From the IMG/VR virus record IMGVR_UViG_3300025120_000266, positions 1 to 32,964 of that record: DNA of 32,964 nt, one strand, 5' to 3'. A program made the position numbers and the translations under genes. This stretch comes from a virus. Below, piece by piece: positions 1 to 32,964 of this stretch. Each line of letters starts with the position of its first letter. Position 1 is the stretch's first letter. A model generated the notes under the pieces. It was not told where the DNA came from. It saw only the letters and a list, made by a program, of their open reading frames with translations, and ran no database searches.

Positions 1-185
1 CTACTGTAATTACTTACAATAGTGCAAACACAGCTACATTCACACACGCAAGTGTTGGATCAGCAGATTATGAAATGAGAGACTCTCTTCAAAACGCTAT
101 GACAGCAGCATTGGAGACATCGTGGACAAATGTCGTTGCAGCATACGCTCCACCTAAAGCAGTTTCAGCAATTACTGTAGCCTAA
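1..185 (+). CDS. Structural protein, C-terminal fragment (5' end outside window)
   Basis: An open frame runs in from the left edge (first full codon at 3) and stops with TAA at 183-185, giving about 60 C-terminal residues. The visible part contains the segment ADYEMRDSLQNAMTAALET followed by SWTNVV, a helix ending in a conserved-looking Trp. The next gene has a similar helix-plus-Trp near its own C terminus (FKETAESVLQSKWRDV), so the two may be paralogous virion proteins. The next start codon lies two bases after this stop, which indicates one transcription unit. The function is not recognisable; a capsid decoration or tail structural role is inferred only from position. Confidence 0.7.
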   Translation, partial: TVITYNSANTATFTHASVGSADYEMRDSLQNAMTAALETSWTNVVAAYAPPKAVSAITVA

Positions 186-187
186 TA

Positions 188-997
188 ATGGCAAAGTATG
201 TAGGAGTTCCCACACCTATTTTAGCAAGCTCTACTGCAACAGGGCCAGCTAAAGTGGTATACACAAATAGTGGAACAACAACTGCTGCGGCAGGCGGAAA
301 ACTTACGGACACTGGTGGTACACCTAACTTTACTACAAATGTAGTGGTGGGTGATTATGTGTTGGTAAATGAAACGGGTATCGCAGGATACCCAATAAGA
401 AGTTGGGCTAAAGTTACAGCTGTAGATAGTGATTCTGTACTTAGTATTTCGGGGCCTGGTGCTTCAGGTACTGCGGGATTATCTGCGAGTGGTACTGATT
501 ATGCAATCGTAACAGCTGCTAATGTTCGTAAAGCTGATTTATCAGGCGGAGGATTTTTAGCTAATGTAAAAGCGGGAGACATGTTGGTTAACACAACTAC
601 TAATTTAAACACTTTGGTTACTAAAGTTGTTAGTGATACTGAATTAGAAATGAGTGCTCCAGGTGCGGTAATTGTAGGAGATGGTTTCTTTTTATTATCT
701 ACTCGTGACGAGTGTAGTTATAAAGTTAGAGTGGATAACGCTACAATGATTAGAGGTAATGCTTCGGATGGAGAAACTACTATTCATTATAAAAAGTTAT
801 CAAGTACAAATCAAAAATTAGCTCTTACATTAGGAGACACTCCTTCAGCAGCCTTTGATGTATTCTCTACAAAGTTCAAAGAAACTGCAGAGTCTGTGCT
901 TCAAAGCAAATGGAGAGATGTCACAGTAACAATGCCTTACGTTACCTCTGATGGTACTCAAGGTGTTCAGTGGATTTCAGCATTTACTTGGTCGTAA
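188..997 (+). CDS. Probable virion structural protein with two beta modules
   Basis: A 269-aa protein rich in Gly, Thr, Val and Ala with alternating beta-type sequence and no signal peptide or membrane segment. Two related segments are visible, about residues 38-108 and 114-170. Each has a phenylalanine, a GD pair followed by hydrophobic residues (VVVGDYVLV; VKAGDMLVN), a V-x-x-V strand and a final hydrophobic strand. The C-terminal region (about 215-250) is a helix ending SKWRDV, similar to the end of the truncated gene upstream. The ATG at 188 sits two bases after the previous stop, and a strong terminator follows the gene. No named family is recognised; a capsid-associated or tail role is inferred from its place among structural genes. 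Confidence 0.75.
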   Translation: MAKYVGVPTPILASSTATGPAKVVYTNSGTTTAAAGGKLTDTGGTPNFTTNVVVGDYVLVNETGIAGYPIRSWAKVTAVDSDSVLSISGPGASGTAGLSASGTDYAIVTAANVRKADLSGGGFLANVKAGDMLVNTTTNLNTLVTKVVSDTELEMSAPGAVIVGDGFFLLSTRDECSYKVRVDNATMIRGNASDGETTIHYKKLSSTNQKLALTLGDTPSAAFDVFSTKFKETAESVLQSKWRDVTVTMPYVTSDGTQGVQWISAFTWS

Positions 998-1020
998 ACG
1001 CTTTATTTAATTAATAAAAG

Positions 1021-1056
1021 AGGGGCTTACAAAAAAAAGTAGGCCTCTTTTTTTTT
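1021..1056 (+). terminator. Rho-independent terminator
   Basis: AGGGGCTTAC (1021-1030) pairs with GTAGGCCTCT (1039-1048) around an eight-A loop, with two G-U wobbles, and is followed by an uninterrupted run of T to 1056. It lies 24 bases after the stop of the 269-aa gene and ends that transcription unit. The promoter-like box for the next unit begins three bases later. Confidence 0.9.
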
Positions 1057-1058
1057 GT

Positions 1059-1066
1059 TATCTTTG
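1059..1066 (+). promoter_or_regulatory. Bacteroidota-type -7 box (TATCTTTG)
   Basis: TATCTTTG matches the Bacteroidota sigma-ABfr -7 consensus TAnnTTTG exactly and lies directly after the terminator and 15 bases before the ATG at 1082. No clear TTTG -33 element is seen at the expected distance, where the terminator stem lies. The same octamer occurs before the GNAT gene at 10152. The terminator-then-promoter layout supports a new transcript starting here. Confidence 0.55.
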
Positions 1067-1081
1067 TAAAAAGATTTAGAT

Positions 1082-2149
1082 ATGCCTATTAATGACGTAA
1101 GAAATACAGTATTAGCTATTGCTAATAAAAATAACTACGGTTATATCTCTCCTCAAGATTTTAATCTGTACGCTAAACAAGCACAGCTTGATATGTTTGA
1201 AGATTATTTTTATTCATATAACAATTGGATAAACAGAGAAAACAATCGAAGTTCGGGTTCGGGTTATGCGGACATTATAAAAGGATTGGAAGAGGTTATT
1301 GATACTTTTTCGGTTCAAGCCTTCCTGCCAATTTTTAGTCAAAGTGCTATAGTTGCTCCTTCAGGGTTTGGGGGTAGTAATGTATATAGCTTACCTGAAA
1401 ATTATTATTTAATAAATAAATTATTTAGATACCCAACCGTTAGAATTTGTGGTACTACTACTTCATCAGTATTGGATACCTTAATAGATACTACTGCAAA
1501 TTTTTTAGCAGCAGGAGTTCAACCAGGAGATTTAGTTGTTAATCTTTCTGCAACAGGTATAACTCCATATCCAGCAACAGGTTTTCCTGGAATGCAATCA
1601 TGGGTAAACTATATTAACAACTCAGCACCAGGCAACCCTAATGACACAATTAGTCTTGCGGCAGACTTATTTAAAAACCCTGCAGGACTTGCTTCAGAGT
1701 CATATTGTATTTATGACGCAAATAATATAGTAGAAGTAGAAAGAGTAAGTCAAAGAAAAATTTTTAATCTTACAAGTTCTAATTTAACTAAGCCAACAAA
1801 ACAATATCCATGTTATGTTTTAGATGGTAATTTAATAACAGTTTATCCTACTACTTGGGATGGTTATAATATTCCGTTTACAATTGGAGATGTTATGGGG
1901 CCTTGTGATATTAAAGCACAATATATAAGATACCCTGCTGATCCAAGATGGACATGGTTTGGATTACCTGGAGGAGAACCTTTATTTAACGAAACAGCTC
2001 CTGATTATCAAGACTTTGAATTACCATTATCTGACGAACCTGCATTGATTGCAAAAATTTGTCAGTATGTAGGTATAGAAATTAGAGAAGCAGATGTATA
2101 TCAATTTGGAACAGGGGAAGAATCAGTAGACACTCAAGAAACAAGTTAA
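1082..2149 (+). CDS. Probable head-tail connector/adaptor or neck protein
   Basis: A 355-aa soluble protein. Residues 1-80 are mostly helical and aromatic-rich, followed by a beta-rich core beginning with a LPENYYLINKL segment. Residues about 132-212 form an insertion with the same layout as the modules of the 269-aa protein (LIDTTANFLAAGVQPGDLVV, then VNYI and TISLAADLF). The C-terminal part has repeated aromatic residues and an acidic end. It is the first gene after the terminator and is followed five bases later by another probable adaptor, then the nozzle-like protein. That order resembles the tail-tube A / tail-tube B order of podoviruses. The family was not recognised directly, so the adaptor role is inference from order and size. 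Confidence 0.6.
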   Translation: MPINDVRNTVLAIANKNNYGYISPQDFNLYAKQAQLDMFEDYFYSYNNWINRENNRSSGSGYADIIKGLEEVIDTFSVQAFLPIFSQSAIVAPSGFGGSNVYSLPENYYLINKLFRYPTVRICGTTTSSVLDTLIDTTANFLAAGVQPGDLVVNLSATGITPYPATGFPGMQSWVNYINNSAPGNPNDTISLAADLFKNPAGLASESYCIYDANNIVEVERVSQRKIFNLTSSNLTKPTKQYPCYVLDGNLITVYPTTWDGYNIPFTIGDVMGPCDIKAQYIRYPADPRWTWFGLPGGEPLFNETAPDYQDFELPLSDEPALIAKICQYVGIEIREADVYQFGTGEESVDTQETS

Positions 2150-2154
2150 TTATT

Positions 2155-3078
2155 ATGGCATATATAACAGATTACACATATTACGAAAACGATCAAGTCG
2201 TACCTACTGATTCCAATTGGGGTTCATATCAATATATATCTTTAGATGATATTGTGAATAATTTTATGTTGATGTTTCAAGGCAACAATGAATTAATTAA
2301 CAACATTAATAGATATCAAGTATTATTTCATGCAAAAAGAGCAATTCAAGAATTGAATTATGATGCGATGAAAGAAGTTAAAATATTACAACTACAAATA
2401 TGTGACCAACTTCGTTTTGTTTTACCACCAGATTATGTAAATTGGGTAAGAATATCTTTATATGAAAATGGAGTATTAAGGCCTTTAACGGAAAACATTC
2501 AAACTAATTGGAGTGGGGCGTATTTACAAGATCATAAATGTAGAATTTTATTTGACATATATGGAGATGTTCTAAAACCTCATGACTCTAAATTAGATAT
2601 AGATAGATTAGACGGTCAAAAACAAAGTATTTATTTAAATGAAAATAGTCCTTATAACAATCAAATGGGATGGTGTGTTGATGGTGTTTGGTGTTTTGAT
2701 TATTCCATCGGTTCTCGTTTTGGATTAAATACAGAGACCGCTAATTCTAACCCAACTTTTAGTATAAATAAAAAAGGAGGGGTTATTAATTTTAGTTCAG
2801 GAATGTCTGGAAAATTAGTAGTGTTAGAGTATGTTTCAGATGGAATGGAGAAAGGAGATGACATAAATGTAAGTGTAAATAAATTATTTGAAGAATATAT
2901 TTATGCAGCCATTAAGTTTGCTTTTTTAAATAACAGAATATCTGCACAGGAATATCTCGTAAACCGAGCTCGTAAAGACAAATCTTCTTTGTTAAGAAAT
3001 GCAAAGTTGAGACTAAGTAATATGCACCCTGGAAGACTTCTAATGAATTTAAGGGGACAAGCTAAATGGATAAAGTAA
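2155..3078 (+). CDS. Probable tail tubular / head-completion adaptor protein (gp11/gp4-like)
   Basis: A 307-aa protein with an N-terminal helical part containing RYQVLFHAKRAIQELNYDA, a beta segment LRFVLPPDYVNWVRISLYEN, and a helical C-terminal part (about 240-300). The helix - PPDYVNWVRI strand - long C-terminal helix pattern is what I associate with the adaptor proteins of short-tailed Bacteroidota phages. Such adaptors sit between portal and tail nozzle, like T7 gp11 or P22 gp4. The ATG follows the upstream stop by five bases with no Shine-Dalgarno sequence, and the nozzle-like gene begins one base after its stop. Assignment rests on remembered motif style and gene order, not on a search. 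Confidence 0.55.
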   Translation: MAYITDYTYYENDQVVPTDSNWGSYQYISLDDIVNNFMLMFQGNNELINNINRYQVLFHAKRAIQELNYDAMKEVKILQLQICDQLRFVLPPDYVNWVRISLYENGVLRPLTENIQTNWSGAYLQDHKCRILFDIYGDVLKPHDSKLDIDRLDGQKQSIYLNENSPYNNQMGWCVDGVWCFDYSIGSRFGLNTETANSNPTFSINKKGGVINFSSGMSGKLVVLEYVSDGMEKGDDINVSVNKLFEEYIYAAIKFAFLNNRISAQEYLVNRARKDKSSLLRNAKLRLSNMHPGRLLMNLRGQAKWIK

Positions 3079-3079
3079 T

Positions 3080-6000
3080 ATGTTAATACAAACTAATTTT
3101 ATTGCAGGTAAGATGAACAAAAGCGTTGATGAACGCTTGGTTCCTGTGGGAGAGTATGTAGACGCATTAAATGTGCGTTTAGGTTCTACTGAAACAACAG
3201 AAATAGGTGCTGTTGAAAATTCGAGAGGAAATACAGGGTTAACTGTTTTAGAATATTTAAACAACCCAATATCTCAAAGCTCTCGTTGTATTGGAGTTTA
3301 TGAAGATGGAATGCAAGAAACACTTTATTGGTTTGTTCATGATCCTGCTAATCCTGTATCGGCTTCTGGAAAGGTTGATTTAATAGTATCTTTTAATGTT
3401 AATACTGGTACTTTAATATATCACCTTGTAAGTGAAACTGTATTAAACTTTGATCCACAATATTTAATTACAGGGGTAAGTAAAATATCTGAACTTTTAT
3501 TTTTTACTGACGACAAAAACCCACCAAGATATATTAATAGAACAGGACAAAATGGTTCTAATTATCCAAGTGACGCTCCTGGTACACCTAATCCTTTAAA
3601 AGAAGAAGATATTAGTGTGATTGTAAAACCCCCTGGTTTTGAAAATGATAATACATTAGCATCTACAGAGCCTTTAGGAGCGCCTTACTTAGAGTTAGAA
3701 AATAATAATACCTCTGAGGATTATATGGAGGGGAGATTTTTATGTTTTGCTTATAGGTATAGATATGTAGACGGAGGTTATAGTGCTACGTCATTATTTA
3801 CTAACCCTGCTTTTGAGCCTAAAGAATTTAACTTTAGTTTAGAAAACTATCAGAATGACGGAATGATTAACCAGTTTAATCAAGTCAAGGTTTATTTTTC
3901 TACGGGTTCTAAAAGAGTAAAGGAGATTCAATTACTATATAAAGAAACAACATCTAATAATATTTACGTTGTAGACAGAATTAATAAAGCAGACTTAGGG
4001 GTTCCATCGGACACCTTTATTAATAGAACATTTAATAATCAAAAAATCCTTACAGTATTAGGTTCTGACGAGTTGTTAAGATTATATGATAATGTTCCTA
4101 AATTAGCAAAGGCTCAAACCATACAAGGTAATAGATTAATGTATGGTAATTTTGTGGATCAATATGATATTGTAAATCACAGCGGGAATGTTATAAACCC
4201 TAATTATAGTTTGCAACCTATATCTACTAATTTTGGAGCCGAAGATCTTCCTGTGAATTCTGCTTCTTCAGCTACCTATAGTATTGATCCTGCGGGAGCA
4301 CAAGCTATTACTGCTGGACAAATTAATTTTGATTTTTCTGTTATTCCTAATAATATTCCAGCGGGCACGATATTTAGTTTGCAATTTGTTGTTCAACATG
4401 TATTAGCAGTAGATCGTTCTCCTGTCACTCCTGGTGCTGATTTTGTTTCTACACTTCAACCTGACTTTAATGTTGTATTTACTTTTACTGCTCCCGTTAA
4501 CTATGCTACTCCCCAAGCGATGATTACGTCTGCAGACTTTTTGGGTGTGGTAGGTACATCGGCAAGTATTGTTGCATTATTACCTTCTAATCCCATTGCG
4601 TTGGCGGCTGCTCAAACAACAACTGATAGATATAATAATCAATTATCTACAGTTAACGCTCCTATTTCGACTAACTTAAATACTTTAGAGTTATTTAATA
4701 GTGCTATTACAGGGCAATGCCCAGCTGTTCCAATTGTTCCAAATCCTCCAATCGCTCCTGTATGTACACAAGAACCTTGGAGTATAACTACTACTGCAGG
4801 TAATAATGTAAACTTTACCTTAACAGCTGCTCAATATTATTTTGATGATGGCTTAGGTAATCCTAATAGTGTAACTAATCAATTTAATTATTATAGTTTT
4901 AAAGTTGCCGATTGTCAAGGTTCGTTCACTACAACTCCTGATACAGGAAGTTTACATAGTGATAGAGATTTTGAAGTAGGCATTGTATATATGGATAAGT
5001 TTGCAAGAGCTTCTACTGTGCTAACATCTCCTACAGATACGGTGTATTTCTCTCCGAGAACTATGACTACTAAAAATAAAATACAAGTTAACTTAGAAAA
5101 TGAGGTTCCGTTTTGGGCTGAAAAATATAAGTTTGTAGTAAAGCCAAGTCAAGGAGATTACAATACTATTTATTGTAACATGGTTTATCAACAGAGCGGG
5201 ACACCTGCTGGTATTGGGCCAGAACCTTTTACGACTGACAATGCAAGTTGGTGGTTTAGATTAGAAGGAGATGCTCAAAATTTAGTAAAAGTTGGAGACC
5301 AACTGACGGTAAAAATGGATTCTGTTGGAGCAACAGGAGAGAGAATAGTAACAGAAGTCTTGGATAAGGAAGCGTTGTATACAGGACAGATAGTGGCGGG
5401 GAGTTTAGCTGGGTTGTACATGAGATTAAAACCATCAGGGTGGCAGCCTAAAAATCCTAATGCGCCTGAAAATATACTATGCTCTACAACAAAAACTAAT
5501 AGTAGTAGTAATACAGGATGCAGTGATGCGTGTGATGTTATAACAGGTTGTGGGGTTAATAGTGCGGGTACTGCAGCACCAATAAGTGCGGGATCATCTA
5601 TATTTATCAAAGTAAGAAATAGAAGAGGTGGTGGTGGTGGATCGTGTAATGACTGTGAAATAAATTGGTCAAAAAGATTTCAAGCCTCTCAAGATTATAC
5701 ATCTATTCATGCATGTTTAATTGGGGAGCAGTTTGTTAATATGGTTAACGATAGCACTGCTACAACTGTAGATGAAATGGATATTTATTTTGATCCTGCA
5801 TTATATGGAGATGCTACTCAAGGTGGTAACGGTTTAACTAAACCAAGTTGCTCATGTTTTAATTCAGCATTATATGTTTTTGTAAATGCTGCGGGAGAGC
5901 AGTTTATTAGAAATACAGGGGCTATTCCTTTTTGTTGGGACTTTTACCCTTTTGATGGAGAGAAAGCAACTTTTCATTTAAAAGTAGAAATATCTTTTTC

Positions 6001-8044
6001 ACCAGGAATATTTTGTTTTGAGTCTGAAACACAAACAGCTGATCCTAATTTATTTTATGATGCTTCTGAATTATTAGATGTTAATATTCTTCCTAATGGC
6101 ACAAGGCTTCACAATGCAACTACAAAGTTTAATCCAACTTTACAAAATGAACTTATAAACCAAGGCTGTCAAGATACTCTTGGAAACTCTATACCTTGTC
6201 AAGACCAAGGTATAGGAACTCCTTTACGAACGGTTTTAGATTTTAAAAATTGTTTTGTATTTGGAAACGGGGTTGAGAGTTTTAGAATTGAAGACAGAAT
6301 AGATGCTAAAAGTTTTGATTTAGGTTCAAGGTTTTTAGCGGTATCAAATCAAGATTTTAAAGAGACAGATAGATTTGCAGGAATGACATATAGCGGAGTT
6401 TATAGTGATTCTGCAAATTCTAATAATCTTAATGAGTTTAATTTAGGACTTGTAAATTTTAAGGATTTAGAGAGTACATTTGGTCCTATTATGAAAATGT
6501 ATTCTCGTGAAACAGATATACTTATATTACAAGAAGATAGAATTTCATATGTATTGTCGGATAAAAATGTTGTAACCGACTCTACGGGTGGAGGAGCTAT
6601 TGTATCTGTGCCTGAAGTTTTAGGCCAACAAATTGCTCGAATAGAAGAGTTTGGTATTAGTTTTAATCCTGAAAGTTTTGCTTCATGGGGAGCTTCTATG
6701 TTTTTTACCGACACTAAAAGAAGTGCGGTATTAATGCTTCAAGGAGCCAGTTCTAACAGTGACCAACTGACTGAAATTTCTTCTTTTGGAATGAGGTCTT
6801 ATTTTAGAGATGAGTTTAACGCAGGTGTTACTAAACAAAAGTTAGGCGGTTATGATCCTTATATGGATGAGTATGTTTTAAGTTCTAATGATATTGGAGT
6901 TCCGATGCCTTTACAAGTAATACCTTGTGGGCAAGCGGTCACTCAATCTAATGCTATATCTCCTTTAGAATATGAAGTAAACTTAGGATCAGTTATAGGT
7001 CCAGTAACGGTTACTTATCAAGTCAATGCCCCCTTACAAATTGAAATACAATGGCCTATAGGGACGCTCATTACTTCTTTTGGGGCTAACACATCATCAA
7101 GTACAACTTTTCAAAAGACTGCATCAACACCCACTAATGCTAAAATAATTTTAACTCCTATTAATCCATCTACAGCACCTGTAGATTATACGGTTACTAT
7201 GGAGTGCCCACAAGAGCAGTCTTTACAATTAATAGAAGTGGTAGTTAACACAACTAATTATTTTGGCGAAAGTATCCATACTGAATTTAATTGGGATGAT
7301 ATTGCTAATGGTGGATCATCGTACAGTCCTTTACCTAATATGACTGCTGTTAATTTAAATAATTCTAACCCAACATCTTATTACAATAGTACGTTTGGAG
7401 TAAGGTCAGTAGGGGTATTCCCATATAGCGGTGCGGACATAACTTTACGAACTCGTAAAATATCTCCTGACACGTTTGACTTTAACCCTGCTATTCATAA
7501 GTTTAGAATATTATCATCTAACACATTATATAATAACACTCCTTCGGATATAGCAAGTTTATTGGCGGCTTCTTCAGTAGTTACAGGAATTACAAACCCA
7601 TCTCCAGGAGTTTTTCAATCTACTGAACCATTATTTAACATGCCTTTAGCTAATAATAAATTGTATTTAATTTGGGATTTAAGAGATGTGGTTAACGCTC
7701 AACTATGTTATAGTCCTCCACCCCTCACTGCTTTTGATGCATGTTGTAATTGTGATAACCCTTGTACTAAATGTGAGTTTGGGCCTCAAACATCTTCTTT
7801 TGGAGGTGCATGCTTAACTGATGTTAATGATTTTGGATCGAGTTCGTATTCATTTAATAATACAGGAGCAATACCTGTACTTGGAGACACAGTATTTTCT
7901 ACTCCACTTAACGATTGTAATCCTTTAGGAGGTTTTCTGTCAGGAGGTTTTTATATAGTATCCCCTGTTTCTCCATCGGTTTTACCAAAGCAATGGGTTC
8001 AGATTGGAGCAAACGGAGTGGTAATAGATTCAGGAACATGTTAA
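3080..8044 (+). CDS. Tail nozzle / stabilisation-like protein (P22 gp10 / T7 gp12 type)
   Basis: A 1654-aa virion protein. The N terminus (IQTNFIAGKMNKSVDERLVP, then DALNVRLGS) and the region about 1130-1290 have the repeated short-strand style of beta-propeller nozzle proteins such as P22 gp10. Examples in that region are RETDILILQEDRISYVLSDK, WGASMFFTDTKRSAV and GYDPYMDEYVLSSND. Residues about 730-785 contain another GD-type beta module. A GGGGGSCNDC stretch lies near 855, and a Cys-rich knot (CCNCDNPCTKC) near 1555 precedes a roughly 65-residue C-terminal module ending ANGVVIDSGTC. That module resembles both ends of the next protein. At 1654 aa it is two to three times longer than P22 gp10 or T7 gp12, so it probably carries extra surface domains. 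Confidence is good for tail protein, moderate for nozzle. Confidence 0.65.
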   Translation: MLIQTNFIAGKMNKSVDERLVPVGEYVDALNVRLGSTETTEIGAVENSRGNTGLTVLEYLNNPISQSSRCIGVYEDGMQETLYWFVHDPANPVSASGKVDLIVSFNVNTGTLIYHLVSETVLNFDPQYLITGVSKISELLFFTDDKNPPRYINRTGQNGSNYPSDAPGTPNPLKEEDISVIVKPPGFENDNTLASTEPLGAPYLELENNNTSEDYMEGRFLCFAYRYRYVDGGYSATSLFTNPAFEPKEFNFSLENYQNDGMINQFNQVKVYFSTGSKRVKEIQLLYKETTSNNIYVVDRINKADLGVPSDTFINRTFNNQKILTVLGSDELLRLYDNVPKLAKAQTIQGNRLMYGNFVDQYDIVNHSGNVINPNYSLQPISTNFGAEDLPVNSASSATYSIDPAGAQAITAGQINFDFSVIPNNIPAGTIFSLQFVVQHVLAVDRSPVTPGADFVSTLQPDFNVVFTFTAPVNYATPQAMITSADFLGVVGTSASIVALLPSNPIALAAAQTTTDRYNNQLSTVNAPISTNLNTLELFNSAITGQCPAVPIVPNPPIAPVCTQEPWSITTTAGNNVNFTLTAAQYYFDDGLGNPNSVTNQFNYYSFKVADCQGSFTTTPDTGSLHSDRDFEVGIVYMDKFARASTVLTSPTDTVYFSPRTMTTKNKIQVNLENEVPFWAEKYKFVVKPSQGDYNTIYCNMVYQQSGTPAGIGPEPFTTDNASWWFRLEGDAQNLVKVGDQLTVKMDSVGATGERIVTEVLDKEALYTGQIVAGSLAGLYMRLKPSGWQPKNPNAPENILCSTTKTNSSSNTGCSDACDVITGCGVNSAGTAAPISAGSSIFIKVRNRRGGGGGSCNDCEINWSKRFQASQDYTSIHACLIGEQFVNMVNDSTATTVDEMDIYFDPALYGDATQGGNGLTKPSCSCFNSALYVFVNAAGEQFIRNTGAIPFCWDFYPFDGEKATFHLKVEISFSPGIFCFESETQTADPNLFYDASELLDVNILPNGTRLHNATTKFNPTLQNELINQGCQDTLGNSIPCQDQGIGTPLRTVLDFKNCFVFGNGVESFRIEDRIDAKSFDLGSRFLAVSNQDFKETDRFAGMTYSGVYSDSANSNNLNEFNLGLVNFKDLESTFGPIMKMYSRETDILILQEDRISYVLSDKNVVTDSTGGGAIVSVPEVLGQQIARIEEFGISFNPESFASWGASMFFTDTKRSAVLMLQGASSNSDQLTEISSFGMRSYFRDEFNAGVTKQKLGGYDPYMDEYVLSSNDIGVPMPLQVIPCGQAVTQSNAISPLEYEVNLGSVIGPVTVTYQVNAPLQIEIQWPIGTLITSFGANTSSSTTFQKTASTPTNAKIILTPINPSTAPVDYTVTMECPQEQSLQLIEVVVNTTNYFGESIHTEFNWDDIANGGSSYSPLPNMTAVNLNNSNPTSYYNSTFGVRSVGVFPYSGADITLRTRKISPDTFDFNPAIHKFRILSSNTLYNNTPSDIASLLAASSVVTGITNPSPGVFQSTEPLFNMPLANNKLYLIWDLRDVVNAQLCYSPPPLTAFDACCNCDNPCTKCEFGPQTSSFGGACLTDVNDFGSSSYSFNNTGAIPVLGDTVFSTPLNDCNPLGGFLSGGFYIVSPVSPSVLPKQWVQIGANGVVIDSGTC

Positions 8045-8056
8045 AAATAAAATAAA

Positions 8057-9298
8057 ATGGCAACTTTAGTAAATGTATATTATGATGGTTTAACTTTTTC
8101 AAACGCAACAGGGATATTTACCGACTCATCTTTAACTATTTATGCAGCAGCAGGATGGTACGCTGAGTCAGGTATATATAGATATTGGGACGGGGCAGGA
8201 GTGTTAGGCCCTCCAACTACATGTCCTGTATGTCCTGTAAGTTGTGATGAAGTTATTAGTGGTGCTGGGCAACAAGGAACTTATTTATTAGAATTTGATG
8301 CTGGAGAAAAAACAGGGGCTGTAATTGTAATTTTTAATCCACAAGCTGTTCCTGATAGATGTCAATGGACTTATGATGGTGTAAGTGCTTCAGAATATTC
8401 TTCTCCTTCTGAAGGTTATTTACAAGGAGTAATTGGAGTTTACACAAATCCTCCAACTATCCGTAGTGGAACTACTGCTTGTGATCCTTCTACTACTCCT
8501 TGTGCGCTAAATCAACTAACAGAAGTTGGATTTGATTTTAGTACAGTAGTAAATTTAGGAGTAGGTGGTACACAAGTTGTAATAGACACTACAACAGGAT
8601 TGCTCGCATCTGTTCCTGCTCAAGCAATTGCAGCAGGACAAGATTATATAGTAATAGCAGATATAAATGGGGGGGCTGCTACTCTATCAACAAATGGAGT
8701 TGCTTATACAATTGCTACTGGTGCTCCTACTAATGACTGCTTCCCTTGTGGAGTTAATCCTATTTGTAATTCTAACGGTAGTAACGGGTTAACTTATACA
8801 GGAACAGAGTTTGAATATGACAATGTATTTAATACTTTTACTGCCACAGGAAACACAACAATTCTTGGCCCTTATACAAGTAATGCTTTAGGAGGCACAA
8901 CTTTGACAGCATCAGCTCCTGGTAATTGTATGATGGTAATTCCTAAACCTAATCCATTTCCTACAGCAATTAATTTACAAATGGATGGTCCTTGCGGAGG
9001 TACAGCTTGGAGCGTAACTTTAAATTGTCCTAATGCTTTAAATGACTTTTCTTGTAAACCCCATCCAATGTCTTGTGGAGATACTTTAACAGACGTTATG
9101 TTTACTGCTCATGTGGGAAATACTACAGGATTTTCTCCAGGAATAACTGTAAATGATTGGGCTTTTGCAGATGTTAATGGTGTAAACCCAAAACCAGCGG
9201 GGATATACGGAGTAGATATAGGAGGAGTAATAAATTGTGTAACGGTTAGTGCAAATGGAGTTGTAACTGCTGTATCAGTATGTACAACAACGTGTTAA
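8057..9298 (+). CDS. Cys-rich tail surface / fibre-like protein
   Basis: A 413-aa beta-rich, Gly/Thr-rich protein with many cysteines (CPVCPVSC near 55-62, then scattered pairs) and no membrane segment or signal peptide. The N-terminal 50 residues (YYDGLTFSNATGIFTDSSLT, then WYAESGIYR) and the C-terminal 80 residues (ending VSANGVVTAVSVC) resemble the C-terminal module of the preceding nozzle-like protein. The middle looks like one or more immunoglobulin-like beta domains. The start codon is 12 bases after the upstream stop in A-rich sequence. I infer a virion-surface or receptor-contact role from the module sharing and position; no enzymatic motif is visible. Confidence 0.6.
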   Translation: MATLVNVYYDGLTFSNATGIFTDSSLTIYAAAGWYAESGIYRYWDGAGVLGPPTTCPVCPVSCDEVISGAGQQGTYLLEFDAGEKTGAVIVIFNPQAVPDRCQWTYDGVSASEYSSPSEGYLQGVIGVYTNPPTIRSGTTACDPSTTPCALNQLTEVGFDFSTVVNLGVGGTQVVIDTTTGLLASVPAQAIAAGQDYIVIADINGGAATLSTNGVAYTIATGAPTNDCFPCGVNPICNSNGSNGLTYTGTEFEYDNVFNTFTATGNTTILGPYTSNALGGTTLTASAPGNCMMVIPKPNPFPTAINLQMDGPCGGTAWSVTLNCPNALNDFSCKPHPMSCGDTLTDVMFTAHVGNTTGFSPGITVNDWAFADVNGVNPKPAGIYGVDIGGVINCVTVSANGVVTAVSVCTTTC

Positions 9299-9316
9299 TA
9301 AATAAAAATAATAATT

Positions 9317-10144
9317 ATGTCAACATGTAAAACTTTAACCTATAGCCAAGAAGCGCAAGGATGGCCTTCTTTTTATTCTTACTGTGCTGATTATATGATT
9401 GGTATGAATGGTTATTTTTATACTTTTTCGGGAGGAAATTTATACCGACACAATACAAATCCTATTAGAAATAATTATTATGGCGTTCAATATAATTCTT
9501 CCATAACAGGAGTTTTAAATGTGGAACCTAAAACCATTAAATTATTTAAAACAATGTCATATGAAAGTGATGATGTGTGGGCGTGCACTTCTTTATTTAC
9601 TGATTTAGGAAATGGATCTATGTTAGCCACTTATTTTGAACAAAAAGAAGGAGAGTGGTTTACATTTTTAAGGGAAAATGAAGGTACTAAAAATTATAGG
9701 CAGAGAAGCGTAAATGGTATTGGAGTATGTACTAATGTAGCGGGACCTATTAATGCGGTCGTTGTAACTTTTGGAGTTTCAATTGGTAGTATCTTGAGTG
9801 TAGGAGATTTTATTTATACCTCCACTATTACTTTACCTGTTGCCCCACCACCTGGAACTCCTCAAGCAGCGGCAACGGGAACTCAGCCCGTTTATTCAGG
9901 ACAAGTTACCGCTGTAGATAGAGTTAATAATACTATAACTTTCGACACCACAGTGCCTGAAATAGGTACAGGTGTGCTTGGGGTTCCTCCTGTAATTGGG
10001 GATGGCATTGTCTTCTTTAAAAACGTAGTAGCTGAATCTCATGGGGCTCGAGGATACTTTATGCAGTTTACGCTTGAAAATACAAATATTAAGGCTGTAG
10101 AATTATTTGCGGTCGGTAGTAGCGTAATGAAATCGTTTCCATAG
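9317..10144 (+). CDS. Tail structural protein, nozzle-associated
   Basis: A 275-aa protein. The N-terminal part has the motif series GWPSFYSYCADYMIGMNGYF then FSGGNLYRHN, and later KTIKLFKTMSYESDDVW, which resemble the C-terminal half of nozzle/stabilisation proteins in Bacteroidota phages as I remember them. Residues about 147-236 carry a GD-type beta module (SVGDFIY, QVTAVDRVNNTITF, IGDGIVFFKN) like those in the 269-aa and 355-aa proteins. The C terminus (YFMQFTLENTNIKAVELFAV) reads like the terminal strand of such tail proteins. It lies 18 bases after the preceding tail gene and ends just before the promoter box of the GNAT gene. It may be the split-off C-terminal portion of a nozzle, which would explain why it stands beside the 1654-aa protein. 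Confidence 0.55.
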   Translation: MSTCKTLTYSQEAQGWPSFYSYCADYMIGMNGYFYTFSGGNLYRHNTNPIRNNYYGVQYNSSITGVLNVEPKTIKLFKTMSYESDDVWACTSLFTDLGNGSMLATYFEQKEGEWFTFLRENEGTKNYRQRSVNGIGVCTNVAGPINAVVVTFGVSIGSILSVGDFIYTSTITLPVAPPPGTPQAAATGTQPVYSGQVTAVDRVNNTITFDTTVPEIGTGVLGVPPVIGDGIVFFKNVVAESHGARGYFMQFTLENTNIKAVELFAVGSSVMKSFP

Positions 10145-10151
10145 ATTTTAT

Positions 10152-10159
10152 TATCTTTG
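10152..10159 (+). promoter_or_regulatory. Bacteroidota-type -7 box (TATCTTTG)
   Basis: TATCTTTG matches TAnnTTTG exactly and is identical to the box at 1059. It ends only five bases before the ATG at 10165, so a transcript started from it would have almost no leader. No obvious TTTG is present at the -33 distance. Confidence 0.5.
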
Positions 10160-10164
10160 CATAA

Positions 10165-10575
10165 ATGAAATTAAGTATAGAACCATTACAAGAAGGAGAT
10201 TATGAAAACATTCTCTGTGGTTGGTGGAAAGATTGGCGATGGACACCTCCTTCAAAATTATTTTTACCAGACAATGGAATGGGAGGTTTTATGGTTTATG
10301 ATGATGGAATTCCTGTTTGCGCAGGGTTTATGTATCTCACAAATTCTAAAGCAGTATGGTGTGATTGGATTATATCTAATTTTAATTATAAAAATAAACA
10401 AGGAAGGAAAGACGCTATAGAACTTTTAATTAATACCATAGCAACTTTAGCTAAAGAATTAGATAATAAATTTGTATATGCTCTTATTAAAAATAAACCT
10501 TTGGTAGATAGTTATAAAAAAGCAGGGTTTAAAGAGGGTAGTTCTTATACAAGTGAAATGATAAAAATATTATAA
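10165..10575 (+). CDS. GNAT-like acetyltransferase
   Basis: A 136-aa protein with the layout of small phage GNAT proteins. It has an N-terminal strand-helix (KLSIEPLQEGDYENI), a beta hairpin (GGFMVYDDGIPVCAGFMYLT), a strand WCDWIISN, a helix (DAIELLINTIATLAKELDN), and the typical C-terminal Y-K-K-A-G-F segment at 117-122 followed by YTSEMIKIL. The acetyl-CoA pyrophosphate loop is degenerate: only NKQGRKDA is seen where Q/R-x-x-G-x-G/A is expected. It sits between tail and internal-protein genes, has its own promoter-like box, and is followed one base after its stop by the next gene. The substrate is unknown. Confidence 0.7.
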   Translation: MKLSIEPLQEGDYENILCGWWKDWRWTPPSKLFLPDNGMGGFMVYDDGIPVCAGFMYLTNSKAVWCDWIISNFNYKNKQGRKDAIELLINTIATLAKELDNKFVYALIKNKPLVDSYKKAGFKEGSSYTSEMIKIL

Positions 10576-10576
10576 T

Positions 10577-11365
10577 ATGGCAGTAACAACAGCAGCAGTA
10601 GTGGGCATAGCCGCAGCGGGAACCAGTGCGGTTTCGGGTTTTATGAATGCTTCTGCACAAAAAAATGCAGCAGCAAAAGCGGAGAAGGCTGCACAAAGGG
10701 CTATGGCTAATGCTCGTAGACAGGCAGAGGTAGATAATTATGCGGGACTCGATATTCCTTTAGATGCGTTTGCTGCTCAAAACGAAGCTAATATAGCCGC
10801 TGATAAGCAAGCTATGGAAGCCTTACAAGAAGGGGATTCAAGAGCGTTAGCCGCAGGTGTGGGTAGAGTAGGTGCACAACAAGCTGCAGGTACTGAGCAA
10901 ACTCGTATAGCTATGGCAGACGAAATGTTTAATATTGATAAAATGAAAGCTGACTCTAAAGAGGCTATTAAACAACAGATGGTAGCAATGGATGTGGGCG
11001 AAGCTAAGATGCAAGATCAACGAGCAAGAGAGGCGGCACAAATGAGACAACAAGCTATTCAGCAAGGCATACAAGGTATACAAGGAGTAGCGCAAGGTGT
11101 AGGAGATTTAGCTCCTCTATACGGTAAGTCTATGAATGATAAAAGAGCAGGTAAAATTGTAGACAATCAAGATTTCCAAACAGGATATAACGCAAAACGT
11201 ACAGCGGCAGGAATGGATGCTATTGATTTCTCTAATCAATCTCAAAGAGATAGTATTTTTAATCAAGTTTCTAACCAAAGTGTTACAGGTAAAGGTTTTA
11301 GAGGAATGAATAGAAGCGGAAATTATGCGGATATATACAATAATATGACATTCAAAAGCGACTAA
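10577..11365 (+). CDS. Internal virion protein-like, hydrophobic N terminus plus coiled coil
   Basis: A 262-aa protein. Residues 3-24 are a hydrophobic Ala/Gly/Val stretch (AAVVGIAAAGTSAVSGFM), then a long Ala/Gln/Lys/Glu-rich helical region (25-180) likely to form a coiled coil, then a polar C-terminal tail. This layout and its place just before two very large helical proteins match small ejection (internal core) proteins of podoviruses such as T7 gp14, which enter the host envelope during DNA injection. Sequence-level homology to gp14 is not evident. Its TAA overlaps the next ATG (TAATG), suggesting translational coupling. Confidence 0.6.
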   Translation: MAVTTAAVVGIAAAGTSAVSGFMNASAQKNAAAKAEKAAQRAMANARRQAEVDNYAGLDIPLDAFAAQNEANIAADKQAMEALQEGDSRALAAGVGRVGAQQAAGTEQTRIAMADEMFNIDKMKADSKEAIKQQMVAMDVGEAKMQDQRAREAAQMRQQAIQQGIQGIQGVAQGVGDLAPLYGKSMNDKRAGKIVDNQDFQTGYNAKRTAAGMDAIDFSNQSQRDSIFNQVSNQSVTGKGFRGMNRSGNYADIYNNMTFKSD

Positions 11366-13347
11366 TGGCAAGAGATTTAAATATAAAAGGCACAGCGGGT
11401 ATAGTTGATAATGATCAGTATGTATACCGTAAAGAGAGAGATATATCTAAAACTATGGTCGATTGGGGACAAGCGGCTAAAGATATTACTCAAACCATTG
11501 AAACAATTAGAGATGATAGGGCTTCTCAAAAAGCAGACTTAGAAGAAAAATCTCGGACAAGAATGAACGAGCTCGCTAAGCTCGAGCAGTATGATAGTGA
11601 AACCCTAAACACTAAAATGATAGGGGCCAGCCATGAGGGTGGTAATTTTATACAAATGCAAAATGATTTAATGAGACGTGGTCTTATTAATCCTTCTGAG
11701 TTTTTACAATCTACACAACAATTATCAGATAATTTTACACAACTAAAAACAGCAACTAAAGGATGGGATGCTCATTATAAAACAGCAATGAGTAGACTTG
11801 AAAAAGATCCTAAAACAGGGCTACCAACAGCTAATGCTATGGAGCAATTTATAAATGAAGGAATGGCTGGTTTTGGAAATTTAGCTAATTTAGATTTAAT
11901 AGTAAACCCTACTACAGGAACATTATCTTTTCTAAAAAAAGGAGCTGACGAAAACGATCCTGCTAATCATCAAAGTTTAAATACTATTAATGCTCGTATG
12001 ACTCAACGAAGTGATTATTATGATTTAAGTACGGGTGTTCAAAACGAAGTTGAAAATCTTGGAGAGGTAGTTACTTCTGAGTACATGGCCCGACAAGGAG
12101 TTAAAACCACAACAGACTGGTATAAATTAGAGGGAAATAAAGAATTGATGGCAGATTTAGTAGAGACTCAAATGGCTACGGATTCTCAGAAGATTAGTAT
12201 TATGCAAACTCATATGAATCTTTCGTCAGATAATATGACTCGAGATGAAAATGATCCTCGTTTAAATCCTGAGAGTGATGAATATGATGAGTCAACTGTA
12301 TTGGTTGTTGCTAATCCTGATGGATCAGGTTCAGTGAAACCTGTTTTCAGTCAAGCTCAAGAAGATAAAATGAAGGAAGTAGTTGCTAATAGATTTAGAG
12401 CACAGATAGATAAAAAGATAGAGCTTGTTAAAGGTTATCAACCACAACAAGATACGCCTTATACTGGAGGACAGAGAAAAGAAAGAAATCAAAACTTTAG
12501 TTATGTAGATCAAGGTGCAAAAATAGTTTCAGGTACTCAACAAGAATTTCAAGAAGGTGTAACTACTTTATCCGAGGCATATAATAATTCCCCTAAAGGA
12601 CAAAAGAATCCATTAGCAGATAATCCAGTAGATAGAAATTCAGATCCAAACTTTATATTAATTACTTATCAAAGTGGAGAGGTGAAGAAAATTCCTCGTT
12701 ATCAATTAGATAGTAGTGGTGATCCTTTGTTGGATGATAATGGTAATAAAAAACGAAGAGATCAGCAGCAGCAAAATGCAGAGATACTTTCTTATATGTC
12801 ACCAGTAGAAGGATCAACTGACCAGATATATAAAGAGTACAATAAAGAAAACCCAGATGGTATAAAAGATTATGGAGGTAGCGATAAAGAAGTTAACTTT
12901 TTAGGCGAAGGAGAGGCGAAAATAACAGACACCGACTTAACTAACTATCCTGTTCTAATAGATGGTAAGGCAAGTCAATTGTCAGATAAATTGGAAGAGA
13001 TTGCTACGAGTGGTAAGTTTGATGGAAAGAAATTAGACCTTTACAAGACAGAGCTTGATGCGGTTTTATCAAAAGAATTAAAAGATTTAAATCTTCCTTA
13101 TAAAGTTGAGGTAGCTGATGAGTGGTTTAGTACGAATTCCATCTATGTAACCATTGATGGCAATAAAACAAGAATAGAATTCAAGCCTACACAAGCGTCT
13201 AAATTATTATCTGAACTTCAGGAAGCAATTAATACAGCTAAGACAAATATTAGAGATAAGAGAACTGCGGAAAAGGAAAAGAAAAATAAAGAGCAAAAGA
13301 AAAAACAAGACGATAAAAAGAAGAATAAAAAACCAAACGTAGGGTAA
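11365..13347 (+). CDS. Probable internal (ejected) virion protein, helical
   Basis: A 660-aa, strongly charged, mainly helical protein with no membrane segment. It opens MARDLNIKGTAGIVDNDQYV and contains several amphipathic helices, a Gln/Asp/Asn-rich central region, and a Lys-rich C-terminal tail (KKKQDDKKKNKKPNVG). Nothing enzymatic is visible. It is coupled to the preceding 262-aa gene by a TAATG overlap and followed one base later by the 2911-aa gene. The medium plus giant helical proteins after a small hydrophobic one mirror the podovirus internal core proteins (T7 gp14-15-16), which is the only basis for the role. Confidence 0.55.
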   Translation: MARDLNIKGTAGIVDNDQYVYRKERDISKTMVDWGQAAKDITQTIETIRDDRASQKADLEEKSRTRMNELAKLEQYDSETLNTKMIGASHEGGNFIQMQNDLMRRGLINPSEFLQSTQQLSDNFTQLKTATKGWDAHYKTAMSRLEKDPKTGLPTANAMEQFINEGMAGFGNLANLDLIVNPTTGTLSFLKKGADENDPANHQSLNTINARMTQRSDYYDLSTGVQNEVENLGEVVTSEYMARQGVKTTTDWYKLEGNKELMADLVETQMATDSQKISIMQTHMNLSSDNMTRDENDPRLNPESDEYDESTVLVVANPDGSGSVKPVFSQAQEDKMKEVVANRFRAQIDKKIELVKGYQPQQDTPYTGGQRKERNQNFSYVDQGAKIVSGTQQEFQEGVTTLSEAYNNSPKGQKNPLADNPVDRNSDPNFILITYQSGEVKKIPRYQLDSSGDPLLDDNGNKKRRDQQQQNAEILSYMSPVEGSTDQIYKEYNKENPDGIKDYGGSDKEVNFLGEGEAKITDTDLTNYPVLIDGKASQLSDKLEEIATSGKFDGKKLDLYKTELDAVLSKELKDLNLPYKVEVADEWFSTNSIYVTIDGNKTRIEFKPTQASKLLSELQEAINTAKTNIRDKRTAEKEKKNKEQKKKQDDKKKNKKPNVG

Positions 13348-13348
13348 T

Positions 13349-16300
13349 ATGAACGAAGAAATTTTAAAAAATATTTGGGATATATTGTCTTCCGAAGGAG
13401 CGACTGACAGTGATTTTGAAACGTGGAAAACTAATTTTTCAGGAGATGAAGAAATCCAAACTAATGTCCATACCTATTTAACAGAAGGTGGTCACACTGA
13501 AAGTGATTTAGAAACATGGTCTACTAACGTAGGCTTAAAAAAAAAAGACGATTCACAATCTTCTGCCGAAGAGGAAGTTATGGAATCCGATACAGAAGTG
13601 GTGGAACAACCTGGCTCATCGGAGCCTTCAGATCAAGAACTTCCTGATCCCTCTACTCAGACTGTCCCACAAGTAGAAGAAGTACCTACCCCTGAAAATG
13701 AATTTCAGTTTGAGCAGCCAATCCCTACAGATGTTCAAGCTGAAGTAGCAGGTAGTACAAGTGTTGCTCCTGCAGTAGAACCCATTATAGAGGACGAAAG
13801 TATTGTAACAGAAGATGTACAATACGATCCTATGGAGCGTGGTGTTGATGCAACAATTACCTACGATAAAGATGCTACTCCATTTGAAAGATCATTATCT
13901 TATATTACAGGAGACCTTATTGAAAGAGAAGAGGAAGAAGTAATTAACAGAATGAATTATCATTTTGCTGATTACGGATTTGAATTTGAAGAAACAGGGA
14001 TAGGTGATAGTATGATTGTCACTGCAGAAAACGGAGAAGTGTTGGAAGTAGATTTAGATCCTTTTATGGGATTGCGTTCTGAAAAAACATCGGCAGAACT
14101 TAAAGAATTTTTAGATAAAAACAAAGTAGTCTCTCCTGAGATGGAAGCTTTAACCTCTGAATATGATTTGAGTCGTAAAAAGTATTTTACAGCTGCAGCT
14201 ATGACTGATGATATCAAAGAAGTGAGAAGTCAAAGTAGTGAATTAGGCAAAAGATACCAAAATTATTTATCAGAATCAAGTCAGAACCAAGCAGCGATAG
14301 ACAATCTTCTGTCTTTACCTTCAAGAAATGCAGAGCAAACAAAAGAATATAATAATCTTATTGCTGCTAAAAAATTATTAGCAGAAAAGAAAGGCCAATT
14401 AGGGAGGGACTTTAGAGAATTTAGAACCTATTCATCTCAAATAGACAGAGCTGTAGGAGATTATACTACCATGAAAGAGGATGATGGTAATAAGCTTTCT
14501 ACTTTAGGAAAAGGAATGTATAATTATTTTGTTACCCGAGGTATACCAAAGGTTATTGCTTCTGCTTGGGGTGGAGGAGTAGATGGTTTTTATGGTTTGG
14601 CTCAAATGATTGATGAAGATTTTGGGATGGATGAAGATGAAAAAAGAGAAAGATATATAACTATAGCTCAAGACTTAGGGTATGAAGTTCCTGAAAATAT
14701 AAATGATGAAGGAGTTTATGAATCATGGTTAGATAAAATGATGAATACAGGCTTTAGTAAAGAAGTTGAAGAAGGAGAAGATGTTCCATTAACTACTGGA
14801 ATGTTTCCTGATAAAATACAAGAGCAATTAATAACTGAAGGATATGATCCAAGTAGACAAATAAATGCTCGAGGTATAAAGATGTGGAAAAAAGATGGAG
14901 GTTTACTTGGTAATGGAGGATATGTTGATATACCTCTTTATGCTTTTGATAAAACAGTAGGAGAAAGATTAAAAAGATTAGTGTTAGATGCAGAAGTAAA
15001 GTCAGTTAAAAACCCACAAAAAGAAGCTATAAGGGGATCGTTAGATTGGGCTGCCGCTGAGGGTGTTTCTGATGAAAAAATTTCAGAGATGAGTAGAGAT
15101 AGTTTTGTGTACGAAGGACTGTTTGGACTGGCTGAATCAGGGCCTTCTATTCTTGTAGGTTTCTTAGGTAAAAACAAAGGAAAGTCTGTAGACAAAACTG
15201 CTAAATTAACAAAGAGATTAGCTCAAAGATTTAAAAATTATATTACCAGTCCTGGAGCTGTTGCTCAAACTATGAGTTTTAGTTTATTACAAACAGATGC
15301 ATTAATGCAGGAGATGGAAAATGATCCTGACTTTAAATATGTAACTGAGACGGAAAAGAAAGCAATTACTTTTCCTTTAGCTATAACTACAGCGATATTA
15401 GAAAGATATGGTCTAAGAAGTATTGCTCGTAATAAATCTCTTACTACTTCTTTAATGAATCAAATAACTAAAAGACTTCCTAAAGGAGCGACTCCTAAAA
15501 TGTTTACCGATATGGTAAACAAAATAATAAGTAATAATATAGCCAGAGGAGTATATAAATTTTCATCACGAGCTGGTACAGCTGCAGCTGCCGAATTTGA
15601 AACAGGAGCTTTACAACAGGTTTCAGAAATATCAATGAAGAATGTTTGGAACGACATGTATGAAAAAGATATGTTTAACACTCCTGAAATGTGGTCTGAA
15701 GAATTTGGAGACCAAGTGCTGAGAGCAGGATTAGCGGAGTCAGTAGGTGGTTTTGTAATGGGCACACCAGGAGCTTTAATTTCAGCATTTGAAAAGGGGA
15801 ATATTGATAACATACCAGAAGGGATGGTTACTTTGTTTAACGAAATTCGTAATGATAAAGTAACAGTAGAAGCTTATAAGACTCAGCTGGATTTAAAAGT
15901 AGCTAATCAAGAGATGACTAAAAAAGAAGCTGCTCAAGAATTATTAAACTTTCAAATTCTTTCATCCGCTGCTGAAACAGTTAATACCGAAAACGACCTA
16001 ACAGAAAAGCAAACTAAAGATGCTTTAGGGTTAGTATTTTTAAAGAATAAGATTGAAGGAGAGATGGAGGGTATGGATCCTGACCTCGGTACATATAAAA
16101 AGAAACAAGAAATTCTTACAACTATTAAAGATAGGTTATCTAAAATAGGAACTGACGAAGAAATAACAACTAAAACTGAAGACAATGCCATTCAAGAGCC
16201 AAGCACAGAGACGGTGGATGTACAAGAATCTACCGAGGGTAGCCAAGAAGTGGGAGAGCGAGACCCCCAAAGGGGGCCTACCCAAGAAAGTATCGAAAGT

Positions 16301-19300
16301 GAAACAGATACTGACACGCAGACGCAAGAGGAAGTAAGTCCTGAACAATCTGCCGAGCAAATAGAAAAATTAATTACAGAAGAACAAGAAGATTCTAATA
16401 CAGAACCGCAGCCTATACCTGAAGGACAGTTAGAGGTGGTAGATGAGGTAGTGTCTATTAATAAAGCTCAACAAGAAGTAACAGAAGAAAACCCTTTTAA
16501 ACAGGGAGTAATAGAAAGAGTGGGTAAAGCAGCTAAAGCTTTAAAGAAAGTCATACCTAATCTAAAAATTATTATGCATGAGAGTGCAACTGACTTTAAT
16601 AAAGCAACAGGCAGAACAGGAAGGGGAGCTTTGCAAGACGGAGTAGTTCATATTAATTTAGAAAAAGCAACTAATTCTACAGTAGCTCATGAAGCCTTTC
16701 ATATTGTTTTGCTAAGTAAGTTGAGTACAGATGCTGAAGCTCAAAGGGTTACTAAAAGAATGATGGAATCTATTGCTAAAGCATTACCTAAGAATGATCC
16801 TTTATTAAAACAAATTAATGAGTTCACTCAAGGTTACGAGGCTAATATTCAAAACGAAGAAAAGTTAGCAGAAATACTTGGTCAACTATCTGCTAATTAC
16901 AAAACATTATCAGCACCTCAGAAAGGAGTTATTGGTAAATGGATTGATAGAATAGCTAAGGCTTTAGGTTTTAACATATCTGAGTTCACTAAGTCTGATC
17001 AAGATGTTATTGATTTACTTAACACATTAGCATCCAAAGTAACAACAGGAGTTGAGGTTGAAGAGGGAGATATAAAAGTTATAGAAGAGATTAGAGAAGA
17101 TGGAGGCCCTACCGAACAAGGCGATGGTGGTGAAGTTGGAACGGTAAAAGTAAGAGAGCAAAAAGATTCTCGAAACACTCCAAAAGTAGAAACAGATACC
17201 AGACCTTTTGCTAAGTTAATTAAAAATAAAGACCTTGGAGATTTTGATGGTCAACCTTTTGTTACTAATATGTATGACTTTACTACAGCTGGGACGGTAG
17301 ATTTAGGTAATGGTATTACGATAAATCTATTTGGAGGCAAAAGTTATGTTCCGTATATGATGGAAAAACAAGGTAAAAATTTAGGAGAAATTTCTAATGT
17401 AGCTGCGTTTAACACAAAGGCTCAAGCAGAATCTTTTATACGTAACGCAACTGAAGGTGGGGCTAATTTATTTATGCCTCACTCTGGATCTACTGAAGGA
17501 TCATGGCAGTTTCAGCAAGCTATATTTGAACAAATAACTAATGCAGCTTTAAATAATAAAATTCTTTCTAAAAAAGATATAATAAATTCTTTTAATGAAG
17601 TGCTTAGTAATGCGGAAGGAAGAAAAGCATTTAATAGGTTTAAAAAGAAGTTAGGTAAAAATATTAGAAACTTTAATTCATTTGCTAAAGATCCGTTAGA
17701 GATAGTTAGGTTGTTAGATATTAAAAACAACTACTCTCCAGATTTAAGAAAAGCTTTAAACGATAAGTTAGTGGCGAATAAAAAGTTTCAAGAAGCAATA
17801 GGCGTTAAATCAAAAGAAGCATTTGCTAAACGCATGGAAGATGTTTTAAATAAAGGGGTTGAAACAGGTGATATTATGTCGGTTATAGAGTTTGATAATA
17901 CTAATTTTGAAATTAGAAACCCAAAACCAGGTGATGTAGATTATCATCCTTCTTTTGCTTACACTATTTTATCTACTATTAAAGGTATTTATCAGCCTAC
18001 TAAATTTTATAAATCTTATAACATAACAGATACTTATACTAAATATAACATAGGCGGAGAAAGTGTATCTCGTAAATCTAAACAAGGGCCAGAAAAATTT
18101 AAAGCCTCTAATGTTACAAGTAGTGCGGGGGCTATACCGAAAGTGGCTCAGAAGAAACCTGCAATTCGTGAGCAGAAAGAGGCAAGCAGAAAAGACAAGT
18201 TATTTAAGCTTGGTAACCAATATGGTTTAAAACAAAATAACTTTTTCCCTTCAAGCTTATTTAACCCTCAAGCTTTAAGAAAAAAAGCACAAGAGTTAGG
18301 GTATACTTTAGAGGCTTTATATTCTGAAGAAGGATATGATAGGGGTAGATTAACAGGATATGCTTTCTATACTAAACCAAAAGCTGATCGTGGAAGTATG
18401 GTTAAGTTTCCTGCTCAAAGAAAAAGACAGTTTAGTCCAAGGTTTCAAAAAGAATTTGATAAGTTTTCTAATCCTGTAGATATAATAAATCTTGCAAGAC
18501 AAGCAGGCTTTAGTGATAAAGAAATAAGTTACTTTCTTAAAACAAAAAAAGGTTTAAAGGTTAAGGAGATAAAAGACTTAATGGAAGTTAAGGTAGATAT
18601 ATTTGAATCTATGCCTTCTATCTTTGGGGAAATTCCTGGAGGACTTATAGCAGGTCGTAAGCTATACGAAGCTACTATGAATAAGTTTAACGCTTTAGTA
18701 AGTAAAAATTCTAAGTTACCTAAAGGAAAACAGAAAAGTATTTCTTCTCTTATCAATGAGTCTATTGAGTTTATGATGACTCTTAAGCCATATAAGACAG
18801 CAACTGAAGGGGTTGAATCTAAAACATTACCTTCTACTTTACAACAAAAATTACAAGCATCAATGCAAGAAGCATTAGGTGGTAATAAAATTAAGGATGT
18901 AAGTAAGACTATTACTAATCTTAAAAAATTAATTCGTGAAAAAATTAAAGGTGCTCGTGAAATTCGTGACGTAAAAAGACAATTACAAAGAGCTATACGA
19001 GAGATAATGCCTAAGTCAGAGTACAGTAAAGGTGAGGTTATGAGTTTACTAAGAACCATACAAGAGGCTGAACCAGCTTGGCTTAAAGGAAATTTAAGAA
19101 ACCTTATTCAACAAGTTGAGGAAATGGGTGCTAAAAAGAATGTTGCTATTCTTGATAAAGCTATTAAAAAAATTCTTGATAAAAAGTTTGAAGTAACAGT
19201 TGGAGGAAAAAAAGTAGTAGTCAAAATAGATGGTGAAACAGCTAAAGTAATTTCATCTATTAAAGATAAACTATATAAAGCAAATGAAATACAAGAGGAT

Positions 19301-22084
19301 ATTATTCAAGAGCAAACTAAAATAATGGAATCCATTACAGAGTTAAATGAAAAGTTAGAGCTTACCGAACAAGAAGAAACAGATCTGTTAATTTTAAACA
19401 TTGCTTTAGGAATAAATAGTTCTAAGTTAATGGAGGATAATAACCCTCGTAAAGCTGACCAGTTAGCACAATTATATAATGATTTAAAAGCATTAATTAC
19501 TATTGGTCGTAATAACTTTAAAGACGCTGCTAAAGAAAGGTCAGATAGGTATGCTGAAAATACTACTAAATTTTATAAAGCCCTTACTAATACTAAAGAA
19601 GATGTAGACTTAAGAGATCCAGAGGTTAAAGAAAAGATTTTAGCTGCTATTAAAGCAAGAAGAGATAGTAAAAAATCTACTTTTGGTAAAACTCCAATTG
19701 GTATGCACTTAAACTACATCAAAGAAAACATGACAGGTTTTTTAAGGAGAGGAACTCTTGGGTTAAGTCAATTAACTTCTGAGTTAGATAAGTCTCCTGG
19801 TGCACAATTTGAGGGTTTCATTAGAGATTTTATATATCGTAGAGTAAATGAATCAACACGAGTATATAAAGAAAATGAGATGGCTTTAAACCAACTTTTC
19901 ATGGAGCAGTCAGAAAAATATTTAGGTAAAAATTATAGAAAAATAATAAAAGAATACAAACAAACAAAATTAAATTTTGAAGATCCAAATTTAAGTAAGT
20001 ATTTAAAAAATCCACAAGCAGTAAAGGAAGCTAAAGAAAAATTGGATAACGATCCTACTTCTACTAATACAGAAAATTATAATGAAGTGATGAGACAAAA
20101 CATTCCTTTTGGTGATTTAACTCCATTACAATTACAATACCTTTATTTTCAATATAAGCAACAAGACACTCATGCTGGTTTTGCTACAGCTTTAGGAAAA
20201 AATTTTGAAAGCATAATGGATGGATTGAGTGAGCATTTTGAAAACACATATCCTGAATTATTAGAGTTAGGACAATGGCAAGTAGATGTTTTACTCCCTT
20301 CTCTATACGAAAAGTATAATAAGGTTTATAAGAAAATATATAACACTGACCTACCTCAAAGAGATAACTATTCTGGTAAAACATTTAGATTAGTAGAAGG
20401 TAAAAAAGGAGAGATGGTTCCTGAAAAAAATAACCCATTATCTTTGTTTGGAGAGAACGGAACGTCACAAATGTCTATGAATGTGATTGGTAACTCTACC
20501 ATGTTGACTATAAAAAATGATAATGAAATTTTACCTGTTGATGCTTTTGATGCTATTTGGAGTTATGTAAGAGATATGGAACATTTCCATGCCTATGCAG
20601 AAAACATGAATGAAATATCTAAAGTATTTAACAATGATATTATAAAGAAAGAAATTATTGCTCAACATGGTATGGAAGTTTATAAAGCTATTAGAGATTC
20701 TTTAATGGCTACAGCTCAAAGAGGAGCTAATCAATCAGACACTACAGTTAATTTTACTAACAGATTAAACAGTGTGTTTATATTTAATAAACTTGCTCTC
20801 GGATTTACAGTTTATTTAAAGCAGTTAACATCGGTTATTACTTATGGTAATTATATTGGGTATGGTAACTGGTCTAAAACTGCGGCTACTATGGGACCAA
20901 AAGAATGGGTTAAGACGTGGAAAGAAATTTCAGAAGATTCTGTTTATTTAAAATATAGATACTACCAACAGATTAGTAGAACTATTGAGGCATATAGTGA
21001 AAGTAGTATGCAAGAATATACTCCAGGAGACCAAGGCGATAAAATAGTAAGAGCTTTAATGTTTAATATTAAGGCTGGGGATAAACAAGCTATACTTTTA
21101 GGTGGTATTCCTAACTATGTATTCTTAAAAAAGAAATACGAAAAAACAATGACTGCCGAGGAAGCTAAAAAGAAAGCTTTAATAATGTTTGAAGAGCAAA
21201 CAAAAGAAGTTCAGCAGTCCTCAGACAAGCAAGATAAGGATGCTTTGCAAAATCAAGGAGGTTATGTACAAATGTTTAATATGTTTATGTCAGCACCGAA
21301 AGCTTACTTCCGTCAGTTATTTGGAGGATATAGAGAGTTTGGGAGAAATATAAAAGATGGATCAGGTAAGGGAAGTATAGGTCAAAACGCCAGAACTATT
21401 GCTCTGTATCAATTTGCCTTACCAATGTTATTCCAATGGGTAGGATCAGGATTCCCTATGCCAGGTGATGATTGGGATGAGGAAGATACTAAAGACCAAT
21501 TTAGAGCTGCCACGTTGAGTGTCTTTAATTCTATTTTTGTGTTAGGGCAGATAGCAGAATCAGTAGCTGACTATGCATCAGGTAAGCCATGGTATGCTGA
21601 CATGAAACAGTTCCCAATATTTGATATAACTAAAGATATAATTAAGGCTTATGATAAAACTAATAACAAAGATCCTAAGAAAGCAGAAGCTGCCTGGAGA
21701 TCTTTTGTTTATTCGGTCATGCCTTTAACTGCATTAGGAGGTGTGCCAGGAAAGTTTGCGGGTGCTCCATTCCCTACGATGGAAAAGTTAGCTCTTAATA
21801 TTAAAAAAATACTTGATGGTGGTGGTAGTCCTAAAGAAGTAATGTTAAGGTTGTTTAACTATTCAGACTATGTTATTGAGGGAGGTAAAAAGAAAACAAA
21901 ACCTAAAGGTAAAACTCTTAATAAAACTGAGATGAAAAAATATTTCCCAGAACTTATGGAAGCACAAGAAGAGCTTGAAAATTCTCCAGAGATGAAAGAA
22001 ATTAAAGAAATGCAAAAAGAAATGAAAGCTGAAGAGAAGGCTATGAGAGAAGAAATGTTAGACCAAATGTTTGATAATAATTAA
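13349..22084 (+). CDS. Giant polyvalent virion protein with zinc-metallopeptidase motif
   Basis: A 2911-aa protein covering about a quarter of the window. In order it has: two short helical repeats (residues 6-66, each with G-x-T/H-x-S-D-x-E-T-W); an acidic Pro/Glu linker (about 70-160); helical regions with hydrophobic patches near 395-425 and 590-605; and a second acidic linker (about 930-1045). A metallopeptidase-like domain follows with HEAFH at 1114-1118, a plausible downstream Glu ligand in NEEKLAEILGQL, and an upstream GVVHINLEKA strand. Next comes a region at about 1283-1590 starting DTRPFAKLI, then long helical regions. The C-terminal part (about 2470-2850) has hydrophobic segments (LYQFALPMLFQWVGSGFPM) in the style of LPD38 of large phage polyvalent proteins. 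It is probably packaged and ejected with the DNA; the peptidase could process proteins or cut host targets. Confidence 0.7.
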   Translation: MNEEILKNIWDILSSEGATDSDFETWKTNFSGDEEIQTNVHTYLTEGGHTESDLETWSTNVGLKKKDDSQSSAEEEVMESDTEVVEQPGSSEPSDQELPDPSTQTVPQVEEVPTPENEFQFEQPIPTDVQAEVAGSTSVAPAVEPIIEDESIVTEDVQYDPMERGVDATITYDKDATPFERSLSYITGDLIEREEEEVINRMNYHFADYGFEFEETGIGDSMIVTAENGEVLEVDLDPFMGLRSEKTSAELKEFLDKNKVVSPEMEALTSEYDLSRKKYFTAAAMTDDIKEVRSQSSELGKRYQNYLSESSQNQAAIDNLLSLPSRNAEQTKEYNNLIAAKKLLAEKKGQLGRDFREFRTYSSQIDRAVGDYTTMKEDDGNKLSTLGKGMYNYFVTRGIPKVIASAWGGGVDGFYGLAQMIDEDFGMDEDEKRERYITIAQDLGYEVPENINDEGVYESWLDKMMNTGFSKEVEEGEDVPLTTGMFPDKIQEQLITEGYDPSRQINARGIKMWKKDGGLLGNGGYVDIPLYAFDKTVGERLKRLVLDAEVKSVKNPQKEAIRGSLDWAAAEGVSDEKISEMSRDSFVYEGLFGLAESGPSILVGFLGKNKGKSVDKTAKLTKRLAQRFKNYITSPGAVAQTMSFSLLQTDALMQEMENDPDFKYVTETEKKAITFPLAITTAILERYGLRSIARNKSLTTSLMNQITKRLPKGATPKMFTDMVNKIISNNIARGVYKFSSRAGTAAAAEFETGALQQVSEISMKNVWNDMYEKDMFNTPEMWSEEFGDQVLRAGLAESVGGFVMGTPGALISAFEKGNIDNIPEGMVTLFNEIRNDKVTVEAYKTQLDLKVANQEMTKKEAAQELLNFQILSSAAETVNTENDLTEKQTKDALGLVFLKNKIEGEMEGMDPDLGTYKKKQEILTTIKDRLSKIGTDEEITTKTEDNAIQEPSTETVDVQESTEGSQEVGERDPQRGPTQESIESETDTDTQTQEEVSPEQSAEQIEKLITEEQEDSNTEPQPIPEGQLEVVDEVVSINKAQQEVTEENPFKQGVIERVGKAAKALKKVIPNLKIIMHESATDFNKATGRTGRGALQDGVVHINLEKATNSTVAHEAFHIVLLSKLSTDAEAQRVTKRMMESIAKALPKNDPLLKQINEFTQGYEANIQNEEKLAEILGQLSANYKTLSAPQKGVIGKWIDRIAKALGFNISEFTKSDQDVIDLLNTLASKVTTGVEVEEGDIKVIEEIREDGGPTEQGDGGEVGTVKVREQKDSRNTPKVETDTRPFAKLIKNKDLGDFDGQPFVTNMYDFTTAGTVDLGNGITINLFGGKSYVPYMMEKQGKNLGEISNVAAFNTKAQAESFIRNATEGGANLFMPHSGSTEGSWQFQQAIFEQITNAALNNKILSKKDIINSFNEVLSNAEGRKAFNRFKKKLGKNIRNFNSFAKDPLEIVRLLDIKNNYSPDLRKALNDKLVANKKFQEAIGVKSKEAFAKRMEDVLNKGVETGDIMSVIEFDNTNFEIRNPKPGDVDYHPSFAYTILSTIKGIYQPTKFYKSYNITDTYTKYNIGGESVSRKSKQGPEKFKASNVTSSAGAIPKVAQKKPAIREQKEASRKDKLFKLGNQYGLKQNNFFPSSLFNPQALRKKAQELGYTLEALYSEEGYDRGRLTGYAFYTKPKADRGSMVKFPAQRKRQFSPRFQKEFDKFSNPVDIINLARQAGFSDKEISYFLKTKKGLKVKEIKDLMEVKVDIFESMPSIFGEIPGGLIAGRKLYEATMNKFNALVSKNSKLPKGKQKSISSLINESIEFMMTLKPYKTATEGVESKTLPSTLQQKLQASMQEALGGNKIKDVSKTITNLKKLIREKIKGAREIRDVKRQLQRAIREIMPKSEYSKGEVMSLLRTIQEAEPAWLKGNLRNLIQQVEEMGAKKNVAILDKAIKKILDKKFEVTVGGKKVVVKIDGETAKVISSIKDKLYKANEIQEDIIQEQTKIMESITELNEKLELTEQEETDLLILNIALGINSSKLMEDNNPRKADQLAQLYNDLKALITIGRNNFKDAAKERSDRYAENTTKFYKALTNTKEDVDLRDPEVKEKILAAIKARRDSKKSTFGKTPIGMHLNYIKENMTGFLRRGTLGLSQLTSELDKSPGAQFEGFIRDFIYRRVNESTRVYKENEMALNQLFMEQSEKYLGKNYRKIIKEYKQTKLNFEDPNLSKYLKNPQAVKEAKEKLDNDPTSTNTENYNEVMRQNIPFGDLTPLQLQYLYFQYKQQDTHAGFATALGKNFESIMDGLSEHFENTYPELLELGQWQVDVLLPSLYEKYNKVYKKIYNTDLPQRDNYSGKTFRLVEGKKGEMVPEKNNPLSLFGENGTSQMSMNVIGNSTMLTIKNDNEILPVDAFDAIWSYVRDMEHFHAYAENMNEISKVFNNDIIKKEIIAQHGMEVYKAIRDSLMATAQRGANQSDTTVNFTNRLNSVFIFNKLALGFTVYLKQLTSVITYGNYIGYGNWSKTAATMGPKEWVKTWKEISEDSVYLKYRYYQQISRTIEAYSESSMQEYTPGDQGDKIVRALMFNIKAGDKQAILLGGIPNYVFLKKKYEKTMTAEEAKKKALIMFEEQTKEVQQSSDKQDKDALQNQGGYVQMFNMFMSAPKAYFRQLFGGYREFGRNIKDGSGKGSIGQNARTIALYQFALPMLFQWVGSGFPMPGDDWDEEDTKDQFRAATLSVFNSIFVLGQIAESVADYASGKPWYADMKQFPIFDITKDIIKAYDKTNNKDPKKAEAAWRSFVYSVMPLTALGGVPGKFAGAPFPTMEKLALNIKKILDGGGSPKEVMLRLFNYSDYVIEGGKKKTKPKGKTLNKTEMKKYFPELMEAQEELENSPEMKEIKEMQKEMKAEEKAMREEMLDQMFDNN

Positions 22085-22094
22085 GTATAAATAG

Positions 22095-22334
22095 ATGAGA
22101 AAATATAATGAAGATATCTGTATTGAGCAGACCTATGATGTAATAACAGGTAAAGAAACATTAAGAACTTTAATAGATGGTAGAGATGGTGTTCATTTAT
22201 TATTTGATCCTACATACCCTTTAACTGAAATGGATGTAGAAGTATTCAATGTTTTAATACAACACTTTGTAGAGACTGAAGAATATGAAAAGTGTCAAAA
22301 ACTTATTGAATTAAAGAAGATTCTGTTTGTGTAA
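22095..22334 (+). CDS. Hypothetical protein, last gene of the left arm
   Basis: A 79-aa acidic protein starting MRKYNEDICIEQTYDV with no recognisable domain. The ATG lies 10 bases after the stop of the giant polyvalent protein. A beta hairpin (TGKETLRTLIDGRDGVHLLF) followed by two helices is suggested by the residue pattern. Its last 32 bases overlap the 3' end of the convergent - strand gene. It is kept because it fills the space before the arms converge and continues the + strand unit. Confidence 0.6.
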   Translation: MRKYNEDICIEQTYDVITGKETLRTLIDGRDGVHLLFDPTYPLTEMDVEVFNVLIQHFVETEEYEKCQKLIELKKILFV

Positions 22335-22512
22335 TTAATTCTGATTTTTCTATCTCATCTAATAATTGAGAGGCAGTGTAGATAGGGAGATTATCATTAT
22401 AGTTCTGATAGATTTGAGTGAAGTTTTTTTCCTCCCTATCCCACGTCCATAAAGTATTTACATTGTTCTTTATATTCTTTTTAAGAACCCATTTTATTGT
22501 TGTGTATTTCAT
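22303..22512 (-). CDS. Hypothetical protein, last gene of the right arm
   Basis: A 69-aa protein read from the ATG at 22512 (MKYTTIKWVLKKNIKNNVNT). The frame is open back to 22548. The 22512 start is preferred because it lies 10 bases downstream of the methyltransferase stop and avoids a 26-base overlap. It has two aromatic/charged segments and an Asp/Glu-rich C-terminal half; no family is recognised. It converges on the + strand 79-aa gene with overlapping 3' ends. Confidence 0.55.
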   Translation of the reverse strand: MKYTTIKWVLKKNIKNNVNTLWTWDREEKNFTQIYQNYNDNLPIYTASQLLDEIEKSELITQTESSLIQ

Positions 22513-22522
22513 ATTATTTATT

Positions 22523-23158
22523 TTAAACCCACTGTTGAGCAATAGCATTAGCCATTCCTTGAAATGTTTTACTTCTTAACTTACGCCTTTCTTCTGTAGT
22601 TTTAGCTGTAGATAACGCATCGTAATACCATTTAGCTTGTCGTTTCTTTTTTCCTTTTTTAGAAATAAACTCTACAAACTCTCCTTTATCTACAATATTA
22701 GTAGGAGTTAAAGGTGGTAAGTTCTTTAGCCAAAAACATGTACTTTTACTTGCTTTGTCTCCAAACATATATGGATGAACTATCTGATTAGGCTTTCTTA
22801 TCTGACTACTTATTACGCTAATAGGATTTTCGATTGCAATCTTTTCAATAGGAGCGTCCATTAGTTTTTTCACAAACTCTAATGCTAATTCTCTATTATC
22901 CCATCTTTCTTTATTTTTACTGCCATCTTTATTATACAGCCATCTATTCCCGCTTACCGCTAAGTAAGTGCAAGGGGGATGAGCTATCATTAAATCATAA
23001 TTTCCACTGTAGGCTTCTTCAATAGCATCATTTATTATATGGTATTCAGGATGTCCTCCACTACAAGGGATGAGGTCACACGAATAAGCCTCCCTTCCCA
23101 TTTCTCTATATGCGTTTGCAATAGTTTGTGACTCTTCACAGGCTACTAATATTCTCAT
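22523..23158 (-). CDS. DNA cytosine methyltransferase-like protein (short form)
   Basis: A 211-aa protein with the signature segments of C5-cytosine methyltransferases. The N-terminal strand and loop (MRILVACEESQTI) stand where S-adenosylmethionine is bound. PPC at 61-63 within AHPPCTYL corresponds to catalytic motif IV, and IENP at 109-112 corresponds to motif VI (ENV in classical enzymes). At 211 aa it is much shorter than typical enzymes (over 300 aa) and lacks an obvious target-recognition domain; similar short forms are common in phages. It may methylate phage DNA against host restriction or act on modified nucleotides. Its ATG overlaps the upstream stop by one base (TAATG). No restriction enzyme gene is nearby. 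Confidence 0.75.
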   Translation of the reverse strand: MRILVACEESQTIANAYREMGREAYSCDLIPCSGGHPEYHIINDAIEEAYSGNYDLMIAHPPCTYLAVSGNRWLYNKDGSKNKERWDNRELALEFVKKLMDAPIEKIAIENPISVISSQIRKPNQIVHPYMFGDKASKSTCFWLKNLPPLTPTNIVDKGEFVEFISKKGKKKRQAKWYYDALSTAKTTEERRKLRSKTFQGMANAIAQQWV

Positions 23159-23481
23159 TATATAAAATTTTTATTATAGTTTTTTCTTTCTACTTCTAAT
23201 TTATAATACAGAAAAGATTGAAACCCGTTAATGTGAGAGTCGGTTGGAAAAAAATATTTCCATCCTTTAGATTTGCCTTTGTTAATATAATAACAAAATG
23301 CTAATCCTATTTTACCACTGGTTTTTTTAAAATTAATTACCGCTGTATGATCTGAAGTAGGAATTACTTCGTCCACTTTGAATGATTCGTTATTTACATT
23401 ACCCTCCCTGTTAGAATAGGAAAATCTTTTAGCAATAACTTGACTAAACTCCTTGAGTTCCTTCGCTATCTGTTTGTTCAT
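23158..23481 (-). CDS. Hypothetical protein
   Basis: A 107-aa basic, soluble protein. It has an N-terminal helix (MNKQIAKELKEFSQVIAKRF), a beta-rich middle (DHTAVINFKKTSGKIGLAFCYYIN), and a Lys/Asn-rich end. No domain is recognised. It overlaps the end of the HNH gene upstream by 38 bases, and its stop shares one base with the start of the methyltransferase gene, so it is embedded in the same - strand unit. Confidence 0.6.
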   Translation of the reverse strand: MNKQIAKELKEFSQVIAKRFSYSNREGNVNNESFKVDEVIPTSDHTAVINFKKTSGKIGLAFCYYINKGKSKGWKYFFPTDSHINGFQSFLYYKLEVERKNYNKNFI

Positions 23482-23827
23482 TTAATTTAATTCTACGCTT
23501 ATGAGTTACCAATCTATGACAATTAGAACATCTCACTTCGCACTTGTCTATTTCTCTTTGTATGGAAGCGATACTGTAAGCACTCCTGGCCATATCAGAT
23601 ATATTCATTTTCTTTTTTCCCCTTACATGATCATAGTCTAATAATATACTATTAGTTTCTCCGCAATCTATACAGCACGATTTTTCCTTTTCCTCCTTAA
23701 CATATGCTCTATTACGAGCCCTTTGTTTTTTGTTTCGGTCAGCTGAACGTGCTTTTATTTTTCCTTTATTAGCTTCGTAATGTCTTTTACCTGCTGCGGC
23801 TTGGTCTATTTTACTTTTATATGCCAC
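23444..23827 (-). CDS. HNH endonuclease-like protein (GTG start)
   Basis: A 127-aa protein with a basic N-terminal half (1-50) and a compact zinc-stabilised HNH-type domain. It has CxxC at 52-55, LDYDH with D66-H67 as the first catalytic segment, and CSNCH at 100-104 as the second zinc pair plus final His. The start must be GTG at 23827, because an in-frame TAA lies immediately upstream and the next ATG would cut off the first zinc pair. Free-standing HNH proteins of this size occur in phages as homing nucleases, packaging helpers or nicking enzymes; terminase is not adjacent here, so homing or general nuclease is more likely. It lies directly beside the + strand tRNA gene. Confidence 0.75.
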   Translation of the reverse strand: MAYKSKIDQAAAGKRHYEANKGKIKARSADRNKKQRARNRAYVKEEKEKSCCIDCGETNSILLDYDHVRGKKKMNISDMARSAYSIASIQREIDKCEVRCSNCHRLVTHKRRIKLNEQTDSEGTQGV

Positions 23828-23868
23828 TTATTCGCAAAACCAAACAACTATTATATTAGACATTTCAT

Positions 23869-23876
23869 TATCTTTA
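23869..23876 (+). promoter_or_regulatory. Possible tRNA promoter -7 box (TATCTTTA)
   Basis: TATCTTTA differs from TAnnTTTG at the last base and ends seven bases before the tRNA 5' end, the right place for transcription starting at or just before the tRNA. No TTTG is seen at the -33 distance. Confidence 0.35.
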
Positions 23877-23883
23877 CCACCTT

Positions 23884-23957
23884 GGTCTTGTAGCTCAACT
23901 GGATAGAGCAACAGCCTTCTAAGCTGTAGGTTATAGGTTCGAGTCCTATCAAGATCA
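23884..23957 (+). tRNA. tRNA-Arg (anticodon UCU)
   Basis: A full cloverleaf can be drawn. The acceptor stem is GGTCTTG with CAAGATC (one G-U pair), the D arm is GCTC...GAGC, and the anticodon arm is ACAGC-CTTCTAA-GCTGT with anticodon TCT. The variable loop has five bases, and the T arm is ATAGG-TTCGAGT-CCTAT with the conserved TTCGA. The discriminator base is A at 23957, and CCA is not encoded. It reads AGA, the Arg codon used often in the A/T-rich genes here. It lies on the + strand inside an otherwise - strand gene cluster. Confidence 0.93.
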
Positions 23958-23960
23958 CTT

Positions 23961-24152
23961 TTATATTTCATCAGATAGTGATTGAATTAAGTCGGCTAAC
24001 ACCGTCATTAATTGTTGAGCCTTCTTTTTTGCCTCCTCATTATCCCTCTCCATTAAGTCTTCATATAGTTGATCACCGAAGTCGTGAATGCTTTTCGTCA
24101 CAAAGTTAATATGCGAAATTGCTCTCTCGTCTTCAGGTGAAATCCCATTCAT
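23961..24152 (-). CDS. Hypothetical small helical protein
   Basis: A 63-aa acidic protein (MNGISPEDERAISHINFVTK...) that appears to form two amphipathic helices. No family is recognised. It starts 14 bases downstream of the stop of the DnaA domain IV-like gene and ends just before the antisense tRNA gene. Kept on the basis of operon position and tight spacing. Confidence 0.55.
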   Translation of the reverse strand: MNGISPEDERAISHINFVTKSIHDFGDQLYEDLMERDNEEAKKKAQQLMTVLADLIQSLSDEI

Positions 24153-24166
24153 CCTTTTATAAAATT

Positions 24167-24682
24167 TTATAAGCCATTAATTACTTGCTTTAATTTATGT
24201 TCAACCTCTTGTATTCTATGCTCAGGAACCCTTTTATCTATAATAGAAACTAAGGTTTCATATCTTTTAGAGTTTTTTAATAACTCTTCACACTTTTCCT
24301 GAACATCTAATAGTGACAAATTTAACATTTTATTTTGTTCTTGCAAGATATTTATTTGTTTTTTTAATTCAGTAGGTTTTAACTCCACATAATCGGTAGC
24401 TTCCTCTAACCATAACGCCCTAATATTATGGTAATCTCTCTCCATTTGCTTATCAGATTGAAACATCCATTCTATTTCTTTTAGAGCATGTATAATTGTA
24501 GCGTGGTTTTTACGAAAAGAAAATCCTATATAGCTATATGTCATATAACAATCTTCCTTTAATACTTTATAGCAAATTGCTCTGGCTTTTACAAGCCTAT
24601 CTGTTTTGATAGATGAATTAACATCTAAATTATAATAGGTGTTAACTATGTTTTTTATTGTATCTACCTTTAGTCGATCCAT
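24167..24682 (-). CDS. DnaA domain IV-like DNA-binding protein with C-terminal coiled coil
   Basis: A 171-aa protein. Residues 5-75 resemble the DnaA C-terminal domain (domain IV). There is a helix with K/R-x-R-x-I (TDRLVKARAICYKVL), a YSYIGFSF segment at 50-56, and the signature-like NHATIIHALKEIE at 59-71, comparable to DnaA DHTTVLHA. In DnaA this part reads the DnaA box. The AAA+ ATPase domains are absent; instead residues 105-170 are a Leu/Glu/Lys-rich coiled coil. It overlaps the upstream gene by 41 bases. It may bind phage or host origin sequences, or act as a regulator or DnaA competitor. Confidence 0.65.
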   Translation of the reverse strand: MDRLKVDTIKNIVNTYYNLDVNSSIKTDRLVKARAICYKVLKEDCYMTYSYIGFSFRKNHATIIHALKEIEWMFQSDKQMERDYHNIRALWLEEATDYVELKPTELKKQINILQEQNKMLNLSLLDVQEKCEELLKNSKRYETLVSIIDKRVPEHRIQEVEHKLKQVINGL

Positions 24683-25001
24683 TTGATTCTATTTTTAAAT
24701 TTAAATTATATAAGTCTAAATACTCATCCATAGATATTAATTTTATATCGCTGAGTATAGGTGTGTTATTATGTTTTTGAATTATTTCTATTGCAAAAGT
24801 AATTGGATCAGGCTTATGATTAGTTAAAATACCTCCCAATATAGTAGATGTTAGTTTATTTGCTGGTAACTCATAAATAGTGTCATCAATATATTTTGCG
24901 ATCTTAAGGGAAACTCTTGTGTCTAATTCGGAAAGACTATCAAAAAATTCTTGAACAAAAAAAACCTCATTCACCTTTATATACTTCTGTTTTACATCCA
25001 T
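24642..25001 (-). CDS. Hypothetical protein
   Basis: A 119-aa soluble protein (MDVKQKYIKVNEVFFVQEFF...). Helices are predicted in the first half (SELDTRVSLKIAKYIDDTIY) and a mixed second half ends in a basic tail. No domain is recognised. It overlaps the VRR-NUC gene upstream by 35 bases and the DnaA domain IV-like gene downstream by 41 bases; both overlaps are in different frames and typical of this cluster. Confidence 0.55.
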   Translation of the reverse strand: MDVKQKYIKVNEVFFVQEFFDSLSELDTRVSLKIAKYIDDTIYELPANKLTSTILGGILTNHKPDPITFAIEIIQKHNNTPILSDIKLISMDEYLDLYNLNLKIESNGSTKGRYNKKHS

Positions 25002-25209
25002 GTTTTTCTAATTCTTTTAATCTATATTCTTGGAGCCTTGATAGCTTACCTGTTGGTTTTTTAACTTCTGAAAATAAAACTTCACATCCAGGGGGGATTG
25101 CAAGGAGGTCGGGGATACCATTCTTATTAGTCTTTATTAGTTTAAGAACATAGTAACCTTCCGACTCCAATTGCTTAATCCTTTTTGCTTGTATTTGTTG
25201 TTCGGTCAT
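24967..25209 (-). CDS. VRR-NUC domain nuclease
   Basis: An 80-aa protein that is essentially one VRR-NUC (PD-(D/E)XK) domain. GIPDLLAI holds the active-site Asp (D34), LFSEVK supplies E48 and K50, and Q60 follows in KLSRLQEYR, where the family's conserved Gln lies. VRR-NUC proteins are structure-specific or end-processing nucleases and in phages are often encoded beside an SNF2/SF2 helicase, as here. It overlaps the membrane-protein gene upstream by 35 bases. It probably resolves or trims DNA during replication or recombination. Confidence 0.85.
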   Translation of the reverse strand: MTEQQIQAKRIKQLESEGYYVLKLIKTNKNGIPDLLAIPPGCEVLFSEVKKPTGKLSRLQEYRLKELEKHGCKTEVYKGE

Positions 25210-25384
25210 ATTTATAATCTAAATAAAATCCTACCCCTACTATTATATTCATACCTATAGATGATATAATTTCCACAAAATCATGGAAATCGTGAATAGA
25301 TAAATGAACATGTCCTACTACCCAAAAAGGTATTGCTAAATTTTGACTTACCCATATGAGTGTAAAAGCAACAAACCTTTTCAT
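25175..25384 (-). CDS. Small predicted membrane protein
   Basis: A 69-aa protein with two likely transmembrane segments (about residues 4-25 and 38-56) separated by a His/Asp-rich loop (HVHLSIHDFHDF), and a charged C-terminal tail (YKYDRTTNTSKKD). The ATG is just after the helicase stop. It sits between an SF2 helicase and a VRR-NUC gene. Function is unknown; a membrane anchor or a small inner-membrane effector is possible. No holin partner (endolysin) is in the window. Confidence 0.6.
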   Translation of the reverse strand: MKRFVAFTLIWVSQNLAIPFWVVGHVHLSIHDFHDFVEIISSIGMNIIVGVGFYLDYKYDRTTNTSKKD

Positions 25385-25386
25385 AT

Positions 25387-26622
25387 TTACAAATTTACAA
25401 AATCCCTTTTGAAGTGTGTTAGGGTATAATCTTTCTTCTTAATAACCGCCTTATATATATCTTTTTCAATACCCCCTTTACTAAATATCCAATACACTTC
25501 ATTCTTTAATCTATCTTTAGTTGTCATACGATCCCTTGACTGCCAATAAGATGTGGCACTAAAGTCAATATTATAGTATACTAAAGCGTGAGCCTTACGT
25601 AAAGATATACCTTCTCTTCCACTCACTATTTGTAATGCAATGTTTTTATTAGTGGTATTAAAACAATCTAAGTCATTACATATGTCATCTCCAAATACTT
25701 CTTTCAAAGCATTCAGCTCCTCTTTAAATTTATAAAATATTCCTACCTTAAGTCCTTTAAATCTTTTTTTAATAAACTTAGCTTTATTTAAATCTAATAC
25801 CATAGAGTTTCCACTTTCAAACTTAATAGTCCCACTACATAACTGATGAACTTTAGTCATTAACTTAACAGATGTGTCCGCTAATATAACTTCAGACTCC
25901 CCTTCTACAACTAAATCTTTTTTAAGTTTCTTAATTAAGTCTGTGGTTTTATTCTCCATCTCTACCTCTAAAATTTGTTCATTGGTATGAACTACAAACC
26001 CCGCTTCTTTCTGACTAAACCTAATAGTATACGGGGCCATTGCTAATATAATTTTTTTATTCCCTTTTGAATAATCATTTATATATAACCCTCCAATCTT
26101 TTTTTTGACCACACTGATATATGTGTGAGCAAAGTCATAAAAATTTCTGAAACGACTAAAAGGATTCTTAGGAATAAAATATACTTGATGATACATTTGT
26201 GAATAAGCCTCTGGCGTAGGCGTTCCGCTAAGTAAAATAACATAAGGATTATTATGAAACACCAACTCCTTAACTTTTTTAGCTCTACCACTTGGTTTAG
26301 GAAATGCTCCCATGCCATGAGCCTCATCACATATAATAACATCCCATCCCTTTCTTGGTAATTTATGAATTGATTCATAATTTATCACAGTCATTTCATA
26401 GTGTGGTTGTAATAAATCATAGTCTGCTTGTATACTCGATATAGCTTTCTTTTTAGTAATAAACAAAACCTTTTTTATTTCTTGTAAACGATCACATATT
26501 CCTAAACTTGTTAAAGTTTTTCCAGTTCTAACTTCCATTGCTAAATAAAGGAAACGATGTAGTTTAATAATACCAACACCATTAGCAATAATATTTTTCT
26601 GATAATCTCTTAGCTCAATCAT
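25387..26622 (-). CDS. SF2 DNA helicase (SNF2/DEAD-like)
   Basis: A 411-aa superfamily 2 helicase. A Q-like N-terminal segment (LRDYQKNII) is followed by motif I MEVRTGKT at 29-36. Next are motif Ia (VLFITKKKAI), the DEAH box at 99-102 and motif III LSGTPTPEAY at 131-140. The C-terminal RecA lobe has motif V-like SGREGISLRKAHALVYYN and motif VI-like SYWQSRDRM. The ATPase residues are intact. SNF2-like helicases of this size are common in phage replication clusters, paired with VRR-NUC. Its ATG overlaps the primase-helicase stop by four bases (ATGA), indicating coupling. Confidence 0.88.
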   Translation of the reverse strand: MIELRDYQKNIIANGVGIIKLHRFLYLAMEVRTGKTLTSLGICDRLQEIKKVLFITKKKAISSIQADYDLLQPHYEMTVINYESIHKLPRKGWDVIICDEAHGMGAFPKPSGRAKKVKELVFHNNPYVILLSGTPTPEAYSQMYHQVYFIPKNPFSRFRNFYDFAHTYISVVKKKIGGLYINDYSKGNKKIILAMAPYTIRFSQKEAGFVVHTNEQILEVEMENKTTDLIKKLKKDLVVEGESEVILADTSVKLMTKVHQLCSGTIKFESGNSMVLDLNKAKFIKKRFKGLKVGIFYKFKEELNALKEVFGDDICNDLDCFNTTNKNIALQIVSGREGISLRKAHALVYYNIDFSATSYWQSRDRMTTKDRLKNEVYWIFSKGGIEKDIYKAVIKKKDYTLTHFKRDFVNL

Positions 26623-29030
26623 ATTCCTAATTCAGATTTTTCGTTATAATGTGTTTTGTCTACAAACTCTATCCACTTTCCTAACATATCCTTACCTTCT
26701 AAGGGATTACATTGAAAAGAGTATTGAGAATAAGAAACTAACCATTTACCAAAACGAACTCTACTTACCGCCATCCTGGATTTAGGAGCATAATCTGGAT
26801 ATTCATTAGTAAAATCCATATACAAATCATTACTATATATTCTTTTGTTTTTTACGAGTTTAGAATTTTTTACCGAATCAATAACTCCACACCATTCTAT
26901 AAACTCATGAGAGGTTTCAGCAGAAAACTTTCTTGTTTTTAAATTTACAAAGTCACTCTTAAGAAGTCCTTTATCTAAATATAGTTGTAGATTTTTAATC
27001 ATATAATTATCAAACTGACACCAATCATTATCGTCCCACTCTCCAAACATTAATTTACCAAACTCTATAAGGGGAGTAAAATCTTTGGTATAAAACTGAC
27101 TTAATTCTAACTCCCACTTTCTTCTTTCAAAAGATGATCCTTTACCTTTAATAGCATAATTAGTAGTGATTGCCACCTTTGGCGATTTACTAAATGGTAT
27201 TTTAATTGCATCTTTATTTTTCTTTTCAAGAGTTAGACCTTCAGTAACTACACTAAATAATCTCTCAAAGTCAAAATGTTTTTTTACATCATCAAAGCAA
27301 AGTATCTGAGTATCAGCAGAAACTAATTGATAAGCAAAAGATCTTTCAAAATTAAAAGACTTACCATCTATAACTACTAACTTTTTCATATGAGTTAATC
27401 CGTTCATAAATAATCCCTTACCCGTTCCTCCTTCAGGGTTGTCTGATATAATCTCATCATTTAATATTGTAGCGGGACAATAAGATAAATTTTTCCATCC
27501 ATGTAATAAAAATCCTATAGTAGATTCCATAGAGCTAACTCTTTTATCAGTAGAACCCGATATATTGTGTATAAATGTTTGATAATCACAATTAGTTACT
27601 TCACATACATCAAAAACCCTATCAATCACATGATCCTTCCAAACATACCCCCCTAAATCTAAGTAATCAATAGGTGTTATTTCATCCTTAGTTATCTTAA
27701 CCGCACAATTAGTATAATACAAATAAGCAGTATGTTTATTGTCTGCAATAAAAAACACATCTATGGATGACAACAAAGTAAGAAACTCTTCTCTAAAATA
27801 TCTCGTGCATTCGGCAAAATAATTATAAACTGATATATCATCTATATCTAATAAATAACTTAAAACAAAATCTTTTATTTCTTTTTCAGAAGTATGATCA
27901 ATTAAGTTATTAGTAACCCTTACAAACACATAGTTCTTACTACCTTCTGGATTAAACTTATAAAATCCATTATCCTCTAAAAACTTTTTAAAAGATATAT
28001 GAATAATTTTAACTACTCCTTTATCAGATTTACTCCAAAACTTTTGTTTATCTTGTTCGTCCTCTAATCTTCTAATAACATTTTCTAATACAGAATCATC
28101 TACCTCCATATTCTTCTCTAAATTAGATTTTATTTCAGAAGGAGCTATACCTTTTCTTAGTTTTTGTTTTACATTATTTACTTTCTCTTCATCCTCATAA
28201 TACTTAGTTCCAAAATTTTGTACTTGTTTATATGCAGAATAAATTGTTCTTTTTATTTCGCTTTGAGGAAAATCTTTACTCACAAAATTACCCATTACAT
28301 ATTCGGCTAATGTTTTGTTGACACCAAAGTCATTAAAGGCAGATGCTAAAATATATACATTATTATTTCTCTCGCCATTATTTAATCCATACTTTCTCTC
28401 CCACCATTTTAAAAGAATTTCTACAATCTTATTCTCATCAGTAATAGGTATAGTTTGAACATCTTTATGTTTAACCACCTCTTGGTATTCTTGCTCAATA
28501 ACTTGATTAAATACACTTGATTGTTCATTAATAAAAATTAATGGATCGTAAGACTCATAACATACTCTTGATACATTCTTACAGGCTACATCAAAAAACT
28601 CACTATTATAATGATGTTGTAAAGAATTAAAAAATTGTTTATGAGTTTCAATCTCATTAGGAATTTTAACTAACACCTTTAGTCCTAATCCACTTGGTGA
28701 GATAAAGACTGAGTAGGTGTATCTATCTTTAGTTAGTCTTTCTTTTTCCTCAAGCATTAATTTCTCAGAAGGAAAATTATCAAAGTCTAAACATATAAGT
28801 CCACTATGCTTGTTTAATGATGAATCATTTCTTTTTGTAAATTTACCACTAAAACATATTGCTGGTAATGATTGCTTTAATTCGTTTCTTACTTCTTTGT
28901 CTTTCTCTCCCCTTATTAATTTTACTATGTCTTGGGATGCTCCTTCTTGAATCCTTTCTAATATTTTTGATACATCTCTATAAAAAGGTTGAGCTGTATC
29001 TTTAATGTCTTTAAATATTGTTATTTCCAT
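26619..29030 (-). CDS. Primase-helicase (VirE/BT4734-like N terminus plus SF3-like helicase)
   Basis: An 803-aa fused replication protein. Residues about 60-185 match the VirE/BT4734-like N-terminal domain, related to archaeo-eukaryotic primases: HSGLICLDFDNF with catalytic-type acidic residues, YSVFISPSGLGLKVLVKI, and ACKNVSRVCYESYDP. The C-terminal half carries an SF3-type ATPase with Walker A DNPEGGTGKGLF (about 529-540), Walker B ILCFDD and a sensor-like segment (KVAITTNYAI). Such proteins prime and unwind phage DNA. It lies downstream of the AT-rich repeat region proposed here as an origin. Its gene order (SSB-like, primase-helicase, SF2 helicase, nuclease) is coherent for replication. 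Confidence 0.82.
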   Translation of the reverse strand: MEITIFKDIKDTAQPFYRDVSKILERIQEGASQDIVKLIRGEKDKEVRNELKQSLPAICFSGKFTKRNDSSLNKHSGLICLDFDNFPSEKLMLEEKERLTKDRYTYSVFISPSGLGLKVLVKIPNEIETHKQFFNSLQHHYNSEFFDVACKNVSRVCYESYDPLIFINEQSSVFNQVIEQEYQEVVKHKDVQTIPITDENKIVEILLKWWERKYGLNNGERNNNVYILASAFNDFGVNKTLAEYVMGNFVSKDFPQSEIKRTIYSAYKQVQNFGTKYYEDEEKVNNVKQKLRKGIAPSEIKSNLEKNMEVDDSVLENVIRRLEDEQDKQKFWSKSDKGVVKIIHISFKKFLEDNGFYKFNPEGSKNYVFVRVTNNLIDHTSEKEIKDFVLSYLLDIDDISVYNYFAECTRYFREEFLTLLSSIDVFFIADNKHTAYLYYTNCAVKITKDEITPIDYLDLGGYVWKDHVIDRVFDVCEVTNCDYQTFIHNISGSTDKRVSSMESTIGFLLHGWKNLSYCPATILNDEIISDNPEGGTGKGLFMNGLTHMKKLVVIDGKSFNFERSFAYQLVSADTQILCFDDVKKHFDFERLFSVVTEGLTLEKKNKDAIKIPFSKSPKVAITTNYAIKGKGSSFERRKWELELSQFYTKDFTPLIEFGKLMFGEWDDNDWCQFDNYMIKNLQLYLDKGLLKSDFVNLKTRKFSAETSHEFIEWCGVIDSVKNSKLVKNKRIYSNDLYMDFTNEYPDYAPKSRMAVSRVRFGKWLVSYSQYSFQCNPLEGKDMLGKWIEFVDKTHYNEKSELGI

Positions 29031-29044
29031 TTGTTCTATTTTAT

Positions 29045-29066
29045 TTTATGACGACTTTATGACGAC
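29045..29066 (+). repeat. Tandem repeat, 2 x TTTATGACGAC
   Basis: Two perfect adjacent 11-bp copies, just upstream of the primase-helicase start, followed by a run of TTTTA-type A/T repeats. The core TATGACG reappears inverted as CGTCATA in the pair at 29205-29220, and a partial TTATGACAA lies between. Iteron-like arrangement. Confidence 0.8.
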
Positions 29067-29163
29067 TTTATTTTATTTTATTTTACTACTTACTACTTAT
29101 ATATTCTTTCTTTATGACAATATGATAATAATATATATAAAATATATATAAAAAATAAAAGAG

Positions 29164-29200
29164 TATAGTGTTTTACTATAGGTTGTAAAAAAAGACAACC
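29164..29200. repeat. Two adjacent hairpins
   Basis: TATAGT-GTTTT-ACTATA (29164-29180) is followed directly by GGTTGT-AAAAAAAG-ACAACC (29181-29200). Both stems are perfect six-base pairs. They are not followed by a T run on either strand, so an ordinary terminator is less likely than an origin or leader structure. Confidence 0.6.
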
Positions 29201-29204
29201 AACT

Positions 29205-29220
29205 CGTCATATCGTCATAT
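29205..29220. repeat. Tandem repeat, 2 x CGTCATAT
   Basis: Two perfect adjacent 8-bp copies. The core CGTCATA is the reverse complement of TATGACG in the pair at 29045-29066, so the two pairs face each other across the AT-rich core. Confidence 0.75.
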
Positions 29221-29221
29221 T

Positions 29222-29252
29222 ATAGAGAAAAAGAAAGGGGAACGAATCCCCC
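29222..29252 (-). terminator. Terminator after the SSB-like gene
   Basis: Read on the - strand, GGGG(G)-ATTCGTT-CCCC (29252 down to 29237) is followed by TTTCTTTTTCT. It lies 24 bases after the stop of the SSB-like gene. The stem is short but all G-C, and the T-rich tail is broken by two C's. Confidence 0.6.
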
Positions 29253-29276
29253 TCGCTTTACTCCATAAAAAAAGAT

Positions 29277-29540
29277 TTAGAAAGGTAAGTCATCTTCTGC
29301 TTTTGCAGGTGCTTCTTCTTTCTTTGGTTCTGGTTTATAAGTGTCAACCGCTAAGTAATGTGTTTTACCATACTCATCAGCTCCATCTCTTTTAGCCGAA
29401 ACATTTAGTTTGATATACTTCTTACCATTATATTCGAACATATGTTCTGCGGGTAAGTCAGATAAACAAACACTGCACGAGATTAAGTTCCCGTCAAACT
29501 TGGAAGTTCCACTTCCGACATAAATTTTTTCTTCTGCCAT
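29277..29540 (-). CDS. SSB-like protein with acidic DDLPF C-terminal tip
   Basis: An 87-aa protein. Residues 5-65 look like a small beta barrel (KIYVGSGTSKFDGNLISCSV ... KKYIKLNVSAKR ... YLAVDTYKP). A disordered acidic/Lys/Pro/Ala tail (66-82) ends in DDLPF, closely matching the DDDIPF tip by which bacterial SSB recruits partners. The body is shorter than a normal OB fold SSB (about 110 aa) and is not clearly homologous, so it is either a compact phage single-strand binding protein or a protein mimicking the SSB tip. It follows the recombination genes and precedes the putative origin and primase-helicase, which fits a role on single-stranded DNA. Confidence 0.6.
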   Translation of the reverse strand: MAEEKIYVGSGTSKFDGNLISCSVCLSDLPAEHMFEYNGKKYIKLNVSAKRDGADEYGKTHYLAVDTYKPEPKKEEAPAKAEDDLPF

Positions 29541-29542
29541 AA

Positions 29543-29710
29543 TTAAAAGTTTTTATAAATGATTTTTTCCAACTGATTCATTGTAGCCTCCATGAGATTA
29601 TCCCTTTCAGCTTGTGTGTTGAGGTCGGTTGGAATTTGCAACCACACCACACTTTTCTTTTTATTAAAGTGTTTCTTTAATAATATACGATTCAATATCT
29701 TCTTCAGCAT
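29543..29710 (-). CDS. Small hypothetical protein (55 aa)
   Basis: An ATG at 29710 opens a 55-aa frame (MLKKILNRILLKKHFNKKKS...) ending TAA at 29543-29545, two bases before the SSB-like ATG. It overlaps the last 47 bases of the RecE-like gene in another frame. It has a basic amphipathic N-terminal helix and an acidic/amide-rich second half ending QLEKIIYKNF. It fills what would otherwise be the only gap between the two neighbours and has cluster-typical spacing. No family recognised. Confidence 0.5.
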   Translation of the reverse strand: MLKKILNRILLKKHFNKKKSVVWLQIPTDLNTQAERDNLMEATMNQLEKIIYKNF

Positions 29711-30401
29711 CTTTAATATAAAATTTGTTATACACTTCTATTGCTTTCTCTACCTTTTCTTTTCCATACTGCAAGAATGTTTCTGATGGATAGTATATTC
29801 CTAACTCAAAAGTCATTTTATCTACCACATAAAAAACTAATGGCTTGTCAAAAAATTGTTGATATAGGTATGCTTGACTATCATAGTTATATTTTCTGGC
29901 ACTATACTTAAAGTCTTTAATGTTAGATGTAGTTTTAAGATCTATTAAAATATCTTTACCTACTATATCTGCCTTACCTTTCCATTCTACTCCCATAACC
30001 TTATGAATTGCTGGGATTTCGTATCTATTTTCTTCATCATAGATTGCCTCATAAAATTCTAAGTTATTATTCATAGTAGCAATTGCTTTATCGGTTTGTT
30101 CTTTTTCTTTTAGTAGCATCATAATATCTCTCCCATGCTCAAGGATTTCTTCCTTATACTTTTTAGTATTTCTACTTGATGCATCTATACCGATAAACTC
30201 TGTACTACCTACTTTCTCTGGTTCTAACATTGCAGTATGAAAGTATCTTCCAATTAACATTGCTTTAGTTATGTCCTTTGGTTTTCTAAAATTTTTAGGA
30301 TCATTAAGTAATGTAATTATATCTGAATTAGATAAGTATTTCTGACCAAACTCACCATAGTAATGGCTATCCTCTTTTAGTAATTGTAAATCCTTATCCA
30401 T
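29664..30401 (-). CDS. RecE-like PD-(D/E)XK exonuclease
   Basis: A 245-aa protein of the RecE/exodeoxyribonuclease VIII-like PD-(D/E)XK family. The early helix has YLSNSDIITLLNDP and the family-typical LIGRYFHTAMLEPE (49-62). The active-site core is GKADIVGKDILIDLKTT, with D145, D154 and K156. YNYDSQAYLYQQF follows, with the Q-x-x-x-Y motif (Q176, Y180). Such enzymes resect double-stranded ends to leave single strands for annealing. The adjacent upstream gene encodes a DUF1071-type annealing protein, the usual partner. The shared base with that gene (TAATG) supports coupling. Confidence 0.85.
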   Translation of the reverse strand: MDKDLQLLKEDSHYYGEFGQKYLSNSDIITLLNDPKNFRKPKDITKAMLIGRYFHTAMLEPEKVGSTEFIGIDASSRNTKKYKEEILEHGRDIMMLLKEKEQTDKAIATMNNNLEFYEAIYDEENRYEIPAIHKVMGVEWKGKADIVGKDILIDLKTTSNIKDFKYSARKYNYDSQAYLYQQFFDKPLVFYVVDKMTFELGIYYPSETFLQYGKEKVEKAIEVYNKFYIKDAEEDIESYIIKETL

Positions 30402-31009
30402 TACTTAATAGCTTTAGATAATTCTTTCTTAACTACCGCCTTGATATTATACTTTGCCTCTAAATTCTTTACAATCTTAGGTAATCCTAACTCTTTATTA
30501 GATCCAATGTAATTAAGCACTTTACTCCAATTTGCATCTCCTATATCTAATGTTATTTTAGTTGATGCTTTAGGAGTAGGAGTTTTACTAACTGGTTGAG
30601 GTGCTTTTACTACTGATATAGTATCTTCTCCAATCCACAAACTTAAACCTAACCCATGCATAGCAATAGCCTTAGCGGTAGATCTTTGTATTGCAGTATT
30701 TACATCCATAGAAGAAACCTTTTCAATAGGTATAGAATTATTACGAAAGTCCATTACTGGTAGGTAATCAATATGCTCCATTTCATTAATAGTTATACCT
30801 ACTTTTACATAAGCAGTTTTACCATCAGTAAAAAAGTTTAGTCCAGTGTGTTCACTTTCATATACTTTTCTTTGTGCATTAGGAAACTCTGTTTTTATCA
30901 TACTCCAAGCAGTTGCCCAAGACATATAGTCAAATTTTCCTTTCTTATCAGTTTTCCCCTTGATAGAGATAGACGATAACTCTTTAAAGATGTTTTTCTT
31001 CTTTTCCAT
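30401..31009 (-). CDS. DUF1071-type single-strand annealing protein (Rad52-like)
   Basis: A 202-aa protein matching the DUF1071 pattern. It has YMSWATAWSMIK at 28-39, a mid-domain beta region with YVKVGITIN, LPVMDFRNNSIP at 82-94, and the conserved helix AIQRSTAKAIAMHGLGLSLW followed by IGED (105-128). Residues 135-150 form a Pro/Lys/Thr linker (KAPQPVSKTPTPKASTK), and the C-terminal 50 residues form a small helical domain. These proteins anneal complementary strands in phage recombination. It stands directly upstream of the RecE-like nuclease, forming a RecE/RecT-type pair. Confidence 0.8.
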   Translation of the reverse strand: MEKKKNIFKELSSISIKGKTDKKGKFDYMSWATAWSMIKTEFPNAQRKVYESEHTGLNFFTDGKTAYVKVGITINEMEHIDYLPVMDFRNNSIPIEKVSSMDVNTAIQRSTAKAIAMHGLGLSLWIGEDTISVVKAPQPVSKTPTPKASTKITLDIGDANWSKVLNYIGSNKELGLPKIVKNLEAKYNIKAVVKKELSKAIK

Positions 31010-31406
31010 AATTTAATTTTTGTTTGATTTGATTGTATTTAATTAATATTTTTTCCCTTCTATTTTTTAAGTATTGTATATATTTATCATTCTTTCTACT
31101 ATTTACTTCTTGTCTTACTCTTGATTCAATGATTTCTAACTTATGCTTACAATTTATTATTTGCATCATCATCCCCCCTATTCTCCATCCATTCTGTTTT
31201 ATTATTTCATATTGTTCAGGAGTAATTTCTTTATAATAATCACCTCCCTTGTGACAATTTAAAATTTGTATAGAGTTAGGGTATTTAATAATTTTTATAC
31301 CATAGTTTACCACACTAATATTGTTTCCACAATAAGATTTGATAGATCCATTAATAAGCTCTGCTTGTTCAAAGATTTCTTTTAAACTATACATTTTCTT
31401 GAGCAT
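30984..31406 (-). CDS. Hypothetical protein
   Basis: A 140-aa basic protein. The N-terminal half is mixed beta (SYCGNNISVVNYGIKIIKYP), followed by a helix-turn (ITPEQYEIIKQNGWRIGG) and a long Lys/Arg/Glu-rich C-terminal coiled coil (about 85-135). No family is recognised. Two start codons are possible: ATG at 31406 (20-base overlap with the upstream gene) or ATG at 31394 (8-base overlap, MYSLKEIF). The 3' end overlaps the annealing-protein gene by 26 bases. Confidence 0.6.
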   Translation of the reverse strand: MLKKMYSLKEIFEQAELINGSIKSYCGNNISVVNYGIKIIKYPNSIQILNCHKGGDYYKEITPEQYEIIKQNGWRIGGMMMQIINCKHKLEIIESRVRQEVNSRKNDKYIQYLKNRREKILIKYNQIKQKLNYGKEEKHL

Positions 31407-31683
31407 ACTTCAACACGCTCATATAATCCTTATCATTATCTATAAGTTCTTTGGCTTTTTTATATCCATGAATAATAGTTGAATGGCTTACTTTGTGTCC
31501 TTGTTCTTCCATAAACCTTTGGATGTAAGAAATTCTAATGGGACGCTCCATACATAGATAGTATAAGATTTGTCTGGCATCCACACATTCTCGCTTCTTA
31601 CTTTTCTCAAACATCTGATCAAGTGTCAGATGAAATTGCTCTGCAATAGATTTTGCATAAGCAATAAAAATTGTTTTTTTCAT
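31387..31683 (-). CDS. DnaA domain IV-like DNA-binding protein (free-standing)
   Basis: A 98-aa protein that appears to be almost entirely a DnaA C-terminal-type domain. It has a helix with DARQILYYLCMERP, a turn, and the signature-like SHSTIIHGYKKAKEL at 66-80, comparable to DHTTVLHACRKIEQL of DnaA. No AAA+ or ATP-binding motif is present. It is preceded by the only sizeable gap in the upstream part of the cluster, containing a promoter-like pair of boxes and a 34-bp palindrome. It is a plausible early regulator or origin-binding protein. A second, longer protein with the same domain is at 24167-24682. Confidence 0.65.
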   Translation of the reverse strand: MKKTIFIAYAKSIAEQFHLTLDQMFEKSKKRECVDARQILYYLCMERPIRISYIQRFMEEQGHKVSHSTIIHGYKKAKELIDNDKDYMSVLKYAQENV

Positions 31684-31711
31684 TATATTTTATTAGATTT
31701 TAATTAGTCGG

Positions 31712-31743
31712 CTAATATAATTCTTTTTCAATTAATAACCAAA
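31712..31743 (-). promoter_or_regulatory. Candidate Bacteroidota-type promoter for the DnaA-like gene
   Basis: On the - strand, TTTG (31743-31740) is followed after 20 bases by TATATTAG (31719-31712), one mismatch from TAnnTTTG. The spacing fits the -33/-7 layout of Bacteroidota promoters, and the gene starts 28 bases downstream at 31683. Confidence 0.5.
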
Positions 31744-31780
31744 TAATGTTTAAGTTTATTTTATTTCTTTTTGTGAAAGA

Positions 31781-31814
31781 TACGTTATCATACCTAATTA
31801 GATATGATAGCGTA
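31781..31814. repeat. 34-bp near-perfect palindrome, candidate operator
   Basis: Arms TACGTTATCATA and TATGATAGCGTA surround an inner CTAATTAG palindrome. Across the whole 34 bp only two base pairs break the symmetry. One end overlaps a - strand TATCTTTC, one mismatch from the -7 consensus. Long AT-rich dyads like this typically bind a dimeric repressor; an RNA hairpin is also possible. Confidence 0.7.
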
Positions 31815-31851
31815 CCCATTTTGGGGAATTATTCCCCATTTTGGGAATTAT
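31815..31851. repeat. Direct repeats plus GGGGAAT/ATTCCCC hairpin at the end of the Nmad1 gene
   Basis: CCCATTTTGGGGAATTAT (31815-31832) and CCCATTTTGGGAATTAT (31835-31851) are near-identical direct repeats. Their junction makes a perfect 7-bp inverted repeat, GGGGAAT-T-ATTCCCC (31823-31837), which contains the stop codon of the Nmad1-like gene. There is no T run after it in the direction of transcription, so it is not a standard terminator. Confidence 0.65.
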
Positions 31852-32137
31852 GTATAGAATAATCAATACTATTCCATGCATCTTTTTTTATCTGAACTCT
31901 ATATAGTATAAGGTATCCGATTAAATCTAACATTGTATCCTCTGTTTTATCATTGATGCCTACTTGCTTGATCCTACTTAGCTTATCATCTATTCTTGCC
32001 AGTATTCCCTCTTTAGCAGATAGTTTAGAAAATATTTTAGGAGGATCATTTGCAGTATCTCCGTATGCTTTATTCTTTTCAAGTAATAAATCTATTACTT
32101 CTTTACCTACTTGTTTTATTAAGTATTCTGTTTTCAT
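31829..32137 (-). CDS. Nucleotide modification associated domain 1 (DUF1599-like) protein
   Basis: A 102-aa helical protein with the family pattern KNKAYGD at 21-27, PKIFSKLSAKEGILARIDDK (33-52) and EDTMLDLIGYLILYRV at 66-81. This is the DUF1599/Nmad1 layout, a small all-alpha family found in phages and linked by genome context to modified nucleotides. The EDT-x-x-D-x-x-G-Y segment resembles the metal-binding helices of MazG-like NTP pyrophosphatases, so hydrolysis of a nucleotide is plausible but unproven. Its stop lies inside a perfect hairpin (31823-31837). The upstream 64-aa gene ends one base before its ATG. Confidence 0.75.
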   Translation of the reverse strand: MKTEYLIKQVGKEVIDLLLEKNKAYGDTANDPPKIFSKLSAKEGILARIDDKLSRIKQVGINDKTEDTMLDLIGYLILYRVQIKKDAWNSIDYSIHNSQNGE

Positions 32138-32138
32138 A

Positions 32139-32333
32139 TTATTTATTTTCTTTTATTAATTTTATATATAAGGTTTCATACTCATCATACATTTCATTAT
32201 AATAATCTTGTGCTTCATCAGTAAATACCATTACCTTGTGTTCCTCCTCTTCTTTCCAAGTATCAGCACCAAAATTCATTTCAGTAATTTGAGTAGCCAA
32301 CTCATCTATAAATTCCATTTCGTTTGATTTCAT
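32139..32333 (-). CDS. Hypothetical acidic protein
   Basis: A 64-aa, strongly acidic protein (MKSNEMEFIDELATQITEMN...) with many Glu/Asp/Tyr and probably two helices. No family is recognised. Its ATG overlaps the stop of the upstream 52-aa gene as ATGA, and the Nmad1-like ATG follows one base after its stop. The high negative charge would suit a DNA mimic, but that is speculation. Confidence 0.6.
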   Translation of the reverse strand: MKSNEMEFIDELATQITEMNFGADTWKEEEEHKVMVFTDEAQDYYNEMYDEYETLYIKLIKENK

Positions 32334-32488
32334 TTTAATTTGCTTGTTAAAGTTTTACGTTTAGATAATAATTGTTTTGACTCCTCCTCATTATCTCTTA
32401 TTTTCTTTTTCTTTAGTCGACCATCTATCTTTCTAATCTCCTCATAAATAGCCATTTTTATATTGGTTTTACCTTTTCTTTTGCTCAT
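32330..32488 (-). CDS. Small basic hypothetical protein (52 aa)
   Basis: An ATG at 32488 opens a 52-aa frame (MSKRKGKTNIKMAIYEEIRK...) ending TGA at 32330-32332. It shares ATGA overlaps with both neighbours: its start with the stop of the 62-aa gene and its stop with the start of the 64-aa gene. This exact double coupling strongly supports a real gene although it is short. The product is very Lys/Arg-rich and helical. No family recognised. Confidence 0.7.
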   Translation of the reverse strand: MSKRKGKTNIKMAIYEEIRKIDGRLKKKKIRDNEEESKQLLSKRKTLTSKLK

Positions 32489-32673
32489 TTTATTTTATTT
32501 AATTGTTTTTTACAAAATTCTCTCCTACCTAATTTAGTTTCTAAATACGTTTCTTTAAGTTGATTCTCAAAAAACTCTTTCATATACTCCATATCTAATA
32601 TAACTCTTCCTTCACCATCCTCATGGTAAAAAATTGGAGTCATTATATGTGTTTTCATTTTTGTTTTAGCCAT
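32485..32673 (-). CDS. Hypothetical protein
   Basis: A 62-aa protein (MAKTKMKTHIMTPIFYHEDG...) with a short beta segment (GRVILDMEYM) and a basic helical end. No family recognised. The start at 32673 overlaps the end of the upstream gene by 19 bases; internal ATGs at residues 6 and 11 are alternatives, of which residue 6 would nearly remove the overlap. Its stop overlaps the next ATG as ATGA. Confidence 0.55.
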   Translation of the reverse strand: MAKTKMKTHIMTPIFYHEDGEGRVILDMEYMKEFFENQLKETYLETKLGRREFCKKQLNKIK

Positions 32674-32963
32674 AATTCTTTTGATTTTTTATTTGATTTA
32701 TAATTTTTTGATCGTTCTTTACTAATAATTTTACTATACTTTTCTATTTTTTTTATTATTTTATGTTGGTTTTTCTTGTGAAATTTATCATACTCACTTA
32801 TATTGTTTTCAGTAGATTTTTCTGTCTTACCACTATACTTAAAGTAATTATTCAGCTCTATGGTATTTTGATTCCATAAGTCCTCTAAAAATTTCTTTTG
32901 CTTTACTTCTGCAATTAAGTTTTGAGTAAGATCTTTCATACTATAAGTGTCCTCCATATCCAT
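32655..32963 (-). CDS. Hypothetical Lys-rich protein (5' end at window edge)
   Basis: A 102-aa, very Lys/Asn/Ser-rich helical protein starting MDMEDTYSMKDL. The first ATG is one base from the right edge, so the true start could lie outside the window; ATG codons at residues 1, 3 and 9 are possible. No family is recognised. It continues the - strand early cluster. Confidence 0.5.
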   Translation of the reverse strand: MDMEDTYSMKDLTQNLIAEVKQKKFLEDLWNQNTIELNNYFKYSGKTEKSTENNISEYDKFHKKNQHKIIKKIEKYSKIISKERSKNYKSNKKSKELWLKQK

Positions 32964-32964
32964 T

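Follow-up and report, generated by a model that had tools for sequence, protein, structure and literature searches.

A giant phage protein with a zincin-like metallopeptidase, an exchangeable cargo slot, and a tetrapeptide enriched in the linkers behind the peptidase

Polyvalent proteins were described by Iyer et al. in 2017, who already proposed that such proteins are processed by their own metallopeptidase (PMC5512222). Among the closest described systems, cleavage of P1 DdrB precedes its packaging, and N4 virion RNA polymerase enters the particle in one piece (PMC5512222). Because the N4 protein has a metallopeptidase (MPTase) domain and is nevertheless packaged uncut, cleavage of such proteins need not occur, or might occur only after ejection. 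Separately, the ejectosome proteins of T7 and PhiM1 bear wall-degrading domains (PMC11440229, PMC8954989). We found no description, since the 2017 proposal, of a cleavage signal in polyvalent proteins. Here, we describe a giant phage protein, P0001, whose relatives carry exchangeable cargo behind a conserved metallopeptidase, and we report that the tetrapeptide R[EKQ]QK is strongly enriched in the linkers downstream of this peptidase. Polyvalent proteins themselves were already known; what is new is the motif that marks these linkers. A limited literature search, which does not prove novelty, found no description of an R[EKQ]QK joint code, of the domain that we call D2, or of a link between polyvalent proteins and ejectosomes.

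The window that we analyzed is a whole virus record of 32,964 bases. It encodes P0001 in one unbroken frame, with exactly the length and bounds given by a previous interpretation of the DNA (hereafter, the sequence-only reading). That reading had also classed the product as a polyvalent-type phage protein, and we agree: P0001 joins unrelated parts (the peptidase, D2, and a helical chassis) in one very large multidomain chain, it is encoded among late and virion genes, and by sequence it is a member of the polyvalent-type proteins of phages. P0001 itself has no Pfam domains above the cut-off, and the catalogued effector domains appear in its relatives only. Similarly, P0001 was unmatched in a search against PHROGs, and several of the neighboring genes match virion structural families. 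By description, P1 DdrB and N4 virion RNA polymerase are likewise of giant size, are injected or packaged, and contain MPTase domains, but their cargo and C-termini are different.

On viral contigs, P0001 has relatives over its full length at 55-63% identity. Searching with the peptidase region yielded 77 loci, and searching with the C-terminal region yielded 79 loci. In bacterial genomes, a single query found no relatives and an alignment query found one MAG contig; none were found in the plasmids that we searched. Iterated profiles indicate that many of the relatives have a common chassis, which consists of N2, N3, an acidic linker, the peptidase, a slot, and M4-M5-C1-C2 (Table 1). P0001 and its relatives differ from the described polyvalent proteins in having a constant chassis around a single defined slot for cargo, a pairing of the peptidase with D2, and R[EKQ]QK at the joints. 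The sequence-only reading had placed the peptidase between two acidic linkers, which matches the composition of the protein: the linker before the peptidase is 27% D+E and 38% P/Q/S/T, and the linker after it (residues 1235-1285) is short and acidic (29% D+E). Relatives with the same chassis have a comparable acidic linker of ~100-200 amino acids. The next linker of P0001 (1570-1625) is basic (25% K+R).

Table 1. Features of the giant gene and of the genes before it. Coordinates are those of the window; residues are those of P0001.
Feature	Residues	Coordinates	Strand	Evidence
GNAT-like protein, 136 aa, at the position of T7 gp13		10165..10575	+	gene order; hhalign profile resemblance to T7 gp13 is weak (P of ~0.001)
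262-aa protein, at the position of T7 gp14		10577..11365	+	phrog_13764 (virion structural protein); gene order
660-aa protein, at the position of T7 gp15		11365..13347	+	gene order
P0001, giant polyvalent-type protein, 2911 aa		13349..22084	+	ORF and translation; ATG to stop, single unbroken frame
N2, N-terminal chassis region	161-466	13829..14746	+	profile common to dozens of giant proteins
N3, N-terminal chassis region	636-917	15254..16099	+	shared profile
Acidic Glu/Pro/Gln/Ser/Thr linker, without R[EKQ]QK in P0001	918-1045	16100..16483	+	composition
Zincin-like metallopeptidase domain	1054-1234	16508..17050	+	profiles, conservation, structure model
HEAFH, predicted to supply two zinc ligands and the general base	1114-1118	16688..16702	+	invariant in relatives
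E1170-E1171, candidate third zinc ligand, in downstream helix	1170-1171	16856..16861	+	conservation; model helix 128-145
REQK junction motif, joint of peptidase and D2	1269-1272	17153..17164	+	motif counts
D2, undescribed domain	1283-1605	17195..18163	+	profiles, model, database searches
REQK junction motif, joint of D2 and remainder	1607-1610	18167..18178	+	motif counts
D3, small region	1610-1690	18176..18418	+	common to L003/L006 by profile
M4-M5-C1-C2, helical C-terminal chassis	1706-2847	18464..21889	+	C-terminal alignment, structure model, BFVD matches to giant phage proteins
C-terminal part aligning with ejectosome core chains 8vb2_A and 9vvp_O	2134-2467	19748..20749	+	structural comparison

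HEAFH occurs once in P0001, and several lines of evidence support the view that the surrounding domain is an intact zincin-like metallopeptidase with a predicted active site. Across 71 distinct relatives, HExxH is conserved in 71 of 71, Y1163 in 100%, E1170 and E1171 in 99%, and H1101, which lies at the end of the strand preceding the HExxH helix, in 87%; this set is biased toward HExxH because that motif was part of one of the two patterns used in the search. In a set that was fetched via the C-terminal region only, every domain that spans the site keeps HExxH (42 of 42), and E1171 is present in 44 of 44 and E1170 in 43 of 44. The near-invariance of HExxH and of E1170/E1171 is what an active zincin would show. 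In the structure model, HEAFH sits on one helix and the pair of glutamates on a later helix. The HExxH motif is intact, as had been claimed from the sequence, and its conservation far exceeds what chance would give. The structural matches of the domain have low Z and include M1 aminopeptidases, Zmp1, an SprT-type protease, collagenase, and selecase; several unrelated zincins match model residues 4-184 at Z of ~4, which is below the level that would prove a zincin fold. Sequence profiles matched IrrE and DUF5700, both weakly. Polyvalent proteins with a zincin-like MPTase (PMC5512222) share these features: they are giant late-gene products with HExxH, a histidine on the upstream strand, and a glutamate on a later helix. 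In one relative (L067), residues 1490-1586 of the giant protein repeat part of the peptidase domain.

The slot between the peptidase and M4 measures 472 amino acids in P0001; among the relatives, its length spans 44 to 1029 amino acids. The slots of relatives match ART-PolyVal, Kinase-PolyVal, RadC, LPD23, DUF3293, Phage_L5_gp82, and other domains, and several of these were already catalogued in polyvalent proteins, with which the relatives share ART-PolyVal, Kinase-PolyVal, RadC, and LPD23 as cargo (PMC5512222). Two relatives, L004 and L002, have ~480-530 additional residues in the slot, with LPD23 in both and DUF3293 in L004. In another relative (L023), identity to P0001 is 97% at residues 1101-1200, falls to ~20% at 1301-1600, and returns to 67% past residue 1700. 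These comparisons of sequences show that the content of the slot is exchanged while the chassis stays constant. As a separate observation, the 97% stretch (16649-16948, + strand) lies next to chassis sequence that is only ~50-70% identical, as well as to the divergent slot, and points to recent recombination within the peptidase.

In P0001, the slot carries D2. The sequence-only reading had pointed to a distinct conserved region that starts at DTRPFAKLI (1283) and had suggested that residues 1283-1590 might be an undescribed effector domain. The region from 1283 is confidently folded in the model (pLDDT mostly 85-98). Profiles built from three seeds found D2-like sequence, in diverged versions, right behind the peptidase in up to 64 loci/79 slots, a count that includes duplicate contigs; the farthest version (the L023 type) was recruited by iterated profiles and could reflect profile drift. 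Sequence searches with residues 1283-1605 found no relative in Pfam, PHROGs, or the PDB, which tells against a known effector at the level of sequence. Foldseek found no significant match in the PDB for a model that holds two domains rather than D2 by itself, and BFVD gave a weak match to a protein with a MuF C-terminal domain. The profiles indicate that D2 forms an undescribed family of domains found directly behind this peptidase in most of the relatives, so the suggestion of a distinct, undescribed domain held up. Its conserved residues are D1310, G1329, G1330, A1353, R1467, and H1533, with S1535 nearly so. This pattern suits an enzyme; D2 may act as an effector.

While comparing linkers, we saw that REQK recurs at the joints between domains. 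In the part of the proteins after the peptidase and outside D2, R[EK]QK occurs at 45 sites versus 2.24 expected, and it is near expectation in the other regions. To replicate this, we used 44 proteins that had played no part in the discovery of the motif: R[EK]QK occurs 17 times in their slots (0.80 expected), not at all before the peptidase, in the peptidase, or in D2, and once in the chassis (2.82 expected). When all 4-mers in the slots were ranked by an enrichment score, RQQK was first, REQK second, and RKQK fourth, so we write the motif as R[EKQ]QK. In the slots of 108 proteins, R[EKQ]QK occurs 84 times, as compared to 3.74 ± 1.80 in shuffled sequences; the threefold larger amount of sequence outside the slots contains 31 sites. 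With strict borders, there are 68 sites in slots (1.63 expected), 1 in D2 (0.37 expected), and 0 in M4 (3.57 expected). Permuting the motif gives sequences that seldom occur in slots (2-5 occurrences). The sites represent 58 contexts with dissimilar flanks, and 58 of the 108 proteins have at least one exact match in the slot. Known cargo can be bracketed by the motif: DUF3293 lies between sites at 1966 and 2132 in L004, and Phage_L5_gp82 lies between sites at 1387 and 1581 in L030. Overall, sequence counts show that R[EKQ]QK is strongly enriched in post-peptidase linkers, where it looks like a signal for freeing cargo.

At the level of DNA, the 45 R[EK]QK sites are encoded by 28 distinct 12-mers, and the DNA flanks are unrelated. 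This diversity implies that the motif is selected as protein, and it rules out a DNA-level recombination repeat as the source. We also considered seven chassis proteins that lack this clade of peptidase, which is a small control: five of them have no R[EKQ]QK, and the other two (L137 and L167) have a single site in common, set in matching context. Six of the seven (L103, L104, L106, L137, L148, and L167) have HEMGH, HEFGH, or HEYGH instead and mostly lack R[EKQ]QK; they offer a natural test of whether R[EKQ]QK belongs to the HExFH clade. The sequence-only reading had proposed that the peptidase may cut its own protein at the flanking linkers. The enrichment behind the peptidase lends specific support to one part of that proposal; the acidic linker ahead of the peptidase does not, with just 2 sites across all relatives when strict borders are used (0.89 expected).

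The giant gene closes a podovirus late operon. At ~60 loci, the genes before it are homologs of the 262-aa and 660-aa genes, and these are in turn often preceded by the 136-aa GNAT-like gene. This order parallels T7 genes 13-14-15-16 by position and size, and in following small and medium core-type genes the giant gene is like those for the core proteins of the T7 gp16 and PhiM1 type (TEP; 7eyb, 8vb2, and 9vvp). The structure model of the C-terminus is almost wholly helical. Its top match by Z is a chain of the PhiM1 ejectosome, 8vb2_A (Z of 6.2 over 204 aligned residues), which falls short of proof of homology for helical proteins. The same C-terminal stretch matches 9vvp_O, from the core proteins of phage E1004, over 206 residues (Z of 5.8, also below the level of proof). 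No other match listed comes close to these two in alignment length. The 9vvp chain Gp29 is homologous to T7 gp16 by sequence, and we assume, from the number of chains, that chain O is a further copy of Gp29. In BFVD, the C-terminus matches giant phage proteins, several of which are named polyvalent. The model therefore suggests a weak resemblance of the C-terminus to ejectosome proteins of the T7 gp16 type.

Comparisons with single sequences of T7 gp14, gp15, and gp16, which are a weak test, found no sequence similarity to these proteins; hhalign against one T7 gp16 sequence, likewise a weak test, gave a probability of 0.1%. Besides lacking detected similarity to T7 gp16 (about 1300 aa), P0001 differs from it in being 2911 aa and in carrying a metallopeptidase and cargo rather than a transglycosylase, for which a Pfam search of P0001 found no match; an N-terminal lytic transglycosylase is not present in all proteins of the gp16 type. 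The C-terminus had also been described from the sequence as being in the style of LPD38, and we could not substantiate this: with E allowed up to 10, none of the 12 records matched LPD38 (PF18857), in a search that had no positive control because the control genomes were equally silent, and none of 24 aligned C-termini matched it.

Taken together, these observations are consistent with P0001 ranking as the largest of a podovirus's ejection (inner-core) proteins and doubling as a carrier of payloads. The N-terminal part and the metallopeptidase would remain one unit, followed by at least one cargo domain (here, D2) and then by a helical C-terminus that would work as a core or tunnel protein, as in T7 gp16. 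After packaging or ejection, the metallopeptidase would cut the linkers at the R[EKQ]QK marks. With nominal borders at the ends of the motifs, the predicted pieces of P0001 are an acidic N-terminal and peptidase part (1-1272; ~141 kDa, pI 4.5); the putative D2 effector, which is basic (1273-1610; ~38 kDa, pI 9.5); and the remaining 1301 amino acids up to the C-terminus (1611-2911; ~149 kDa, pI 9.2), a piece near the size of T7 gp16 (1318 aa). We give even chances to P0001 being an ejection protein with exchangeable cargo behind an embedded protease and with cut marks at the joints; presence in the virion, ejection, cleavage, cleavage at R[EKQ]QK, and the effector role of D2 are inferred. Several points weigh against this reading: an exact R[EKQ]QK is found in the slots of only 58 of the 108 proteins, the single T7 sequences showed no similarity, the structural Z of ~6 is below the level of proof, and the N4 polymerase is packaged uncut. 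The broader claim, that the family consists of polyprotein-like carriers whose zincin reads an R[EKQ]QK code and frees effectors at entry, with D2 as a new effector family that accompanies the peptidase, is somewhat more doubtful.

R[EKQ]QK might instead be a binding or spacing element of the linkers (for instance, a docking site for DNA, the portal, or a core protein) or a trace of the joining of modules. In favor of this, R[EKQ]QK is a basic sequence and modules are plainly swapped; however, the varied codons and unrelated flanks do not fit a DNA recombination repeat, and there are multiple sites per protein at joints that are not homologous. We consider this explanation unlikely. It also seems rather unlikely that the protein stays uncut and that the metallopeptidase is an effector against host proteins or opens the envelope in place of the transglycosylase of T7 gp16. 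Zincin effectors are known from conflict systems (PMC5512222), and T7 gp16 and its relatives have wall-degrading domains (PMC11440229, PMC8954989) of which Pfam finds no transglycosylase here, but these roles would leave the restriction of the motif to post-peptidase joints unexplained.

Alternatively, R[EKQ]QK could be a true cleavage mark that another enzyme cuts, either the prohead protease of the phage or one of the host's proteases, with the metallopeptidase targeting something else. Prohead proteases are common in tailed phages, the sites are basic and lie in linkers, and the site that L137 and L167 share, in the same context, accompanies a different peptidase (HE[MYF]GH). Nevertheless, the sites lie almost solely downstream of the peptidase and within its own chain, and most of the chassis proteins without this clade lack the motif. 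Furthermore, in the other ORFs of at least 200 amino acids from the same loci, R[EK]QK is not enriched (1 site versus 2.75 expected), which rules out a general head-maturation mark. Cutting by another protease is, in our judgment, quite unlikely.

A strict tetrapeptide at the joints behind one clade of peptidases makes the self-cutting proposal of 2017 directly testable. If the embedded metallopeptidase does the cutting, R[EKQ]QK could serve in many giant phage proteins to locate where unknown effectors start and end, and a defined, sequence-specific metallopeptidase would be gained; the D2 family would be a new candidate effector. The pairing of peptidase and D2 extends to the Elemovirus phages of Flavobacterium. 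A "structural protein" of Flavobacterium phage elemo (QMP85520.1, 3667 aa) matches P0001 over the peptidase and the following region only (34% identity across the peptidase and the start of D2). It has the same gene order, with RQQK behind D2. Unlike in P0001, the chassis profiles N2, N3, and M4-C2 were not detected in it, and DUF3293 lies ahead of the peptidase. For the "structural protein" of Gundel, we found no proteomics in the main text of its paper.

Other genes in the window include two small phage genes (24167-24682 and 31387-31683, both on the - strand), each with a Bac_DnaA_C helix-turn-helix (E of 3e-9 and 4e-10). Based on this domain, they might encode binders of DnaA boxes, perhaps for initiating replication or for interfering with the host's DnaA. 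A PDDEXK-like DUF3799 protein (29664-31009, - strand) adjoins a Sak single-strand annealing protein, and the two are likely a recombination pair. An 803-aa protein (26619-29030, - strand) is primase/helicase-like: it contains a BT4734-like N-terminal domain and a DUF5906 domain and matches PriCT-1 weakly. Its gene adjoins a gene for an SNF2-type helicase (25387-26622). Finally, a tRNA-Arg (TCT) lies between genes on the opposite strand (23884-23958, + strand). It would read AGA, which encodes the arginine at 24 of the relatives' 45 R[EK]QK sites and is thereby the most common arginine codon there.
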